A DNA stretch of 64,000 nucleotides from a virus. The stretch spans positions 1-64,000 of IMG/VR virus record IMGVR_UViG_3300013094_000027, one strand, 5' to 3'. The notes below the pieces were generated by a model, which was not told the origin of the DNA, did no database searches, and saw only the letters and a list, made by a program, of their open reading frames with translations. The stretch's first letter is position 1; each line of letters opens with the position of its first letter. Shown here in pieces: positions 1 to 64,000 of this stretch. Both the position numbers and the translations under genes were made by a program.

Positions 1-1
1 T

Positions 2-181
2 ATACTTGAGTCATTATTGATTTCATTACATACTTCTAGATGGACTGCAAACAAAGTAAAATTTACAGAAATTTTAGAAAAAATAGGTGCTTTTTCTTAT
101 GCAAGAACAAATTCAAATGGATTTGAAGCTGAAGAAGATGCTTTACGTGAAAAAACATTACGTGATTTACAATATTTATAA
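2..181 (+). CDS. C-terminal fragment of an unrecognised protein (cut by window start)
   Basis: The frame is open from the first bases of the window and ends at TAA at 179-181, giving 59 residues of a C-terminus that ends REKTLRDLQYL. There is no start codon in view, so the gene begins left of the window. The composition is an ordinary charged helix-forming tail and I do not recognise the family. It is one of only two plus-strand genes, so it belongs to the oppositely transcribed genome arm, which in crAss-like phages usually holds replication and early genes; that placement is inference. A weak AT-only inverted repeat (195-211) follows the stop and is too poor to call a terminator. Confidence 0.5.
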   Translation: MLESLLISLHTSRWTANKVKFTEILEKIGAFSYARTNSNGFEAEEDALREKTLRDLQYL

Positions 182-325
182 TGCATAAAATAAAAAAATG
201 TAAAACATTTTAAAATCTATTAGAGAGATTATATATGAACTGAATCTTTTGGAAGATAAACCAAAAGATATTTATAGAAAATCTACCTATAATATCTAAA
301 GCTTTGAATTATTTTTAATAAAACA

Positions 326-357
326 TTTGGTAAATTGAAAAAGATGTTATATATTTG
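326..357 (+). promoter_or_regulatory. Bacteroides-type promoter for the 395-616 gene
   Basis: TTTG at 326-329 and TATATTTG at 350-357 are separated by 20 bp. This matches the Bacteroidota primary-sigma consensus TTTG-N19-21-TAnnTTTG at every fixed base. The start codon lies 37 bp beyond the -7 element. The surrounding 213-bp gap (182-394) contains no other credible gene. Confidence 0.75.
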
Positions 358-371
358 TGTTGTAAACACAA
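355..371. promoter_or_regulatory. Perfect 7-bp inverted repeat, possible operator
   Basis: TTGTGTT and AACACAA flank a 3-base centre (GTA). The dyad overlaps the last three bases of the -7 element and the expected transcription start, where a repressor would block initiation. No T-run follows, so it is not a terminator. It could also act as a 5' RNA hairpin in the leader. Confidence 0.5.
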
Positions 372-394
372 TTTTTTAATATAAAACATATAAC

Positions 395-616
395 ATGCTT
401 TTTCAATTACCGAGTGGCAAAACAATAGAAATTCCTGCAATAATGATGATTGATCTTACAGACGATGAGTTTGATTTAGAAATTCAAGATCTAATGGCAG
501 ATGATCACGGAGAAAATATAGACGATGCTTTTTATAACTCATCTTTAGATGACGGAAAACAAAAAGAGAACCCTATAGAGGATTCTCTTAACGATTACAT
601 TTTTAATGAAAATTAA
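395..616 (+). CDS. Small acidic protein, function unknown
   Basis: The product is 73 residues, starting at ATG 395 and strongly acidic, with Asp/Glu clusters through residues 22-45 and near the C-terminus. The N-terminus (LPSGKTIEIP) reads as a short beta-hairpin followed by a DLTDDEF turn. It resembles in style the small acidic proteins scattered through crAss-like genomes, but I cannot assign a function. It has its own consensus promoter with a dyad over the -7, so it is probably independently regulated. Its TAA stop (614-616) overlaps the TAA stop of the opposing minus-strand gene in a TTAA palindrome, marking the convergence of the two genome arms. Confidence 0.6.
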   Translation: MLFQLPSGKTIEIPAIMMIDLTDDEFDLEIQDLMADDHGENIDDAFYNSSLDDGKQKENPIEDSLNDYIFNEN

Positions 617-921
617 CTTAAAGGATTAAAAGCTTCTTTTACATCAATAAAGTCTGCTTGATTTGAATCTACAGCAGTTTTTAAAATTCTTCTATAAAGA
701 AGATCCAGTATCATGTAACAATGGTATTCAATGTCTGTAAAAGGAGTTTTTTCTTCTAATTGTTTTTTGAACAATTCAATTTTTTCAGGACAGTATTTTT
801 TCCAATTGTTTGTTATAATGATTATAGCTTGTGCAATAGCACCGGCATCATTATAATTTAATACAACTTCTACCGAAGCATCTCTTTTAAGAGAAGGGAC
901 TTTTTCTAAATTTTCTGACAT
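613..921 (-). CDS. Unknown 102-residue protein
   Basis: The product starts at ATG 921 and is soluble and mostly helical, with no signal peptide, membrane segment or recognisable motif. It is the last minus-strand gene before the plus-strand arm. It is preceded 17 bp upstream by a consensus Bacteroides-type promoter and appears to be a single-gene transcription unit. The stop codons of this gene and the convergent gene overlap. I do not recognise the family. Confidence 0.6.
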   Translation of the reverse strand: MSENLEKVPSLKRDASVEVVLNYNDAGAIAQAIIIITNNWKKYCPEKIELFKKQLEEKTPFTDIEYHCYMILDLLYRRILKTAVDSNQADFIDVKEAFNPLS

Positions 922-937
922 AATTTATTATTTTTTA

Positions 938-969
938 CAAAAATAAATAAAAAAATTAAGCCCTCCAAA
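938..969 (-). promoter_or_regulatory. Bacteroides-type promoter for the 613-921 gene
   Basis: On the minus strand, TTTG (plus 966-969) is followed after exactly 20 bp by TATTTTTG (plus 938-945), a full match to TTTG-N19-21-TAnnTTTG. The -7 lies 16 bp before the start codon. The -33 box sits inside the loop of the terminator hairpin at 958-987, so a terminator for the upstream gene and a promoter for the downstream gene are interleaved. Confidence 0.7.
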
Positions 970-987
970 TAAATTTTGTGAGGGCTT
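958..987. terminator. Rho-independent terminator, likely bidirectional
   Basis: Perfect 8-bp arms AAGCCCTC (958-965) and GAGGGCTT (980-987) enclose a 14-base loop. T-rich tracts follow on both strands: six T on the plus side (986-991) and TTAATTTTTTT on the minus side. It would stop transcripts from the 1056-1376 gene and any plus-strand read-through from the 395-616 gene. Confidence 0.8.
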
Positions 988-1055
988 TTTTAAATCTTTC
1001 TAATGAGAATTCATTAGATGATTTGAGGTGGGATTTAAATATTGTTATTAAAATG

Positions 1056-1376
1056 TTAACACCATTTATGAAATTCTCGCCAACATCCATCAGTAGGAGT
1101 TGTAGGAAAATTATAAGATGATATAAGTGAGTTAGGAACTACTTGTTGTGGTTTGCCTCGATCTACACGATAAAAATATCGCAAATTATTTGGGTGCAAA
1201 CATATAGATGAAGTACCTGCTGGTTGAACAGGATTTGGAACTATTGCTATCCAATCACAACCTTTATTTGCACAAGGAAGGCTTACATTAGGATTAAATC
1301 CTTGTAAAGTTCCTACAATTGGAAATCCAATTGCATCTTTTTTAGCAAAATATTGTAAACATGAGTTATTAGGCAT
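1056..1376 (-). CDS. Unknown Cys-containing 106-residue protein
   Basis: The product starts at ATG 1376 and has six cysteines, including the pair in CANKGCDW and Cys at the very C-terminus (HKWC). It is rich in Pro, Asn and aromatic residues and has no membrane segment. That composition suggests a small secreted, virion-surface or metal-binding protein, but no family is recognised. It lies between the spanin-like gene (1426-2106) and the terminator at 958-987. I see no consensus promoter in front of it, so it is probably co-transcribed with the gene upstream. Confidence 0.6.
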   Translation of the reverse strand: MPNNSCLQYFAKKDAIGFPIVGTLQGFNPNVSLPCANKGCDWIAIVPNPVQPAGTSSICLHPNNLRYFYRVDRGKPQQVVPNSLISSYNFPTTPTDGCWREFHKWC

Positions 1377-1425
1377 AAAATTAACTTTATACTATAATAT
1401 ACAAATTATTTTTTTATTTTCCAAA

Positions 1426-2106
1426 TTACTTCTTACTATAGACATTTAGTATATGAAATCCAATTCCTATACCAAATACAGGTTTTTGATTAAAAGGGTT
1501 TATTCCTACAAAAGCATCTAGATCTAAAATAGGTTTTGGTTCATTTATTGTATACGCATTTGCTAAAGAAGTATTTATGAACTTATTAGTGTGTGTCATA
1601 TCTATGATATTTTCAGTTGGTTTTAAAAAATGTGTTTTTTTACCAAAAACTAATTGTACCGTATCGGGAACTATTTTTAAGTTAAATACACCTGTATCTT
1701 GTTTGATATTTCCGTAAAAAGAGTTAATATAATATTTATTTGAATCTATTACATAGATTTCGTGATTTATTGAATCTATTGTTATTTTTACGGTGTCATG
1801 TACAATTTTTGCACGATCTACATAAACAACTACACCGTCTACTTTAGAAACATTATACACTTTTTTTACAGAGTCTGTATATTTTTTAAAGTCTTCTTTA
1901 GAATATGATTTTTCATTTATTTGATCGTATTCATTTCCTTTTGCATCTTTTTTAACAATAACAGTATCATGTGCTGAAGTGGTTATTGATTGTATTTTAT
2001 TGACTGGTTTTAAATGCAAAGTTGCCGTTAATGTCAAAAAAATGATCAAAATAGTCCATATAATGATCTTATAATTTTTTAAAATTATGTTTGTTGTATT
2101 GTTCAT
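1426..2106 (-). CDS. N-terminally membrane-anchored extracytoplasmic protein, possible spanin component
   Basis: The product is 226 residues. Residues 13-33 form one hydrophobic segment (IIIWTILIIFLTLTATL) after a short Lys-containing N-terminus, so it is anchored in the inner membrane with a periplasmic body. The body contains recurrent HDTV/DTV elements (HDTVIV, HDTVKI, PDTVQL). The C-terminus alternates Gly with hydrophobic or aromatic residues (VFGIGIGFHIL), like an outer-membrane-facing beta strand. An anchored periplasmic protein next to late genes fits a spanin-like role bridging the two membranes during lysis, but that is inference from topology. No lipobox is visible. A terminator lies just upstream of its start. 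Confidence 0.6.
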   Translation of the reverse strand: MNNTTNIILKNYKIIIWTILIIFLTLTATLHLKPVNKIQSITTSAHDTVIVKKDAKGNEYDQINEKSYSKEDFKKYTDSVKKVYNVSKVDGVVVYVDRAKIVHDTVKITIDSINHEIYVIDSNKYYINSFYGNIKQDTGVFNLKIVPDTVQLVFGKKTHFLKPTENIIDMTHTNKFINTSLANAYTINEPKPILDLDAFVGINPFNQKPVFGIGIGFHILNVYSKK

Positions 2107-2137
2107 AATATAATATACTAAAAATGTTTAAATAAAA

Positions 2138-2159
2138 AAAGGGGCGTTTAAGCCCCTTT
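2138..2159 (-). terminator. Rho-independent terminator after the 2174-2599 gene
   Basis: Arms AAAGGGGC (2138-2145) and GCCCCTTT (2152-2159) pair perfectly around a 6-base loop. On the minus strand the stem is followed by TTTTTTTATTT. It ends the short unit that starts at the 2852-2883 promoter. A looser T-rich tract on the plus side would permit bidirectional action. Confidence 0.85.
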
Positions 2160-2173
2160 ATTGTTTTTGTAAA

Positions 2174-2599
2174 TTAAGGTTTAATAATTGTAGGTGGTGT
2201 TTCCATCCCTTTAGAGATAGGTTGAATTTTAGAAATATAAGGCATATACAAATTACCATTTTCATGATTAATAGCCATATGCTTAATAAAATCTATTATT
2301 CCTTCATTATCTGAAATATGAAGTTCAAACCATTCTGGAATAGTTCTTCGTTCTACAACTGTTGCACCAGTTTTTGTTTTTTTAAATTCTCCTGAATCAT
2401 TTATTGCAGGAATTGCTTGCAACTCTTCTTTCTTTTCTTTATGTAAAATTACCAGACGTGAATTAGTCGGATCAAATTCAGCCATAAGAAAAGGACAATC
2501 GTGATGAATTGGAATCATCCGAAAACTTGGTAAAGTGGAATTATCACGTAAACGTGTTTCACACCTTGTAATCATCATTGTTTTTGTACTTACTGACAT
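2174..2599 (-). CDS. Unknown 141-residue protein, probably virion-associated
   Basis: The product starts at ATG 2599 and is soluble, with a beta-rich look. The N-terminal part (CETRLRDNSTLPSF, then IPIHHDCPF) looks strongly constrained, and the C-terminal tail is Pro/Ile rich. It shares a transcription unit with the 69-residue coiled-coil protein, driven by the promoter at 2852-2883 and closed by the terminator at 2138-2159. I have an impression of similar proteins in crAss-like genomes but cannot name a function. The separate promoter suggests a level of expression different from the giant internal proteins upstream. Confidence 0.6.
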   Translation of the reverse strand: MSVSTKTMMITRCETRLRDNSTLPSFRMIPIHHDCPFLMAEFDPTNSRLVILHKEKKEELQAIPAINDSGEFKKTKTGATVVERRTIPEWFELHISDNEGIIDFIKHMAINHENGNLYMPYISKIQPISKGMETPPTIIKP

Positions 2600-2623
2600 T
2601 TTTTAATTGGTTTAAGTAGTTAA

Positions 2624-2833
2624 TTACGCTGTTGGTGGTGTAACAATATTAGTTACTTGTGTTGTAATAGTATTGATACCTGTTGTTATGTTTTCAATAC
2701 TTGTTACTATGTTTTGTGATTCTGTTTGAGACAAAACAATAGTGTTTGATTGCAAATTTGCAATTTCATTTTGAGCATTTGTAAGTGCTGTCTGTAATGC
2801 ACTAAGAGCATTGTTTAGATCTGTAATTGTCAT
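2624..2833 (-). CDS. Small coiled-coil protein (69 residues)
   Basis: The whole sequence is a regular heptad-like pattern of Leu/Ile/Val with Asn, Gln, Thr and Ser (LNNALSALQTALTNAQNEIANLQ), ending in a short Pro-rich tail. It has no charge clusters and no cysteines. Such mini-proteins often form trimeric or longer helical bundles in phage fibres or necks; the specific role is unknown. It is the first gene after a consensus promoter (2852-2883), which lies immediately beyond the stop codon of the 1814-residue protein. Confidence 0.6.
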   Translation of the reverse strand: MTITDLNNALSALQTALTNAQNEIANLQSNTIVLSQTESQNIVTSIENITTGINTITTQVTNIVTPPTA

Positions 2834-2851
2834 TTTTTTATAAATTTTTTA

Positions 2852-2883
2852 CAAAGATAAAAGATTAAAATTAATTATCCAAA
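2852..2883 (-). promoter_or_regulatory. Bacteroides-type promoter for the 2833-to-2174 unit
   Basis: On the minus strand, TTTG (plus 2880-2883) is followed after 20 bp by TATCTTTG (plus 2852-2859), a full match to TTTG-N19-21-TAnnTTTG. The -7 ends 18 bp before the ATG at 2833. The -33 lies five bases past the stop codon of the giant 2888-8332 gene. No terminator is seen between that stop and this promoter, so the operon may read through. Confidence 0.75.
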
Positions 2884-2887
2884 TTTT

Positions 2888-5800
2888 TTAGAAATATCCT
2901 GCAACATTTCCTGAATAACCCATATATTTTCTAAAATCCTCATCAAACAAAGAGATTATTTCAGCCATTGAACTTGCACCAGGTATAAATTTAATAGCTT
3001 CTCTTGTAGGATGTGCTGATTTAAGCATGGATTTATTTCCTGTTACAGAACCATATATTTCTTGAAATTCATTAGTCATTAAGTTCCTAAAGTTTTTCAA
3101 AAGTCCTATTGCTGGTATGGTATTATTAAATAACTGTTCAAATTCTCGTGGATCATAATAAAATGAAAACTCATTATAGAATTTTGCAAATGATTTATGA
3201 GCAAAATTAAGTCGTGCTCTTTCATTTTTATCTTGCACTTGTTTTGCAATAGATGCTGATAATAACATCAAACTCAATGTACCTGCTGTAATCATTGTTT
3301 CACGCATCATTGATTTAATAATTCCAACTGATTGATGAAAATACTCTTCTTTTGACATATGAAAATCTTGACCTCTTTTTGCAAAATCTGCTTTAATTTG
3401 ATCATATCTACGATAAGCAGCTTCTCTTATACCGGGATTTGTTATTTCAGAGCCTAATAAAGAACTTAATAAAAGTTGATGTTTCATAAATCCACCGATG
3501 CCTTCACCACTAAAGAAATTATTAAAAAATTCACGCCATCTACCTACAGAATAAGTATCTGTAGCAGATTCATATTTCCATTTACCTGTTCTTGATTCTA
3601 CCTGACCGGGTATCCAGTTACGAAAACTTGTAAAAGCTTTCATTACAGATAAAGTATGCATACCAGATCTATCTTCAGGATTCATGTTACCCAATACTTT
3701 ATAAGTAACTTGTAATGCTGTTCTACGCATTTGGGTGTATGGAGATTCTATTGCTGTAGGATTACCATCTTTGTCTGTTGGAATTTTATCTAAATCTATT
3801 TTATTTCCTTTAGAATCTTCCCAATAAGGATTATTGTCTTTATCTAATTTCATTGTTGCATATAATGAACTTTTTTTACTTTCTTCAGTAACCGCTTCTA
3901 AAAGATCTTTATCAGAAATAGTTTTATTTTCAGCAGAAAGTTTATGCAAAATTTCTTGTCGTATATTTACAATATTTCCTGAATCATCTAATTTATACAT
4001 TTGTAATATAGAACCACCAACATGATTTTCAACCAATTCATCTCCTTTTCTATGACCGATTAAAAGTATATCTGTTGGATTTGGTATTTTTTTTGTAGTT
4101 TGTGCTTCTTTAGATAATTCTTTTCCAAGATGACTTTCCATGCGAAAATCAAAATACTTTATGGCTGCTTTCATTTTTGAATCATTTGTAGCTAATTTCA
4201 TGTAAGTATTTTTGATCATTCTATCGTTGAAATACAAACCTGATTTACCTTGAAAACTAATGTTACCTTCACCACCAACAATGTTTGACAATATTGATTT
4301 TATTCTAAAGGCAAGACCAACAACAGTATTATACTGAATAGCAGAATTTATTAATTTTTGAGTTGACAATTTTCTATTTTCATCTAAATGCACTAATTTA
4401 TTTACAATAGGTATTTTAGATATAACTTTATTTATTTGAGGTGCTATATCTATTGAATTGTCAAAATCTTGTACTTTACCATACATTTGTAAATCTACAA
4501 GTTCTTTTAATAGAGCAGCATTAGTTTTATTAAATGCTTCTTGACTAGGCGCATCTCCCTTAGAAGGAACTAATACATTTTTATTTTCTTCAGTAATAAT
4601 AATTTTTTCTACATTATTTTCTATATTTTTTAATGCTTTATATTTTTCAAAAGATTCAATTGTTTGAGTATATACTTTTGTAATGTCTACATTTTGTGAC
4701 GAAGCGTCATCTGAAGCATGTAAAAAAGGCATTTTTAATTCACGCCATTCTTCATTTGTTAAAGGATTTACATCTTTTTTGTTATTTAATTCTTGATTGG
4801 AATTAGATAATTTTTCCCATACTCTATCTACAGCATTTATATTTTCTCCTTGCATTTTTGCTTCCATCATTTTTGTACTAACAGAAGGAAAAAATGTATA
4901 TATTTGATGATCTTCTATTAAACCTTCTTGCGCAAGAGATTTATTAAAAGCAATCATATTATTATATAAAGAAAGTAATTCTGGAGTTTTTAGTATTTCT
5001 TTATATTCTTCAGAATACCATTTCTCATTACCTATTAAATATTTATTACCATATGCGCCATTTCTTATAGCCTCTGGATTTTCAAAATTTTTACCAACAT
5101 CGTATTTGTTAACAAATAATTCTAACTCTTGATCCATTTCATCTTTTGTAATTTGATTTGAATCAACCATTTCTTTTAAAGATGTTTGTTTTTTATTTAA
5201 ATCATTTTCGTAACGAGTTCTATCAAAAACAGTATTATTTTCATACCAAGACTTCATTATGTCTGTTGGCATAGAAGCCATTTCTTTTTTGGCTTTAAAA
5301 AATTCTTTTGTAAAATTGTTTATAAGAAGATAATTTCCCTTATAATCTTTTCTTAAAAGTTTTTCTTTAAATACTTTAATAGGGTTTGTATATTTTTCTT
5401 TTATTTCTTTTGCATTTTGTATAAAAGGTTGTGATTCTTTTTCTTGATTTGCACGAGAAGTTTCTATTGCTTGAAAATATAATCTTGTAAATAATTGAGT
5501 AGTTCTCATTTGAGTTTGACTTTGTGTAGTAGCCCATCTTTGAGTAAAATCCAACTGTTGTTCAGGAGTAGTAATATTTCCTAAATTTGCAAGATTTGAT
5601 AATTTTTGAGTTTCTTTTATGGCAGCTTCTATTAAATATTTTTCTGCACGAGCAGCCCTACCAACGTATTCATCTAAAGTGCTTTTTCTATTCTTAATAA
5701 TATTTAATTCTTCTGCTGTATAAGAACTATCTTTTAATTGTTCTAAATATTGCTTATTTAAAGAATCTTTTTCAAAAGTTTGAATAGCTCTCATTCTTTC

Positions 5801-8332
5801 AATTAATCTTGAAAGATTTATATCTTTATCACCTTTATTTAATTTTTCTATTGATGCTGCTGCATTTTGTAATTCTGAATAAATATAATCTGTTAAACCA
5901 CTAAGATCTTTTCTAAAAGCAATCTTATAAGCAGCATTTTGTATTTTTTTTGCACGTATTTCAATAGCTGTTTTTTCACTATTAGACATTTTATTAAAAT
6001 TACGTACTTGTTGTTTATACAAATTATTTAATTTGTCAAGTGTTTGTTGTATTTGTTCATTATCACTTTGATAAAAATGCACAATATGTGGTCTTAAATA
6101 AGCATCTTCATCTTCAAGATTTTCAAAATTAAAAGAAGATATTTTAATATCTTTTGGTATAAATCTTGCAACACCATTTTCATCATCAACATGTTCTCCT
6201 TCCAATTTTAAAGGTACCATTAAGTCAACTCTCCTATCTTTAAGACCATAAGTTTTAGCTAAAATATCTGCTAATTTATTAGATTGTTCAGTAAAAGATT
6301 TTTTACGACCTTCATCCAAACCTTCTTTGGAAAGACTTGCTATAGATTTCCAATCATATTTATCATAAGAACCATCTTTATAAATAACAAGTAAGTCTAT
6401 TGTACCAGCTAAACCAAATCCTTTAGAAAAATCATTTTTCTTTTTTTCATCAAAATAATCTCTATCTGCAATTTTTGCTTCAGGAATTATTATAACATCT
6501 TCATTTTTATAATGTTCTATGATTTCATGTACAAAATTAGCTAATTTATAATAGGTTTCTTCAGGACTTATTCTTTCTAAAGGTTCTATTTGACCATTTT
6601 TTCTTATAGTACCATCAGGATTTAAATATGATCTTAATAAGTTTTCTATATCTTTGTGTATGTCTGTACCTGCTTGTGCAATATCTAAGTTTTTTTGTAC
6701 TAATTCAGGATTTTCTTTTGCTCTAAAAGGTTTATCTATAGTAGATGTTACTGAAGAAGCAAAATGTTTTTTTTCACCATTTACATCTTCCGAATAAGTA
6801 TGCCTTCTTTGACCAAAAAGTTTATCTTTAGGATCATCAATAATACTATCATCTAAATGTAGATTTTTTTGTTCTTTTAATATTTTATTTATAGAATCTT
6901 CAGGTGTTATAGGTACTGTATTTTTATATTTAAATCTTCCTTTGTTTTGAAATACGTCTGTAAATACTTGATGATATAAATATTGTGAAGGATCTTCTTC
7001 TATATCATTTGGTTTTAAATCTTCTATATTCTTATTATCAATAATTGAACGATCACCTTTTAATATTGATTCTGCAATTGAACCTGCTTTAGCTTCAAGA
7101 GAATTTCTGTTTGTAAAACTATCAAAGAATTCTTTTATTTTGTTTATAATTCTTTGTAAAAGAGATGCGTTTTTTTCATCTTTTTTTATTTGCCATTTAT
7201 CTACAATACATTTTGCTATTAACTGATCAACAGCTTCTTTACGAACATGTTGTTCATCAGAATATAAATCTCCATATTGATCTTTAATATTTTCATAACC
7301 AGACCACAAATGAATATTCTTCATTAATTCATTTAAAACAAAATGATTTTCTCCCATTAACATTGTTATAATATGCGCTGCTTCATGTGGAATAGTATCT
7401 AATTTTGCAGGATTATTTTTATTAAGATATATGATTTTATTTAAAACATCTGCAACACCAAAACTATCTAACCCAAATCTTTGTTTAAAATCATCAATAT
7501 CTTGTATTTTTATTCCAAAAGGTTCTAAAAACTTAATTATAGTGTTATTTAAATCTTTATCTACATTTTGAATTTGATCTGAAGTTAATTTATGATAAAT
7601 AGTATTAGTATCTCTTTTTTGATCTATTTTTAAATCATTATCCGAACCTTGATTAAATTGTTTTATGTTTAAAAATTGATCTTGAGAATCAGCATTTAAA
7701 GCATGTTTAAAATAATCTTCAGGTTTAAAATCACCATAATTTGATTCTAAAGCACGTAAAATATTTATTCCTTTTGAGTGGGTAAGAATTGCCTCATCTG
7801 TAGCAATATTTCTTAAACTCTGTACAGCATTTGTAAATCTGTTATAAAATTCATTAAAAGATTCTCCACTGGGCACTTGTATATCAGGATTTTTAACATA
7901 AAATTTTTCAGGAAATTCTTTAGTAGGTCTGCTTTGAAATTTACCTAAATTCCAAGGTTTTAATCCTTCTACTGTAACAACATTTGCACCATTATATTTT
8001 TTTAATATTTCTGCTGTTTCTTGTGCACGAACTGTTGGAGAACTATAAATTGTTCTTAATTGTTTTGCATCTTCTGTTTTTGCTGTTTCAGTAGTTTCTT
8101 TTATACCTTTTGGTGCAAGACCAATTGGATTATCACCTGAATTTTTATCTTGTATATCTTCTAATGTTTCTCCATGATGAATAACATTTAGTTTTTTTGA
8201 ATCAAGTAATTTATTTGCTTGATCTAAAGTAGGTGTTTTTTCTCCATTAAGATGCCATGCTGCAAGTGCATTTCCTTCACCTAAACTATTTTCAAGATCT
8301 AAATATTCTTTGTTTTTTACAGGACAACCCAT
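2888..8332 (-). CDS. Giant internal virion protein with histidine-phosphatase-like, zincin-like and PD-(D/E)XK nuclease domains
   Basis: The product has 1814 residues from the ATG at 8332, which overlaps the polymerase stop as TAATG; a TTG three codons upstream is less likely. Residues 48-195 read as a histidine phosphatase: HHGET (52-56), SSPTVRAQETAE with Arg102, PSGESFNEF (154-162) and THSKG with His185. The usual RHG is HHG. Residues 300-375 look like a zincin: HEAAH at 316-320 and a candidate third ligand Glu366. Residues 550-700 hold the RecB/Cas4-type nuclease set: GTDIHKDIE (555-563), Glu618, GTIDLL with Asp646, DWK (660-662) and a Gln-helix after it. The remaining 1100 residues are helical, with one hydrophobic stretch near the C-terminus (TAGTLSLMLLSASIA). 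Neighbouring genes and size point to a protein packaged and ejected with the RNA polymerase. Domain calls are by motif; activity is unproven. Confidence 0.75.
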   Translation of the reverse strand: MGCPVKNKEYLDLENSLGEGNALAAWHLNGEKTPTLDQANKLLDSKKLNVIHHGETLEDIQDKNSGDNPIGLAPKGIKETTETAKTEDAKQLRTIYSSPTVRAQETAEILKKYNGANVVTVEGLKPWNLGKFQSRPTKEFPEKFYVKNPDIQVPSGESFNEFYNRFTNAVQSLRNIATDEAILTHSKGINILRALESNYGDFKPEDYFKHALNADSQDQFLNIKQFNQGSDNDLKIDQKRDTNTIYHKLTSDQIQNVDKDLNNTIIKFLEPFGIKIQDIDDFKQRFGLDSFGVADVLNKIIYLNKNNPAKLDTIPHEAAHIITMLMGENHFVLNELMKNIHLWSGYENIKDQYGDLYSDEQHVRKEAVDQLIAKCIVDKWQIKKDEKNASLLQRIINKIKEFFDSFTNRNSLEAKAGSIAESILKGDRSIIDNKNIEDLKPNDIEEDPSQYLYHQVFTDVFQNKGRFKYKNTVPITPEDSINKILKEQKNLHLDDSIIDDPKDKLFGQRRHTYSEDVNGEKKHFASSVTSTIDKPFRAKENPELVQKNLDIAQAGTDIHKDIENLLRSYLNPDGTIRKNGQIEPLERISPEETYYKLANFVHEIIEHYKNEDVIIIPEAKIADRDYFDEKKKNDFSKGFGLAGTIDLLVIYKDGSYDKYDWKSIASLSKEGLDEGRKKSFTEQSNKLADILAKTYGLKDRRVDLMVPLKLEGEHVDDENGVARFIPKDIKISSFNFENLEDEDAYLRPHIVHFYQSDNEQIQQTLDKLNNLYKQQVRNFNKMSNSEKTAIEIRAKKIQNAAYKIAFRKDLSGLTDYIYSELQNAAASIEKLNKGDKDINLSRLIERMRAIQTFEKDSLNKQYLEQLKDSSYTAEELNIIKNRKSTLDEYVGRAARAEKYLIEAAIKETQKLSNLANLGNITTPEQQLDFTQRWATTQSQTQMRTTQLFTRLYFQAIETSRANQEKESQPFIQNAKEIKEKYTNPIKVFKEKLLRKDYKGNYLLINNFTKEFFKAKKEMASMPTDIMKSWYENNTVFDRTRYENDLNKKQTSLKEMVDSNQITKDEMDQELELFVNKYDVGKNFENPEAIRNGAYGNKYLIGNEKWYSEEYKEILKTPELLSLYNNMIAFNKSLAQEGLIEDHQIYTFFPSVSTKMMEAKMQGENINAVDRVWEKLSNSNQELNNKKDVNPLTNEEWRELKMPFLHASDDASSQNVDITKVYTQTIESFEKYKALKNIENNVEKIIITEENKNVLVPSKGDAPSQEAFNKTNAALLKELVDLQMYGKVQDFDNSIDIAPQINKVISKIPIVNKLVHLDENRKLSTQKLINSAIQYNTVVGLAFRIKSILSNIVGGEGNISFQGKSGLYFNDRMIKNTYMKLATNDSKMKAAIKYFDFRMESHLGKELSKEAQTTKKIPNPTDILLIGHRKGDELVENHVGGSILQMYKLDDSGNIVNIRQEILHKLSAENKTISDKDLLEAVTEESKKSSLYATMKLDKDNNPYWEDSKGNKIDLDKIPTDKDGNPTAIESPYTQMRRTALQVTYKVLGNMNPEDRSGMHTLSVMKAFTSFRNWIPGQVESRTGKWKYESATDTYSVGRWREFFNNFFSGEGIGGFMKHQLLLSSLLGSEITNPGIREAAYRRYDQIKADFAKRGQDFHMSKEEYFHQSVGIIKSMMRETMITAGTLSLMLLSASIAKQVQDKNERARLNFAHKSFAKFYNEFSFYYDPREFEQLFNNTIPAIGLLKNFRNLMTNEFQEIYGSVTGNKSMLKSAHPTREAIKFIPGASSMAEIISLFDEDFRKYMGYSGNVAGYF

Positions 8333-11300
8333 TATATACAAGTTTTAATTTTTTCTAAAATATTTTCTATTGGTTCATTTGTTTTTTGTAAAGCATTGTG
8401 TAATTCTATTGCTTTTTGTTTGAATTCTTCAAAAGATTTTGGATTTTGTTCGTTTTTATATTTTTCATCATAAATCTTTTTTAAATTATTATCATCTATT
8501 GTTGTTTTTGTAGCAGATATAGATTGTTTTTCCATAGGTTGCGAAGGTACATTAACTCTTTCAAAACTTGTCTGATAACTACCTATATGAACTGTAGAAC
8601 CGCCTAATACTTTTTGAAAATGTTCTGGTGTCCATTGTTCTTTTTGAGACCATTGTTTTATAAACTCTGGGTTAGTAACATCTTCTTTGGTTAATCGATG
8701 CACTCCTGTAATCCTGTATTGAGCAGGTCTGTTTTCAAAAGTTATTATATCCCCTACTTTACCTAATGGAAAACTCCTTGTAGTAGCTGTTCTTTTACCT
8801 TGTTCAGTAAGTTCTACAGTAGAAGTGTCTCTACCTATAAGATTTTCAGAAGCAGCCATTTTATAGGACATTGCGTGATTTTTCATTTTTTGACTTTGTT
8901 GCGAAGGTACAACATTTTCAGTAACTTTTGGAGTTATTTGTAATGCTTTTTCTTTATTTATTCTTTCTTTTAAAGAATCAATTATAGCTGTTATTCTAGG
9001 ATTATTTTCATCAAAATAACTATTTTTTTCTACTAAAGATTTAGTATTATCTTCAGGATATACTTCGTTAAACATTCCTCTTTCACCAAGAATATTTATT
9101 CTTTTATAATAAACGCTTGAAGTGCCAAGATCAGGAATTTTTTCATATAGTTTTAATTCAAAATTTTTATATGCTTCACCGGCATCTGTATTTTTGTTTT
9201 TTTGTTCTGTAGTAAGTTCTTTACGAAGATCATACTTACATATATAATCATTCTTTGTTATAGAATTTTCAGAATTAAATGCAACAACACTACCATCTCC
9301 AATAGGAGTATATTTTGATTTTTTAGTAAATTTTGGAACTAATGTTTGATCGTTATAGTTTAATTGATGAAATTGTTTATAATTTAATTCTATTTCTTTT
9401 TGAAATTCTTCAGGATCTTTTATTTTATTTTTCCATGTGTCTAATATTTTGCCGACCATTTCAGAATAAATTTCATGTGGTAAGATCTTTTGAATAGAAG
9501 ATCTTGTTCCTTGCATTCCATTTTGAATAATACTATAAATACCTAAATTTTTTACCCAATCTTTATATTTAGATTGTGGTAAAGCATCATGCAACATTAT
9601 TAAAGAATCTGTAAGATCATTTATTTCATAACTATCAGATGATGCTTTATATAAACGAATTCCTGAAGGCTTTGAAGGATCTTCATTAAATATATATTGT
9701 AACGATTTTAATACTTTTGCATTTGGATTAGACATTACTTTAGGATTGCTTTTCAATTCTTTTAAAATATTTGCAACTGAATTTTCACCAAAAAGCATTT
9801 TTTCATAATTTTCTGCCAAAGTAGTTCCGTTAGTATTATGTGTTTGCAAAATACGAGCAATACTAAAACTTAAAAATTTATTTATATATCTTTCTTTTTC
9901 GTCAGAAGTTGTATAAATATTATCTATTTTATCAAAAATTCTTTCTGTTAAAGCTATTGCATCAGAATTTGATGAAATAAAATAATTCTCTAAAACAGGT
10001 TGTAAAGACAATAAGTTTTTACGTAAAACTCCTAATTGAGTATTGTTAAATAAACAATCAATAGATTCTGGTTCTATGAATCCTTGTTCTTTTACTTTTT
10101 CATAATTTCTTTGTCTAAATCTATCTGAAGCAGATGTTTTAGGTTTTTGTGTATCTATGTTAATAAGATTGTTAAAATTAAATTCTTGTTGTGATTGCTT
10201 TTTATATTCTTCATAAGCAAACAACATATTTAATTGATCCCAATTTTTATCTTTTGAAGTGTTTGTCAAATTAGAAATTAAAGTTTCTTTTGAAATAGAT
10301 TTGTAATCATCTCTTGTAGAATTAATATCATCTAACATTGATTGAATAGTATTGTTTTTTGTATTAATACTTTCCCAAAGTTGAGATTTTAATTCTTTTA
10401 ATAGTTCTTCTTCTCTGTAAGAAGTGTTTTCTATTTCATTGCTTAAAGACACTTCTTCATTTGTATGTTTAATATATTCATCCCATGTTTTACCGTTATC
10501 ATAATATTGTGAAGCAGTTTTCCAAAAAATTTGATTTCTGTAAAAAGAATCTTCATTTACCTTATTTAATAATCTATTATTAATAGCAATGTTTTTAACA
10601 TAATCTACTAATATAGGTTGTGGGAAAAATAATGCTGCGTGATTTTCAGGAGAAACACCTTTATTTACTAAGTAAAGATATGGAGCAAATGTTTCATCAT
10701 TAATATTTAGTTTAGCCAAAGCAGGTTCTTTAGCACCGTCTACAGATGCTTGCACAGCATTATCAAGACTTACAGAAATCAATCTTCCTGTTACATCATA
10801 TTTAGAACCCAATTTGATTCTTCCGTTTTCATTAACATGTGGAAAAATTATATTTATATCTTTTTTTAATGATTCTTTGCTTTGTCCTGATATATATTTT
10901 TTCTTACTTGGTGCGTATAAAAAATGCAAATTTTCACTATCATACTTTCCTGTAAGATATACGTCAGATTGTTGACACATTGTATGCATTGTTACACCTC
11001 TTGCTCCAATACCTACCAATCGTTTTGCAGTAAGATATAAATGTCTTAAATATTGAGAAGTTTTTAACTGTTGTATCGCTGTTTTATTATTTTCTTCGTT
11101 TACAATACCTTTCTTTTTTTCTACAAAATCTGCCATTTCTGTTAAAACACCCATAGAAGTAGGAGACATCATACTAGCATAGTTTTCAGGTGCTAATAAT
11201 AATGTTCTCATATTTTTTAACAATCTGTTTTGTAAACCATCCATTGTGTTTTCATCAGAAACATATTCTATTCGTGGTGCATTTTTTGGAAAAAGTTCAT

Positions 11301-14300
11301 TGTATTTTTGTAATCCTTCTTTAATATCTTTAAAAAACTTTAAAAGTTTTTCATTACCTTTTGCATAGCTTTCTACAGAACCCGGTAAATCAATTCCTTG
11401 TTCTGCAAAATTTTCAAAACCTTTATCTGTCCAAGAAGATTTATTTAAATTATCTAAGTTTTTTGTATCCCATTTTTCTAATTCTGCTTCAGGATCAGAA
11501 TAATTTTTTTCTTCAAGATGTTTAATCATTAAATTTCTAAATTCTTCAGAATCATAGTTTTTTTCTTTGATTTTAAATTTAGACATTATTTGATTTAATT
11601 TATCCACATCAAAGTCAGAACCTGAAGTAACAACTACTCCCGGAGGAATTGTTGTAACATCACCTGTTTTAGAATCAAAGAAAGCACTATATTCTTGAGG
11701 AACAATAGAACTCATTGAAGCAGTGGGTATACGAAAACCCAATGCCTCAAAAAATTCTTTTGGTAAATTTTCATGCACATCACGCCACAAATTATCTTCT
11801 CCTTTAACAAGACCAAGTTGTTCAGGAGTAAATTCTTTATAAGGCCATACTGTAACACATTTTGGAGATTTTACCTGACCATTTTCAATATAAGGAACTA
11901 AACTTTTATTAGCGATGATTCTTAAACTCTTTTTTTCTTGAGGAGTTAGTCTTTTATTGTCTTCTTTTTTATATTCAACATAATCTTTTTTAGATTCATC
12001 CCAATATGCCATTCTTGTAGATCCTTTGCGTTCTGTACCTAAAGAAGATATTTGAACAGCAGGAACACCATATAATTCTCGATTAACAAGTTTTTTATTA
12101 ATAATAGACCAAACCATGTTTTCGATTCTTTCTCTAGAAGGAAGGGCATCTAATTTAGTACCTATTACATAATTTCCTGTTTGTGGATCTCTTGTTGCAG
12201 CCAAAGAATCTATTTGATTTTGAGAAATTCCCCAATCATTTGCTTTATCTGCAAGTGTTTTTATAAATGTGTTTGCATTATTTTTAGTAGAATAATATTC
12301 TTCACCATTTTGATCTGTATGTACTTCTAAACTTAAAGTATCACAAACATCTTTTTTAGCAAGATCATACATTTTATTTAAAGTATCAATATAATCTTTT
12401 ACTACAGGTTTATATTTTTCATCTGTATTTGACATTATTATTTTTAATACTTGACTACCTACAACATGCCTTTTTTCAACAGGAACTTCTGTTTGTTTAC
12501 CATAAAATTGTGGATACAAATCTTGTGCTACCGGCACTTGATTGTTGTATTCTCCATCTTCATTATAAAATGGAAATAATGAACCGTCTTGATTTATTTG
12601 AATTCCTATTTTCTGAGCACTTTCAAAACCAAAAATATCTGATTTTGCTTTTTGATGCGCTAAATAAACATTCTCCATTGAAGTACCTTCAACATCAATC
12701 CATGACAAAGGTCTTACTGACATTTTTAATGCTACTGTATGAGTAATACCTGTTTTTTTAGCATATCCAAAATACTGAGGTTTTTCAGAACCTTTTACAG
12801 CATCTATATCTTTATAATTTTCTAGATCTTCTAAAGATTGTTTATATAATTCAGGTTTTGTTTTTTGATAATCTAAATAACCTGGATGATCTTTTGGTAA
12901 TTCACTTCTTTTTACAATTTCATATGCACGCTCATACTTAAATAAATCCCAATCTTTAGGATCCATGTCTGAACGTAAAATGCGATTTCTCCAATAAAAA
13001 TCATGCATTATATATCCTTGACCATCAGCACCATCTATTCCTAACCAGTTTTTTATTTGACCTGTTGGTTTACCTTCTTTATCTAATATTAGATTTTTAA
13101 AAGAATAAGTACCATCATTATTTTTTGTAAAATTTGCACCTAAACTTTTTTCTAGATTAGATGTATCTTTTTGTGTTTTACTAAGAATGTTAAATATGTT
13201 TGTATATATTTCTTTGTAGCCTTCTTGATAAAATTTTGGTTCAGCATAACAATGCCATCTTACAAATTGATTTTCAGTGTCTTTTCTACCATCTAATCTT
13301 GGAAAATGTTGATCTAAAAAGTTTAAAGATTCTTTATCTAAAGACCAATGTTGTTTTGGTGCTTGTGGCATTGCACCCCTTTTTGCAAAATCTTTATATA
13401 AAGCAGGGTGACCATAAATTAATTTATTTTGTTCTTGTCTTATAAATTCATAATTCAAAGTAATAAACTTTACTACTTTTTCCATTTGATCTTTGCTTAA
13501 TTTTTTAGGATCAACATGATTATAAAACAATTCTGAAAAAATTCTATTTTCTATATAATCTGTAGAATAGGAATTTCCTTTTTTTGTAAACACACCTTCA
13601 TCAAGTAAATAATTAAAATAATCACTTACTGTTTTATTTATGTGTTTTTGTATTTGAGTGTCAAGTTGTTTTTGATTTTTTTCAAGCCAAAATTTTTTAA
13701 GATTTGGATAATCATTTATGACTTCAGCTCTTTGTTTATCTGTTGCATTTTCAAGATAAGTATTTTTTGAGTCTTTATTTAAACCCAATACTTTTTCTTT
13801 AAAAGATGCTTTTAATTCAGGACTTAATATTGTATTAAAATAACCAAAATCAAGTACTCCTTTTTTATAATCTTTTATATTTGAAGAATTTAATATTTCT
13901 TGAAAAGCAGTATCCATTTCATCATTTAAATATTTGATGAATTGCATTCTTTCTAAACCAGAATCTATATTATCAAAAGATATTATTGGATTTGAAACAC
14001 TCAAAGCCATCTCTCTTGATTTATCTGAATTTATACCAATATAAAATACTTTTTCTTGATTTTTTCCTGATCCTAATATATATGCAATTTCTTGACCAAT
14101 ACGATCTGTAAAAGATAATGAATCAGTACCTTTACCAAAAATACTATCACTAACACTCATTCCATTTACAAGAACATATTTAAATACTTTTTGTGTTCTG
14201 TTTCCATTCGCATCAAAATAATTACCACCATTACGTAAAAACTCTGAATTTTTTACATAAGGATTATTATTTAAATGTGGAAATAATTCAAATAGTTCTT

Positions 14301-15726
14301 GTTTTGTTTTAACATTATTTATTGAATCAAATATTTTAGAAGCGGTAGATTGTTCTATAATAGAATATGCAAGTTCTCCTTCAGATGTTAAAAAAGATGC
14401 TGTTTGTTCACCAGTATTTATTTTTTTATAAACATTTAACAAATCATTTATTCTGCTTAAAACAGTATTTTTTTCAAATAAATCAGAAAAACTTTTTATT
14501 TTATTTTCTTTAAAAAGTTGTGATATTGCTTGATAAGATTCATTTATTGCTTTTTCATAAGGAATTAAATTTTCTGCAGGAACACCAAAATCAATACCAA
14601 TGTATTTTAATTTAGTTAAAGAATCTTGTAATGTATTGTTGCCTTTATTATCTATGAAATGATTATATTCTTTATTTTTGTTTACAACTAATTTGCCGTT
14701 GTTATTTTTAAAAAATAATTCTCCTTCATCATTCGGATCAATTTTGCTTTTAACATTATTTTCCCAAATAGATCGTATATCAACATTATTTTCTCTTAAA
14801 ACAGGGTCTACCATATGCAGACCATCTTCATTAGCTATTGATTTAGTAACGTTTAATTTGTTGGTGGAATAACTTACTTCAAAAGCAGTTTTTAAACTCA
14901 ATTCGTTTTCATTTGTAACAATATTATCTACTTTTAATCTTTTTTTAAGTTCTGCAATCCACTCGTATCCATATTTGTATTTATTATTTATTAGATATTT
15001 ATTATCTAATTCATCAAACATGTCTTTAATATTTGTTTTTCCTGAAAGTGTTTGCAATAAAACTGCTTGCACTTTAGCAAAATCTACTACAGAAGTTAAT
15101 CCATAATTTGAACCTGTTTTTCTTTCTAAAAGCCCTTCTGAATTATATCTCATTTCAGGCAAAGTAGATAGTAAAAATTTAACATTATTTTTTAAAAATG
15201 TTTTTGGATCTGTAGATATAGGATCTTTAAGATAGTTTTCTTTTTGTGCGCTATCGGCTTCTCTTTTATTAAAAGATTCTACCATATTTTCTGGAGATTC
15301 AAAATCTGCACGCAAACCTATTTTTCTAAAAAAAGAAGTTATTCCATTTAATATTTGTTGTTTTTGATCAATAATATTATAATCTTGCCGTAAGCCTATA
15401 TATTTTTTTTCTAAAAGATTTAAAAGTTTTTCATGTTGTGCTTTATCTCTTAGATTTGTTATGTCATACGCTTTCATCAAAGTACTTAAACCACCAGGTT
15501 TAAATATTATTTTGTCTGTAAATTCTTTATATGCTTTATTTAAATAAAGCTCTTGATTATCTATAGATTTAAAAAGATCATCTATACTTTTACCATCTTT
15601 TTCAAGATGATCGTATATAAGAGACACAATTCCTTCTACCACTTCTTTTTTAACAAGTGGCGAAACTCTGGATAATTTGGTACTTAATGATTTTTCAATT
15701 CCGGGATTACAATTATCAAATAACAT
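8332..15726 (-). CDS. Virion-packaged DNA-dependent RNA polymerase (crAss-like, DxDxD type)
   Basis: The product has 2464 residues from ATG 15726. The catalytic loop SGSDFDVDKLNQ places Asp1371, Asp1373 and Asp1375 in the DxDxD pattern of the double-psi beta-barrel polymerases. In the crAss-like phage phi14:2 a relative (gp66) is a single-chain virion RNA polymerase injected to transcribe early genes. The long N-terminal half carries no motif I recognise. Residues about 2286-2390 look like a separate ASCH/PUA-type domain (GKRTATTRSF, GKVGDIITF, QYRITGVHRL), flanked by two VPSQ-containing linkers. The next gene's ATG overlaps the stop as TAATG, implying coupled synthesis with the 1814-residue partner. 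The order (internal proteins, polymerase, nuclease protein) matches other crAss-like operons. Confidence 0.9.
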   Translation of the reverse strand: MLFDNCNPGIEKSLSTKLSRVSPLVKKEVVEGIVSLIYDHLEKDGKSIDDLFKSIDNQELYLNKAYKEFTDKIIFKPGGLSTLMKAYDITNLRDKAQHEKLLNLLEKKYIGLRQDYNIIDQKQQILNGITSFFRKIGLRADFESPENMVESFNKREADSAQKENYLKDPISTDPKTFLKNNVKFLLSTLPEMRYNSEGLLERKTGSNYGLTSVVDFAKVQAVLLQTLSGKTNIKDMFDELDNKYLINNKYKYGYEWIAELKKRLKVDNIVTNENELSLKTAFEVSYSTNKLNVTKSIANEDGLHMVDPVLRENNVDIRSIWENNVKSKIDPNDEGELFFKNNNGKLVVNKNKEYNHFIDNKGNNTLQDSLTKLKYIGIDFGVPAENLIPYEKAINESYQAISQLFKENKIKSFSDLFEKNTVLSRINDLLNVYKKINTGEQTASFLTSEGELAYSIIEQSTASKIFDSINNVKTKQELFELFPHLNNNPYVKNSEFLRNGGNYFDANGNRTQKVFKYVLVNGMSVSDSIFGKGTDSLSFTDRIGQEIAYILGSGKNQEKVFYIGINSDKSREMALSVSNPIISFDNIDSGLERMQFIKYLNDEMDTAFQEILNSSNIKDYKKGVLDFGYFNTILSPELKASFKEKVLGLNKDSKNTYLENATDKQRAEVINDYPNLKKFWLEKNQKQLDTQIQKHINKTVSDYFNYLLDEGVFTKKGNSYSTDYIENRIFSELFYNHVDPKKLSKDQMEKVVKFITLNYEFIRQEQNKLIYGHPALYKDFAKRGAMPQAPKQHWSLDKESLNFLDQHFPRLDGRKDTENQFVRWHCYAEPKFYQEGYKEIYTNIFNILSKTQKDTSNLEKSLGANFTKNNDGTYSFKNLILDKEGKPTGQIKNWLGIDGADGQGYIMHDFYWRNRILRSDMDPKDWDLFKYERAYEIVKRSELPKDHPGYLDYQKTKPELYKQSLEDLENYKDIDAVKGSEKPQYFGYAKKTGITHTVALKMSVRPLSWIDVEGTSMENVYLAHQKAKSDIFGFESAQKIGIQINQDGSLFPFYNEDGEYNNQVPVAQDLYPQFYGKQTEVPVEKRHVVGSQVLKIIMSNTDEKYKPVVKDYIDTLNKMYDLAKKDVCDTLSLEVHTDQNGEEYYSTKNNANTFIKTLADKANDWGISQNQIDSLAATRDPQTGNYVIGTKLDALPSRERIENMVWSIINKKLVNRELYGVPAVQISSLGTERKGSTRMAYWDESKKDYVEYKKEDNKRLTPQEKKSLRIIANKSLVPYIENGQVKSPKCVTVWPYKEFTPEQLGLVKGEDNLWRDVHENLPKEFFEALGFRIPTASMSSIVPQEYSAFFDSKTGDVTTIPPGVVVTSGSDFDVDKLNQIMSKFKIKEKNYDSEEFRNLMIKHLEEKNYSDPEAELEKWDTKNLDNLNKSSWTDKGFENFAEQGIDLPGSVESYAKGNEKLLKFFKDIKEGLQKYNELFPKNAPRIEYVSDENTMDGLQNRLLKNMRTLLLAPENYASMMSPTSMGVLTEMADFVEKKKGIVNEENNKTAIQQLKTSQYLRHLYLTAKRLVGIGARGVTMHTMCQQSDVYLTGKYDSENLHFLYAPSKKKYISGQSKESLKKDINIIFPHVNENGRIKLGSKYDVTGRLISVSLDNAVQASVDGAKEPALAKLNINDETFAPYLYLVNKGVSPENHAALFFPQPILVDYVKNIAINNRLLNKVNEDSFYRNQIFWKTASQYYDNGKTWDEYIKHTNEEVSLSNEIENTSYREEELLKELKSQLWESINTKNNTIQSMLDDINSTRDDYKSISKETLISNLTNTSKDKNWDQLNMLFAYEEYKKQSQQEFNFNNLINIDTQKPKTSASDRFRQRNYEKVKEQGFIEPESIDCLFNNTQLGVLRKNLLSLQPVLENYFISSNSDAIALTERIFDKIDNIYTTSDEKERYINKFLSFSIARILQTHNTNGTTLAENYEKMLFGENSVANILKELKSNPKVMSNPNAKVLKSLQYIFNEDPSKPSGIRLYKASSDSYEINDLTDSLIMLHDALPQSKYKDWVKNLGIYSIIQNGMQGTRSSIQKILPHEIYSEMVGKILDTWKNKIKDPEEFQKEIELNYKQFHQLNYNDQTLVPKFTKKSKYTPIGDGSVVAFNSENSITKNDYICKYDLRKELTTEQKNKNTDAGEAYKNFELKLYEKIPDLGTSSVYYKRINILGERGMFNEVYPEDNTKSLVEKNSYFDENNPRITAIIDSLKERINKEKALQITPKVTENVVPSQQSQKMKNHAMSYKMAASENLIGRDTSTVELTEQGKRTATTRSFPLGKVGDIITFENRPAQYRITGVHRLTKEDVTNPEFIKQWSQKEQWTPEHFQKVLGGSTVHIGSYQTSFERVNVPSQPMEKQSISATKTTIDDNNLKKIYDEKYKNEQNPKSFEEFKQKAIELHNALQKTNEPIENILEKIKTCI

Positions 15727-15736
15727 GTTTGTTTAT

Positions 15737-18700
15737 TTATATTTCAATAATATTATTATCACAAGACTGGTGTTTATTTAATTCATCAATTTCTTTTTCT
15801 GATAAATTTTCTTTTGGAAAATCTGAAGATTCTTGTAATGATTCTATTGCACTTCCATTATCAGTAGCAATTACAGGTTCATCGACAGGATGAACTTCAC
15901 TTTGCGAAGATACAATATTATTTGGAATATTTATATTTTCTTCAGGTTTTTTTTCTTCTACTGTTTCTTGTTTAGCAACTTCTGAAGTTATTACATTAAA
16001 CTTTCCGTTTTTGTTTTCTAAAAGTGCTTTTTTAGACATTTCACCAATGTCTCCTGTTTCTTGAATTTTATATTCAAAATTATCTTTTTCTTCATTATAA
16101 CTTATTATTTCAGCATTTTGCAAACCTTTAGGTTTTTGTATAGTAAATTTAGTACCTACTAATTTTTCATTTTGATCCCAATCTATTTCATTAGAAGGTT
16201 TTGTTACAGATACTGTTTCTGAAGGTTTAGATTCAGCTTGTTTTGTTTTAGTTTCAGGTTTTGCTTTAACTTTTGTTTTAGGTGGTTGTTGAGTTGCTTG
16301 TTTAGTTTCTCTTTTTATTTCTTGTGGAGTTGGTTTATAACCACCTTCATTGTAATCATATGTCAAATTTACTTGTTTTAAAACAGGATGCAAAGAATTT
16401 GATTCATAATTATTTTTTCCATTTGCTTCTGGCTTTAAATTTTCAATTAAATCTGTATATAATACAGGTACTCCATTATTATCTTTTTTTACAGAAATGT
16501 AATGCAAATAATTATCATAAACATCTCCACCTTCAGAAACATTTTCTAAGTTTTGTTTTAATTGATAATCATAAAAATTATTTTTTTCATTTTTAGGACT
16601 ACTTGTTTCTTCTACATGTAGATCAATATATGGATCATTTGAACTTAGGAATTTATCGTTTACTTGATGAAACATTCCTTCTAATAAAGAGTCTTTGTTT
16701 TTATCTATTTCAGAAGGCTCAAAAGGCATTGACATAAAATCTAATTTACCATCTTTACCAAAAGATCGGTATAATTTTCCATTTATAACCCAAATTCTAT
16801 TTTTACCATATTTTCCTTCAACAAAATCTTTTTCAGAAGGTGCACCCCAAAATGTTACTGCATTTAAATATTTTTCAATTTTATTTAAATCATTAATTAT
16901 TTCTTTAGCTCTTTCTTCACCATATAAAGATGTTAATCTTTCTTTTTTTGCATCACTCGACAAATATTCTTTATACTTTGCATAATATTTTAATGCATTT
17001 AAAATATTTGTTTTTTCTTCTTCAGAAAAAGCTCTGTTATTAACAGGAAATTTTAAACCATCTTCTCTTACTAATACTAATCTGCCTGGTTTGACATTTT
17101 TAGTATCGTTATCTTTTTTATTTGCAATTTTTAATTTTATAGGAAGACCATTAGGAGCAACAGGATTTCCCCAATTACCATCTTTTATTAAAGAATTTGT
17201 AATAGATAATTTAGTTCTTTTGTTTTCAGTATTTTTTTCTGATCTGTTTGGTAACCCATCAGTTTTTCCTTTTATAGGAATAGAAACTAATCCTGATTTT
17301 GCGTCTTCTTTTATTTTTTCTCTTTGTGCTCTAAATCTTTTTAATTCATCATAAGCTTGTTGAAGTTGTTGATCTAAATATTGTCCTTTACTATCTTTTT
17401 GAAAAACAAACATTTGCTTTAACAATCGCCATGCTTCTGACTTTAAAAAAGATTCTTTATTAAATTCATTATCTAAAGGTGATTCTAATAAATCATCATT
17501 ACCATGTAAAGATCTATATATAATATTTTCACTTGTTGGATTTTCTATTACATTACCATTTATATCAACAGGTTTGTTTTCTTCATTTACATAAATTACT
17601 TTAATATCATCATGATATGCCTGTTCATTACGAACATCTTTTAACCAAGGAAATTTTTCTAATAATTCTTGATTTTGTTCTGTATCTTTAGTTACTACAA
17701 ATAATTTTATTTTATTATTTGTTGTATCTACATCAGCATTAAATTTGTATGCTTCGGCATTTTTTTCACGCTCATTTAATTGTTGATCATTATCATATCT
17801 GGTTACAGTATACTCTTTATCTCCTATAAGATATACTTTAGATTCTTTAAAAGGACTCGATAGTATTTCTTCATTTTTAGCAAGTGCTCTTAAAATATTG
17901 TAATGATTTTTTAAATCTTCAGGAGTATATGATTGTTTATCTAAAATTGCAAGTCGATCATTTTCTAGAAGAAGTTCTTTTGTTTTATTTCTTTTAATTC
18001 TGAATCTGACAATATTTCCTTGATCATCACGAAGTTCTAAATGTTCAGGATGATAATTTCTACCAACAACAATACTTAATTGTTTTTGATTTGCATTAAA
18101 CACAGGTCTTACTTCATATTTATCTGAACTATAATCAAAAACGTTATCTAAAAATCCTCTATCTTCTTCAGAAGATTGTGGAGTTTGTTCTGTTACAAAT
18201 TCTTTATTTTCATTATTATGTGCTGTTTTTTCAGTATCCCAAGAAATATTGTTTTTTATTTCTTGCAATTCTTCTTTAGGTAAAGTTGAAAAAACGTCAT
18301 TTAATTTTTTAAGAAAATCAATTCTATCTTTTATATCTGAAATTTCACGCAATTTTTGGTGTTCTTCTAAAAGACGTTGTTGTTTTTCTTGTAATTGTTG
18401 TTTTTCTTTTTGAGTTTGTTCTAATTCTTTTTGATATTTTCCAGATTCTAATAATACTTTTTGTACAAACAATCTTGCTGCTTGTGCTTGAACATCAAAC
18501 TCATCTGGTTCAATATTTACAAAAGAATCTCTATTAGAATCTTGTTTTGCACGATATTGTTCAGAAAGCATATTTGTTGCAAATTTGCGTTCTTCGGCAT
18601 TACCGTTATACATTAGATCAACTAAAAAATTCTTTAATGATTTTTCATCTGTAGCTGCTTTTACAACTCGTTCATAAAGATCTTTAATATCATTAACTTT

Positions 18701-21700
18701 ACCCAAATATTTTCTATTATCATCTATCATTTTTTGCAGATGATCAATATTCATATTAGCTAAATGAATTTGATAGTCAGTATCTTCTATGTATTGTTCT
18801 ATTCTTTCTTGAACTTGTGGTCTTGAAATAAGAGATGATTTTACATCTTCAAGATGTTTTTCTAAAGCATTATATAATGTTTCTTCACCATTTCTTTCAA
18901 AAGCATCTCCTGTAGTATTTAATTCATCTAATGCTTTTAAATAAAGTTCTTTAGAAGAATGTAAATTCTTTTGTAAGTCTTTTAAAGATTGTAAATCTTG
19001 TTTTTCTTGTTCGTGTGTTTTTTCTAATTCTAAAAGATGATTTTGTAAATTTTCTATATGTGTATTTATTTCTTTTGCTTGTTCTTTAATAACAGCAAGA
19101 TATTTTTTCTTAAATCCTTTTTCTGGATATTTTTGTTGACTATAAAGATGTTGTTCGTATTCTTTTGTTATTTGTTCATGTTTTTTTAACAAAGAATCTA
19201 TTTCATCTTTCATAGATTTAGTTCTAGATTCTAATTCTTGCAAAAGAGATTCTTTTTGAGATCTTCTTTGAGAAATTTCTTCTAGTTCTTTTTCATTTTG
19301 AATAATGCGTGATTCAAAAAGATTTTTTTGTATTTGAAAATCTTCTTCTAATTTACGTTGTCTTTCAATTGAAGCTATGTGTTCAATTTCAGATAAAGAT
19401 CTGTTTTTTGAAGAATACAAGACATCTCTTTCATTAAAGATTTTTCTTTTTTCTTCATTAGTTGTTGGATCTTTATAAACAACATAAAGATTTTTTTTAT
19501 CGTCAGCTAATTGTACTTTAGCATCTACATTTTCATATGTTTTTTCAGCATCATTCCATATTCTATATCTTATGTTTTGATTGCGATAATTTAAAAATAC
19601 TTTTTGATTTGTATTTAAATCTTTGTAATTTACCCAATTTCTTTTTATAGATTCTTCAATAAATTTATGTGCATCTATAGGATATGCTTGATCATTATTA
19701 ATTTGAACCATTAACATATCTTTGCCATTTTGTTTAAAAATACCAACAATTTTTATTTTATCATTAGTATTTATATTTACAGCTTCTCCTTTATATGATA
19801 ATCCTTTTTCTATTTCGTTTGCATCACCTACAAAATAATCTCCTTCAGTAATTGTTCTATTAGTTGTAGTACCATCTTTTAATGGTACATCAGATATAAT
19901 AATTGACTTTGGATTTTTTGGATCATAAGTGTGTATGATTATTTCATTAGGTTTATAATTTTTTTCAAATTCTTCATTTGTTATAGAAATCTTTGAATTT
20001 GTTTTTACATTTGGATCATTACTAATTTCTTTTAAAATAATATTTCCTTTATCGTCAACACCAGATACTTCAAATATTTTACCATCTTTAGAATATCTTG
20101 TTCCTAATAATCCTTTTTGTTTAGCATTATTTTCTTTTGTTATATTTTGTTTGTCTTCTTCGGCTTGTTTTGTTTGTTCAACATGTTCTTTAAAGGCATT
20201 TTTCCAAATTTTTGAATACTCCTCCCAATTACCTTGTGAATCAGTTATAATATTTGCTAATTTCAATTGACCTTTAGATTCAACATCTAATTTATAATAA
20301 TCTAAATACTTTGATATAGCACTTTCTTTTTCTGAAGGAGATAATACTCTTCCTGATTCTTTTAATTGTGCATCTACTGTTTGTGAAAAGGGTTCTTTTA
20401 AAAGTTTAGAATATTTTTCATCTAACGCTTGTATAGTAATATCTTTTTTACTAGCATCTGTTATAGCTAACGTATTATTATATTCTTCTTTGTATTTTGA
20501 TAAATGAGTTAAATATTCATTATGTGCGTCTATTAATTTATCAATCTGTGCTTTTTTTACAGAATTAGTTTCTGCTGCAGATTCTGCTTTTAATGTTTCT
20601 ATAGAACCTTTAATAGCATCTTCTTGAGTAAAGTTAAACATTGTTGAAAAAGAAAGCTGTTTAAAAGCATCCATACCACGAATACCTTTATCAGATCCTT
20701 TACCATTAAATAAGATTGTTTGTCTTTCAACACCCCTTTGTGCAATATCTTTATTCCAAACTACAGAATCTATAGCATGTTGAAATGCAAGATAATTTCC
20801 CATTTCTGTAGCCCTTTCTTCAGTACCTTCTTTATATTTAAAAGGATTGTGTGGATTTGGAAATTTTCTATAAACTTCTTTGTAAATAGAATTTATGTCT
20901 TTTGCACGTTGTTGAAATTCATTTATATGTTCTTGAAAAGAAACTGTTAAATCTTCATTTCCTTCATATGGAATATTTGGATGAAATTTTTCAAATAATT
21001 CTTTTGCACTAAGATTTTGTGTAAAATCTCTTAGATGATCTAAATATACATCTGCATATCCATTTTTTATTGCCGGTATAATAAAGCTTCTTAATGAATC
21101 ATCATGTAGATCATTAAATAGTTTGTTATTTTTAAATGCTGCAGCTACTTTTAAAAAAGAATCATAATGAGATTGTTCAGCAAGTTGTGCTAAATGATCT
21201 CTTATTGAAGAAGTAGGGTCTTTATAAAATTCATTAAATTTTTGTATAAATTCTGCAGCATTATTTTTATTTTCTTCTGTACGATTTTTCCATTGTTCTC
21301 TGTTTGTTATGTAATCTCTATTTTTAAAACCCTCACGAATACCTTCACCAACAACACCCATTGCAATAGCTCCTGTTAAAAAAGAAGATATAAATGTTTT
21401 TGCATTGTCTGGTGTAAACTGATTATTTATACTTTGTTTTAAAGAATCGGCAAAAGATAATTTGTCATTAGAAATTCCATACTTAGATTCATAAAATGCT
21501 TTTGCTGCATCATCTATTGTTTTAGTAGTTTCAACTGTTAATGCAAAACCTGCGCCATGAGAAATTTTACTAGGTATTGCATCTACTAAAGATCTCCAAG
21601 TAAAATATTTATCTTTTAAAAATAATTTTTCACCTGTTTGTTCAGCAATTTTTTCAGAATTAATACCAATCATTGATAAAAATTTTCCTTCACCTTGTTG

Positions 21701-22969
21701 TGCTATTAAAGCCTGAATAGATTTAGAAGGAGTAAGTATATTACCAAATGCTAATTTATTAGTATACATCATAGCTAAAGCATCTAAAGCACCATTTGTT
21801 TTTGATGCTTCTAATGCTTTCGCTTCTATATCATTTGTTTCAGATATAGTTAGATCTCTATTTTCAGTATTTCTTATTTTGTCTTTATAGTCTTGAATTA
21901 TTTGATGATATGTGTTTGAGGCATTTGATTGTGCCATTGAGATTCCTAAATTTAAATCTCTAAAATCAGCATATACAGCACCAACGCCATTTGCAAGAGC
22001 ACGTACTCTTGCACTTGATCTTGCAATATCTGCTGTTCCTATAGCAGCATCAGAAATACCCTGACCTAAAACATTTAAAGTATTACTAAAAGGAACTAAT
22101 TTAGAAGCAACTTGAATTCCTTTACCTACACCACCAACACCAGTAGACATTGCATTTTTTGCAACATCTAAACTATTTAAAAAATTTGGTGATTCTTTAT
22201 AAGCAGCGATTGATTTTTTTAAATTAGAAGTAGTATCAATTGTTTTACTCAAAACTTGTGATTCTTTAATTACTTGTGCAGTTAATCTTTCTGCTTCTAA
22301 ACCAATTACTTCTGGAGTTAACGCACCTGCAGTAGCTGTTATAAGTGCTGTTGTTGCATACATTTCAGCACCCATTTCAGTTACAGATCCCACTAAAGGT
22401 CCTGTTTCTTGAATACCTTTTAAAAAATTATTCCATGAAAAGAAACTGTTTTTATCATCTTCTGTTTGATATATAGCATATTGATTTTCATCTTGTTGAT
22501 TTTTTTTATAAACTTCTTCTAGTTCATCTTGATGAAAAGCACTTTGTAAAGTAGGATCTTGAAAAATAGAAGCAGTATCTTTCCATGATGTTATCTGATT
22601 TACAAAAGCATTTTTTGCACCAGACAACCAACCACCTATTGTATTTTTTAATTTTTGTCCTGTTGTTTGTGCTTGAGCATATCTTTGTTCATTTTCTTCT
22701 CCTAAAGAAGGGTCAAATCCTAATATATTATAATTATCTTTTCCTACGTATCTACTAGCGTTAGTTGCGTCCCAATTAAAAGTATATGTTTGTTGTTGTG
22801 CAGCTAAAGATGAAGGTTTATTAATAAAATCTTGCGCTCTTTGTTCAAAAGTAGATCCTTCTACAGAAGATGGTTGTTCTATAGGGCGTGGATTATAATT
22901 TATAGTATTACTTATATCTGGAGATGGTGCTTGTTGCACTTCATCAAATAGTCCTGTATCAAAAGGCAT
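15737..22969 (-). CDS. Giant internal (ejected) virion protein, 2410 residues
   Basis: The product starts at ATG 22969, overlapping the previous stop as TAATG. The N-terminal 550 residues mix Ala/Gly-rich and weakly hydrophobic stretches (near 205-230 and 525-545) that could insert into or line a membrane channel. Residues roughly 1190-1550 are a long, highly charged coiled coil (EELEEISQRR, QLQEKQQRLLEEHQ). The C-terminus has a Lys/Pro/Thr linker (about 2230-2265) followed by a small beta-rich segment. I recognise no enzyme motif. Its place directly before the polymerase and its size match the giant proteins carried inside crAss-like virions, so a role in DNA/protein ejection or as a polymerase partner is likely but inferred. 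Confidence 0.75.
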   Translation of the reverse strand: MPFDTGLFDEVQQAPSPDISNTINYNPRPIEQPSSVEGSTFEQRAQDFINKPSSLAAQQQTYTFNWDATNASRYVGKDNYNILGFDPSLGEENEQRYAQAQTTGQKLKNTIGGWLSGAKNAFVNQITSWKDTASIFQDPTLQSAFHQDELEEVYKKNQQDENQYAIYQTEDDKNSFFSWNNFLKGIQETGPLVGSVTEMGAEMYATTALITATAGALTPEVIGLEAERLTAQVIKESQVLSKTIDTTSNLKKSIAAYKESPNFLNSLDVAKNAMSTGVGGVGKGIQVASKLVPFSNTLNVLGQGISDAAIGTADIARSSARVRALANGVGAVYADFRDLNLGISMAQSNASNTYHQIIQDYKDKIRNTENRDLTISETNDIEAKALEASKTNGALDALAMMYTNKLAFGNILTPSKSIQALIAQQGEGKFLSMIGINSEKIAEQTGEKLFLKDKYFTWRSLVDAIPSKISHGAGFALTVETTKTIDDAAKAFYESKYGISNDKLSFADSLKQSINNQFTPDNAKTFISSFLTGAIAMGVVGEGIREGFKNRDYITNREQWKNRTEENKNNAAEFIQKFNEFYKDPTSSIRDHLAQLAEQSHYDSFLKVAAAFKNNKLFNDLHDDSLRSFIIPAIKNGYADVYLDHLRDFTQNLSAKELFEKFHPNIPYEGNEDLTVSFQEHINEFQQRAKDINSIYKEVYRKFPNPHNPFKYKEGTEERATEMGNYLAFQHAIDSVVWNKDIAQRGVERQTILFNGKGSDKGIRGMDAFKQLSFSTMFNFTQEDAIKGSIETLKAESAAETNSVKKAQIDKLIDAHNEYLTHLSKYKEEYNNTLAITDASKKDITIQALDEKYSKLLKEPFSQTVDAQLKESGRVLSPSEKESAISKYLDYYKLDVESKGQLKLANIITDSQGNWEEYSKIWKNAFKEHVEQTKQAEEDKQNITKENNAKQKGLLGTRYSKDGKIFEVSGVDDKGNIILKEISNDPNVKTNSKISITNEEFEKNYKPNEIIIHTYDPKNPKSIIISDVPLKDGTTTNRTITEGDYFVGDANEIEKGLSYKGEAVNINTNDKIKIVGIFKQNGKDMLMVQINNDQAYPIDAHKFIEESIKRNWVNYKDLNTNQKVFLNYRNQNIRYRIWNDAEKTYENVDAKVQLADDKKNLYVVYKDPTTNEEKRKIFNERDVLYSSKNRSLSEIEHIASIERQRKLEEDFQIQKNLFESRIIQNEKELEEISQRRSQKESLLQELESRTKSMKDEIDSLLKKHEQITKEYEQHLYSQQKYPEKGFKKKYLAVIKEQAKEINTHIENLQNHLLELEKTHEQEKQDLQSLKDLQKNLHSSKELYLKALDELNTTGDAFERNGEETLYNALEKHLEDVKSSLISRPQVQERIEQYIEDTDYQIHLANMNIDHLQKMIDDNRKYLGKVNDIKDLYERVVKAATDEKSLKNFLVDLMYNGNAEERKFATNMLSEQYRAKQDSNRDSFVNIEPDEFDVQAQAARLFVQKVLLESGKYQKELEQTQKEKQQLQEKQQRLLEEHQKLREISDIKDRIDFLKKLNDVFSTLPKEELQEIKNNISWDTEKTAHNNENKEFVTEQTPQSSEEDRGFLDNVFDYSSDKYEVRPVFNANQKQLSIVVGRNYHPEHLELRDDQGNIVRFRIKRNKTKELLLENDRLAILDKQSYTPEDLKNHYNILRALAKNEEILSSPFKESKVYLIGDKEYTVTRYDNDQQLNEREKNAEAYKFNADVDTTNNKIKLFVVTKDTEQNQELLEKFPWLKDVRNEQAYHDDIKVIYVNEENKPVDINGNVIENPTSENIIYRSLHGNDDLLESPLDNEFNKESFLKSEAWRLLKQMFVFQKDSKGQYLDQQLQQAYDELKRFRAQREKIKEDAKSGLVSIPIKGKTDGLPNRSEKNTENKRTKLSITNSLIKDGNWGNPVAPNGLPIKLKIANKKDNDTKNVKPGRLVLVREDGLKFPVNNRAFSEEEKTNILNALKYYAKYKEYLSSDAKKERLTSLYGEERAKEIINDLNKIEKYLNAVTFWGAPSEKDFVEGKYGKNRIWVINGKLYRSFGKDGKLDFMSMPFEPSEIDKNKDSLLEGMFHQVNDKFLSSNDPYIDLHVEETSSPKNEKNNFYDYQLKQNLENVSEGGDVYDNYLHYISVKKDNNGVPVLYTDLIENLKPEANGKNNYESNSLHPVLKQVNLTYDYNEGGYKPTPQEIKRETKQATQQPPKTKVKAKPETKTKQAESKPSETVSVTKPSNEIDWDQNEKLVGTKFTIQKPKGLQNAEIISYNEEKDNFEYKIQETGDIGEMSKKALLENKNGKFNVITSEVAKQETVEEKKPEENINIPNNIVSSQSEVHPVDEPVIATDNGSAIESLQESSDFPKENLSEKEIDELNKHQSCDNNIIEI

Positions 22970-25900
22970 TAGTTACTAAATTTTTGATTATATTGACGCA
23001 AATTTTCATTGTTGTTTTTAATATGATTTACTCCTTCTTGAGTTAAATAATCATATATTTCTTGTGGTGTTTTTGCTTTATCACCTATTAAAGGAAATAT
23101 CAATTCAATAGGATTTTGATCAAAACTACCTGTATTTCTATTTCTTGTTGAAACTGAACCTGAAACTATAATATTGTTTGGATCAGCTTGATCAGGAATC
23201 ATTGTCAAATCAAAACCATGTGAAGACAAAGTTGGACTTAATGGTATATTTTTACCATTATATAGATCAGAAAATAATTGTCTGCTTACTACATCTTTAG
23301 GATATGATCTTAGTAATCTTGATGTTGTAGAAGGATTAACTTCTATAAAAAATGATTTTCCATACAAATCAGATCTTTTTACATTACCCCACGTTAATTC
23401 AGGATCTAAATCTGCTTTTTTATCAGCAAGATCTAATTTAACTTCCCATAAATCTTTTCCATTAAATCCTATATTATGATAAGAAGCCGATTGTGTATAA
23501 TTTCCACTAGCTAATGCTTCTTGTATTGCTTTTTGTGTTTCAGGGTCTACAGGTTTTTTATCACTATCATAAACTGTTTTTTGATTTCCTGGTAAAGCAA
23601 GTTCTTGACTTGCATTTAATACAAATCTATTTGTTTTCTTTTCTTCAGTAGTTTTGGGTTGATCTGTTTTAATATATGACTGAACTGTTCCATATCTACT
23701 ACTTGCATTATCAGCATATTCAGGCATTTTACTTAAAACACTTTTTGATAGTTTTTGTTCAAAATCCTTATAATTTTCATTATATTGTTTTTGATATTTT
23801 TGTAATTTTTCGGCAACATCGTCATTGATAACATATTCTTTGTTATTTATTTGTAATGTACCGGGTGTATGTGTTGTAGGACCTTCGCCTTCAGAATAAA
23901 AATGACTTTTATCTACTTGTAAAGCATTGTTTTTAATGGCATCTACAATTTCTCTTCTAGATAAAAATTGATGTCTTCCGTATCCATCAACAAAATCAAC
24001 ATCTGAAACAACATCATCTATTTTTTTAGCAGAAGGTTCATATGTTTTTCCTTGAAAGATAATGTTTCCATTTTTATCTTTTTCCATTTTTTGCCCTGTA
24101 TCAGCATGTAAAATGTCATCAGGATTGTTTACATTTCTATAAACCATTGAATCTTTAAAAGCAGGATTTGTAGCTAATTCTGTTTTTGTATTGTTTTTTA
24201 ACATTTTATCTTTAGCATTATATTGCATTAATGCTGTTTCTGCTTTTAAAGCAGATGTCAGTTCAGATTCTATATTTGTTTTTTGAACTGATGTTAAATC
24301 TTTACGTTTCGCCTCATTTTGTGTAAAAATATTTATACCATGAATTAATTCTGGTAAAGTATTTCCTACAGGAACATTATTTTCTTTTAGTTTTTGTTGT
24401 AATTTTGTAATATTTTCTTTATCAGGATTACTTAATTTTTCAAAAGGAGTGTCTGCAAGTTTTTTAACAGAAGTGCAAATATTTGGCAAATCTGTCATAG
24501 GGATAATATTTCTACTTGTAAGTGCTTTTGCAACTCCTGTTGGACTTAAAACATTATCAACAGCAACACCTTTTAAAGTATTCATTTGTAATTGATAATT
24601 AGCCAAAGGATCTGATGTTTCTAAAACATCTGTTGTATCTTTTCCTACAATAGGTGTTGGATTAGTAGAAGTAGAAATAAATTTTCCATTTTCATCTAAA
24701 ACACCAGCATCCATTCCTTTTATTATATTACCGAAATGTTCTTCTTTTATTTTTGCAGAAGCTATTTCTCGTTCTCTTTTATCAGTAAGCATTGCAGACC
24801 ATACATTATTATTTTCTAATGTAACAGATGACAATGCTGTTATGCCTTTTGCAAAATTTGCAACATCTTTATTTTTTTGTAAATCTTCAAAATACTGTAA
24901 AGGATTGTTAGTAAGTCTTTCTATAAACGCATCTCTATTTCGATTATATATTTCTGAATTATCTTGTTTTAATTTTTCTTGCAATTGTTTTATATTATTT
25001 TTTGCAAGAGTGTATTGACTAAGTACTTGTTGTTCTTGTGGTGTATGTTTTCTAGGATTACCGTTTTTATCTACAGCCTGATTTTTTAATTCATTTATAC
25101 TTTCATCATATGTTTTAAGATTTGATTCATATGTTTTCATATTGTTTTGAATCATGTCTGTATATGAAGGTATAATATCTTTTGCTATTTCACTATCTAC
25201 ATCTTTATCAGCAATATTAGGATTTTGTTGTTTTATGTGATTTCTATATCTATCTAACCCTACTTGAGCAACCATTCGGTCTTGTTCTTCAAATTTATCT
25301 CCTAAAGCAGATTTTGCCCATATTTCCCAATTAGGTATTGTTTCAGCACCATTTTTTATTTTTTTAATATAAGGTGTTGGATTACCATGTTCATCTGTCG
25401 CATAATCATATTCTATTTCATAACCCGAATCATCTACAGCTTTCCGTAAATATTCCATTTTGTCTTGCCAAGGAACAATATTTCGTGGTCTTATCTTTTG
25501 TAAAGAACCATCGCCTCTTTTTGCATTTTGTAATTGCAAAATAGTTTGATTATTGTATTCTTCTTGAATAGGATTGTATTTAGCATATTCGTCTTTATCT
25601 GATGATGTTTTCCATTGATTAATTTGTGCAGCATTGTTAGAAACACCTTTTGTTGTGTACATATCAGCCATTATGTCCGAATCTTGATAGAACGGAGCGA
25701 AAAGTTGTCCTGCTTTATTAATATTTTGTGGTAAAGAGAGGTCTGCTTTTGACAATTCTTTCATACCTGATTGTGCATCAGCAATATATTCTTCTCTTGT
25801 TTTTTGATTATCTGCATTAGTAAGAGGTGAATTTAAAACAGAAGAATATATAGATTTTACTTGAGACAAACCTCTCTCATATTGAGATTCTTTTGTACTC

Positions 25901-25983
25901 AAAGCATAATTTAAAAACGAATAATCTAATGGTGTGACGCTAGGTGAAACTTGATCTATTTGCCCCGCTTGAAACCCTGCCAT
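22969..25983 (-). CDS. Internal virion / cargo protein, 1004 residues
   Basis: The product starts at ATG 25983 and is mostly helical and polar, rich in Lys, Asn, Gln and Asp, with no membrane segment or cysteine-rich zone. The N-terminal 80 residues (DYSFLNYALSTKESQYERGL, then a Ser/Leu-rich region) look most conserved in style with crAss-like internal proteins. The C-terminal third has a more beta-like, globular look. It precedes the 2410-residue protein with a TAATG overlap and follows a 73-bp gap holding an inverted repeat (26023-26038). A cargo or ejection role is inferred from context. Confidence 0.65.
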   Translation of the reverse strand: MAGFQAGQIDQVSPSVTPLDYSFLNYALSTKESQYERGLSQVKSIYSSVLNSPLTNADNQKTREEYIADAQSGMKELSKADLSLPQNINKAGQLFAPFYQDSDIMADMYTTKGVSNNAAQINQWKTSSDKDEYAKYNPIQEEYNNQTILQLQNAKRGDGSLQKIRPRNIVPWQDKMEYLRKAVDDSGYEIEYDYATDEHGNPTPYIKKIKNGAETIPNWEIWAKSALGDKFEEQDRMVAQVGLDRYRNHIKQQNPNIADKDVDSEIAKDIIPSYTDMIQNNMKTYESNLKTYDESINELKNQAVDKNGNPRKHTPQEQQVLSQYTLAKNNIKQLQEKLKQDNSEIYNRNRDAFIERLTNNPLQYFEDLQKNKDVANFAKGITALSSVTLENNNVWSAMLTDKREREIASAKIKEEHFGNIIKGMDAGVLDENGKFISTSTNPTPIVGKDTTDVLETSDPLANYQLQMNTLKGVAVDNVLSPTGVAKALTSRNIIPMTDLPNICTSVKKLADTPFEKLSNPDKENITKLQQKLKENNVPVGNTLPELIHGINIFTQNEAKRKDLTSVQKTNIESELTSALKAETALMQYNAKDKMLKNNTKTELATNPAFKDSMVYRNVNNPDDILHADTGQKMEKDKNGNIIFQGKTYEPSAKKIDDVVSDVDFVDGYGRHQFLSRREIVDAIKNNALQVDKSHFYSEGEGPTTHTPGTLQINNKEYVINDDVAEKLQKYQKQYNENYKDFEQKLSKSVLSKMPEYADNASSRYGTVQSYIKTDQPKTTEEKKTNRFVLNASQELALPGNQKTVYDSDKKPVDPETQKAIQEALASGNYTQSASYHNIGFNGKDLWEVKLDLADKKADLDPELTWGNVKRSDLYGKSFFIEVNPSTTSRLLRSYPKDVVSRQLFSDLYNGKNIPLSPTLSSHGFDLTMIPDQADPNNIIVSGSVSTRNRNTGSFDQNPIELIFPLIGDKAKTPQEIYDYLTQEGVNHIKNNNENLRQYNQKFSN

Positions 25984-26022
25984 AATTTACAATTTAATTT
26001 ATAATAAAATATACAAAAACTT

Positions 26023-26038
26023 ATTAGGTTTACCTAAT
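26023..26038 (-). terminator. AT-rich hairpin, possible attenuator or weak terminator
   Basis: ATTAGGT (26023-26029) and ACCTAAT (26032-26038) pair perfectly around two bases. On the minus strand the stem is followed by AAGTTTTTG. It lies between the stop of the 635-residue protein and the start of the 1004-residue protein. The stem is short and weak, so partial termination or mRNA-end protection is more plausible than a full stop. A regulator-binding dyad is an alternative. Confidence 0.4.
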
Positions 26039-26056
26039 TAAACTAACTTGGTTTAT

Positions 26057-27964
26057 TTAATATCCATAACCATAACCATAACCATATCCACCCATAGGAC
26101 CCATATTATAATTCATATAATCATTTCCATATCCAAAACTTTCTTGTTGAAGTCCGGGATTTGATCTTCTTGTTATAGACATACTATTCATCTTCATAGG
26201 ATTATATCTTATGCTTTCTCTATCAGACATCATTTCTCTATGTGCCATATCATAAGCATCTTTATACGATGCTTTAGAATCTCTTTTTAACATGTCTTTG
26301 TATATTTCGTCTGCACGACTTGCAACACGAGAACTACCTTCTTCTAAAGACATATTTCCTGCCCCTTGTAAATCAGCTTGATAATTTGGATTTCTAAGTA
26401 TTCTTTGTGTTGTAGGGTCTATATAAAAAGGTGAGTTTGGATGCATCATATTTAACATTTGATTTGTTGCAGCATTTTGTGCAGCCATACTTCTGTCTAT
26501 TGCACCTGTTTTTAAATAATTACGCATTGATTGGTCGTAATTAAATCTTGCTGTATCAACATCTCTCGCATACTGTTGTGCATATGCTTGATGTTTATCA
26601 AATGATTCTTGTGAATATTTAGCTGCTTGTGTTTGTCCTTCATTAAAAACATTTGCTTTTTGTTTTTGTGTTTCTCCAGAAATACCTGCAAGTTTTTCCA
26701 AACCTTGTCCAATAACACCATAATTAGAACCTCTTGCTCTTGAAGAATCTCCAAACATAGAATTTGATTGCATTGCATTTGCTATAGAAGATTGCATTGC
26801 AGCAATACTTGCTCTATCATCGGGTAAAGCAACTTGTGGAATAAAAGGTACTGATTGTGCTTTAATAGGCATTCCTTGTTTAGGAACTACGGCCATATCT
26901 GCAAACATTTTCATTCTATCACTCAAACTTATTCCATACGGAGGTATGTTTGAATAAGGAGTTATTGATTGATTACTATTTATATTTCGAATGTTTGCAT
27001 TTTGTTCTGATGTAAAAGGATTTATATTTCCCATTTTTTGTTGATCATCAGATGTATTTAAATCAACCATTGATGCAGTAGGAATTTTTTGTATTTGAAC
27101 TCGGTTTGTATTATTTTTTGGTATTGCTGGTGTAGGTATACTTTGTGCAGACAAACTATGAATATTTTTTAACCCACTCATATTTACATTATTAGAATAC
27201 TGTGTATCATCAAATACATCTTTATCATAATAGGGTTTTACTATAACAGGTGATGGTTGTTGTGGAGCAACATATCCTTGATAACCCATTCTTTGATTAC
27301 CAATACCACTATCAGACATTCCTGCTTGAGCTTTAGGTAAAAAACCACCATATTTAGCTTGAGCAACTCCTTTCTTATCAACATTAACTATTTCAGGTAT
27401 TCCTGTTGGAAATCCTTTACTTGCTTCTTGTACTATTGCTAAACCTCCTAATTTTTGCTGATATGATTGTATCATTTTTTCAGCAGTTGCTTTTTTTAGA
27501 TCATCTGAATCAGGATCATCAGCTATTGCACGATATTTATTTATATCGTATTGTTTTGCTAATTGAGCAGGTGTAAATTTTTTATTGGTGTTTGCATTTT
27601 TACCAAACATTTCTAAAATAGGTCCACCTATAGCAAGTTTTTTAAAATCACTAAAAATGAAATCTCCGGGTTCTGCTTGCAATGGAGTACCTCCTTCATA
27701 GTGTTTTTTACCACCTATATCAAAAGTATTAAGATCACCTGATTGTGATTTTCTTGCAAGCACTTCACCTTTTTCTGCTTCAACTGTTGCTTGATCTCTA
27801 GGAACAGCTTCCATAGTAGAAGTTGCTTTAAAAGGTTCTTTTAGAGACATGGTGGGGTCAAAGACACGACCTCCAGTATCGAGAGCCCATCCCGATTGGT
27901 TCGAGAAACCTGCTTTTCTTTGTGGTCTTTCTGATGGTGCTGCCATCACTTTTATTTTCGCCAT
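26057..27964 (-). CDS. Internal virion / cargo protein with Gly-Tyr repeat C-terminus, 635 residues
   Basis: The product starts at ATG 27964. The N-terminal 220 residues hold compact, Gly-rich segments (EAEKGEVLARK, GGKKHYEGGTPLQ, GDFIFSDFKKL, KYGGFLPKAQAG) that resemble a conserved domain I have seen in crAss-like late proteins. The middle is low-complexity, rich in Asn, Gln, Met and Pro. The C-terminus is a run of alternating Gly and Tyr encoded by a hexanucleotide repeat at 26066-26086. Together with the 416- and 1425-residue proteins it forms a group sharing Lys/Gln-x-Gly-Gly motifs. No promoter matching the full consensus precedes it. A structural or cargo role is inferred from position; no enzymatic motif is seen. 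Confidence 0.65.
   Translation of the reverse strand: MAKIKVMAAPSERPQRKAGFSNQSGWALDTGGRVFDPTMSLKEPFKATSTMEAVPRDQATVEAEKGEVLARKSQSGDLNTFDIGGKKHYEGGTPLQAEPGDFIFSDFKKLAIGGPILEMFGKNANTNKKFTPAQLAKQYDINKYRAIADDPDSDDLKKATAEKMIQSYQQKLGGLAIVQEASKGFPTGIPEIVNVDKKGVAQAKYGGFLPKAQAGMSDSGIGNQRMGYQGYVAPQQPSPVIVKPYYDKDVFDDTQYSNNVNMSGLKNIHSLSAQSIPTPAIPKNNTNRVQIQKIPTASMVDLNTSDDQQKMGNINPFTSEQNANIRNINSNQSITPYSNIPPYGISLSDRMKMFADMAVVPKQGMPIKAQSVPFIPQVALPDDRASIAAMQSSIANAMQSNSMFGDSSRARGSNYGVIGQGLEKLAGISGETQKQKANVFNEGQTQAAKYSQESFDKHQAYAQQYARDVDTARFNYDQSMRNYLKTGAIDRSMAAQNAATNQMLNMMHPNSPFYIDPTTQRILRNPNYQADLQGAGNMSLEEGSSRVASRADEIYKDMLKRDSKASYKDAYDMAHREMMSDRESIRYNPMKMNSMSITRRSNPGLQQESFGYGNDYMNYNMGPMGGYGYGYGYGY
26066..26086. 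repeat. Hexanucleotide tandem repeat (ATAACC, 3.5 units) encoding Tyr-Gly
   Basis: Three and a half direct copies of ATAACC on the plus strand encode the alternating Gly-Tyr tail of the 635-residue protein, which is extended on both sides by further GGA/TAT codons. The unit is a multiple of three, so slippage would change tail length without shifting frame. Confidence 0.8.
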
Positions 27965-28020
27965 AATATTATTTTAAAATTTATTTGTAAATATCATAAA
28001 AAATTTGTACCTTTGCTCGC

Positions 28021-28066
28021 ACAAACAATCTCTTCAATAGAGCTTACAAAGCTACAAACAATCTCT
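28021..28066. repeat. Paired 13-bp direct repeat around a dyad, upstream of the 635-residue gene
   Basis: ACAAACAATCTCT occurs exactly at 28021-28033 and 28054-28066. Between them AGCTT-ACA-AAGCT (28041-28053) is a perfect short dyad. On the minus strand TAGCTTTG (plus 28047-28054) matches the -7 consensus TAnnTTTG, but no TTTG lies 19-21 bp upstream. The second copy overlaps the lysozyme stop codon. This looks like a regulatory region for the cargo genes downstream. Confidence 0.5.
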
Positions 28067-28526
28067 ACGAATAAAACAGAGAAATTTCTTTTTCTCTGCG
28101 TTTAGTTAAACCATCAACTACATTGCCTCCTGCATGATTCCATGCCATCCAGGATTGTTTTATTACATCTGGTGTAGCTTCATCGTTTATGTTTCTTGCA
28201 AGAGAAGATTTTGCAAATGCATTGCAACCAATATTATATACAAAACATCCTAACGCATCTATCATATGTTGATTAATATTTGTTTTGATTGTTTTTTGAA
28301 TGCAAGGTAAGAAATTTTTATTTAAATTGCAAAGTAATATTTGATTAGCGTAATCTTTTGAAATAGCTTTATCTTCTAATGTTACTTTTGTGCCGTCACA
28401 ATAATAAGTTGATCCGTATCCTATAGTTGGGATGCCGACTATATCTTTGTAAGGTGCTGCTTTGTATCCTTCACATGAAGCGATTAAGTTAATACAATCT
28501 TGTGAAAATTTTAATGTGTTGTCCAT
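28065..28526 (-). CDS. GH24 (T4/P22-type) lysozyme, endolysin
   Basis: The product has 153 residues from ATG 28526. The catalytic triad has the spacing of T4 lysozyme: Glu19 in SCEGYK, Asp28 in PYKD, Thr34 in GIPTIGYGST. The C-terminal half has the expected helical region (DALGCFVYNIGC, GLTKRREKE). It cleaves the MurNAc-GlcNAc bond of peptidoglycan. There is no signal peptide or anchor, so export would need a holin or delivery in the virion. It sits among internal virion genes rather than in an obvious lysis cassette, so it may be carried in the particle for entry, act as the endolysin, or both. Its stop is TAG, one of the few here not TAA, and the ring of neighbours is co-directional. Confidence 0.9.
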   Translation of the reverse strand: MDNTLKFSQDCINLIASCEGYKAAPYKDIVGIPTIGYGSTYYCDGTKVTLEDKAISKDYANQILLCNLNKNFLPCIQKTIKTNINQHMIDALGCFVYNIGCNAFAKSSLARNINDEATPDVIKQSWMAWNHAGGNVVDGLTKRREKEISLFYS

Positions 28527-28538
28527 ATAGTTTTAGTT

Positions 28539-29789
28539 TTACATTTTTTGAATTTTGTATCCTAGTTTTTGAAGTCTTGCAATTTCTTCGTCTGAAATAT
28601 CATATTCACCACCAACTTCATATTCTCTTAACATCATACCACCTTGTTGTGCCATCATTTGTGGAGCAAAATAACCTGCATTTTGAAAACCATAAGCACC
28701 TGTTGGACCTGTTAAATTCATTTGACCATAACCTTGACCACTGATTCCTATTTCTCCTTTGCTGCCTGGTGTTGGATAATACATGTCGTTTGTTTGACCA
28801 TGTTGCATTAAATAATTTTGATAGTTGCGTGTTTTTTGATTTTGATTCATCATATAACCAATACCACTAAATAATCCTGCTGCAGAAGCAATTGCCGAAA
28901 GACCATAATGAGGATTTGATTGTTGTCCTGTTTCTTGTTCTGAATCATTACTCATTTGTTGTGGATGTGTTACAGGCATATCGTGCATTGCTGCTTGAGG
29001 TATATAAGAAATATTTTGTTTTTGTCGTGTAACTCCTGGTTGATTTTGACCATAATTAATATTAGGATGATGATAAGGATCATTACCTGTATTATAATTT
29101 ATTGCTACTGGTGGTGCTTTTTTTACTGATTCTTCTTCAGAAGTTTCACCACCATCTTCTTTTTTATGGAATCCGTGATGTTTTTTAAATGTTTGTGTAA
29201 GTCTCCATTGAGGACTTCCTTTAGGACAATCATAGTTTGGTGATCCTGGAGTACAACGACCAGGATGTTTAATAGCATCTTGAATCCAATGTCCTCCTTT
29301 TTTCATTTCTTCACATTCAGGACATTCACCACCTTCTTGTTTAAGAGGTTTATATTTTGAAGATTTTTTATATAAAGATTTGCCTGTTCCTTCATCAATC
29401 ATAGTACCACCTTCTTGATAATAACCATTTGTTCCAAGATCATATGTACCTGAATATTGACCACCTTTTTTTAAAGTTTGAGGAACATCGGTATAAGCAC
29501 CTGATTGTATAGGAAAAGGTACTTGTGAAGGTCTTTTATTACCAGAACCTCTTTTTTCTATTACATTGCGAAATTTATTATCAATACTTCTATCTTCAGG
29601 AAGTGCTTGATTTTGTTCTACATTTAATTGACCCCCTGCTTTATAAGAAGAATTTGTAGAAGTATCCCATGTATAAGAACCTCCTGTTCTCATATGTGGA
29701 TAATCTTTAAAAAAAGATTCTTTATCTGGATATTTGGAATAAAATTCTTTTTTATTTTTTATTCCTGCTTCTTTCATGAATGGATGCAT
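28539..29789 (-). CDS. Virion protein with repeated x-x-Gly-Gly motifs and a Cys-rich basic centre, 416 residues
   Basis: The product starts at ATG 29789. Gly-Gly pairs preceded by polar residues recur at about residues 36, 52, 109 (KKGG), 127 (QEGG), 153 (QEGG), 165 (KKGG) and 213 (EDGG), with two more near the C-terminus (QQGG, EVGG). Residues 163-210 form a distinctive basic segment: KKGGHWIQDAIKHPGRC, then a Cys at 188 and KKHHGFHKK. With CPEC at 156-159 this gives four cysteines able to bind a metal. One short hydrophobic Ala/Gly segment near residue 300 (SAIASAAGLFSGIGYMM) could associate with membrane. The last 25 residues (ISDEEIARLQKLGYKIQKM) look like a conserved capping helix. Function is unknown; it is likely packaged or structural. 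Confidence 0.65.
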   Translation of the reverse strand: MHPFMKEAGIKNKKEFYSKYPDKESFFKDYPHMRTGGSYTWDTSTNSSYKAGGQLNVEQNQALPEDRSIDNKFRNVIEKRGSGNKRPSQVPFPIQSGAYTDVPQTLKKGGQYSGTYDLGTNGYYQEGGTMIDEGTGKSLYKKSSKYKPLKQEGGECPECEEMKKGGHWIQDAIKHPGRCTPGSPNYDCPKGSPQWRLTQTFKKHHGFHKKEDGGETSEEESVKKAPPVAINYNTGNDPYHHPNINYGQNQPGVTRQKQNISYIPQAAMHDMPVTHPQQMSNDSEQETGQQSNPHYGLSAIASAAGLFSGIGYMMNQNQKTRNYQNYLMQHGQTNDMYYPTPGSKGEIGISGQGYGQMNLTGPTGAYGFQNAGYFAPQMMAQQGGMMLREYEVGGEYDISDEEIARLQKLGYKIQKM

Positions 29790-29793
29790 ATTA

Positions 29794-32700
29794 TTAAAAT
29801 TTATTTATTGCTGGATGTGGATTATATGTACTACGATCAACTTTTTTTTGAGTTCTTCCTTTATATTGTCTTTTTTTAGTATTGGGTAATGCAACAGGTT
29901 GTTCATCTTGATTTAACCAATCATATTGTTGTGGTTGTTGTTGTTCACCACCTTGTTGCTTTATATCACCACCATACTTCTTAGCCCAACCTCTTTCAGT
30001 TGGTAGTTTCTTTTCATATACAGGCAAAACAAATTGATCAGTATCTTTAGGGCCTTTAAGAACTTTTTGTTTACCTATTGCATCTATAATGGCTACAGGA
30101 ACTTGTGGGTTATCTAATCCTCTAAAAGTTGTTTGTTGTCCATTTCCTGGGAAGTACATTTCATTTCCCATAGTAGGATCATTTAAGCCTATGTATTTTT
30201 GAAAATGAGTTAATGGTACTGTTGGTCCACCCATTTGTTTTTTAGGTATAGAACCTCCGTATTTATTTTTATTCATAAAAAACTTATCATTTAAAAGATC
30301 AGTCATTTTTATAGGTTTTAAAAATAAATCTTCTGATTTACTTTTATTATACTGATTTACTCCTGCATCATAATCCTCTTTTTTAATAGGAATTCCATTT
30401 CTTTTATAAGTAGGTATTTGTCTAATTTTACCTGATTTTGTTTTATTTTTATTTATATAATATTCATATTGATCTCCATTTACTTTGAAAGATGGTGTTA
30501 TTTTTTGTTTGTCTGCTTGAGTTAATGCTCTATCTGGTTGATTATAAGTTCTTCCAAATTCTCCATTATCAAAAGTAGGCTCATGTCTCTCTGTAATTCC
30601 TAAATCTTTTAACATTTGAGGATTGTCAAATCCTAACATTTTTTGTGCCCTTGTATATCCTTTTAGTTGAATAGGCTTCAACTGTTTATTAAAAATATCA
30701 GCATCAGAACTATTTAATATTTCATTATACTTTTGAGCATTCCAATCAGGGTGTCCTTCTAAAGCAGATATAAGATTCTCTGGTATACTCTCATCTCTTA
30801 AAGGAACTTCTACTTTATTACCCCTATATTCATCAATATAGTATTCTGGTTTAAAAGGTTTATCATTAAACCACGCATTTGCTTGTTCTGATTGTAATCT
30901 GTCTCTATCTCCTTTGATTATATTAAACCTATTTTTAATTTTATCATTAATTGTTTTTAACTGTTCTGATGCTTTTTGATTAGCTTCTAAATATTTAGCT
31001 TTATTAGGATCTTCATATGGAATATTATATTGACTACCATACTCGTCTGTAACAGTTCTATAGTTTTTAAAGTTTAATTCATGAGGATTAGTTTTTACAT
31101 TATCCGAAATAATAGGGTAACCTCTTTCATCTAATTCTTGTCCTACATTATATATAGGAACTGTTTTAGGATCAATCTCTGTAACAAAAGGCATAGGAGT
31201 ATTACCCTTTGTTTTCTTTATAGTAGACATTGGGAATCCTCCTGTATAAGGTATGTGTTCTGCTGTTTGTACTATGGGAGCTTCTTTTGCAGCAGCTTTC
31301 ATATAGTTATATGGGTTAAACATTTCTCCAATAGTTCCTGCCGTAACTACTTTATCAGCAAAATCTGCTGCAACATTCCATTTGTTTTTAGGGTCTTGCA
31401 TTTCAGAAGTTACCTGTGCTTGTTTCTGGAGTTCATCCCAATCTACCATACCATGTTGTTGGGCATATTGATCTCTTACCCATTGGGGAGTATCTTGTGC
31501 TTTTTTTATATATGTTGGTGCAGGAGCATGATAACTTTGTAACCAATCGTTATAACCTAACTCCTGAAGTTGTTTGGCTGATTGATCGTCTCTACTTGGT
31601 TGTTTAAGGTAAGGTGTGGGTAGTGTGCCTCCTGTTTGATATTTTTGTAACCATCCTCCATTTCTTTTCTCTGGTATCCATTGATTCTCCTGTCCTGGTA
31701 AAAACCCTCTTTTATAGAAACCTTCCGGTCTTTCTAAATCATATGAACCTTTTTCTGGGTTAAATTTTGTTTTAGGGGATAACCATTCAGGACCATTGGG
31801 ATTAAGACTATTAATATCTACAGGGGATTGCTTTGTGTTGTAATTTATTGGTAAATCTTGAAAAGGTTGATTAGGTTGTTTATTTATATCTATACCTTTT
31901 TTGTATAAAATAGGTTGTATAGGCTTTTTATATACAACGTTTCCAGCATTATTCCCTTTATTCCTTTCTTCAAAAATAGGTAATATTTTCCTATGTGCTA
32001 AATCAGGTGAGCTTTCTGCATTATTCCAATAATAATTTTTATCTTTGTTTATTAATGCATTTCCTACTTTTTGTAATATTTGATCCTTTCTGTCACCTTC
32101 TAAAACAGAAGTACTGTCTGCTCCTAGTCTATTGTGGTTATTTCTAATTAAATTAACAAAATTATTATACCTTTCTAAATCCTCTTTACTGTCTGCTTTC
32201 CTCCAATCTTCTCTAGGATTATTATTTAAAAAAGGTATTCTTGTACCAGGCTCAATGCCTTCTAAAGATTCTTGTAATTTTGTATAATTATAAAGATTTA
32301 AACTATCATTATAACTTCTCAATCTTGGGTCATTAGGATCATGAGTTATAATAGGAGGTAATTGACCTCCTTGTTGCATCTTAGATTGTGTATTCTTAGT
32401 ACTATACTTATCCAGCCATCCCATATCAATTATCTTTAAACTTGTTATCGAATGGGTTGATTGATCATCTCTGCTTGGTTGTTTTAGGTAAGGTGTGGGT
32501 AGTGTGCCTCCTAATTGTTTTTTGGGTAATTCTACTCTACGCATCCAATCAACAGGTATAACTTTATCAATACTATCTTGTCTTATTATAGGAGATTTAT
32601 AAACAGAATTGCCCTTACTATCTATGTGCTCAAATTGAATTTTAGACCAATCTATTTTAGGAGAATCTATTGGAGTTGGTAAATATTGTTGTTTAGAAGG

Positions 32701-34071
32701 TTCTGATTTTTTAGAATTATTTTGTTTTAATTTTTTAATAGATTGTGCGGTTGTAGGTTGTTGTACAGGAAAAGGTATTGTATCTGATACAGTAGTAGTA
32801 TCAGAAGGTTGTATTTGATCATCTCTTTTATCTGTTTGAGTTGTTAGGTATTGTAATGGATTAGTGGGGTGATTAGGGTTATGAAAATCGAAACCTTTTG
32901 CAAATAATTCTAATTGTGCATCTTGTAAATCTCTAGCTATTTGATCGTGTACCCATGTATGAGGATCCAAACTATAATCACTAGGTAAATGATCAGCATT
33001 TACACTATAAGTTTTTCCACTTTTTGATGTATATGTAGAATTATTTTTTATACCTCCTTGAGAAGGTTTATCTATAAAATCATCGTTAAATAATTTATGT
33101 TCAGGCAAAGTATTATCTCCTACATATTCACCTTCTTCAAATATTGGTTTTTGAAACTGTTGCTTCCATTGATGTTCTGGTTTTAATACACGTTCCCCTC
33201 GTTGAAAAGGTTCATACTGTTTTGAATCTATTTCATCAAACTGTTTTAAATCATTTTTTGCTGTGTTTATTCTATCTTTTATATTATTTAATGTCTTTTG
33301 ATCCTCTGTTGAAAATTTTGCTTTTTTTATTTGTTCTATCTCTGTTTGAGATAATTTTCTTGATTTAGGAGTCCCATATAATTTATTAGGTGTACCATCG
33401 CTATTAAATGGCTGATCCCCGAAAATGCTTCCATGAGTGTATTCATTTACTACAGGATTACCATTTTCATCAAATTCTGAAAAATATGGTTTATCTCTAT
33501 AAAATTGTGCTCCATATTGGTTTACATGACTAGGTGTAGCAAATTTACCTTCTAAAGGTTTAGGAAAAAAAGAGTTTTGAAATTCGTTACTAACTCCTTT
33601 TATAGCCCCTACATCCATAAGGGTATTTATAAACTTATTTGGTAAGTTCTGAGTACTGTCTCTAAAATGCTCTAATGTTGCAGTTCTTTTAGCGGCATCT
33701 AAATAGGTCATTGGGTTTAAAACATCTATAGCAGCATCATATTTATTCCTATCTGCCATTCTATTAAAATAATCAGGCAAATTACCATAATCATTATAAA
33801 ATTGAATAGCAGTCATAGGATTACGTACAATATCACCAATTTTGTTTATTAAAGGTCTTTTAGGCTGAGAGGGTTGTACCTGCATATTATCCTGTTTGGT
33901 TTTCATATCCATTACATTCAACCATTGAGAATCTAAAGGAGGTAATTTAGGTGCAATATATTTAGTAGGTACTTCTTCTTTTGTACCTCCTTGTTGAAGA
34001 CGACTTAACAAACCTCCTTTTTTGTATTTTCCTTTCCATCCTGTCAGATCGAAATATTCATGGTACTTCAT
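29794..34071 (-). CDS. Modular virion protein with Gly-Gly motifs and an internal duplication, 1425 residues
   Basis: The product starts at ATG 34071, overlapping the muzzle stop as TAATG. Gly-Gly motifs after Lys/Gln/Met/Thr recur from the N-terminus (KYKKGGLL, LQQGGTK) to the C-terminus (KYGGSIPKKQMGG, KKYGGDIKQQGG). An 18-residue element, GGTLPTPYLKQPSRDDQS, occurs twice (about residues 520-537 and 813-830), from a 54-bp DNA repeat. The body is polar, rich in Pro, Asn, Lys and Gln, with no membrane segment. The stretches after each repeat look broadly alike in composition, suggesting a module was duplicated. I recognise no catalytic motif. It directly follows the muzzle gene, where cargo proteins are found in crAss-like genomes; a cargo or tail-associated role is inferred. 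Confidence 0.65.
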   Translation of the reverse strand: MKYHEYFDLTGWKGKYKKGGLLSRLQQGGTKEEVPTKYIAPKLPPLDSQWLNVMDMKTKQDNMQVQPSQPKRPLINKIGDIVRNPMTAIQFYNDYGNLPDYFNRMADRNKYDAAIDVLNPMTYLDAAKRTATLEHFRDSTQNLPNKFINTLMDVGAIKGVSNEFQNSFFPKPLEGKFATPSHVNQYGAQFYRDKPYFSEFDENGNPVVNEYTHGSIFGDQPFNSDGTPNKLYGTPKSRKLSQTEIEQIKKAKFSTEDQKTLNNIKDRINTAKNDLKQFDEIDSKQYEPFQRGERVLKPEHQWKQQFQKPIFEEGEYVGDNTLPEHKLFNDDFIDKPSQGGIKNNSTYTSKSGKTYSVNADHLPSDYSLDPHTWVHDQIARDLQDAQLELFAKGFDFHNPNHPTNPLQYLTTQTDKRDDQIQPSDTTTVSDTIPFPVQQPTTAQSIKKLKQNNSKKSEPSKQQYLPTPIDSPKIDWSKIQFEHIDSKGNSVYKSPIIRQDSIDKVIPVDWMRRVELPKKQLGGTLPTPYLKQPSRDDQSTHSITSLKIIDMGWLDKYSTKNTQSKMQQGGQLPPIITHDPNDPRLRSYNDSLNLYNYTKLQESLEGIEPGTRIPFLNNNPREDWRKADSKEDLERYNNFVNLIRNNHNRLGADSTSVLEGDRKDQILQKVGNALINKDKNYYWNNAESSPDLAHRKILPIFEERNKGNNAGNVVYKKPIQPILYKKGIDINKQPNQPFQDLPINYNTKQSPVDINSLNPNGPEWLSPKTKFNPEKGSYDLERPEGFYKRGFLPGQENQWIPEKRNGGWLQKYQTGGTLPTPYLKQPSRDDQSAKQLQELGYNDWLQSYHAPAPTYIKKAQDTPQWVRDQYAQQHGMVDWDELQKQAQVTSEMQDPKNKWNVAADFADKVVTAGTIGEMFNPYNYMKAAAKEAPIVQTAEHIPYTGGFPMSTIKKTKGNTPMPFVTEIDPKTVPIYNVGQELDERGYPIISDNVKTNPHELNFKNYRTVTDEYGSQYNIPYEDPNKAKYLEANQKASEQLKTINDKIKNRFNIIKGDRDRLQSEQANAWFNDKPFKPEYYIDEYRGNKVEVPLRDESIPENLISALEGHPDWNAQKYNEILNSSDADIFNKQLKPIQLKGYTRAQKMLGFDNPQMLKDLGITERHEPTFDNGEFGRTYNQPDRALTQADKQKITPSFKVNGDQYEYYINKNKTKSGKIRQIPTYKRNGIPIKKEDYDAGVNQYNKSKSEDLFLKPIKMTDLLNDKFFMNKNKYGGSIPKKQMGGPTVPLTHFQKYIGLNDPTMGNEMYFPGNGQQTTFRGLDNPQVPVAIIDAIGKQKVLKGPKDTDQFVLPVYEKKLPTERGWAKKYGGDIKQQGGEQQQPQQYDWLNQDEQPVALPNTKKRQYKGRTQKKVDRSTYNPHPAINKF
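31580..31633. repeat. 54-bp direct repeat, copy 2 (in the 1425-residue gene)
   Basis: This segment matches 32459-32512 at 51 of 54 positions and is in the same reading frame. It encodes GGTLPTPYLKQPSRDDQS near residues 813-830. The near-identity at DNA level suggests a recent duplication or ongoing gene conversion. Confidence 0.85.
32459..32512. repeat. 54-bp direct repeat, copy 1 (in the 1425-residue gene)
   Basis: This is the first copy in coding order, at residues about 520-537. The two copies start 879 bp apart, a multiple of three, so recombination between them would delete 293 codons in frame. Confidence 0.85.
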
Positions 34072-37000
34072 TATCTTATACTTTCTTGATTATTAGATTT
34101 TGATAAATATAATTGTAATCTACTGCCATTAGGGTTATTTTTTTTTAAGAAGATTTTTGCAAATTCTCCTCTGAATTTTTTTCTTTGTATTTGTTCTTTA
34201 TTATAATTCAAAGCATCAATATTTAAAGAAAAATCAACACCGTTATCACTTGTTATAATAGATTGTTGTTGTGCATTTGAATATTCCCCTCTGTCATTAG
34301 TAATATCCCAAAATTGTGATATTCTGTATTTACGTTCTTTAAATCCATATAGAATATCTATACTTGAAGTATTTACATTTGGATAATTAATTTCTAAATA
34401 AGGGTTTGCAGGTTTAGGATTTAAATTTAATAATCCACTACATTGCTCATTATTATAAACAATAAGATTATCAAAATTATTATCATATTCTAAAAATCTA
34501 TCCCATCCATTAGCTTTATAAATCCATGTATCTAAATAGTATTCTATGTTTTTTAGAGTTGTAAAATTATTTGGTGCTGTGTTTATAATATATTCAATAC
34601 TCATTTCATATTGAACACCATAATAATTTGCAAATAAATCTGTTCTTTGATTATGTGTCCAAAGTGCATTATTTTTACTTGTTATATTATGATTTCTTGC
34701 TGTAATAGAAAAATCAGGAAACCAACTATGATAACTTAACCAACAATCATTTTTACAATCATAAGAAACTGTCCAAGAGCAATCTTCAAAAAACTGAGTA
34801 TCTGTAAAAGGAATTGGTTTTTTAATGCTTTGTTCTGTTCCTAAAGTATCATAAAACAAACCATTACTAAGCTGAATTGCTTTTAAATTAATTGCTTTAT
34901 AATCTTTTTTAGAAACATATAAAATGTCATTAGTCTCATCATATGAGATCTGCATACCAACACCAGCAATAGGGTTATCATATAAAGGATAATTAGGAAA
35001 TTGTTGTAATAAATAAGAAGGCATATATTTTGCAAACCACCATTTAAGACCTTTTGCAGAAATTTCATCTAATGTTTCGCCTTTTCTAAAGACTTTACCC
35101 GATGCTTGAGAAACCCAAAATAAACCATGTGGTGTATTTAAAGCACTATATTTAGACTTAGTATTTCCATAATTAATTCCTTTTTCTGTATTAACTACAT
35201 TTTGTAAAGGTTGGTTAAATAAACCACCGTCACCAATTGTTATTTGCGTTGTAGTTGACTCACCTTGTTCAAGAACTTGAACACCTGTAAATTCTACAGG
35301 AGAGGATTCATCCATTAAAAAGATTGCACCTGTTTTAGAAACAGGTTTTATTGCTCTAACAGGAGTTGTAAAATCATAATAATTATTTGGCAAAAATTGT
35401 TTCCAATTATCAATTGTTAATTCTTCAGTTTGTGGTAAAGAGTATATAACTCGTCTAGGATAATAATTATCACAACTGTAAGCAAGAATAGGATCATAAT
35501 CATATGATAAAGTTTGACCAAATGAAATATATTGAGTATAAAATTTGTTTACAGAAAGCGAATAATCATATTTATAAAAAGGATCTGATTTTATTATGTC
35601 TGATCTAAATAATCTACTTAAATCTGAAAAGCCATAAGGGTCATAAAATTTTTGTGCATCTAAATCACCATAATCTCTAAAGCCTACATTAACATCAGAT
35701 TCTACATAAAAATCACGTACACCATTACAGAACAAATAAAAATTACCTGAATCAACATAAAAAGCAGAACCTAATAAATTATATCCTGTTTGTTCGTTAT
35801 CTAATCTTCTATAATTAGAAGCAAAATTTATTAAATGACCCGGCACTTGATAATTATCAATCCAAAAACCAGGATAAGGTACATTTATATAATCACGATA
35901 ATTATACATGTAATCTTCAACAACATCAATAAGCCAATCATTAAAAAATAACATTGGATTTTTTTCAGTATATCTGTTTATATATGTATCGCCACCAAAA
36001 AGTACTGGTGTAGAAGTTCCTGTTAAAGGACCATTAGAGATTAATAATTCTTTTACAGAATATATTTGTCCGTATTGTGAAGGCATATTTAATTTCAATC
36101 CTGTGTAATAACAAGAAGTTGAAGTATATGCCTGATTTGTACCACCATTAGGATTTTGTGATATTGTATATCTTGTTACATCTTTTGGTACACCATAATT
36201 TGCATCAGGTGCAGGTAAAGAATTACTAATAGCAAGTGCAACAAAACTATTGCGATACAAATTGTTTATTTCAAAACTGTTAAACATTTGCACCCTACTA
36301 TCTACATATTGATAATCATTTACATTACTAAGAGACCAATTATTATTTCCTAAATATTGATATTCGTTATAATAAGAATGACCGTTAAATTGAGCAGCAT
36401 ATTGTTTTGCCGGTATAAGACCTTTAATTACTCTATATATTTGTTCTTCTACCATTGCTGTTTGCATAGGCAACATTGCAGCAGCTAATGCTATATTAGC
36501 TACTTTATAAGCAACATACGCAGCTTCACTAAGAACACCAGTAGCATCTGAAGGATAAGTTATTGGACCACCTATTAATGTTGTCCAAGGCATACTGTCT
36601 GTTCCTGTTAATTGAACATTATATGAACCTCCTGCAGCAATTCCTGTTATTGTTGAAAAATCTACTAGTAATGCAACAAGTGTAGAAAGAATACTATCAA
36701 AATTAGTTGCAACTTTAAACATAGGATGTTTATAAGGTGTTTCAAAAATACCTTGTTGCAAACCATAAATTGCCTGATATACTTTTAATTGAGGTGAACC
36801 TAAGAAAGGTTTTTCAAAAACTGTATCTGGTGAATGAAAAGAATAATGTTCAAATAATATATTTTTATTATATGGATAAGCACTTCCGCCACCTAACCAA
36901 TTATTTGAAGTATTACCGTTTGTTCCACCTAAAGTTATTTGATTTATATTATATGTTAAATAAGGATCTGGTCGTAAATCATTTGCAGGATAATTTTGAA

Positions 37001-38729
37001 AAAGTCCAAATTGTTGTGATACACCTGCAACACCTGTACCATATATAGGATATTGGCACATGTTGTTTATTATACCTTTAGCAATAATAGATTTTTGACC
37101 TTCTCTAGAGCCTCTAAGTATTTCATAACCAACAATAGTTGTAATTACATTACCATGATTATCTACTGGAGGTTGTATATTATTAAATTGAACACCAAGT
37201 ACATTTATATATGCTGAATTAGGAGTTCTTGGTGTAAAGTGAGATACTCCTGAAACAGTTTGATCTGGAAATTTATGATGTCTAATAAATTGTCCACATA
37301 AATCCCATTCAGGATGTCCTGCAACATTTGCATTATATACTAAAGGTTGATCTGAAGGATACTGTTCTGTTGATTGCCAATAACCCATTAAACCTGTAAC
37401 AATCACTACACCACCATCAGGTAATGTAGAAGTAGCTGTAGATAATATAGAAGCTGTATTTTGTACAGACCAATTTAAATCGGTACTTGCATTATATGCT
37501 CTACCGGGTATATGATAAGAAGCACTTTTATCACCTGTATTATATATCCATCTTATAAAAAAACAATATTGTTCATCTGACATATAACTATAATTATTGC
37601 CAGAAAAATATTGTGTTGTTCCCGGTACTAATGCTGTACCTTGATAATATTTTTCAGGATACTGTACAAGCACCCATTCTGCATTTATTTGATTTGCAAG
37701 TGGTTGATAATTAAAATCAGGTCTTTCACTTATTCCACTACGAATAAGATAATTATTTACAGCCCAAATTGTATCTGATTTTTCAAAATGAGGTGTTTGT
37801 AAAGGCAATGTGTTTAAACTAACAACAGGTAGCGTTGTATTAATACTATCAATATGAATGGTAGATTCTGTTGTATAATATAATCCTAATTGACGTGCAA
37901 CTAATTGTCCATTATTATAACTTATAATAGCAATGATCATTTCTTCAAAATGAGTAGTGTCTGCATTTTGAATATTTAAAACTAAAGCACCTGCAATATT
38001 ATTATGGCTAAAAATAGCTTGAGTATTAGAAAATACTACATAATCAGTAACTTTAATTCCGTTTTGTGCATATGCCAAAGCAACCTGATAAGTACCATTT
38101 TCTAAAGTTCCTGCTGTTTGCGATTTATTTAATGTTATATTAGGAACATTTACTAAAGGAGCTAATTGTATATTATTACAATTTAATACGTCTGTATTTA
38201 CACAAGTAGTACAAGTTGTTGGTGGTGTACCTGTAGTAGTACAATTTTGAATCCAAATAAGATTATTTACATTAGAAGTATTTGTATCTACATATCTGTC
38301 AGGATTTCTTTTTCCGTCAGACCAATAAACATTAAAACCACAATCATAATTTCTTCTTGCAGCACCTGTTATAGGATTTGTTGTACTAAAATTAAGGCAA
38401 GGACAATTAGAAAATTTTGTATAAATACAATTATCTGTGTCCACAATACCTATTTCTGAATTACCGCTTATAGTGGGATCTAAAGAAGAGTTATCTGTGC
38501 AAAAAACCATCCATAAAGCTCCATCTAAAGGTATGGCTCCAATTAATTGATATGGTAAATTTACACATAATTGATTAGCACTTTCCGTAGAAAGTGTTAA
38601 TTGATCACCAGATTGAGTTGAATTAATAACATTTTTTGCAAAAGTCCACATTTCAGGATTTTGCAAATATGTTACTAAATCTCTATATAAACCTTTAGTG
38701 AATTTATTATTTGTTTCTGGATTAGGCAA
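34071..38729 (-). CDS. Tail muzzle / stabilization protein, 1552 residues
   Basis: The product starts at a TTG (38727-38729). An in-frame stop lies two codons upstream and the next Met is about residue 27, past the likely conserved N-terminus. The N-terminal region (KGLYRDL, then LIGAIPLDGALWMVF, CLNF, RRNYDCGFNVYWSDGKRNPDRY) resembles the large protein annotated in crAss-like phages as tail stabilization protein and shown in phicrAss001 to form the tail muzzle. The long body is rich in Tyr, Asn, Ser and Thr and beta-like, with many aromatic residues and no membrane segment. It follows the small HExxH gene with an 8-bp overlap and precedes the Gly-Gly-motif proteins. The name depends on recalled similarity. 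Confidence 0.75.
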   Translation of the reverse strand: MPNPETNNKFTKGLYRDLVTYLQNPEMWTFAKNVINSTQSGDQLTLSTESANQLCVNLPYQLIGAIPLDGALWMVFCTDNSSLDPTISGNSEIGIVDTDNCIYTKFSNCPCLNFSTTNPITGAARRNYDCGFNVYWSDGKRNPDRYVDTNTSNVNNLIWIQNCTTTGTPPTTCTTCVNTDVLNCNNIQLAPLVNVPNITLNKSQTAGTLENGTYQVALAYAQNGIKVTDYVVFSNTQAIFSHNNIAGALVLNIQNADTTHFEEMIIAIISYNNGQLVARQLGLYYTTESTIHIDSINTTLPVVSLNTLPLQTPHFEKSDTIWAVNNYLIRSGISERPDFNYQPLANQINAEWVLVQYPEKYYQGTALVPGTTQYFSGNNYSYMSDEQYCFFIRWIYNTGDKSASYHIPGRAYNASTDLNWSVQNTASILSTATSTLPDGGVVIVTGLMGYWQSTEQYPSDQPLVYNANVAGHPEWDLCGQFIRHHKFPDQTVSGVSHFTPRTPNSAYINVLGVQFNNIQPPVDNHGNVITTIVGYEILRGSREGQKSIIAKGIINNMCQYPIYGTGVAGVSQQFGLFQNYPANDLRPDPYLTYNINQITLGGTNGNTSNNWLGGGSAYPYNKNILFEHYSFHSPDTVFEKPFLGSPQLKVYQAIYGLQQGIFETPYKHPMFKVATNFDSILSTLVALLVDFSTITGIAAGGSYNVQLTGTDSMPWTTLIGGPITYPSDATGVLSEAAYVAYKVANIALAAAMLPMQTAMVEEQIYRVIKGLIPAKQYAAQFNGHSYYNEYQYLGNNNWSLSNVNDYQYVDSRVQMFNSFEINNLYRNSFVALAISNSLPAPDANYGVPKDVTRYTISQNPNGGTNQAYTSTSCYYTGLKLNMPSQYGQIYSVKELLISNGPLTGTSTPVLFGGDTYINRYTEKNPMLFFNDWLIDVVEDYMYNYRDYINVPYPGFWIDNYQVPGHLINFASNYRRLDNEQTGYNLLGSAFYVDSGNFYLFCNGVRDFYVESDVNVGFRDYGDLDAQKFYDPYGFSDLSRLFRSDIIKSDPFYKYDYSLSVNKFYTQYISFGQTLSYDYDPILAYSCDNYYPRRVIYSLPQTEELTIDNWKQFLPNNYYDFTTPVRAIKPVSKTGAIFLMDESSPVEFTGVQVLEQGESTTTQITIGDGGLFNQPLQNVVNTEKGINYGNTKSKYSALNTPHGLFWVSQASGKVFRKGETLDEISAKGLKWWFAKYMPSYLLQQFPNYPLYDNPIAGVGMQISYDETNDILYVSKKDYKAINLKAIQLSNGLFYDTLGTEQSIKKPIPFTDTQFFEDCSWTVSYDCKNDCWLSYHSWFPDFSITARNHNITSKNNALWTHNQRTDLFANYYGVQYEMSIEYIINTAPNNFTTLKNIEYYLDTWIYKANGWDRFLEYDNNFDNLIVYNNEQCSGLLNLNPKPANPYLEINYPNVNTSSIDILYGFKERKYRISQFWDITNDRGEYSNAQQQSIITSDNGVDFSLNIDALNYNKEQIQRKKFRGEFAKIFLKKNNPNGSRLQLYLSKSNNQESIR

Positions 38730-39078
38730 TTTTTATATTTTTTGAAATTAAAAAATTGTATATTTTTTCTGTTATATAACCTACTATATAAGCTTTTGTT
38801 TCTTCATCTTTTATAGATGAATCATTTAAAATGTGTTCTGTAACATGTAATATCTCATGTGAAATATAATAATTGGTTATATATTTATCTTTTATGATGA
38901 TAAAATAATCTGCATTTTTTAAACAAAAAGTTACAGCAGCAGCATCTCCATCATAATCGTGCATTTGTTCATTACGTTTTTTAAGTAATGTTTTTATTTT
39001 CTTTTTTATATCTGACACTATATAAAAATAAATATCACTTTTTAAAAAGTCTATTTTTATTTTTGTTTGTAGATACAT
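38722..39078 (-). CDS. Small zincin-like metallopeptidase (HExxH), 118 residues
   Basis: The product starts at ATG 39078. HEILH at residues 74-78 is a gluzincin-type HExxH zinc site; Glu92 or Glu93 (KDEETKAY), 14-15 residues on, is the candidate third ligand. The surrounding helix pattern (YYISHEILHVTEHIL, then a second helix from DEETKAY) fits the minimal zincin core, though the protein is shorter than most peptidases. There is no signal peptide. It lies between the ring/connector genes and the muzzle gene, overlapping the latter by 8 bp. Processing of a tail or cargo protein, or cleavage of a host target, would fit; both are inference. Confidence 0.7.
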   Translation of the reverse strand: MYLQTKIKIDFLKSDIYFYIVSDIKKKIKTLLKKRNEQMHDYDGDAAAVTFCLKNADYFIIIKDKYITNYYISHEILHVTEHILNDSSIKDEETKAYIVGYITEKIYNFLISKNIKIA

Positions 39079-39087
39079 AAAAAATAT

Positions 39088-40089
39088 TTAAAAAGGAAGA
39101 CTATGATAGTATTGACGAAAAGCGTCTGTCTGAAATGTTCTATAATATTTTTGATATTGTGCTTCTCTATTTTTTCTAAATACTTGTTGCATTTCTTCAA
39201 AATTAGGAGTATTTACAATAGATAGTGCTTTTGCTCTTGCTTCTCTTGCTTCAAGTTTTGCTGCTTGATATTTTTGTGCAACTTCTTCACCAAGACTATA
39301 ATACATTATTTTAAATACGTATTCCATCATGGCAGCAATATAATAAAAATTTATTTCAGGATGATCTAAAACAAGTAAATTTCCATCTTCATCTTCTAAA
39401 GATCCCTGATAAGAAATATATACTTTTCCATGTTTTACTGAAGTATATAGAAATCCGTTTTTTATTTGTGCTGTATGCCTTGCTGTACATTTAGAATTCA
39501 TTGAATTAGGATCTAAGTATGTTTGAGGCAAAATATATAATCTTTCAAAAGAACTATATTCGTATGTATGATGATTCTTTTTAAGAATTACTTTTACATT
39601 ATTTGTGCCATTTTCACATACAGAATAGCAACTTCTTTGAAACCAAGGATCTTGTTCAGGAGTACATGTATTTATAGGATTATCATATGAATCAGAAACA
39701 CCACATGCATTATCATATGTTTTGTTTGGATTCAATTGATTTATATCATAAGTTAACGGTACTTCACAAGAAGTATTTCCTGATAAAAAGACGTTTTCTG
39801 TTGTTCTTCCTGCCCAAGTAATAGGTGTTGTACATCTTTCATGAGTAGTTAACATAGCACCATTAAGAACATAAAAATCTTCAGGCAACTTTGCTATAAA
39901 ATTATTTATATCTATAATAGTTTCTTTGTTTTGATGGATTCTCAAACCCAAATCATAGTTTACTCTTTGAGCAACTTTAATTAATTGAGAAGGTTCAATA
40001 AGACCTTCTTCATCTAAAACCCTTAGATCAACAAGAACATCATTTAACAAATCATCAAACGTTCTAAATTTTAATTCTAAATTACCCAT
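39088..40089 (-). CDS. Ring/connector-type tail protein, 333 residues
   Basis: The product starts at ATG 40089. It opens with FRTFDDLLNDVLVDLR and a helical region, continues into a beta-rich centre with several cysteines, and ends with a long helix rich in Ala, Glu, Arg and Lys (AREARAKALSIVNTP) and Gln/Tyr. This layout is like the stacked ring proteins of the crAss-like portal-tail junction. It is packed 1-2 bp behind the 226-residue gene. It could equally be another tail-barrel subunit. Confidence 0.6.
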   Translation of the reverse strand: MGNLELKFRTFDDLLNDVLVDLRVLDEEGLIEPSQLIKVAQRVNYDLGLRIHQNKETIIDINNFIAKLPEDFYVLNGAMLTTHERCTTPITWAGRTTENVFLSGNTSCEVPLTYDINQLNPNKTYDNACGVSDSYDNPINTCTPEQDPWFQRSCYSVCENGTNNVKVILKKNHHTYEYSSFERLYILPQTYLDPNSMNSKCTARHTAQIKNGFLYTSVKHGKVYISYQGSLEDEDGNLLVLDHPEINFYYIAAMMEYVFKIMYYSLGEEVAQKYQAAKLEAREARAKALSIVNTPNFEEMQQVFRKNREAQYQKYYRTFQTDAFRQYYHSLPF

Positions 40090-40090
40090 T

Positions 40091-40771
40091 TTACTTTAAG
40101 TTAGATTTGTTATCGTTATCTTGATCTGATTGAATTTGAAGTGTCATTCCCAAACTTTGAAACAAAAGCGACTCAGCTCTGGCTAAAATATAATCTGGAA
40201 CATTAAATGATATTTGTTGTCTTGGTAAACATTCTTCTTCAGAGTTACATTTGTATTTAGAAATGTTACCTTCTGTAATTGCTTCTATTCTAACTGCTTT
40301 CCAAGAAATATTTGGAAAATATAAATAGTCATTCAAATACCAATAATATAATGTTTTATTATATTTAAATGAAGATGATTTAGATATTTTTAAATATCCT
40401 GCCGGTGTTATAGGTTGAAACTCTTCATATCCATCTAAAGATGTAACTGAACGAATCATCCCTCCCCAATAAGCTTCCATAAACAATTCTCCAACAGGAT
40501 CTTTAGTTCTCATAAAAGTATATCCTGTTTTTAGTCCTATACAACCCGCTTCTATTCTGTCTACTTCTATTAAAGGAACAACATCTAATGATTGAAAAAG
40601 AGCATTAAAAGACATAAGTCGATTCTTACTATCAAGTTCTTTCATAGTTTGATTAATCCAAGGCTTTAATAAAGCCCAGATTTCCCTGTCAGTAAGAAAA
40701 GGATCTTGTTTTACAGCTTTTAATTTAAAGCGTGTTCTCGACAAAACGTCAGAATACGTTAATTGGCTCAT
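40091..40771 (-). CDS. Ring/connector-type tail protein, 226 residues
   Basis: The product starts at ATG 40771, overlapping the previous stop as ATGA. The first 50 residues (YSDVLSRTRFKLK, ALLKPWINQTMKELDSKNRL) are helical and resemble a connector protein core. The middle is beta-rich, with a Tyr/Trp segment (LYYWYLNDYLYFPNISW). Its neighbours are the 188- and 333-residue proteins, and the three probably assemble together at the neck. The assignment is by position and layout only. Confidence 0.55.
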   Translation of the reverse strand: MSQLTYSDVLSRTRFKLKAVKQDPFLTDREIWALLKPWINQTMKELDSKNRLMSFNALFQSLDVVPLIEVDRIEAGCIGLKTGYTFMRTKDPVGELFMEAYWGGMIRSVTSLDGYEEFQPITPAGYLKISKSSSFKYNKTLYYWYLNDYLYFPNISWKAVRIEAITEGNISKYKCNSEEECLPRQQISFNVPDYILARAESLLFQSLGMTLQIQSDQDNDNKSNLK

Positions 40772-41334
40772 AAATCAGAATTTAATTTTTGTTGTTTTAT
40801 TATTTCACGAAGTTTTCTATTATGATCTCTAAACAATCGTGATATTCTGCTGTAGTGATCTGCATATAAATACATGTATGGATTTTTTGTAAATGCTTTG
40901 GAAGTTTTTTTTGTCATAGGTCTTCCTGGTTGAAAAGCCCATAATTTAGCATTTTTAAATCTGTACTTAGAAGCATAGTTAGAATAAAATATTTTACACA
41001 CCCATTCATTAGACTCCCAATTTTTATAATAAACTTTTCGATTATATTTTTTAGATGTCTGCTCATCAATAGGTTCAAAATCAGCAGATTTGAATTTTCC
41101 CAACAATATATAACCTAATTGTTCTGGAAGTTCTAAACCATCTCTGGTATTGGCTATTATATCGAGACAAAGAAGGTGAAATATTTTTAAAATATTTTTA
41201 ACATCTCTAAATGAAAAAAATAAATCAGGATTATCCTTCTTAAATTTTAAGAAGAAGTCCTGATTTATTGATTTAAAAGTACTATATCTAAATCTGGGTG
41301 CTTTTCGATCTGGTTCTCTATATTGGTTATTCAT
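40768..41334 (-). CDS. Basic structural protein of the tail-connector cluster, 188 residues
   Basis: The product starts at ATG 41334. It is strongly basic and aromatic, with a Pro-poor helical start and a long positively charged C-terminal half (RPMTKKTSKAF, HNRKLREIIKQQK). The basic tail could contact DNA or the portal region. It overlaps the 226-residue gene by 4 bp (ATGA), implying translational coupling and a shared assembly. I do not recognise a family. Confidence 0.55.
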   Translation of the reverse strand: MNNQYREPDRKAPRFRYSTFKSINQDFFLKFKKDNPDLFFSFRDVKNILKIFHLLCLDIIANTRDGLELPEQLGYILLGKFKSADFEPIDEQTSKKYNRKVYYKNWESNEWVCKIFYSNYASKYRFKNAKLWAFQPGRPMTKKTSKAFTKNPYMYLYADHYSRISRLFRDHNRKLREIIKQQKLNSDL

Positions 41335-41386
41335 ATACTAAAATATACGAAAAACCATTTACATTTGCAAAATAAACCTGTTGTGT

Positions 41387-42619
41387 TTAGATTCTTTCTT
41401 CAAATTCACAAACCTTGCCTTTTTCATGATCATATATTGTTGCAACAGCACATCTAATCGAACAAACATAGTTATTATCTTGATGCCATCTATCAGCACC
41501 TGTTAAAGAAGGAAGTTGTTTTACTCTTACACCTTTAATATCTTTTTCCATATAAAAATGCTTATCACCAGTATGTACTTCTTTGTATTTACATTTACCC
41601 CAATATTCCCAAAACTCAGTAGCTAATAGTAAAGGTAATTCATCTATCTTACAATTTCCATGATGATAACCTATTAGAGTATTTCCGTAGATTTTTATTT
41701 TTCTGTTTGCAGCAGATCTATCAAAACAAATGTCAGCGTTTTTTCTAAAATATGCTTCTAAAGCGTGACCTAAGAAAAACTCTTTCATTTTTGCATGATT
41801 TCCTTGAACACAAATAACATTTAATTTGTTGCAATGCAATTTCAAAATTTCAATAGCATGTACCAAAACATTAAATCCTACTTCATAAGATTTATCCCAT
41901 AAACAAATATTATCTTGAGTATGATTACTTATACTTGTTCCATTTTGGTAATTATCTGAATTAAAAAAGTCATTACCTATAACAAAAGTTATTTCTTCCA
42001 AATAATAAGAAGCCACTGCTTTTTCTAAAAGAGAAAATAATATTTTTATATATTGATCAGCTCTTTGTTGAATTGTTATATTTTCTCCATCCATTTTATC
42101 TATATGATAGTCTGCAATAGATAATTCTAACATTGTCTTTCTTTTGGAAACATGCTTTTCAACTATATTGAAAAGTGGTTTTTCACTTGGTTTAAATGTT
42201 TTAAGAAATTCTTGAAATTCTTGAAGTACGTTTTGTTCTTTTGAAATAGCAACTACTTTTGCAGCAGTTAACCATGTATCAGGTTTTCCTGAATTCCATA
42301 CAGAATATCTGGCAAGTTTCCATTTTGATTTATCTAACTGAATCAGAGATTCTATTTCTTCTGCTGTTTTTGGTTGAAAAGAACTTTCTATTTTAAATTC
42401 AGCAGTACCTTTTTCAAGATCTTCTATATAACCTGTTGCAAAACCATTTTTTTGTAATTCAAAATAATTGTCTTCAGCATCAGATTCTTCTTTTTGAAGA
42501 TTTAAAACTTCTTGTTTTAAAGAAAGAAATTCTTCTAAACTCATGTTTAATTTTTGTGCAGTTTCAATGTTACTTTTTTTCCATGAAATTGCTTTTGCAA
42601 CCGTTTCTAATTTAGTCAT
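41387..42619 (-). CDS. Calcineurin-like metallophosphoesterase, 410 residues
   Basis: The product starts at ATG 42619. The dimetal site is complete by motif: DYH (Asp170, His172), GND (215-217), GNH (273-275), His319/His320 and a final His349/His354 pair (VHTGDKH). The fold occupies roughly residues 163-405. The first 60 residues form a small helical region with a helix-turn-helix look (ETAQKLNMSLEEFLSLK), followed by a linker. Such enzymes cleave phosphodiesters; nuclease (Mre11/SbcD-like) or nucleotide phosphodiesterase activity are the main options and cannot be separated here. It is the first gene after a consensus promoter and opens the operon for connector, muzzle and internal proteins. 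Confidence 0.8.
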   Translation of the reverse strand: MTKLETVAKAISWKKSNIETAQKLNMSLEEFLSLKQEVLNLQKEESDAEDNYFELQKNGFATGYIEDLEKGTAEFKIESSFQPKTAEEIESLIQLDKSKWKLARYSVWNSGKPDTWLTAAKVVAISKEQNVLQEFQEFLKTFKPSEKPLFNIVEKHVSKRKTMLELSIADYHIDKMDGENITIQQRADQYIKILFSLLEKAVASYYLEEITFVIGNDFFNSDNYQNGTSISNHTQDNICLWDKSYEVGFNVLVHAIEILKLHCNKLNVICVQGNHAKMKEFFLGHALEAYFRKNADICFDRSAANRKIKIYGNTLIGYHHGNCKIDELPLLLATEFWEYWGKCKYKEVHTGDKHFYMEKDIKGVRVKQLPSLTGADRWHQDNNYVCSIRCAVATIYDHEKGKVCEFEERI

Positions 42620-42644
42620 TAGTTTTTAGTTTTAAAAATTTTTA

Positions 42645-42675
42645 CAAAACTACATTGATTTTTTATTATAGCAAA
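42645..42675 (-). promoter_or_regulatory. Bacteroides-type promoter of the connector/muzzle/RNA-polymerase operon
   Basis: On the minus strand, TTTG (plus 42672-42675) is followed after 19 bp by TAGTTTTG (plus 42645-42652), matching TTTG-N19-21-TAnnTTTG. The -7 ends 25 bp before the ATG at 42619. The terminator at 42704-42729 isolates it from the fibre operon upstream, and no comparable promoter is seen until 2852-2883, so this one may serve nearly 40 kb. Confidence 0.75.
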
Positions 42676-42703
42676 ATAAATTTTAAAAATTTATTAAAAA
42701 ATA

Positions 42704-42729
42704 AAGGGAGCCTAAGAATAAGCCCCCTT
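42704..42729 (-). terminator. Rho-independent terminator of the fibre operon
   Basis: AAGGGAGC (42704-42711) pairs with GCCCCCTT (42722-42729) with one A-C mismatch around a 10-base loop. On the minus strand TATTTTTTAATAAATTTTT follows. It lies 42 bp past the stop of the beta-helical spike gene and just upstream of the next promoter. Confidence 0.75.
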
Positions 42730-42770
42730 ATAGTTGTACTTAAACCAATAAACGATACAACATTAATATT

Positions 42771-44243
42771 TTAAACAATTTCAACAACATTACCATTTCT
42801 CCATAAAGATCCTGAAACAAGACCTACAGAAGAAGTAGGTAAGTTGTATATTGTGGGCAAACCATTTATTATGTTATAACTACCTACAGTTCCACTTTGA
42901 TCACTATAACCTATAGCAAAACTTGAATTTTGAATACTACATCCAGAATATAAAACACAATTTTGCATGTTCAAATAATTAAACACATTGCTTGATCCTG
43001 TATATCTTATTACAGTATTGTTGCTAAAACAATTTTGATTTAAATATACATTTTTTAAAACAAAATCATAAGGTATTGGTTGTCCAAAATGCAATGAATC
43101 TGTTGTTATTACATTTGAATTGGGTATAGCAATATTTAAAAAACAAAGAGGTTGTGTTATTGTAGAACCAAAACTAATACTATGAACATTTTCTATTATA
43201 AAAGTATTTAATTTTCCTGAAACAACGATTACATCGTTATTATAAGCAGAAGCATAAAAACCATTTCTTATGATAACAAAAGAACTTCCAGGATTAACTG
43301 TTTCAGTAACATTATGATTAAATACATGACCCGATGTATTACCATTATATTTACCGGCAATTAAATCTACACCATAATAAATATAACCTCCATTAAGATC
43401 TATTGAAAAAGAACTTCCTGAATAGTATACACAATCGTTTTGTGAAGAAGAAATTACAGAATTGTTTCCAGATAATTTTATGTGTGTTGAAGGTCTTGCA
43501 TAACCACTACCTGAAGAATTAACAGTATGATTTATTAAAGGAGTACTATTATTATTAGTATTACCATAAATTTGATATGCTTCTATATACATTGATTTGT
43601 TGTAAGAAGCAGAAGAATAACCTCCGTTATTTCTTAAAAATCCTCCTGTAGAAGTTTGAAAATTTAAATAACCTGTTACTATAAATCCTGCAGCACCATC
43701 TGATACACTAGAAGAATCTATAAAATAGCCTGATCCTGTAAAAGTTACATTTGCTCCATTATAAAATGTCCAATAAGTAGTAGGAATGTAAATGTTGGCT
43801 GCTGTACTATATGACCCTGCCATTACATAAATTCCTGCATTAGCGTGTTGCGGTGAAGAAGTTGTTCCTGATCCAAGAACAGCATTGTATGCCAAATCAA
43901 TTGTTTTAAAAGGATTTGCTACAGAACCATCTCCATTGTTAGAATTATTGGAATCAACATAAAATAAATATAGAGGATTATATGTAGCCCCCGAACAAGA
44001 TCCGCATTGACATATTTTAGCATCCATTGTGCTAAGAATGGTTTGTAAATCGGTATTTGCAGGTAGCTTTGTGCAACTTAAATATGCTGTTGAAAAAACA
44101 CAAGGTGTTTGAATCGCATCTTCACATATTGTACCTTGACAAGGAATTGTTGCTGGATTTACACAATAATTTGGAGGACAACTGCAATTTGCATTTGCAC
44201 AACCATTATTATAGTTATAATTATTATTTTGACAATTACACAT
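42771..44243 (-). CDS. Beta-helical tail spike / receptor-binding protein candidate, 490 residues
   Basis: The product starts at ATG 44243. Residues 1-85 are Cys-rich (about a dozen Cys, Asn-rich start), a pattern shared with the 117-residue protein at 45450-45803 and plausibly an attachment/trimer domain. From residue 93, VDSNNSNNGDGS then ANPFKTIDLAYN is the classic entry to a right-handed parallel beta-helix, and the following 350 residues are Asn/Ser/Thr/Gly-rich beta repeats. This fits a surface spike that binds or degrades host polysaccharide; no catalytic residues can be assigned. It is the last gene before the operon terminator. Confidence 0.65.
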   Translation of the reverse strand: MCNCQNNNYNYNNGCANANCSCPPNYCVNPATIPCQGTICEDAIQTPCVFSTAYLSCTKLPANTDLQTILSTMDAKICQCGSCSGATYNPLYLFYVDSNNSNNGDGSVANPFKTIDLAYNAVLGSGTTSSPQHANAGIYVMAGSYSTAANIYIPTTYWTFYNGANVTFTGSGYFIDSSSVSDGAAGFIVTGYLNFQTSTGGFLRNNGGYSSASYNKSMYIEAYQIYGNTNNNSTPLINHTVNSSGSGYARPSTHIKLSGNNSVISSSQNDCVYYSGSSFSIDLNGGYIYYGVDLIAGKYNGNTSGHVFNHNVTETVNPGSSFVIIRNGFYASAYNNDVIVVSGKLNTFIIENVHSISFGSTITQPLCFLNIAIPNSNVITTDSLHFGQPIPYDFVLKNVYLNQNCFSNNTVIRYTGSSNVFNYLNMQNCVLYSGCSIQNSSFAIGYSDQSGTVGSYNIINGLPTIYNLPTSSVGLVSGSLWRNGNVVEIV

Positions 44244-44254
44244 ATTTATTATTT

Positions 44255-45436
44255 TTAGCTAGATGTTGTTGTAAAAGGAACTGAAGCACATATATAAGGT
44301 GCAATACCTGTTACTGTTGTTGTAACAACAATATTATAAGAAGTAGATCCTGTCAAATTAGTAAATGTTCCTGTGACAGGTAATGAAGGATTGGTATATG
44401 TTGCTGTTGCTATACTTGTTCCACCACTTGCTGCATATAAATTAAGTACATAAGTTACATTAGAAGTTATGTAAGGTGTCAAAGTATACGATACTGACGT
44501 ATGTGCCGGTGTAGTATTTAATGCAGGACAATATCCAATATTATTTGTTACAGTAGATAATGTTGTTTTATTACAAGTAAGACCTAGTGTAGAGTTTGTT
44601 AAAACAGAAATTACTTTTATTGTGTAATTAGATGTTGGTAACAAAGCTGTTCCGGAAATAGGAACATTTAATGGTGAAGTACTATTTGATAAAGTAACCA
44701 AATTAATACTTGTAGTATATGAATTTCCTGCAGAATCTGTTACAACAACAGAAGAACCTGTGTCAGAAAATCCTGAAGGAATAAAAGTGTATCCGTCAAA
44801 AAACAAATTAATACCTGAAGTATAACTTATTACTTGAGCAGCAAAATTTATAATTACTTGTGAACAAGTAGGTGTTACAGCATTTAAAGCATTTGTTATT
44901 CCTGATCTTGCGTCACACAATGTTAACCAAAGATTAGTTAAAGTGTCTGCTACAGTAGCGGGAGAATTTACCCATCCAGGAATTGCACTCATTGAAGATC
45001 TTGGATTAGCAAAAGAACTTGAACTATTTAAATTAGCACATTCTTTAGTAATAGCTGTAGCTAATGCTGATTGAGAACCTGTTACTCCGACATATGCACA
45101 CCATACTGATACCATTTCTGCTAAAACAACATCTATTGTTTGTGTTGTTCCACTATTACCTAAACATAAAGGATTAATTTTAGGAGTAGTATATGGAGCA
45201 GTAATACCTGATGTTATATTAAAAAGAGTATTTATATTAGTAGTGTTTGTGGCAACTTCGCTACTCAATGTTGTATAGTTAGTAAGTATAGTATTTACTT
45301 GTTGCCCAACTAATACTAAATAACTGTATGGATATAAAGTTTCAACAGGATTTCCATTACTATCATCATAAATTAAATTAGATGGTAATGTTATTAAATT
45401 ATTAGGAACCCATATAGGTATAATAGGCTGTGCCAT
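44255..45436 (-). CDS. Fibre protein with C-terminal Ig/fibronectin-like repeats, 393 residues
   Basis: The product starts at ATG 45436. The N-terminal 100 residues include a helical trimer-like stretch (EVATNTTNINTLFN). The C-terminal half comprises two or three beta-sandwich-like units of about 90 residues (TDSAGNSYTTSINLVTL, SNYTIKVISVL, SYTLTPYITSNVTYVLNLYA, SYNIVVTTTVTG), typical of fibronectin type III or Ig-like folds on phage surfaces. Scattered Cys occur in the middle. It is co-transcribed with the neighbouring Cys-rich and spike genes and is likely part of the same appendage. Confidence 0.6.
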   Translation of the reverse strand: MAQPIIPIWVPNNLITLPSNLIYDDSNGNPVETLYPYSYLVLVGQQVNTILTNYTTLSSEVATNTTNINTLFNITSGITAPYTTPKINPLCLGNSGTTQTIDVVLAEMVSVWCAYVGVTGSQSALATAITKECANLNSSSSFANPRSSMSAIPGWVNSPATVADTLTNLWLTLCDARSGITNALNAVTPTCSQVIINFAAQVISYTSGINLFFDGYTFIPSGFSDTGSSVVVTDSAGNSYTTSINLVTLSNSTSPLNVPISGTALLPTSNYTIKVISVLTNSTLGLTCNKTTLSTVTNNIGYCPALNTTPAHTSVSYTLTPYITSNVTYVLNLYAASGGTSIATATYTNPSLPVTGTFTNLTGSTSYNIVVTTTVTGIAPYICASVPFTTTSS

Positions 45437-45449
45437 AATTATTATTTAT

Positions 45450-45803
45450 TTAATTTGTTTCTAAAGAAGTACCTGCAACTAATTGATTTACAGTATTTTG
45501 TAATGCTGTGATATTTTGATTTGCCGTGCAAATAGCATTTACAATTATTTGTAAAACATCATTTAAATTTGTAGGATTTTGACAAGAAGGACATGGTGTA
45601 TAAATACAAGAAAGATTCAAAGTACTTAAATTCAATAATCCTTGAATATAACACGTTTCTTGTCCTATTTTTAATAAAACATCACTTACTGTATCTCCAT
45701 TGCATATATTAATGCATGGTATGGAATTACCATTATAAGTAACACAATTTGATCCTTCAACAGATCCACAACGAGTTGATTTATTAGGAATTATCGGTTC
45801 CAT
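45450..45803 (-). CDS. Cys-rich fibre-base protein, 117 residues
   Basis: The longest open frame begins at 45857, but the ATG at 45803 (MEPIIPNKST) is the better start: the upstream extension is a hydrophobic translation of the overlapping gene. It has nine cysteines, with NCVTYNGNSIPC-like beta segments and a repeated pattern of a Cys followed by a helix (DTVSDVLLKIGQETC, NLNDVLQIIVNAIC). The C-terminal 40 residues form a short coiled coil (NQNITALQNTVNQL). A similar Cys-rich helix pattern opens the 490-residue spike protein. The role as adaptor is inferred. It overlaps the holin-like gene by 20 bp. Confidence 0.6.
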   Translation of the reverse strand: MEPIIPNKSTRCGSVEGSNCVTYNGNSIPCINICNGDTVSDVLLKIGQETCYIQGLLNLSTLNLSCIYTPCPSCQNPTNLNDVLQIIVNAICTANQNITALQNTVNQLVAGTSLETN

Positions 45804-46044
45804 CTGTAGTTTGTTTTTGCCAATGAAAAAATTGACAAATAAAATAAATTCCACCATTTGCAGAACCTATAATATTTGCTATTAATAATCTTAAATGTTC
45901 TGATATGTATTCAGAAAGATTTGGTGATACAACCATCAACCATATTCCACTTATTGCCATAATTATACGATAAATAAGTTTAATTGATGATGGTGTTTCG
46001 GCATTAAATGCTTCTTTTGAAAAGTCTAATTTAATATTAGCCAT
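45784..46044 (-). CDS. Holin-like small membrane protein, 86 residues
   Basis: The product starts at ATG 46044. Two hydrophobic segments, about 22-41 (KLIYRIIMAISGIWLMVVS) and 51-73 (LRLLIANIIGSANGGIYFI), are separated by a short polar turn, with a charged N-terminus and a polar Gln/Thr/Asp-rich tail. This is the size and topology of a phage holin. It overlaps the 93-residue membrane/coiled-coil gene by 8 bp, so the two are probably made together. The lysozyme lies 17 kb away, so a lysis role is plausible but unproven; an appendage-associated membrane protein is the alternative. Confidence 0.6.
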   Translation of the reverse strand: MANIKLDFSKEAFNAETPSSIKLIYRIIMAISGIWLMVVSPNLSEYISEHLRLLIANIIGSANGGIYFICQFFHWQKQTTDGTDNS

Positions 46045-46318
46045 GTTTGTAAGTTTCTATTGAAGTTACTCTTTTATCTATATGTTTGACAAATTCTTCA
46101 AGATCGTTTACTTTATCTAATACATTAAGTAATTTTTCATCATTTTTACCCATATGTATTAAAAGATCCCGAATATCTTTGTTCATTTCTTTTATTTCTT
46201 TGTTTGTGTTATCTTGGCTTTTTTTAATTCCGTTTAAAATAAAAATAGCCCATGTTCCAAGAAATGATAGTGTTATTCCAATTATAGCAATAATGCTTTC
46301 AGAACTTAAATTTGTCAT
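46037..46318 (-). CDS. Single-pass membrane protein with coiled coil, possible lysis accessory, 93 residues
   Basis: The product starts at ATG 46318. Residues 7-28 are hydrophobic (SIIAIIGITLSFLGTWAIF). The rest is a highly charged coiled coil (KEIKEMNKDIRDLL, LDKVNDLEEFVKHIDKRV). The layout recalls small phage proteins that partner with holins or tether appendages to membrane. It overlaps the two-helix holin-like gene by 8 bp. Confidence 0.6.
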   Translation of the reverse strand: MTNLSSESIIAIIGITLSFLGTWAIFILNGIKKSQDNTNKEIKEMNKDIRDLLIHMGKNDEKLLNVLDKVNDLEEFVKHIDKRVTSIETYKHG

Positions 46319-46359
46319 TTTAATATTGTTTGTATTTTATAAATTTGTTGTGTTTATTA

Positions 46360-47991
46360 TTATAAAATAAAAGCTTTAGCTGATTGCATTGCAGAAGAAC
46401 TTAAATTATTCCAATTCAAAGTATTAGAAAGTGTAGGATTTCCAAAATCCCATATAGTTTGTCCTACTGATGAATTTATATCTGTTGCATTAACATAGCA
46501 AACTAATTGTGTAGCACCTTGAGAAAGAACAAGATTTGCTTGTGTTCCTGGGGTTGATGCATTTAATGTTATACTTTTTAAATTTGTACCATTTAAGGTT
46601 AAATTTGTATTAACTGTATAAGTAACACTCGATTGTAAGGTTACTGTCATCATGCCTGATGGTACTATTGTTGGAATGTAAGTAAATGTACCTACATTAA
46701 ATCCTGCCGTTCCAGAAAAAGTTACTGACCAATTACCACCTGATGTAGGAACTACTGTTGTTAATGTTGTTGCAGTTAATGTGCTATTTATTGTGACACC
46801 TATAGTTCCACCAGAAGCTAAATATACAGCATTCCATGAAATACCTGATGTATTTAAAACTACTGGGTATGTTGGTGTTGTTGTCAAAGATAAAGTTGAA
46901 CCTGTTGTAACAACAGTACCAGCAGTATAAGTAATATATTGAGTTATTGAATTGTATGTACTATTAAATATGAATGTTTGACCACTTTGAAATGTAACTG
47001 TTCCAGTTGTATTTATAGTAAATGAAGCAGCACCAAACCCTCCAGAATTTGAAGTTCCCATAGAAATAGTACCTGTACCACAATAAACCCATGCTGTAGT
47101 TCCTATTATACAAGGATTACCAAGATTTGTACCCAAAGCAATATTACCATTCAAATACATGGTGTAGCCATTTAAAGTAGTAGTAACACTTGCAGCAAAT
47201 GTGCAGTTTGTTACTGCACAAAGATTACTTGATAAAGTTATTGTACCACCACCAAATGTTACAGTTCCTGGATTGCAACCAGATGTATTTGTTGTTGAGT
47301 TTGAATTAGAAGAGTTTAAATTAAGAGTGCATGTACCAGATATGTTTAAAGTATTTGTAAATACAACTGTTCCAGAAACATAAGTGAAAGTGCAAGAAGA
47401 CAAATTAATCCCAAAAGAAGAACATGTAAAAGTGCCAGAACCTGCTGCTATTTGAACAGTCATAGAAGTAAACTTATTAGTAAAACTACTTACTGATGAC
47501 CCAGAACCATAAATATATGTTGATGATCCTGTTATTACAACTTGTGATAATCCTTGTGATGTTAATGTACCACCATTTACTGTTATAGATGTTGCACTTA
47601 AAAATAAAGTTCCTGATACTGTTAAACTATCGGAAATTGTAATCGTAATACCTGTTGTATTGCAATAAATTTGGTTTGTCCAAACTTTTCCATTTGATGT
47701 TATCGTTGAGTTTGTGTTGATAGCAAGATAACCACTACCTGAACTTGTCATACTTGTCCCTAATGTGATATTACCTGAAACAGTTAAGTTGTTAGTAAAA
47801 GTTATGTTGTGTGTATAGTTTGTAAAATCAACATTGTTACATACGGATGCTACGTTAACTGTACATGCTGGACTAGATGATGTAAACGTAGCGGTATTAC
47901 CATCTGTTGCAGTAGGGACTACTCCTAAAGACCAATTAGTAGACACATTCCAGTTAGAATTGGTTGTTCCTGTAAAATTGTTGGCAGCCAT
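46360..47991 (-). CDS. Large beta-helical surface protein, 543 residues
   Basis: The product starts at ATG 47991. The opening (WNVSTNWSLGVVPTATD) followed by alternating short Ser/Thr/Gly/Asn-rich strands (TVSGNITLGTS, TVSGTLFLSATSITVNGG, GTVTFGGGTITL) is the signature of a right-handed beta-helix or beta-solenoid built from about 20-30 residue coils, as in adhesins and phage spikes. Acidic and basic residues are almost absent. No catalytic motif is seen. It shares the fibre operon; it could be the host-range-determining spike. Confidence 0.6.
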   Translation of the reverse strand: MAANNFTGTTNSNWNVSTNWSLGVVPTATDGNTATFTSSSPACTVNVASVCNNVDFTNYTHNITFTNNLTVSGNITLGTSMTSSGSGYLAINTNSTITSNGKVWTNQIYCNTTGITITISDSLTVSGTLFLSATSITVNGGTLTSQGLSQVVITGSSTYIYGSGSSVSSFTNKFTSMTVQIAAGSGTFTCSSFGINLSSCTFTYVSGTVVFTNTLNISGTCTLNLNSSNSNSTTNTSGCNPGTVTFGGGTITLSSNLCAVTNCTFAASVTTTLNGYTMYLNGNIALGTNLGNPCIIGTTAWVYCGTGTISMGTSNSGGFGAASFTINTTGTVTFQSGQTFIFNSTYNSITQYITYTAGTVVTTGSTLSLTTTPTYPVVLNTSGISWNAVYLASGGTIGVTINSTLTATTLTTVVPTSGGNWSVTFSGTAGFNVGTFTYIPTIVPSGMMTVTLQSSVTYTVNTNLTLNGTNLKSITLNASTPGTQANLVLSQGATQLVCYVNATDINSSVGQTIWDFGNPTLSNTLNWNNLSSSAMQSAKAFIL

Positions 47992-47995
47992 TTAA

Positions 47996-48247
47996 TTAAA
48001 TTGTTCCTGTTTGCCCTATAAATGTAGTTGTATTTAAAAGATTAGTTAAAGCAGCAACAGTATTAAGTTCATTTTGAATAGATTGTCCTCTTGCAATAAC
48101 AGCGTTTATTACATCATTTTGAGTTTGTGGACTAAAAATAGCAACCACTACACCACTTTGTAAAGTACCATCATTTAATGTATAGTCTACTGTTACATTT
48201 AAACTATTTGAACTAACTTGTTGTTGTCCTGTGATTGTATATGTCAT
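47996..48247 (-). CDS. Small fibre-associated protein, 83 residues
   Basis: The product starts at ATG 48247. It has an N-terminal beta half (TGQQQVSSNSLNVTVDYTL) and a C-terminal helical half (QTQNDVINAVIARGQSIQNELN), with no Cys or membrane segment. It is tightly packed (3-4 bp gaps) between the 752-residue fibre and the 543-residue beta-solenoid protein, suggesting an adaptor or capping role. No family is recognised. Confidence 0.55.
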   Translation of the reverse strand: MTYTITGQQQVSSNSLNVTVDYTLNDGTLQSGVVVAIFSPQTQNDVINAVIARGQSIQNELNTVAALTNLLNTTTFIGQTGTI

Positions 48248-48250
48248 ATA

Positions 48251-50509
48251 TTATGATTTAGTTCCTGTAATTTCTACTGTTACATTTTGTACGGTTGTAG
48301 CAGATGTAACATAAAATAAAATAATAGTTCCTGATGATATGGCTGTTGTAGTCCATCCTGAAACAGAAGCATTAGCTGACGAAGCTGATGATAATGTTGG
48401 AGCATTACCTGATCCAACTAAAGATGTTCCTGAACTATTTCTAACGTCTACTACTATAGATCCTGATAATAAACCCGATGATCCTATAGACACAATATTC
48501 CACCCTGTAATTGTCATTGCATATGGAACAGTTATTGCAACAGCATATCCTGTATTTATAACACCTCCTGATCCTAATAATGATGCACCAAAACCACCAA
48601 TGGCATTAGATGTATTCATGTAAGCAATATCCCAAGCAGATGATGTATTACCAGAAGTGGATAAACAAGTAGCAACAACTTGTGAATTATATGCAATAGA
48701 TTGTAAAGCAACTCCTGTATAGGATTGTAAATAAATAGTTGTACCAGATGTACAATTACTCATTACTAAAAATGATTGCCCTACTGTTAGAGTAGAAGTA
48801 TCTGGTAATTGTACAATTTGATTTGTACTACCAGAAAATACTGTAAAATATGGAGAAGCAGATGTTAATAGTGTTGTACCTGAAGTTACTGCTATTTGTT
48901 GTATACCTGATATAAAGTTGTTGGCAAAATGATTTTTGTTAGTGTCCCAGGTAGTTAATGTATTGGCTGCAGGAGTGTAAGAATACCCTAATGCCTGATA
49001 AGGAGATGCCGTACTTCCTGATGTATTAGCAAGCACACTATTGGCTGATATAGGAGTAAGCCCTATAGTACCTGTAGAAGTTATTGGGCCTCCTGTAATA
49101 CCATTATTAGTGGCAATATTAGTAACACCTACATTAAGTGTAGCCCATTGAGGAGTAACACCATTTGATATAAGAGTTTGCCCTGATGTGCCTATAGCAA
49201 GATTAGTGAATAAACCTCCGCTATTATAGTATATATCTCCATTAGCATCTCCACCTAAAGCAAGTCCTATTTTAGGACCAAAATAAGCTCCTGTTGCCCA
49301 CGTACCTGTATTAATAGTACCAACAGTATTTATAGAGGTTTGTCCTACATAACCAGAATCTATTGAAATAACTTTAGTGGTTCCTGAAGTTGTTACATCT
49401 ATCTGTAAGGTTGTTCCTGATATAGAGGATATATAATCTGTTCCAGGAGTTGCTGCAACTAATTGACCAGAACCATTTGCTTTTATAAGAGAAGATAAAA
49501 CAGAATTTTGAGCTAAATATCCATTTACTGTTAATCCTGCTGTTCCCCAGGTAGAAGAAGACGTTCCTGAAATAAAACTATCCCATTGACCGGCAGAAAA
49601 AGAGGCTGATTGTAAAATTACAGTAGCATATCCTCCAGAAGGAATTGTAATTAATATCCCTCCTCCATATTGTTGTATTACAAGATTTCCTGTAGCGTTA
49701 TTATTAAAAATATATGTCGCTCCTACAAGAATAGTAGTTGCATTAGGAAGTACTATAGTAGTGGTTGTAGGAGCACCACTTTGTGCAACCCATATTTGAC
49801 CACTATAAGAATTTAAATTTGTTGTTGATCCTCCGGCAACTCCTGTAATAGTGGGTGCAAATAAATTAGCAGACATTATTCCAGAAAATGAACCACCAGT
49901 ACCGTATAATTCTCCTGTAAGTGTTCCTCCTGATAAAGGTAAATAGTTACCTAAAGCTGAAGAATAATTTGGGATATTTAAAACATTACTTATTAAAGTT
50001 GAAGGTCCTGTTGTACCAGATGTAGTAAGTGTCAAAGTACTTCCACTTCCAAAAACATCTGAAAGACCTATTAAATATTGTATAGGTACTTGCATCCATT
50101 TACCTAAAGAAGTATATATTACAGACGCACCTTGATTAAAATTAGTTAATCCACTACCGAGATCTTGTGATCCTGAAACAGATATTCTATAAACAGAATT
50201 TAAAGTACCTGTAGAATTTGAAAGATGTGGTATATTTAAATTTGCATTCCAATCTCCTAAAAAATTATAAGGACTTGTTCCTAAATATAAACTAACAAGA
50301 TCTAAAGTATAGAGTATTGGTTCTGCTTGCCAAGTACCACCTGAAGTATATATTATACTTTGATTTTGTAAATAACTAGTTAAACCAGAACCTAAATCTC
50401 TTGAATAAGAGTTTATAATATTATAAGTATCTCCTACCGTCCCTACACCATTTATAAGGACAGGATTATTTGCAATAGGGTCCCAATTTCCTTTATAGTT
50501 TAAAGACAT
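48251..50509 (-). CDS. Long tail/head fibre protein with N-terminal tandem repeat, 752 residues
   Basis: The product starts at ATG 50509. Two related units of about 65 residues open the protein: KGNWDPIANNPVL to GTWQAEP (about 5-62) and LGDWNANLNIPHL to GKWMQVP (about 80-142), each containing DLGSGLT and a SIIYTS/SVIYTS strand. YLPLSGGTLTGELY near residue 195 is the recurrent SGGT-TG element of phage fibre shafts. The remainder is Ser/Thr/Gly-rich beta structure with a jellyroll-like C-terminus. It is probably a trimeric receptor-binding fibre; specificity cannot be read. Confidence 0.7.
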   Translation of the reverse strand: MSLNYKGNWDPIANNPVLINGVGTVGDTYNIINSYSRDLGSGLTSYLQNQSIIYTSGGTWQAEPILYTLDLVSLYLGTSPYNFLGDWNANLNIPHLSNSTGTLNSVYRISVSGSQDLGSGLTNFNQGASVIYTSLGKWMQVPIQYLIGLSDVFGSGSTLTLTTSGTTGPSTLISNVLNIPNYSSALGNYLPLSGGTLTGELYGTGGSFSGIMSANLFAPTITGVAGGSTTNLNSYSGQIWVAQSGAPTTTTIVLPNATTILVGATYIFNNNATGNLVIQQYGGGILITIPSGGYATVILQSASFSAGQWDSFISGTSSSTWGTAGLTVNGYLAQNSVLSSLIKANGSGQLVAATPGTDYISSISGTTLQIDVTTSGTTKVISIDSGYVGQTSINTVGTINTGTWATGAYFGPKIGLALGGDANGDIYYNSGGLFTNLAIGTSGQTLISNGVTPQWATLNVGVTNIATNNGITGGPITSTGTIGLTPISANSVLANTSGSTASPYQALGYSYTPAANTLTTWDTNKNHFANNFISGIQQIAVTSGTTLLTSASPYFTVFSGSTNQIVQLPDTSTLTVGQSFLVMSNCTSGTTIYLQSYTGVALQSIAYNSQVVATCLSTSGNTSSAWDIAYMNTSNAIGGFGASLLGSGGVINTGYAVAITVPYAMTITGWNIVSIGSSGLLSGSIVVDVRNSSGTSLVGSGNAPTLSSASSANASVSGWTTTAISSGTIILFYVTSATTVQNVTVEITGTKS

Positions 50510-50511
50510 TA

Positions 50512-50850
50512 TTATAAATAAATATAAGAAAGATTTGTGCTTCCTGAAACAGAAGTTGTATTATTGTAATTAACTGTTATTCCACTTGAACTTGGTATAG
50601 AAGCCGTTACCTCAATACCATACTTTTGAGATTGCACAATACTTATCATTGGTTGATAAGACAAAGGTATTGTTGTTACACCTGTAGTACCTGATGCATA
50701 TACTAAAGAATATAATCCTATATTTGGTACAAATTGTGCAATGCCATTTAAAGCTGTATTTAAAGATGCTCCTGTAATACTATTTGTTCCATTAGTATTA
50801 ACATACGCATTTAAATAAGCAACAACAGCAGATAAGTTAGAAAAAGTCAT
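50512..50850 (-). CDS. Small fibre/base protein, 112 residues
   Basis: The product starts at ATG 50850. The N-terminal 45 residues are helical (SNLSAVVAYLNAYVN, NSITGASLNTALNGIAQFV); the C-terminal 60 are beta strands rich in Ser, Thr and Tyr. The ITG-x-x-LN-x-x-LN pattern recurs at the base of phage fibre proteins. It is packed between the 115- and 752-residue genes. Confidence 0.55.
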   Translation of the reverse strand: MTFSNLSAVVAYLNAYVNTNGTNSITGASLNTALNGIAQFVPNIGLYSLVYASGTTGVTTIPLSYQPMISIVQSQKYGIEVTASIPSSSGITVNYNNTTSVSGSTNLSYIYL

Positions 50851-50853
50851 AAG

Positions 50854-51201
50854 TTATTTAAAAAAATCGTTATTAAAATCATTGTTAAAATCTCCCGATA
50901 AAGTATATGTGCAAATAGTAGGTTGTAAACAAACATGCAATTGTATAAAAGGATATGTAGGAATACTATTTGTACCAGATTGTATTTTTATACAATTTTT
51001 TGGTTGATATGATAAAGTACATTCGTTACAACAGTCACTTTCTTGTTGATATTCCAATAATTTTTTTTGAAACCAAACTATTTCTGGATCTTTTATATTA
51101 CAGTTAAGTTCAATACCCCATATTGATTTATAGGCTATTTTTTTAAATGTATTACAAAAACTACTTATAATTTCATCTTTATGTTGTAAAAAATTTACCA
51201 C
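50854..51201 (-). CDS. Unknown Cys-containing 115-residue protein (GTG start)
   Basis: The start is GTG at 51199-51201, whose first base is the last base of the preceding TAG stop (TAGTG). It has eight cysteines, including CCNEC, and a short duplicated C-terminal element (DFNNDFNNDFF). Nothing identifies its function. The base overlap with the zinc-ribbon mini-gene suggests coupled translation. Confidence 0.6.
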   Translation of the reverse strand: MVNFLQHKDEIISSFCNTFKKIAYKSIWGIELNCNIKDPEIVWFQKKLLEYQQESDCCNECTLSYQPKNCIKIQSGTNSIPTYPFIQLHVCLQPTICTYTLSGDFNNDFNNDFFK

Positions 51202-51353
51202 TATTGTTTGTTTTGCTGTTGAATCATTTTTTCTTGTTGAATTTTTGCTTCATATTCTTGAAGACAAGTATTACAACAACGTTGACCATTTGATGCAACC
51301 CTTTCTTGACATCCACAAGAAAGAGGTCTTTGACAATTGTTACATTTTTTCAT
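51201..51353 (-). CDS. Zinc-ribbon-like mini-protein, 50 residues
   Basis: This frame runs from ATG 51353 to TAG at 51201-51203. Seven cysteines occur in 27 residues: Cys4/Cys7, Cys13/Cys15, Cys26/Cys27 and Cys30, in the order CxxC, CxC, CCxxC. That pattern fits a small zinc-binding knuckle or ribbon; the remaining 20 residues are a Gln/Lys-rich helix. It fills what would otherwise be a 174-bp gap in a tightly packed operon, and its stop overlaps the next start by one base, both of which support it as a real gene. I have an impression of similar mini-proteins near fibre genes in crAss-like phages. Confidence 0.7.
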   Translation of the reverse strand: MKKCNNCQRPLSCGCQERVASNGQRCCNTCLQEYEAKIQQEKMIQQQNKQ

Positions 51354-51375
51354 ATTATTGGTTTTAAATTTAATC

Positions 51376-51771
51376 TTATACTTGTGCTACTAAAAGGTAA
51401 ATATCTACAGAACCTTGTGTTGCAGCATTTAAATTTGCAGAAGTAGAAGTTGCTGTAGCATATATTGTTGTTGCAACACTCATACTTTCAATACCTGTGT
51501 TTGTAGCAGGTGTTAAAGTAGCTCCTGTAAAAACGGTTTGTGCTGAAAGATACTTACTATAATTTCCAACAGTACCTATAGAAATAGTATAATTACTAAT
51601 ACTACCTCCTGAAAAAGTTGTTGTTGGATTTAACAAACAACCCATTATTACAGATCCTGCCGGTAAAGTATATCCTGTACTAACATTATTTGTTAAAGAA
51701 GCAGCAGAAAAATTACTATACTTTAAAGTAGCTATTTTTTGCCATTGTGGAACTGTAGGTAAATGAGACAT
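51376..51771 (-). CDS. Head-fibre or cement-like surface protein, 131 residues
   Basis: The product starts at ATG 51771. After a short helical start (LPTVPQWQKIATLKYSNF) it is a compact beta-sandwich pattern (TGYTLPAGSVIMGCLL, ISNYTISIGTVGNYSKYL, TTIYATATST) ending in a hydrophobic strand (VDIYLLVAQV). It looks like a single-domain virion surface protein. It lies in the operon with other head/tail decoration genes. No precise homologue can be named. Confidence 0.6.
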   Translation of the reverse strand: MSHLPTVPQWQKIATLKYSNFSAASLTNNVSTGYTLPAGSVIMGCLLNPTTTFSGGSISNYTISIGTVGNYSKYLSAQTVFTGATLTPATNTGIESMSVATTIYATATSTSANLNAATQGSVDIYLLVAQV

Positions 51772-51780
51772 ATTTATATT

Positions 51781-52218
51781 TTATAATATCCAATAATTAG
51801 AGCCATCACTTTGAAAACTATAAGCAGCATAAGTAGTATTTGTTGTTATTGAGCTACTACCATCTATATTTCCACTTACAGTATTTATTATTAAATTATT
51901 TGTTCCTGCAATAAGTTTTATATCAAACATCAAACCTGTTGCAGAAGAAGCTGAAGGTAATGTTATTGTTACAGCACCAGAAGTAGTGTTTACAAGAATA
52001 GTTCCATCTGAAAGTTGTACATTATAATTACTTGTTTTTGTACTTATATTGTATTCAATAGCTCCTTGAAAATATTGTGTTCCAGTCCAAACATTATTAT
52101 TTGAAGTTAAAAGATTTAAATTACCACGTAATTGATTTATGTTAAACACACACCAATTTACTTGATTTCCTAAATCAAGATACCCTACTGCACCTGCTGG
52201 TAAAAAATTATTAGGCAT
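51781..52218 (-). CDS. Fibre or head-decoration protein, 145 residues
   Basis: The product starts at ATG 52218. The N-terminal 45 residues include NNVWTGTQYFQGAI, a fibre-shaft-like element. The C-terminal 90 form a small beta domain (YNVQLSDGTILVNT, AVTITLPSASSATGLMFDIKLIAG, SFQSDGSNYWIL) of the kind found at the tips of phage fibres. It is adjacent to and 9 bp from the 131-residue surface protein, and both are probably displayed on the particle. Confidence 0.6.
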   Translation of the reverse strand: MPNNFLPAGAVGYLDLGNQVNWCVFNINQLRGNLNLLTSNNNVWTGTQYFQGAIEYNISTKTSNYNVQLSDGTILVNTTSGAVTITLPSASSATGLMFDIKLIAGTNNLIINTVSGNIDGSSSITTNTTYAAYSFQSDGSNYWIL

Positions 52219-52228
52219 TATTTATAAT

Positions 52229-52777
52229 TTAACAAAAGTGACAACCTTGACTTAATTCTTCAACTTTTTTTTGAGCGTATCTATATATTTCAACTCCTTC
52301 TTCATATTGATGTTTGTCTTCAACAAGATGTTTTGCTGTTTCAATATGATTTTCAAGTAATTGCAATTGTCTTAAAACAGTCAATGTTTCATTAGTAGGA
52401 TCACACGGTTTATTGTTTACCCAACAAAGGACTTTATACCATGCGTTTTTAAGTTGTGTAATACGCAATTGTTTGTATTCAACAAATACTTGACTATTTG
52501 GACTAACAGAATATCTATAGTTATAGATACCATCAGGCAATGTCGGACATGTAAAATTACAGTTACCTACAAATCCTAAATCACATGCATTTAAAAATAA
52601 TCTAAATCCAGAAGATAGATTTGTAAATACTGTAGCAGTACTAAACCCAGGAGGTGTTATTTCCAAAGTATTGCAACTTACAGGAATAAAAGTACTATAG
52701 ATAGAACTATCTTCTACCTTTAATATTCCTTCATTAGTTGAATAAGGAAATTCTAAAAATAATTTATGTCGCTCCAC
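52229..52777 (-). CDS. Conserved-looking virion protein, 182 residues (GTG start)
   Basis: The best start is GTG at 52775-52777; no ATG occurs in frame nearby. The N-terminal 110 residues are beta-rich with spaced Cys (VSCNTLEITPPGF, NACDLGFVGNCNFTCPTLPDGIYNYRYSVSP, VEYKQLRIT). The C-terminal 60 are helical (LTVLRQLQLLENHIETAKHL). The LPDGIY and PPGF elements match my memory of a protein present at this point in crAss-like genomes; function is unknown. It is the first gene of the fibre operon after the terminator at 52824-52852. Confidence 0.6.
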   Translation of the reverse strand: MERHKLFLEFPYSTNEGILKVEDSSIYSTFIPVSCNTLEITPPGFSTATVFTNLSSGFRLFLNACDLGFVGNCNFTCPTLPDGIYNYRYSVSPNSQVFVEYKQLRITQLKNAWYKVLCWVNNKPCDPTNETLTVLRQLQLLENHIETAKHLVEDKHQYEEGVEIYRYAQKKVEELSQGCHFC

Positions 52778-52823
52778 AATAAAATATATGAAATTTTTTC
52801 AACAAAACCAAATTAAGAAAAAA

Positions 52824-52852
52824 AGCCCCAAATCCTTTTGGAATTCAGGGCT
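52824..52852 (-). terminator. Rho-independent terminator at the end of the head operon
   Basis: AGCCC (52824-52828) pairs with GGGCT (52848-52852), with a further inner stem TCC-TTTT-GGA (52833-52842). On the minus strand TTTTTTTCTTAATTT follows. It lies 20 bp past the stop of the 461-residue structural protein. Confidence 0.85.
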
Positions 52853-52872
52853 CTTTTAAGAAAAATTATAAA

Positions 52873-54258
52873 TTAGAAACTTTCTAAGATTACAGTGTTA
52901 CCTGCAGAAGAAAGTGAGTTTGCAATAATATTGGTAAAGTTTGTAGTTGATGTTCCTGTTGGTACATAAAATACTGCTTCCCATACACGAGCATTATCAG
53001 CAGGTTTAGGATTGAAGTCATCAGTGTTTAGATAACGAATGTGGATTTCATCATATGCTCCAGAAAGATTCACATTTGCAAGAACCACATCGTCTTCTAT
53101 TTGACGCATCCTGAACATGTCAATTTCATAACCATCAGGGAAGTTTTCCATCAAATACCTACGATATAAAACCCAATCCCTTGCTACAAATTGTCCCAAA
53201 CCAGATGCTTGTTGAACTGTTTGAGTTGTAACAACCATGTTTGGTACTGATGTATTAATAGTAGTTGTTACTTGACAAGGATCTGATTGTAAACCATCAT
53301 CCATACGAAGAGATGCATAAATCAAAAGAGCATCTACATAGTAGTAATCTGAAGGAGTGAAAGTACAAGTATTAAATACTGTATCAACATAAGCTGTTTG
53401 CAATTGTAAACCAACAGTGATTGTTGGAATAGTTGTTGCATTTGTACTTGGTACATATGCACCTACTGTTGCAGCACCACTACCAGCAGCTACTGAACCA
53501 TAAGTTGCACCACCTGCAACACCAGGAGCACTAATAGAAACATCATATGCTGAGAATACTTGTGCAACGTTTCCTGTATTATAAGTATAAGTTCCAGAAC
53601 CTGTAGTACCTGTAGTAGATCCATTGATAAATACAGCAGGATAGAACATTGTTGACAAGATAGGATCTTGTTTGATATAATCAGACCATTGCAACATTAC
53701 TGTTACAGGATCTACCAATTGACCTGTACAACCTGATTGACAGTTACCACCGCAACAGCCAGTCCAAGCTTCAGCATCACGATAAACTTCATGACCAAAA
53801 ACCCTCAATGCTGCTTCACCCTTTGCTTCAAGCAACAACCTATAATAAGTACCACACTGGAAAGTAGGTCCTACTAAAGCTGTAGATCCGCTAGTTGTTT
53901 GATTCCAACCAACAGAAATTACCATCGGTGCAGCAGATACTGCTGATTTTTTCCAAAAACGTTTGATACCACTAATCGGAATACGATGTGTTTTATCAGA
54001 CATTTTCATACCACCTATACCAGGGGCAATAGCATCTTTAGTATGATACGATCCTTCGACAATTATAATATCACTTGTAGTGCTTTGACCAACACCTACA
54101 GAAGAACCTATAATACTATTACGAACAGTAAATACACCAAGTTGACCTGGGGTTGTAATTGAAGTAGTACTAGTAAGACCTGAAGAAGCCATTAAAATAG
54201 TACCACCTGAAGTTGCAGGAAGAAATACTTCCCGAAAAGCACGAGTTCCGTAAGACAT
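52873..54258 (-). CDS. Abundant structural protein of the head/neck module, 461 residues
   Basis: The product starts at ATG 54258. It is mixed beta, rich in Ser, Thr, Gly and Val, with one Cys-rich loop near residue 166 (GCCGGNCQSGC) and a well-ordered C-terminal third (RDWVLYRRYLMENFPDG, DMFRMRQIEDDV). Arg is often CGT and Gly GGT, as in the capsid gene and unlike the AGA-rich giant genes, which suggests high expression. It closes the head operon before a strong terminator. A tail-tube, collar or major decoration protein are all possible; I cannot choose. The position is conserved among crAss-like phages as I recall. Confidence 0.6.
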   Translation of the reverse strand: MSYGTRAFREVFLPATSGGTILMASSGLTSTTSITTPGQLGVFTVRNSIIGSSVGVGQSTTSDIIIVEGSYHTKDAIAPGIGGMKMSDKTHRIPISGIKRFWKKSAVSAAPMVISVGWNQTTSGSTALVGPTFQCGTYYRLLLEAKGEAALRVFGHEVYRDAEAWTGCCGGNCQSGCTGQLVDPVTVMLQWSDYIKQDPILSTMFYPAVFINGSTTGTTGSGTYTYNTGNVAQVFSAYDVSISAPGVAGGATYGSVAAGSGAATVGAYVPSTNATTIPTITVGLQLQTAYVDTVFNTCTFTPSDYYYVDALLIYASLRMDDGLQSDPCQVTTTINTSVPNMVVTTQTVQQASGLGQFVARDWVLYRRYLMENFPDGYEIDMFRMRQIEDDVVLANVNLSGAYDEIHIRYLNTDDFNPKPADNARVWEAVFYVPTGTSTTNFTNIIANSLSSAGNTVILESF

Positions 54259-54276
54259 GTTTATTTAATTTTTAAT

Positions 54277-54978
54277 TTAAGTATTTGTATTTTCGTTTTG
54301 TGTTAAACGCTGTTGTGTATTTTGCATTTCTAGATCTCCAGAAATGATAGAGGCAGCTTCCTCTACAAGAAGTTCAATAACAGAATCTCTAAATTCACAT
54401 TCAACGTCTGTTAAAGATATTAAACCTGTTTCAGTATCAGTACAACCTTGAAATTGCACACTTATAGGTTTTCTATAGTAAATTACTTCAGGATCAACTA
54501 TTTCAAACTGATTGTTTGTATAAATCCTAACCTTGTTTCCAAAAAAAGTGACTATTGTTTCAGCCCATTCAAAATTTGGATTTTTGTTAGGATCTTTTAA
54601 AATTATATCTATATCTGATTCTTCAGCTATATAAGTAACTAATTTTCTTGGGGGACAGCAATCATTTTTTGCAAATGCTGAAATTCGTGCAAAAACAATA
54701 TAATCATTTGGAAAATCACAAGATTCATAATATAAACCTTTATTGGTATAAGTGTCTTTCCAAGTAACAAGTAAATTTTGTAAATCAGCTATTACTTGTG
54801 AATCAGATTCTCGACCAGCCCTTTTTTGATTTATTCCATTTATTTGTCTTCTAACAAATTGTCTTTGAGCTTTATTAAAAGCTTCTTGAATTTGCCAACA
54901 CTGAATGTTATCGTAGTCTTCACTATCAAGTTTATTCAGTCTTTGTTTGACTTTGAGTTGAAGTAAAGTATTATTCAC
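54277..54978 (-). CDS. Head-tail connector/adaptor protein, 233 residues (GTG start)
   Basis: The start is GTG at 54976-54978; an in-frame stop two codons upstream excludes a longer product. The N-terminus is helical (LLQLKVKQRLNKL, CWQIQEAFNKAQRQFVRRQ). The centre is a small beta region (CDFPNDYIVFARISAF, NKVRIYTN, EVIYYRKPISVQF). The C-terminus is helical (EFRDSVIELLVEEAASIISG). This order (helix bundle, beta hairpin, helix) is that of P22 gp4/adaptor-type proteins that sit under the portal, and its location after the capsid gene agrees. Which ring it forms is not readable. Confidence 0.6.
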   Translation of the reverse strand: MNNTLLQLKVKQRLNKLDSEDYDNIQCWQIQEAFNKAQRQFVRRQINGINQKRAGRESDSQVIADLQNLLVTWKDTYTNKGLYYESCDFPNDYIVFARISAFAKNDCCPPRKLVTYIAEESDIDIILKDPNKNPNFEWAETIVTFFGNKVRIYTNNQFEIVDPEVIYYRKPISVQFQGCTDTETGLISLTDVECEFRDSVIELLVEEAASIISGDLEMQNTQQRLTQNENTNT

Positions 54979-54989
54979 AATCAGTTATA

Positions 54990-56057
54990 TTAGTTATTCA
55001 TTTCTTGATCAACTTTCTTTTGCAGTCTTTTTAAAATATCTGCATTAAGAGGATTTTTAAGATAAGAAGCAACCTCTTCATTTGTACGTCCTACAGGAAT
55101 AGAATCTTCCATAAAATAAATAGTTCCTGTACGAGTGGCTTTATCTTCCATTTTATAATCTAAGAAGCGGTATTTAGTTGCGCATTTGATAATTGCATTA
55201 ATACTCAAATCTTCCATTGGCATATTACAAAGATCTAAAAACCTTTGAGCAGCCATTCTTTTATTTTTTTCCCAAAGTTCGCCATCAATACCTCTATCCA
55301 TATTAAGATATACAATATCTGCTGGTGTAGACCTTTTGTATTGTGTTGGATCAGGATCAAAATTGCGTGCTACAATAAACAACTTTTCAAGATTTTCATC
55401 ACGCAAAGCATCCAATTTAGATTTTGCTTTATTTACTATTTTACGATATTCTGTATTAATAGCAGCAGTATTTTCTAATTTATCTAAATAAAACTTGGGA
55501 GGATTCATATAAGGCCAGTTATAAGCATCTTCTAAAGATGAAGCCACAAGAGCCCTATAACCACCTGCACGAATCGCACGTTCAATTAGAATATCCATTG
55601 GATTGTTCATATCTAAAAACATTCCTGATTTAGATAATTGCAATGTAAAACCTTGAGGATATTCTTTATCATTACCCCAAAAAGCTATGTTAGTAGGAGC
55701 TAGTTCTTTGCATTGTTCCCAAAAACTTTTGTTCTTAAAAGAAGGGTCTATTTCATCACCTCCAAAAAGCAGATAATGTACATGTGCAACAGTCTCACGA
55801 ATATCTTTCCTTGCTGCTTCCCTTTCTTTTTCAGAAAGTTTTAAAATTTCCGGTGCTGTTTCATCTAATCCATTTACTGCTTTAAATGTAGCAGGTGTTG
55901 TTAATGTTCCAGGAGTAACTTCTTTAATAAAAAGTGTATCTTTTTGTACGGCTTCATCAAAAATAGAAATACCATAATTTTCAAGTCCTGAATTACTAAT
56001 GTTTGGATTTACAAAACATTTAATTGCTACGTTAGAACGTACTTTTTCTTTTAACAT
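54990..56057 (-). CDS. Conserved structural protein of the head module, 355 residues
   Basis: The product starts at ATG 56057. It is soluble and mixed alpha/beta. Notable segments are EREAARKDIRETVAHVHYLLFGGDEIDP (about residues 78-105; a helix with an acidic turn), ERAIRAGGYRALVASS and NFDPDPTQYKRSTPADIVYLNMDRG. No enzyme motif is seen. In crAss-like genomes an unnamed conserved gene occupies this position between capsid and connector genes, so a head-completion or auxiliary capsid role is inferred. Confidence 0.6.
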   Translation of the reverse strand: MLKEKVRSNVAIKCFVNPNISNSGLENYGISIFDEAVQKDTLFIKEVTPGTLTTPATFKAVNGLDETAPEILKLSEKEREAARKDIRETVAHVHYLLFGGDEIDPSFKNKSFWEQCKELAPTNIAFWGNDKEYPQGFTLQLSKSGMFLDMNNPMDILIERAIRAGGYRALVASSLEDAYNWPYMNPPKFYLDKLENTAAINTEYRKIVNKAKSKLDALRDENLEKLFIVARNFDPDPTQYKRSTPADIVYLNMDRGIDGELWEKNKRMAAQRFLDLCNMPMEDLSINAIIKCATKYRFLDYKMEDKATRTGTIYFMEDSIPVGRTNEEVASYLKNPLNADILKRLQKKVDQEMNN

Positions 56058-56097
56058 ATTTTATTGGTTTTAAGTAGATATTTAAGAAAATGTGATG

Positions 56098-56325
56098 TTA
56101 TATTTTATTCACATCATTTTTTATTTCTTTTGCAACAGATTCTACATTAGAGACATCTGATTTAATAGTACTAATAGTAGAATTGTATGTGTTAGATATT
56201 TTTGATTCTGTATTTTCAACATCTTCAATATACTCACCGGCAACTGCTTTTGCATGAACATTGCCAAGAATTATGAGTATAATAATAGAAGCTATTAAAA
56301 TAAAACCTACAATGTATGCTATCAT
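56098..56325 (-). CDS. Small single-pass membrane protein, 75 residues
   Basis: The product starts at ATG 56325. Residues 2-21 are strongly hydrophobic (IAYIVGFILIASIIILIIL). The remainder is a polar coiled coil with Ser/Thr and Val heptads (STISTIKSDVSNVESVAKEI). It sits between the capsid gene and the 355-residue gene. Similar tiny anchored helices in phages serve lysis timing or superinfection exclusion; nothing here decides between them. The 123-bp gap upstream (56326-56448) holds no gene, promoter match or clear terminator. Confidence 0.6.
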   Translation of the reverse strand: MIAYIVGFILIASIIILIILGNVHAKAVAGEYIEDVENTESKISNTYNSTISTIKSDVSNVESVAKEIKNDVNKI

Positions 56326-56448
56326 AATGTGATTTTTTTTAATTGTGATTGATTTAGTACACTAATAAGATACGATTTATTTCTGAAAATACCTAATTAG
56401 AAAACTATTTATTAAAATATTGTTAATAATCCGATGAATATTTTTGGA

Positions 56449-58134
56449 TTATAAGCTGAACCCGGTGATTGGATTTTTCATAACTATTTTCAACACTTTC
56501 GTTGGATCTTTAACCCAAATTGCTTTGTGTGGTTGACGCATAAATACTTTATAACCAAAGTCACCACCGTTTGATTGGAAACCAGTAGTACGTCCCATAT
56601 AGTCCATATTACCGTTTTCATACCACCAACGCAAGTTGCTATCCCAAGCTTTTTCAAGCAAGAAAATGTTATCGTTAGTATTATCTGTAATATCGAAAAT
56701 CAAGAATGAATAAGAAGAAAGATTAAAACCATTGATCTTTGGATTTTCAATATCGTTATTGTTTACATTATCAAATGCAGGGTTCAAAACAAAATTTACA
56801 TTTGCCAAGAAAGGAATAACGAAACCTGTAAATGCATAACCAAAGTTAAGATTCATTGCTTCGATACGACCACCACCAGCAGCATTGCTTGTTACAGCAC
56901 CAAGCTCGTGAGCATTCAATACAAGACCTGAGTTAACTGTTGATTTTTGAATTGCTTCGTTAATCAACTTCATACCACCCATACCTGTTTGTACTATGAT
57001 CTTACGTTGTGGATCTGGACCTTTAAATTCAATTTTACCATTGTAAAAATTGAACAATTCGGCTTTAAACATATCAAGAGTAAAGTTACCAAAATTGTAA
57101 ATTCTCTTATAGTTATTATCAAGTTGTTTCCACAAACCTGTAGAAAGACGAACTGAATCAGCACCATCACGTTGAGAAAGGATACCACCTTTACCCCACA
57201 TCAATTGATATTCAATATCATGAGATATTTGTGCAAGACATTTAGCTTCGATTGAAGTTACAAATGTACGAGACAAACGGCCTTCTTCCATTTGTTTTTT
57301 AGCCCAACCTGTACCATTACGTTTAATGGCTTCTTGAATATTTGGAATTGAAGGATCAGCACCCCAATCAAGCCATTTCCATATTTCTGTAACCAGTGAT
57401 TCACCTTTAGCATTCATACCACCTTTCATCATCAAATCTAACTTACCGTCAATTTGAAAAGAAGCATGAGCATCTGATTGACCTACATAGTTATAAAATT
57501 CACGATAACCACCACGCAATTCACCAAGATCATTGTATTGTGTACCATATTCACCAATAGTAGAACCTGCTGAGAATATCTTAGTACCAGGTGTAACATA
57601 TTGATTATTCAAATAATATGTACCATTGGTTGTGGTAGGACCTGTACCAAGTGTAGAACCTGCGTTGTTTACAAGTTTTACTGTGTACAACCAACCTTCA
57701 CCTTGTTGAATAATAGGTTCTGAAGTAACGTACATTTCAAGACCGTTGTACTTATCATAAGTGATAAGAGAACCATGACCAAATGCACGTTTGTTTAACA
57801 AAATTTGAAATGCCTGACCATCAGCACCTTTAGTAGTATTTGAAGGCTGAACATCATACAAAATGTATGGAAGTTCTTGTACAATAGGTAATTGCCATTT
57901 GTAACGACCTTGATAGTCTTCTACTTTCTTTACATTTTTGCCTCCAAAACTAGACATTTGATAAATAGGCATTTCTACCTTTTGTGTCATAGCCCAAAGA
58001 TCTACAGGACCCATATCATCTGGTCCGGCATCTTTCATAAAATTACGAAGGTGAAAAGAATCAATGTTTGATCCATCTAAACGATATTGGGTGTCACGTA
58101 AAAACACGCCATTATTCAAGCTCGGTGTTGCCAT
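56449..58134 (-). CDS. Major capsid protein (HK97-fold expected), 561 residues
   Basis: The product starts at ATG 58134. It follows portal and scaffold genes, the standard order. Sequence features fit a crAss-type capsid protein: an N-terminal arm (residues 1-75), a long central domain, and the segment YNGKIEFKGPDPQRKIIVQTGMGG (split as IEFKGPDPQRK / IIVQTGMGG) resembling the conserved region of crAss capsid proteins. It is somewhat longer than the roughly 500 residues of characterised relatives. Codons are more biased (CGT for Arg, GGT for Gly) than in most of the window, matching high expression. The fold itself is known for the family, not shown by the sequence. Confidence 0.8.
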   Translation of the reverse strand: MATPSLNNGVFLRDTQYRLDGSNIDSFHLRNFMKDAGPDDMGPVDLWAMTQKVEMPIYQMSSFGGKNVKKVEDYQGRYKWQLPIVQELPYILYDVQPSNTTKGADGQAFQILLNKRAFGHGSLITYDKYNGLEMYVTSEPIIQQGEGWLYTVKLVNNAGSTLGTGPTTTNGTYYLNNQYVTPGTKIFSAGSTIGEYGTQYNDLGELRGGYREFYNYVGQSDAHASFQIDGKLDLMMKGGMNAKGESLVTEIWKWLDWGADPSIPNIQEAIKRNGTGWAKKQMEEGRLSRTFVTSIEAKCLAQISHDIEYQLMWGKGGILSQRDGADSVRLSTGLWKQLDNNYKRIYNFGNFTLDMFKAELFNFYNGKIEFKGPDPQRKIIVQTGMGGMKLINEAIQKSTVNSGLVLNAHELGAVTSNAAGGGRIEAMNLNFGYAFTGFVIPFLANVNFVLNPAFDNVNNNDIENPKINGFNLSSYSFLIFDITDNTNDNIFLLEKAWDSNLRWWYENGNMDYMGRTTGFQSNGGDFGYKVFMRQPHKAIWVKDPTKVLKIVMKNPITGFSL

Positions 58135-58171
58135 ATTTTATTTTTTATTTACTTATTTGTTTATTTAATTA

Positions 58172-59434
58172 TTATCTTGAGAAAGGGTTTACAGGACGTG
58201 TTATTTTTGTGGCTCGTGATGCATTTCCTCCATCATCAAATGATACAGATGATGACCTGTCACCTTGAGTTGTTTTCAACTTGCGTGCTGTTTCTTCTGC
58301 TTTAGCATTTGCACCTTTTTTAATTAAAGCTGCCTCATAACTTTCTTCATCTTGAAGAAGCCATAATACTTTAGCAATTTTTTGATAATTAGGTTCTTGA
58401 TATTGATATTTTTCTAACAAATGACCTAACATATTGGTGTTTCCACCAGAAATAGATTTGTAATTTGCATTTACAAGTCCATTATAAAGATTAGATTGTG
58501 TCTTAGAATCTATTTTAATTCCTCCAATTTCTGAAGGTTTTAAAGCTTCGTATACATTTTGAACATATTGTTCAGCAGCTTTTCTGCGTTGTTCTGCAAA
58601 TTGTTTTTGTTCTTCAATTTGAGATTGAACATATTGTTCTTTTATTTTGTCCAATTTAGGTTTAAATTGAACAGCTTTTTTATCTATTAAATTAAGATCT
58701 TCCCACTCTTCGACTTGATTCCGCACTTCTTCTTCAGTCCAATCAGCATAAGCATTTCTTAAATATTCAGAAACAATTTCTTTTTGATCTGATTCTTTAG
58801 AAGGATCTAGATCTTTTATTTCTTGTACTTCGCCAAGTGCTTTGTATAAACCTTTTAAATCAGTACCACCGTTTGCAATATATTCGTAAGCAAGTTTAAA
58901 ATCTTCAGGAAGCATATTATAGAATTGAGTCGGAACTTCTTTCTTAATATTATCTTCTTTTAGTTTTAAATTTTCGTCTATTAATACATTAAGATCTTTG
59001 TTACTTAATTTTGAAAGATATTCATCAATTGGTAACTTTTCATCATAATCATCAAAAGTTACAAAATCTTTAGATTCTATTTTATCTTTGATGTATTCAA
59101 CAAGAGCCGACTTATCAGTTTTAGGTTTTCCTGTTGTGACTGGACGATCATCTACTGGTGCAGATCCATTATGTTCTGTTACAATAGAATTTAAAAGATC
59201 ATCTTGTTGAGATTTTGCAGAATTACTAGTGTCTGGAGTTTTTACATCTTCAGGATTTTTTGCATCAGGAGTTTTTGTTGTGTCTTCTGTAGCATCAGGA
59301 TCAAAATTAAAATCATCTGTTTGTCGTTTAAAAACAGATGATTGTGGTGGTGTTACCACATTTCCTCCACCAATTATCGGAAATCCATCAACATCAACTT
59401 CGATTTCTTGAAGATTTGTTTTATTTTCAGCCAT
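58172..59434 (-). CDS. Scaffold-like acidic protein between portal and capsid, 420 residues
   Basis: The ATG at 59434 (MAENKTNLQEIEVD) is preferred over the upstream TTG at 59488. The first 130 residues are acidic and disordered (Asp/Pro/Thr-rich). The rest is highly charged helix (EEEVRNQVEEWEDL, EEQKQFAEQRRKAAEQYVQNVYEALK) and a short basic C-terminus (KITRPVNPFSR). No enzyme motif is present. Low-complexity acidic helix next to the capsid gene is typical of phage scaffolding proteins, and the basic tail could bind capsid. The role is inferred from that. The 142-bp gap upstream (59435-59576) has no gene. Confidence 0.7.
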   Translation of the reverse strand: MAENKTNLQEIEVDVDGFPIIGGGNVVTPPQSSVFKRQTDDFNFDPDATEDTTKTPDAKNPEDVKTPDTSNSAKSQQDDLLNSIVTEHNGSAPVDDRPVTTGKPKTDKSALVEYIKDKIESKDFVTFDDYDEKLPIDEYLSKLSNKDLNVLIDENLKLKEDNIKKEVPTQFYNMLPEDFKLAYEYIANGGTDLKGLYKALGEVQEIKDLDPSKESDQKEIVSEYLRNAYADWTEEEVRNQVEEWEDLNLIDKKAVQFKPKLDKIKEQYVQSQIEEQKQFAEQRRKAAEQYVQNVYEALKPSEIGGIKIDSKTQSNLYNGLVNANYKSISGGNTNMLGHLLEKYQYQEPNYQKIAKVLWLLQDEESYEAALIKKGANAKAEETARKLKTTQGDRSSSVSFDDGGNASRATKITRPVNPFSR

Positions 59435-59576
59435 AAAATATTGGTTTGTTACTAGTTTTTGGTAGGAATCAGTTATACTTACTGACAATTATAATATACT
59501 AAAAAAACTTGTCAAATGTATTTTTTAAATAAAAAATTATAATTTCTTTTACAGATATAACTAATACTTGATCTTT

Positions 59577-62321
59577 TTATTTATTTTTTGATTGTTTACT
59601 TGCTGCTGTACGTTTAATATGAAGTTCTTCTCTTGTACGCATGTTTTCAGCATCAATCTTTTTTTGTTGTAATTCACGATCTTTTTGACGATCTTGTATT
59701 TCGTTGTAATGCTTTTCACGATCAAAATTCATTTGATCTGTCCATTGTTGTTGTTGTTGTAAATTCTTTTGTGCGTCTTGATAAGCACTTTCACTTACAT
59801 CAGGAGACATTGTTGTTGCAGCACGACCAGAAGATACTATTTCGGCAATTAATATTTTAGCTTGTCGTTCCTTTTCATTTTGAATATCTTGATGATCCCA
59901 CTCCATTTGTTTTAATTTTTCTTCTTGAGCAAGTTCTTCTTGATGTTGTTGTTGTTGCTGTTGCAATTCTTGTTCTTTTTCTTTTTGTAATCTTGCTTCA
60001 ATTTCACTGATTTTATCATTTAATTCTGCAAGATCTTCTACTTGACGAATTTTTGTAATATCAGGAAGAGTTGCTCCCATAGTATTATTTACTAAAAGAA
60101 CTTGTTGTATATCTTTTAAGATTTGACGAGCATTAACATTTACCATAGGAAATATGTTAAGATCTCGTAATAAAAGTTTTGTGCCGTCTATATTAAATTG
60201 AATTTTTTGATTACTTGTTGTAGTATATTGTAAAGATACGCTTGGGTTTTTAGATTGATAATATTGAGCCAGTTCTGTTCTCATTTGATGCACTCTAGGC
60301 ATTAAATAATCACAATGTTCAATAAATTGCATTTCTGTTTGATCATAACTCCTTCTAATAGATTCTTCATATTCTTTAGCAGAAGTTTCTTGACCTATAG
60401 GTTGTCCCATTCTATTTGCATTAAATCCTATAGAAGCTAAACCTTGCTGTTGAAAAAATGAAAATAGTTGCATTCGTGATTCAAGTCGTTTATATTGACT
60501 TAAATCTATTTGTTGATAATGTTGAAAATTAATATTTCCACCTCTTTCAGACAAGTTTTGCAAAGAAGTATCCATTGGTAAAAAACCAAATTGTTTCATT
60601 GCTGTGTAAGCTTGTTGATAAGGATTCATACCCCAATCTTCTCCCAACGAATGTTTTGGTAAAGCGTTTTGGTCAAATAATACTACAGGCCCTATTTCAT
60701 CAACAAGAATATCTAATATACCATTACCTACAGTATTCATACCTATTTGATAAGGCATTAATTTTGCAATCATTGGTACAGAAACAGTATTTCTATCACC
60801 AAAAACAGCACCCTCAACAGGTAGTTTTACACCATAAAAATTATTATCACCTTTAAATTGAAAAGGTAATCTGCCAGGTTTATTTTTTGTAACACCTATG
60901 TACATAGGTTGCATACCTCCAGGGTTATTCATACCCCACCATGCCGGTCTATTAGGTCCTATTTTTATACCGCCATATACGTCATTGATCCAAAACCAAT
61001 CTATGTGTTCACCATATGTTAGATTGTATTTTGTTTTTTCTTTATATACAGATGTGTCATAAACAGGTTTATCTGTTATTTTATAAAATTCATCTACAAT
61101 ATCTTCATTTGGTATGCCGTCAGGACCTATTTTTATAAGATGTCCAATTTTCCTAGCTGATTTCCAATAAATTGTAGAAACTCGCATTAGATTTGAATTA
61201 CCAAAATCTTGCAAATCTTCAGAACCTAATAAAATAGTTTGTACAATATCTCCATTATTATATGCAATATCGTATTTAGAAATAAATTGTCTGTATGCTA
61301 AACCAGGCATTTGTACATTCCATTCATGATCTCTTGACGCATCATAATATGAACCATCAGGATTTACGTTTCCTAAAAGATACCCTGCAGCACGTATTGG
61401 ATAAATAGCTTCAACATTACGAATTTGTTCTTCAGTCATTATCCAACCATACTTATCTATAATATCTGAAGCAGACATCAGATCTATATAACCTATCCAA
61501 TTAGATTGTGATAACCAACGTCTATCAGGTGATTTATGATAAAATGCTTGTAAAGGATTCCAAAGCTCTATTTCATAATCATCCTCTTTCATTTTAAAAT
61601 GCCAGAATTCACAATCAAAAATAAGTTTGTCTCGAAACGCCCTTTCTTCTAGTTCATCAAAATGAAACCTCCTCATATCCACTTCCATTTGATGTTGAGC
61701 CCATTCCACATAAATATTTCTGTATCCTGTTCTATACCATTGTTGTAAATTAGGAAGTTGTTTTAAAGCGTCTGGTTGTAATTGTTGTTGTACTTGAGGA
61801 TCATTTAAATTTTGACCAAGTTCTTGCAATTTTTGCATTGTTTTAAACTCAGCATCAGCAAGTAATATTTGTTCTAATTTATTTTGTTTATCTTCTTCCA
61901 TTTCAGAAGTAGACTCATCATCTATAGCAGTAAACATCAATTTTGTTTGACGCTTGCTAAATTCTGTTCTAAAAGAATCTATAATAGAAGGTATCCAAGG
62001 AAAAAATCGCAACTCTAATAGATTTTGAGAATTATCCATTAAAGATTCGACCATATCTGAATTTATATTCTGTGGTCCTACAATATAATCTTGTCTATCA
62101 ATAATACCTTTTGCAGCTTTTTCCCAACGCAATAACTTAGGAGCTCTCCTTTGAAGTTGTTTGATACCTTGCCATTCAAAAAAATCCATGCACCAACCAA
62201 GCCATTGTTCATCCTTTTCATTTTCAGGAATCATCTGCAGGGGTTGCACGAGGACGCCCATTCGATTATAAGAAGCCTTGGTCCCTTTTTTCAAATCTAA
62301 AGCATTGAGAATGCGTGCCAT
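59577..62321 (-). CDS. Portal protein, 914 residues
   Basis: The product starts at ATG 62321. It follows TerL by two small genes and precedes scaffold and capsid, as portals do. The N-terminal 550 residues are mixed alpha/beta with many Trp/Tyr (clip, stem and wing region expected). Residues about 640-700 contain FNANRMGQPIGQETSAKEYEESIRRSYDQ. From about residue 785 to the C-terminus it is a Gln/Glu/Lys coiled coil with poly-Gln tracts (LQQQQQQHQEE, NLQQQQQW), like the barrel helices of long portals. The portal forms the dodecameric DNA channel at the head vertex. The two poly-Gln regions are encoded by CAA-rich tracts. Confidence 0.8.
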   Translation of the reverse strand: MARILNALDLKKGTKASYNRMGVLVQPLQMIPENEKDEQWLGWCMDFFEWQGIKQLQRRAPKLLRWEKAAKGIIDRQDYIVGPQNINSDMVESLMDNSQNLLELRFFPWIPSIIDSFRTEFSKRQTKLMFTAIDDESTSEMEEDKQNKLEQILLADAEFKTMQKLQELGQNLNDPQVQQQLQPDALKQLPNLQQWYRTGYRNIYVEWAQHQMEVDMRRFHFDELEERAFRDKLIFDCEFWHFKMKEDDYEIELWNPLQAFYHKSPDRRWLSQSNWIGYIDLMSASDIIDKYGWIMTEEQIRNVEAIYPIRAAGYLLGNVNPDGSYYDASRDHEWNVQMPGLAYRQFISKYDIAYNNGDIVQTILLGSEDLQDFGNSNLMRVSTIYWKSARKIGHLIKIGPDGIPNEDIVDEFYKITDKPVYDTSVYKEKTKYNLTYGEHIDWFWINDVYGGIKIGPNRPAWWGMNNPGGMQPMYIGVTKNKPGRLPFQFKGDNNFYGVKLPVEGAVFGDRNTVSVPMIAKLMPYQIGMNTVGNGILDILVDEIGPVVLFDQNALPKHSLGEDWGMNPYQQAYTAMKQFGFLPMDTSLQNLSERGGNINFQHYQQIDLSQYKRLESRMQLFSFFQQQGLASIGFNANRMGQPIGQETSAKEYEESIRRSYDQTEMQFIEHCDYLMPRVHQMRTELAQYYQSKNPSVSLQYTTTSNQKIQFNIDGTKLLLRDLNIFPMVNVNARQILKDIQQVLLVNNTMGATLPDITKIRQVEDLAELNDKISEIEARLQKEKEQELQQQQQQHQEELAQEEKLKQMEWDHQDIQNEKERQAKILIAEIVSSGRAATTMSPDVSESAYQDAQKNLQQQQQWTDQMNFDREKHYNEIQDRQKDRELQQKKIDAENMRTREELHIKRTAASKQSKNK

Positions 62322-62343
62322 ATATATGATATATTTTTATTAA

Positions 62344-63207
62344 TTAAATTAATTTTAAATTTGTTTTATTTTTATTTAAACCTTTCAATTGTTTATATAA
62401 ACACATATATTTATATCCAAGTTTATTACTTGCATCTTGAATTGATTCAAATATTTCTTGCGTATCTATATTAATAACTTTATCACCATTTTTATTTAGT
62501 GAATTTTTAATACCCTCTTTTATTTTATTTCTAATTTCTTCGGTAAATATTTTGTTTTTACCCGCAACCCTCATTTTTTCTATAGTTTCAAGAGATCGTT
62601 TTTTACCTAACCAATTTCCAGGTTTTCCTAATTTAGCCTTTGAGAGTTTTTCTTTATGTTCTTTAGATAGTTGTTTGCCTTTAAGTTTTTCTGCAATTTT
62701 ATTTTTGGTTTCTTCAGATTTTGTCTTACCAAATTGTGGATGATTTTCACCAGAATTGATTTTAGATAAATATTTCTTAAATTCTTCTGTATTTTTAGGT
62801 TTTCCCAATTGTGACTTCCTACTTTTTTCTCTTGATTCGAGTGTTACAATATGTCCTTTAAGAGCTTTAGATTGTTTTTCACGAGTTTCTTTTGTAGGTT
62901 TGTATCCAAGACTGCCTTCGCCACCATCTGTTAAATTTGCTAAAGTTCCTATACCTAAATCTATTCTTTCATAAAGTTTTATAAATTCAATTTCTTTAAG
63001 TTTTGCTTCCTCAAAAGATAAATCTTCTAACATTATTTCTACTTCGTAGTTTCCATTATTTTTAGCAACTATCTTTTTCCAAATATCATTTCTACCTACT
63101 TTACAATAGGCACGAGATTTCTTCTTTCCTAATCCCACATAAAACACTTCATCCTTATCAGGTCTGATGTGTCTGTAGAGTATGTATTTATTTTCTTCTT
63201 TATTCAT
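62344..63207 (-). CDS. GIY-YIG homing endonuclease with NUMOD3 and NUMOD1 repeats, 287 residues
   Basis: The product starts at ATG 63207. Residues 8-98 form the GIY-YIG nuclease: YILYRHI, then VFYVGLG, an Arg-containing helix (SRAYCKVGR), a Glu-rich helix (EEAKLKEIEFIKLY) and NLTDGGEG. Several NUMOD3-type DNA-binding repeats follow (GYKPTKETREKQSKALKG, FGKTKSEETKNKIAEKLKG, LSKAKLGKPG). A NUMOD1-like helix-turn-helix ends the protein (VINIDTQEIFESIQDASNKLGYKY). Such free-standing enzymes cut a phage-genome site and spread themselves by repair. It overlaps the upstream gene by 8 bp. AGGAGA sits seven bases before its ATG, a Shine-Dalgarno sequence absent from the other starts examined, which suggests it is a newcomer. 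Confidence 0.9.
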   Translation of the reverse strand: MNKEENKYILYRHIRPDKDEVFYVGLGKKKSRAYCKVGRNDIWKKIVAKNNGNYEVEIMLEDLSFEEAKLKEIEFIKLYERIDLGIGTLANLTDGGEGSLGYKPTKETREKQSKALKGHIVTLESREKSRKSQLGKPKNTEEFKKYLSKINSGENHPQFGKTKSEETKNKIAEKLKGKQLSKEHKEKLSKAKLGKPGNWLGKKRSLETIEKMRVAGKNKIFTEEIRNKIKEGIKNSLNKNGDKVINIDTQEIFESIQDASNKLGYKYMCLYKQLKGLNKNKTNLKLI

Positions 63208-63583
63208 TGATTTCTCCTAAATTATGTACATCTATTATCATACCGTTTTTAACAGCATTTTCCAAATCTTCTTTTGACATAAATGAATTTCCCCCAATAA
63301 CTGTTATTTGTTCTAATTCTGATTCTGTCAATTTATGCATTCCATACAAAAAATTTGAAGGACAATATTCAAATTCAGAAACAGATCCGTCTGATGATTG
63401 TGATACAATAGGCGTACATGTTTTTGGTCTTTCTAAAGGAAAAGCACTTTCTCCATCTTCATTACGAATTCTTTCTTCAGAATAGATAATGCGCTGTATT
63501 TCAAAAATTTTTTTAGAAAATGAATGATTTATTTCTTCAAGGTCTGTTAACAGTTTTTTAACGTATTCTTTGTTATTAATCAT
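63200..63583 (-). CDS. Unknown 127-residue protein between TerL and portal
   Basis: The product starts at ATG 63583. It has a helical N-terminus (NNKEYVKKLLTDLEEINHSFSKKIFE), a Pro-rich middle and a C-terminal acidic helix (SKEDLENAVKNGM). It does not resemble a small terminase subunit clearly enough to name it, though that position next to TerL would allow it. Its last 8 bp overlap the homing endonuclease start, so its C-terminus may have been altered by the insertion. Confidence 0.6.
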   Translation of the reverse strand: MINNKEYVKKLLTDLEEINHSFSKKIFEIQRIIYSEERIRNEDGESAFPLERPKTCTPIVSQSSDGSVSEFEYCPSNFLYGMHKLTESELEQITVIGGNSFMSKEDLENAVKNGMIIDVHNLGEINE

Positions 63584-63594
63584 AATTATTAATT

Positions 63595-64000
63595 TTAACG
63601 AAAGTTTTTAAATCCAAAAGCAGGTTTTGACCAAGGATTCACCTTTTTAGTTTGTTCAGGTCCCATTATAAATGTACGTAATTTATTTGGTTTGTCCAAA
63701 TCTTTTATTTTTTCTACTGTTTTTCTAAAACCTCTGTTTGCATTTTCTATTGTTACAAAAGCAACTAATGCTGCAAAAGCAACTAATCTGTCATAGTTTC
63801 CTTTTTCATCGTCATATTCTTGCATTTCACGTAAAAGCATTATATCAGGAATACGCTCTACTCCATAAATTGTTTTAACTACTTCACCATTTTCTTTAGT
63901 AATAGTGTCTAATTCTTCTTTTAAATAGTTTATAACATATGAAAGCAAATGTAAAAAAACAGGAGTTGAATTTTTCCAGCCATATTCTTGAAAAGTTTCA
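63595..64000 (-). CDS. terL: Terminase large subunit, C-terminal fragment (cut by window edge)
   Basis: The reading frame is open to the last bases of the window: the apparent start at 63948 is an in-frame TTG, and the residues before it continue without stop (ETFQEYGWKNSTPVFLH). About 135 residues are visible. The stretch IPDIMLLREMQEYDDEKGNYDRLVAFAALVAF (given here in parts: PDIMLLREMQEY; YDRLVAFAALVAF) matches the end of the RNase-H-like nuclease domain of phage terminases, where the Asp of YDRLVA is a metal ligand. The C-terminal tail (NPWSKPAFGFKNFR) is basic and may contact the portal. The ATPase domain lies right of the window. Confidence 0.75.
   Translation of the reverse strand, partial: ETFQEYGWKNSTPVFLHLLSYVINYLKEELDTITKENGEVVKTIYGVERIPDIMLLREMQEYDDEKGNYDRLVAFAALVAFVTIENANRGFRKTVEKIKDLDKPNKLRTFIMGPEQTKKVNPWSKPAFGFKNFR

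What the first reader, a model, noticed from the sequence alone, without database searches (positions are those of the whole stretch)
2888..8332. One packaged-size protein with phosphatase-like, peptidase-like and nuclease motifs
In a single 1814-residue chain beside the virion RNA polymerase I can read a histidine-phosphatase-like region (48-195), an HExxH zincin-like region (300-375) and a complete RecB/Cas4-like PD-(D/E)XK motif set (555-690). If the protein enters the host with the polymerase, it would be an injected multi-enzyme tool able to act on phosphorylated metabolites or proteins, host proteins and DNA at once. I know of no description of this three-part combination.
Basis: partly seen in the sequence, partly recalled or inferred. 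Interest (0 to 1): 0.85.

Follow-up and report, generated by a model that had tools for sequence, protein, structure and literature searches.

The report
Injected crAss-phage multi-enzyme protein, cysteine-tagged ends
The 1814-residue protein is one of three giant proteins that a gut-type (crAss-like) phage very probably injects with its RNA polymerase; it carries a phosphatase-type, a peptidase-like and a nuclease domain, and a cysteine at its front end matches cysteines on the ends of its partner proteins, as if the three were hooked together in a row before injection.

Summary
In detail: the minus-strand protein has a histidine-phosphatase domain, an HExxH in a zincin-like domain and a RecB/Cas4-like PD-(D/E)XK nuclease, beside a crAss-like virion RNA polymerase. 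It is the counterpart of crAss001 gp49, a polymerase-associated virion protein. Zincin-like plus nuclease plus C-terminal region is the ordinary family plan; a nuclease in crAss transcription giants was already described. The phosphatase sits in a variable N-terminal slot that holds ART-PolyVal, GNAT or other modules in relatives; none of 39 related records encodes it. Two catalytic positions of the phosphatase are substituted. All relatives have EExxH where this protein has HExxH; the zincin fold was not confirmed by structure. Unexpectedly, the three cargo giants are almost cysteine-free except at the ends that would meet: gp47-type C-end, polymerase both ends, gp49-type N-end. Of 43 non-redundant giants with exactly one cysteine, 42 have it at an end. 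Two complete single-ORF fusions (4895 and 5639 aa) have none; intron-like interruptions lack it too. I propose, as inference, that disulfides couple the three proteins head to tail for ejection and are released by the reducing cytoplasm. I found no published description of this pattern.

The parts
2888..8332 (-). P0001, gp49-type virion cargo protein, 1814 aa
8198..8332 (-). N-terminal header (res 1-45) with Cys3; helical in the model
7718..8194 (-). histidine phosphatase domain (branch 1), variable-slot module; H53, R102, H185 kept; Arg of RHG is H52, usual Glu is P126
7046..7615 (-). zincin-like domain; HEAAH at 7373-7387, E366 downstream
6059..6817 (-). RecB/Cas4-like PD-(D/E)XK nuclease domain
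2909..4720 (-). conserved C-terminal region of the gp49 family
8324..8326 (-). TGT codon, Cys3 of P0001
8332..15726 (-). P0002, virion RNA polymerase (GSDFDVDK motif), 2464 aa
8338..8340 (-). TGT codon, Cys2463 of P0002 (1 residue from C-end)
15709..15711 (-). TGT codon, Cys6 of P0002
15737..22969 (-). P0003, 2410 aa, gp47-position protein; lone Cys2403
15761..15763 (-). TGT codon, Cys2403 of P0003 (7 residues from C-end)
56449..58134 (-). major capsid protein, Crass_capsid PF23898 E=3e-24 (lineage marker)

Best explanation
P0001 is the last chain of a three-part ejected assembly of a crAss-like phage: P0003 (gp47 type, by position and end pattern), P0002 (virion RNA polymerase, gp50 type) and P0001 (gp49 type). 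Supported by sequence: it is a polyvalent-type protein with a header, an exchangeable N-terminal effector slot (here a histidine phosphatase), a zincin-like domain, a PD-(D/E)XK nuclease and a conserved C-terminal region. Inferred: the nearly cysteine-free giants are joined by disulfides between their terminal cysteines (P0003-C2403 to P0002-C6; P0002-C2463 to P0001-C3), travel through the narrow tail partly unfolded as one chain, and come apart in the reducing cytoplasm. Inferred: once inside, the nuclease trims or opens DNA (entering or host), the phosphatase removes a phosphate from a host metabolite, signal or protein, and the zincin-like domain, if active, processes the injected chains or a host protein.
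For: Homology to cr108_1 gp052 and crAss001 gp49 and about 20 IMG/VR proteins. crAss001 gp47, gp49 and gp50 are in virions (PMC10172136); phi14:2 g065-g067 are recorded as found by MS/MS. Single-ORF fusions in the order polymerase then gp49 domains. Variable slot: ART-PolyVal in six relatives (four above the Pfam cut-off, E to 1e-22) and GNAT, extra HExxH stretches. Terminal cysteines. In 14 of 14 proteins of crAss001, phi14:2, Fpv3, phi17:2 and this window, cysteines within 8 residues of an end occur exactly at the ends that would meet. 42 of 43 giants with exactly one Cys have it terminal; both codons occur, TGT 90 and TGC 11. Complete fusions L023 and L028 have no Cys. L039: a gp49-type gene broken around an inserted ORF has Cys at both new ends. 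L013: a chain ending in Cys is followed by one with Cys3, predicted before looking.
Against: No disulfide has been observed between these proteins; Bayfield et al. analysed reduced and untreated virions but report no such link in the text read. Virions are assembled in a reducing cytoplasm, often in anaerobic hosts, so when the bonds would form is unclear. P0002 has six internal cysteines and P0001 one (C375). Exception: in L012 the first fragment of a broken gp49-type gene lacks a terminal Cys. Activity of all three enzyme domains is unproven; R-to-H and E-to-P changes argue against a standard phosphatase; the zincin part of the model had low confidence and no structural match.
Confidence: 0.6

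Rival explanations
1. P0001 is an ordinary polyvalent ejected protein and the terminal cysteines do something other than disulfide coupling: for example shared metal binding at the chain ends, a packaging tag, or attachment to another virion component.
For: Terminal cysteines need not pair with each other; polyvalent proteins are known (PMC5512222); a header peptide could be a loading signal.
Against: The cysteines appear only at ends that would meet and vanish in complete fusions; outer ends (gp47 N-end, gp49 C-end) lack them. A packaging tag would be expected on all cargo, including crAss001 gp45 and gp46, which lack it.
Confidence: 0.3
2. The enzyme domains are largely structural or decayed: pseudo-phosphatase, pseudo-zincin, and a nuclease kept for virion or genome processing rather than host attack.
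For: Phosphatase lacks two catalytic positions; all relatives of the zincin-like domain are EExxH and a sister zincin is HExxE in one clade; in the tree the window's domain groups with EExxH copies, so its His is probably derived.
Against: The nuclease motif set is intact in most members; this phage has no gp47-type zincin in its 92-kb record, and this protein holds the only HExxH among its ORFs over 150 aa.
Confidence: 0.3
3. A three-enzyme attack tool acting on host metabolites, proteins and DNA at once.
For: All three motif sets are present and the counterpart is in virions (PMC10172136).
Against: Substrates unknown; two of three domains have doubtful catalytic residues or fold; the nuclease may serve phage transcription or DNA entry.
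Confidence: 0.2

Closest known systems
crAss001 gp49 / cr108_1 gp052 / phi14:2 g065 (RNA-polymerase-associated virion proteins of Crassvirales)
   Same: Position next to the polymerase gene, N-terminal Cys; for crAss001 and cr108_1 also the zincin-like and C-terminal regions; cr108_1 also has the nuclease
   Different: No phosphatase; EExxH instead of HExxH; crAss001 carries the nuclease on gp47 instead
Polyvalent proteins of phages and conjugative elements (Iyer et al. 2017, PMC5512222)
   Same: Several enzyme domains in one injected chain, zincin-like domains, ART-PolyVal modules in relatives
   Different: The paper's main text does not contain 'phosphatase' or 'crAss'; crAss cargo has the terminal-cysteine pattern
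PDDEXK nucleases in crAss-like transcription blocks (Yutin et al. 2021, PMC7886860)
   Same: PD-(D/E)XK domain inside a large transcription-associated protein
   Different: No phosphatase is mentioned in that text (a metallophosphatase is listed as a separate gene)
Histidine phosphatase superfamily, branch 1 (PhoE, CobC, GpmB, SixA)
   Same: Fold, nucleophile His, second Arg, second His
   Different: RHG is HHG, usual Glu is Pro; scores below every NCBIfam equivalog cut-off

Membership tests
gp49-type crAss cargo protein | Gene directly beside the crAss virion RNA polymerase gene | tested here: met
gp49-type crAss cargo protein | Homologous zincin-like and C-terminal regions | tested here: met
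gp49-type crAss cargo protein | Present in virions | not testable with these tools
   shown for counterparts in crAss001 (PMC10172136) and noted for phi14:2, not for this phage
Polyvalent protein | Several distinct enzyme-type domains in one chain of a mobile element | tested here: met
Polyvalent protein | Delivered into the host early | not testable with these tools
   inferred from virion location of counterparts
Histidine phosphatase branch 1 | Fold and PF00300 match over the cut-off | tested here: met
Histidine phosphatase branch 1 | Complete catalytic core (RHG Arg, nucleophile His, second Arg, second His, acidic residue) | tested here: not met
   H53, R102, H185 present; Arg replaced by H52, Glu by P126
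Zincin metallopeptidase | HExxH plus downstream Glu in an aligned position | tested here: met
Zincin metallopeptidase | Zincin fold | tested here: inconclusive
   profile-profile support but no structural match
RecB/Cas4-like PD-(D/E)XK nuclease | H, E, D, DxK, Q motif set and fold | tested here: met

The most novel reading that the evidence does not exclude
Crass-type phages keep their giant ejected proteins nearly cysteine-free except for one cysteine at each end that must meet its neighbour, so that gp47, virion RNA polymerase and gp49 proteins are disulfide-coupled head to tail into a single chain of about 5,400 to 6,700 residues that is pulled through the tail and uncoupled by the reducing host cytoplasm. 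Gene fusions replace the disulfide by a peptide bond.
Probability: 0.55. Interest if true: 0.92.

Novelty: new variant of a known kind. Interest (0 to 1): 0.78.

Why it matters
How crAss-like phages, the most abundant viruses of the human gut, move about 5 MDa of cargo protein through tail constrictions under 50 A is open (PMC10172136). A head-to-tail disulfide coupling would explain ordered ejection with a simple, testable chemistry. The variable slot of the gp49-type protein is also a ready catalogue of early anti-host effectors, of which the phosphatase here is a new occupant.

Tried and rejected
Single-protein scans for P0001 or its phosphatase in viral and genome collections found no relative; alignments did. 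One early search used an arbitrary Pfam family and says nothing. No plasmid or phage record has a phosphatase above about 31% identity to this one. Defence-system models did not match P0001. An intein or trans-splicing reading of the terminal cysteines was rejected: 0-8 residues beyond the Cys leave no room for an intein half. A DNA- or RNA-signal reading was rejected: crAss001 gp47 and gp50 lie apart on opposite strands and still carry the cysteines, and both Cys codons are used. The idea that each phage keeps exactly one intact HExxH zincin failed, because one clade has HExxE plus EExxH. The joint chance figure (about 1e-38) treats related proteins as independent and is only indicative.

Full report
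What it is. The window is part of a 92,018-base virus record. A gene encodes a Crass-type major capsid protein (PF23898, 3e-24) and P0002 matches RNA polymerases of Crassvirales, so this is a crAss-like phage, but a remote one: P0001 found no match at E 1e-5 in 50,697 phage records. P0001 is read on the minus strand from 8332 to 2888.

Domains. Counting from the ATG, residues 47-205 are a histidine phosphatase by Pfam (5e-20), PDB sequence search and Foldseek (best E 1.6e-6, all top hits of this superfamily; the model is of modest confidence, pLDDT 62). The nucleophile H53, R102 and H185 are there, but the Arg of RHG is H52 and the usual acidic residue is P126 (alignments). Residues 506-758 are a RecB/Cas4-like nuclease: the motif set is aligned across more than 20 relatives, 12 of 19 members hit PDDEXK_1, and structural neighbours are EXO5, Cas4-like ACE1, AddAB and MGME1. 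Residues 240-429 hold HEAAH. HExxH alone arises in 4.8% of shuffles. The domain is nevertheless real: it is conserved in about 33 relatives and aligns by profile with HExxH domains of gp47-type and polymerase chains. The structural test was inconclusive.

The family. P0001 is the counterpart of cr108_1 gp052 and crAss001 gp49. Proteins from IMG/VR show a shared core of zincin-like domain, nuclease and C-terminal region. In crAss001 the nuclease lies on gp47. The stretch between the header and the zincin-like domain varies: ART-PolyVal in L031 (1e-22), L032, L040, L020, and below the cut-off in L017 and L034; GNAT in L020; additional HExxH stretches in L017, L020 and L036. P0001 carries the phosphatase there, and PF00300 was found in no other of 39 related records (27, 12; some records are fragments). 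Every gp49-type relative of the zincin-like domain reads EExxH; in the tree P0001 groups with the extra N-terminal copies of L034 and L039, both EExxH (support 97/99), so its His is probably a regained one. This phage has no gp47-type zincin. In one clade that sister zincin is HExxE.

The terminal cysteines. While comparing headers I saw a Cys at residue 3-6 in the gp49-type proteins and the polymerases. In crAss001 gp47 has one Cys, 2 residues from its C-end; gp50 has Cys 5, an internal one, and one 8 from the C-end; gp49 has only Cys 5. In phi14:2, g067 has one Cys, the last residue; g066 only Cys 3 and Cys 2179 of 2180; g065 only Cys 3. In phi17:2, outside Crassvirales in the record's taxonomy, gp39 ends in its only Cys, gp38 has only Cys 4 and 516 of 517, and gp36 only Cys 3. 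In the window: P0003 C2403 of 2410; P0002 C6 and C2463 of 2464 plus six internal; P0001 C3 plus C375. The rule holds across the IMG/VR loci, including phages whose polymerase chains have 15 to 36 cysteines. Of 101 complete non-redundant ORFs of at least 900 aa in the fetched loci, 43 have exactly one Cys and in 42 it is within 8 residues of an end; the set was gathered around these genes, so it is not a random sample.

Natural tests. Where gp47 and polymerase are one ORF (cr118 gp14, Fpv3 gp32), the junction cysteines are absent and the C-end Cys remains. Complete three-part fusions, L023 (4895 aa) and L028 (5639 aa), have no Cys at all. Where the polymerase is interrupted inside its active-site motif, in a way best read as an intron (cr108_1, bajarodcaudo virus, L077, L082, L083), the second piece does not start with a Cys and, where read, the first piece does not end with one. 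In L039 a gp49-type gene is broken around an inserted ORF and both new ends have a Cys. In L013 a chain that ends in Cys is followed by one with Cys 3. In L012 one broken end lacks it. L078 and L087 were too fragmentary to use.

Mechanism. The simplest reading is that the cysteines couple neighbouring chains. Bayfield et al. (PMC10172136) report disulfides in other parts of the virion, tail constrictions under 50 A, expected partial unfolding of cargo, and gp47, gp49 and gp50 in virions. A chain joined by disulfides would leave in order and fall apart in the reducing cytoplasm. This step is inference; no disulfide between these proteins has been shown.

What stays open. The substrate and activity of the phosphatase, whether the zincin-like domain cleaves anything, and whether the nuclease acts on phage or host DNA. 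The literature library holds only open-licence papers, so 'not described' means not found there.

Noticed in passing
   Followed up: yes
L053-L064 (relatives' gp47-type zincin): HExxE in place of HExxH, in the same phages whose gp49-type domain is EExxH: a His-to-Glu change on opposite metal positions in two partner proteins.
   Followed up: partly
window 8332-15726, C-terminal part of P0002 (about residues 2290-2400): A stretch that reads like an ASCH-type domain behind the polymerase; judged by eye only, Pfam gave no match.
   Followed up: no
window 28065-28526: 153-aa ORF with a lysozyme-like EG...TIGYGST stretch, judged by eye.
   Followed up: no
window 62344-63207: NUMOD3 homing-endonuclease-type protein (PF07460, 5e-21).
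   Followed up: no
L039:2536-10716: gp49-type gene broken by an ORF of about 261 aa, with a Cys at each new protein end.
   Followed up: partly
L034:4033-4647 and L039:2653-3270: Second, N-terminal copy of the zincin-like domain, the closest relatives of the window's copy.
   Followed up: partly
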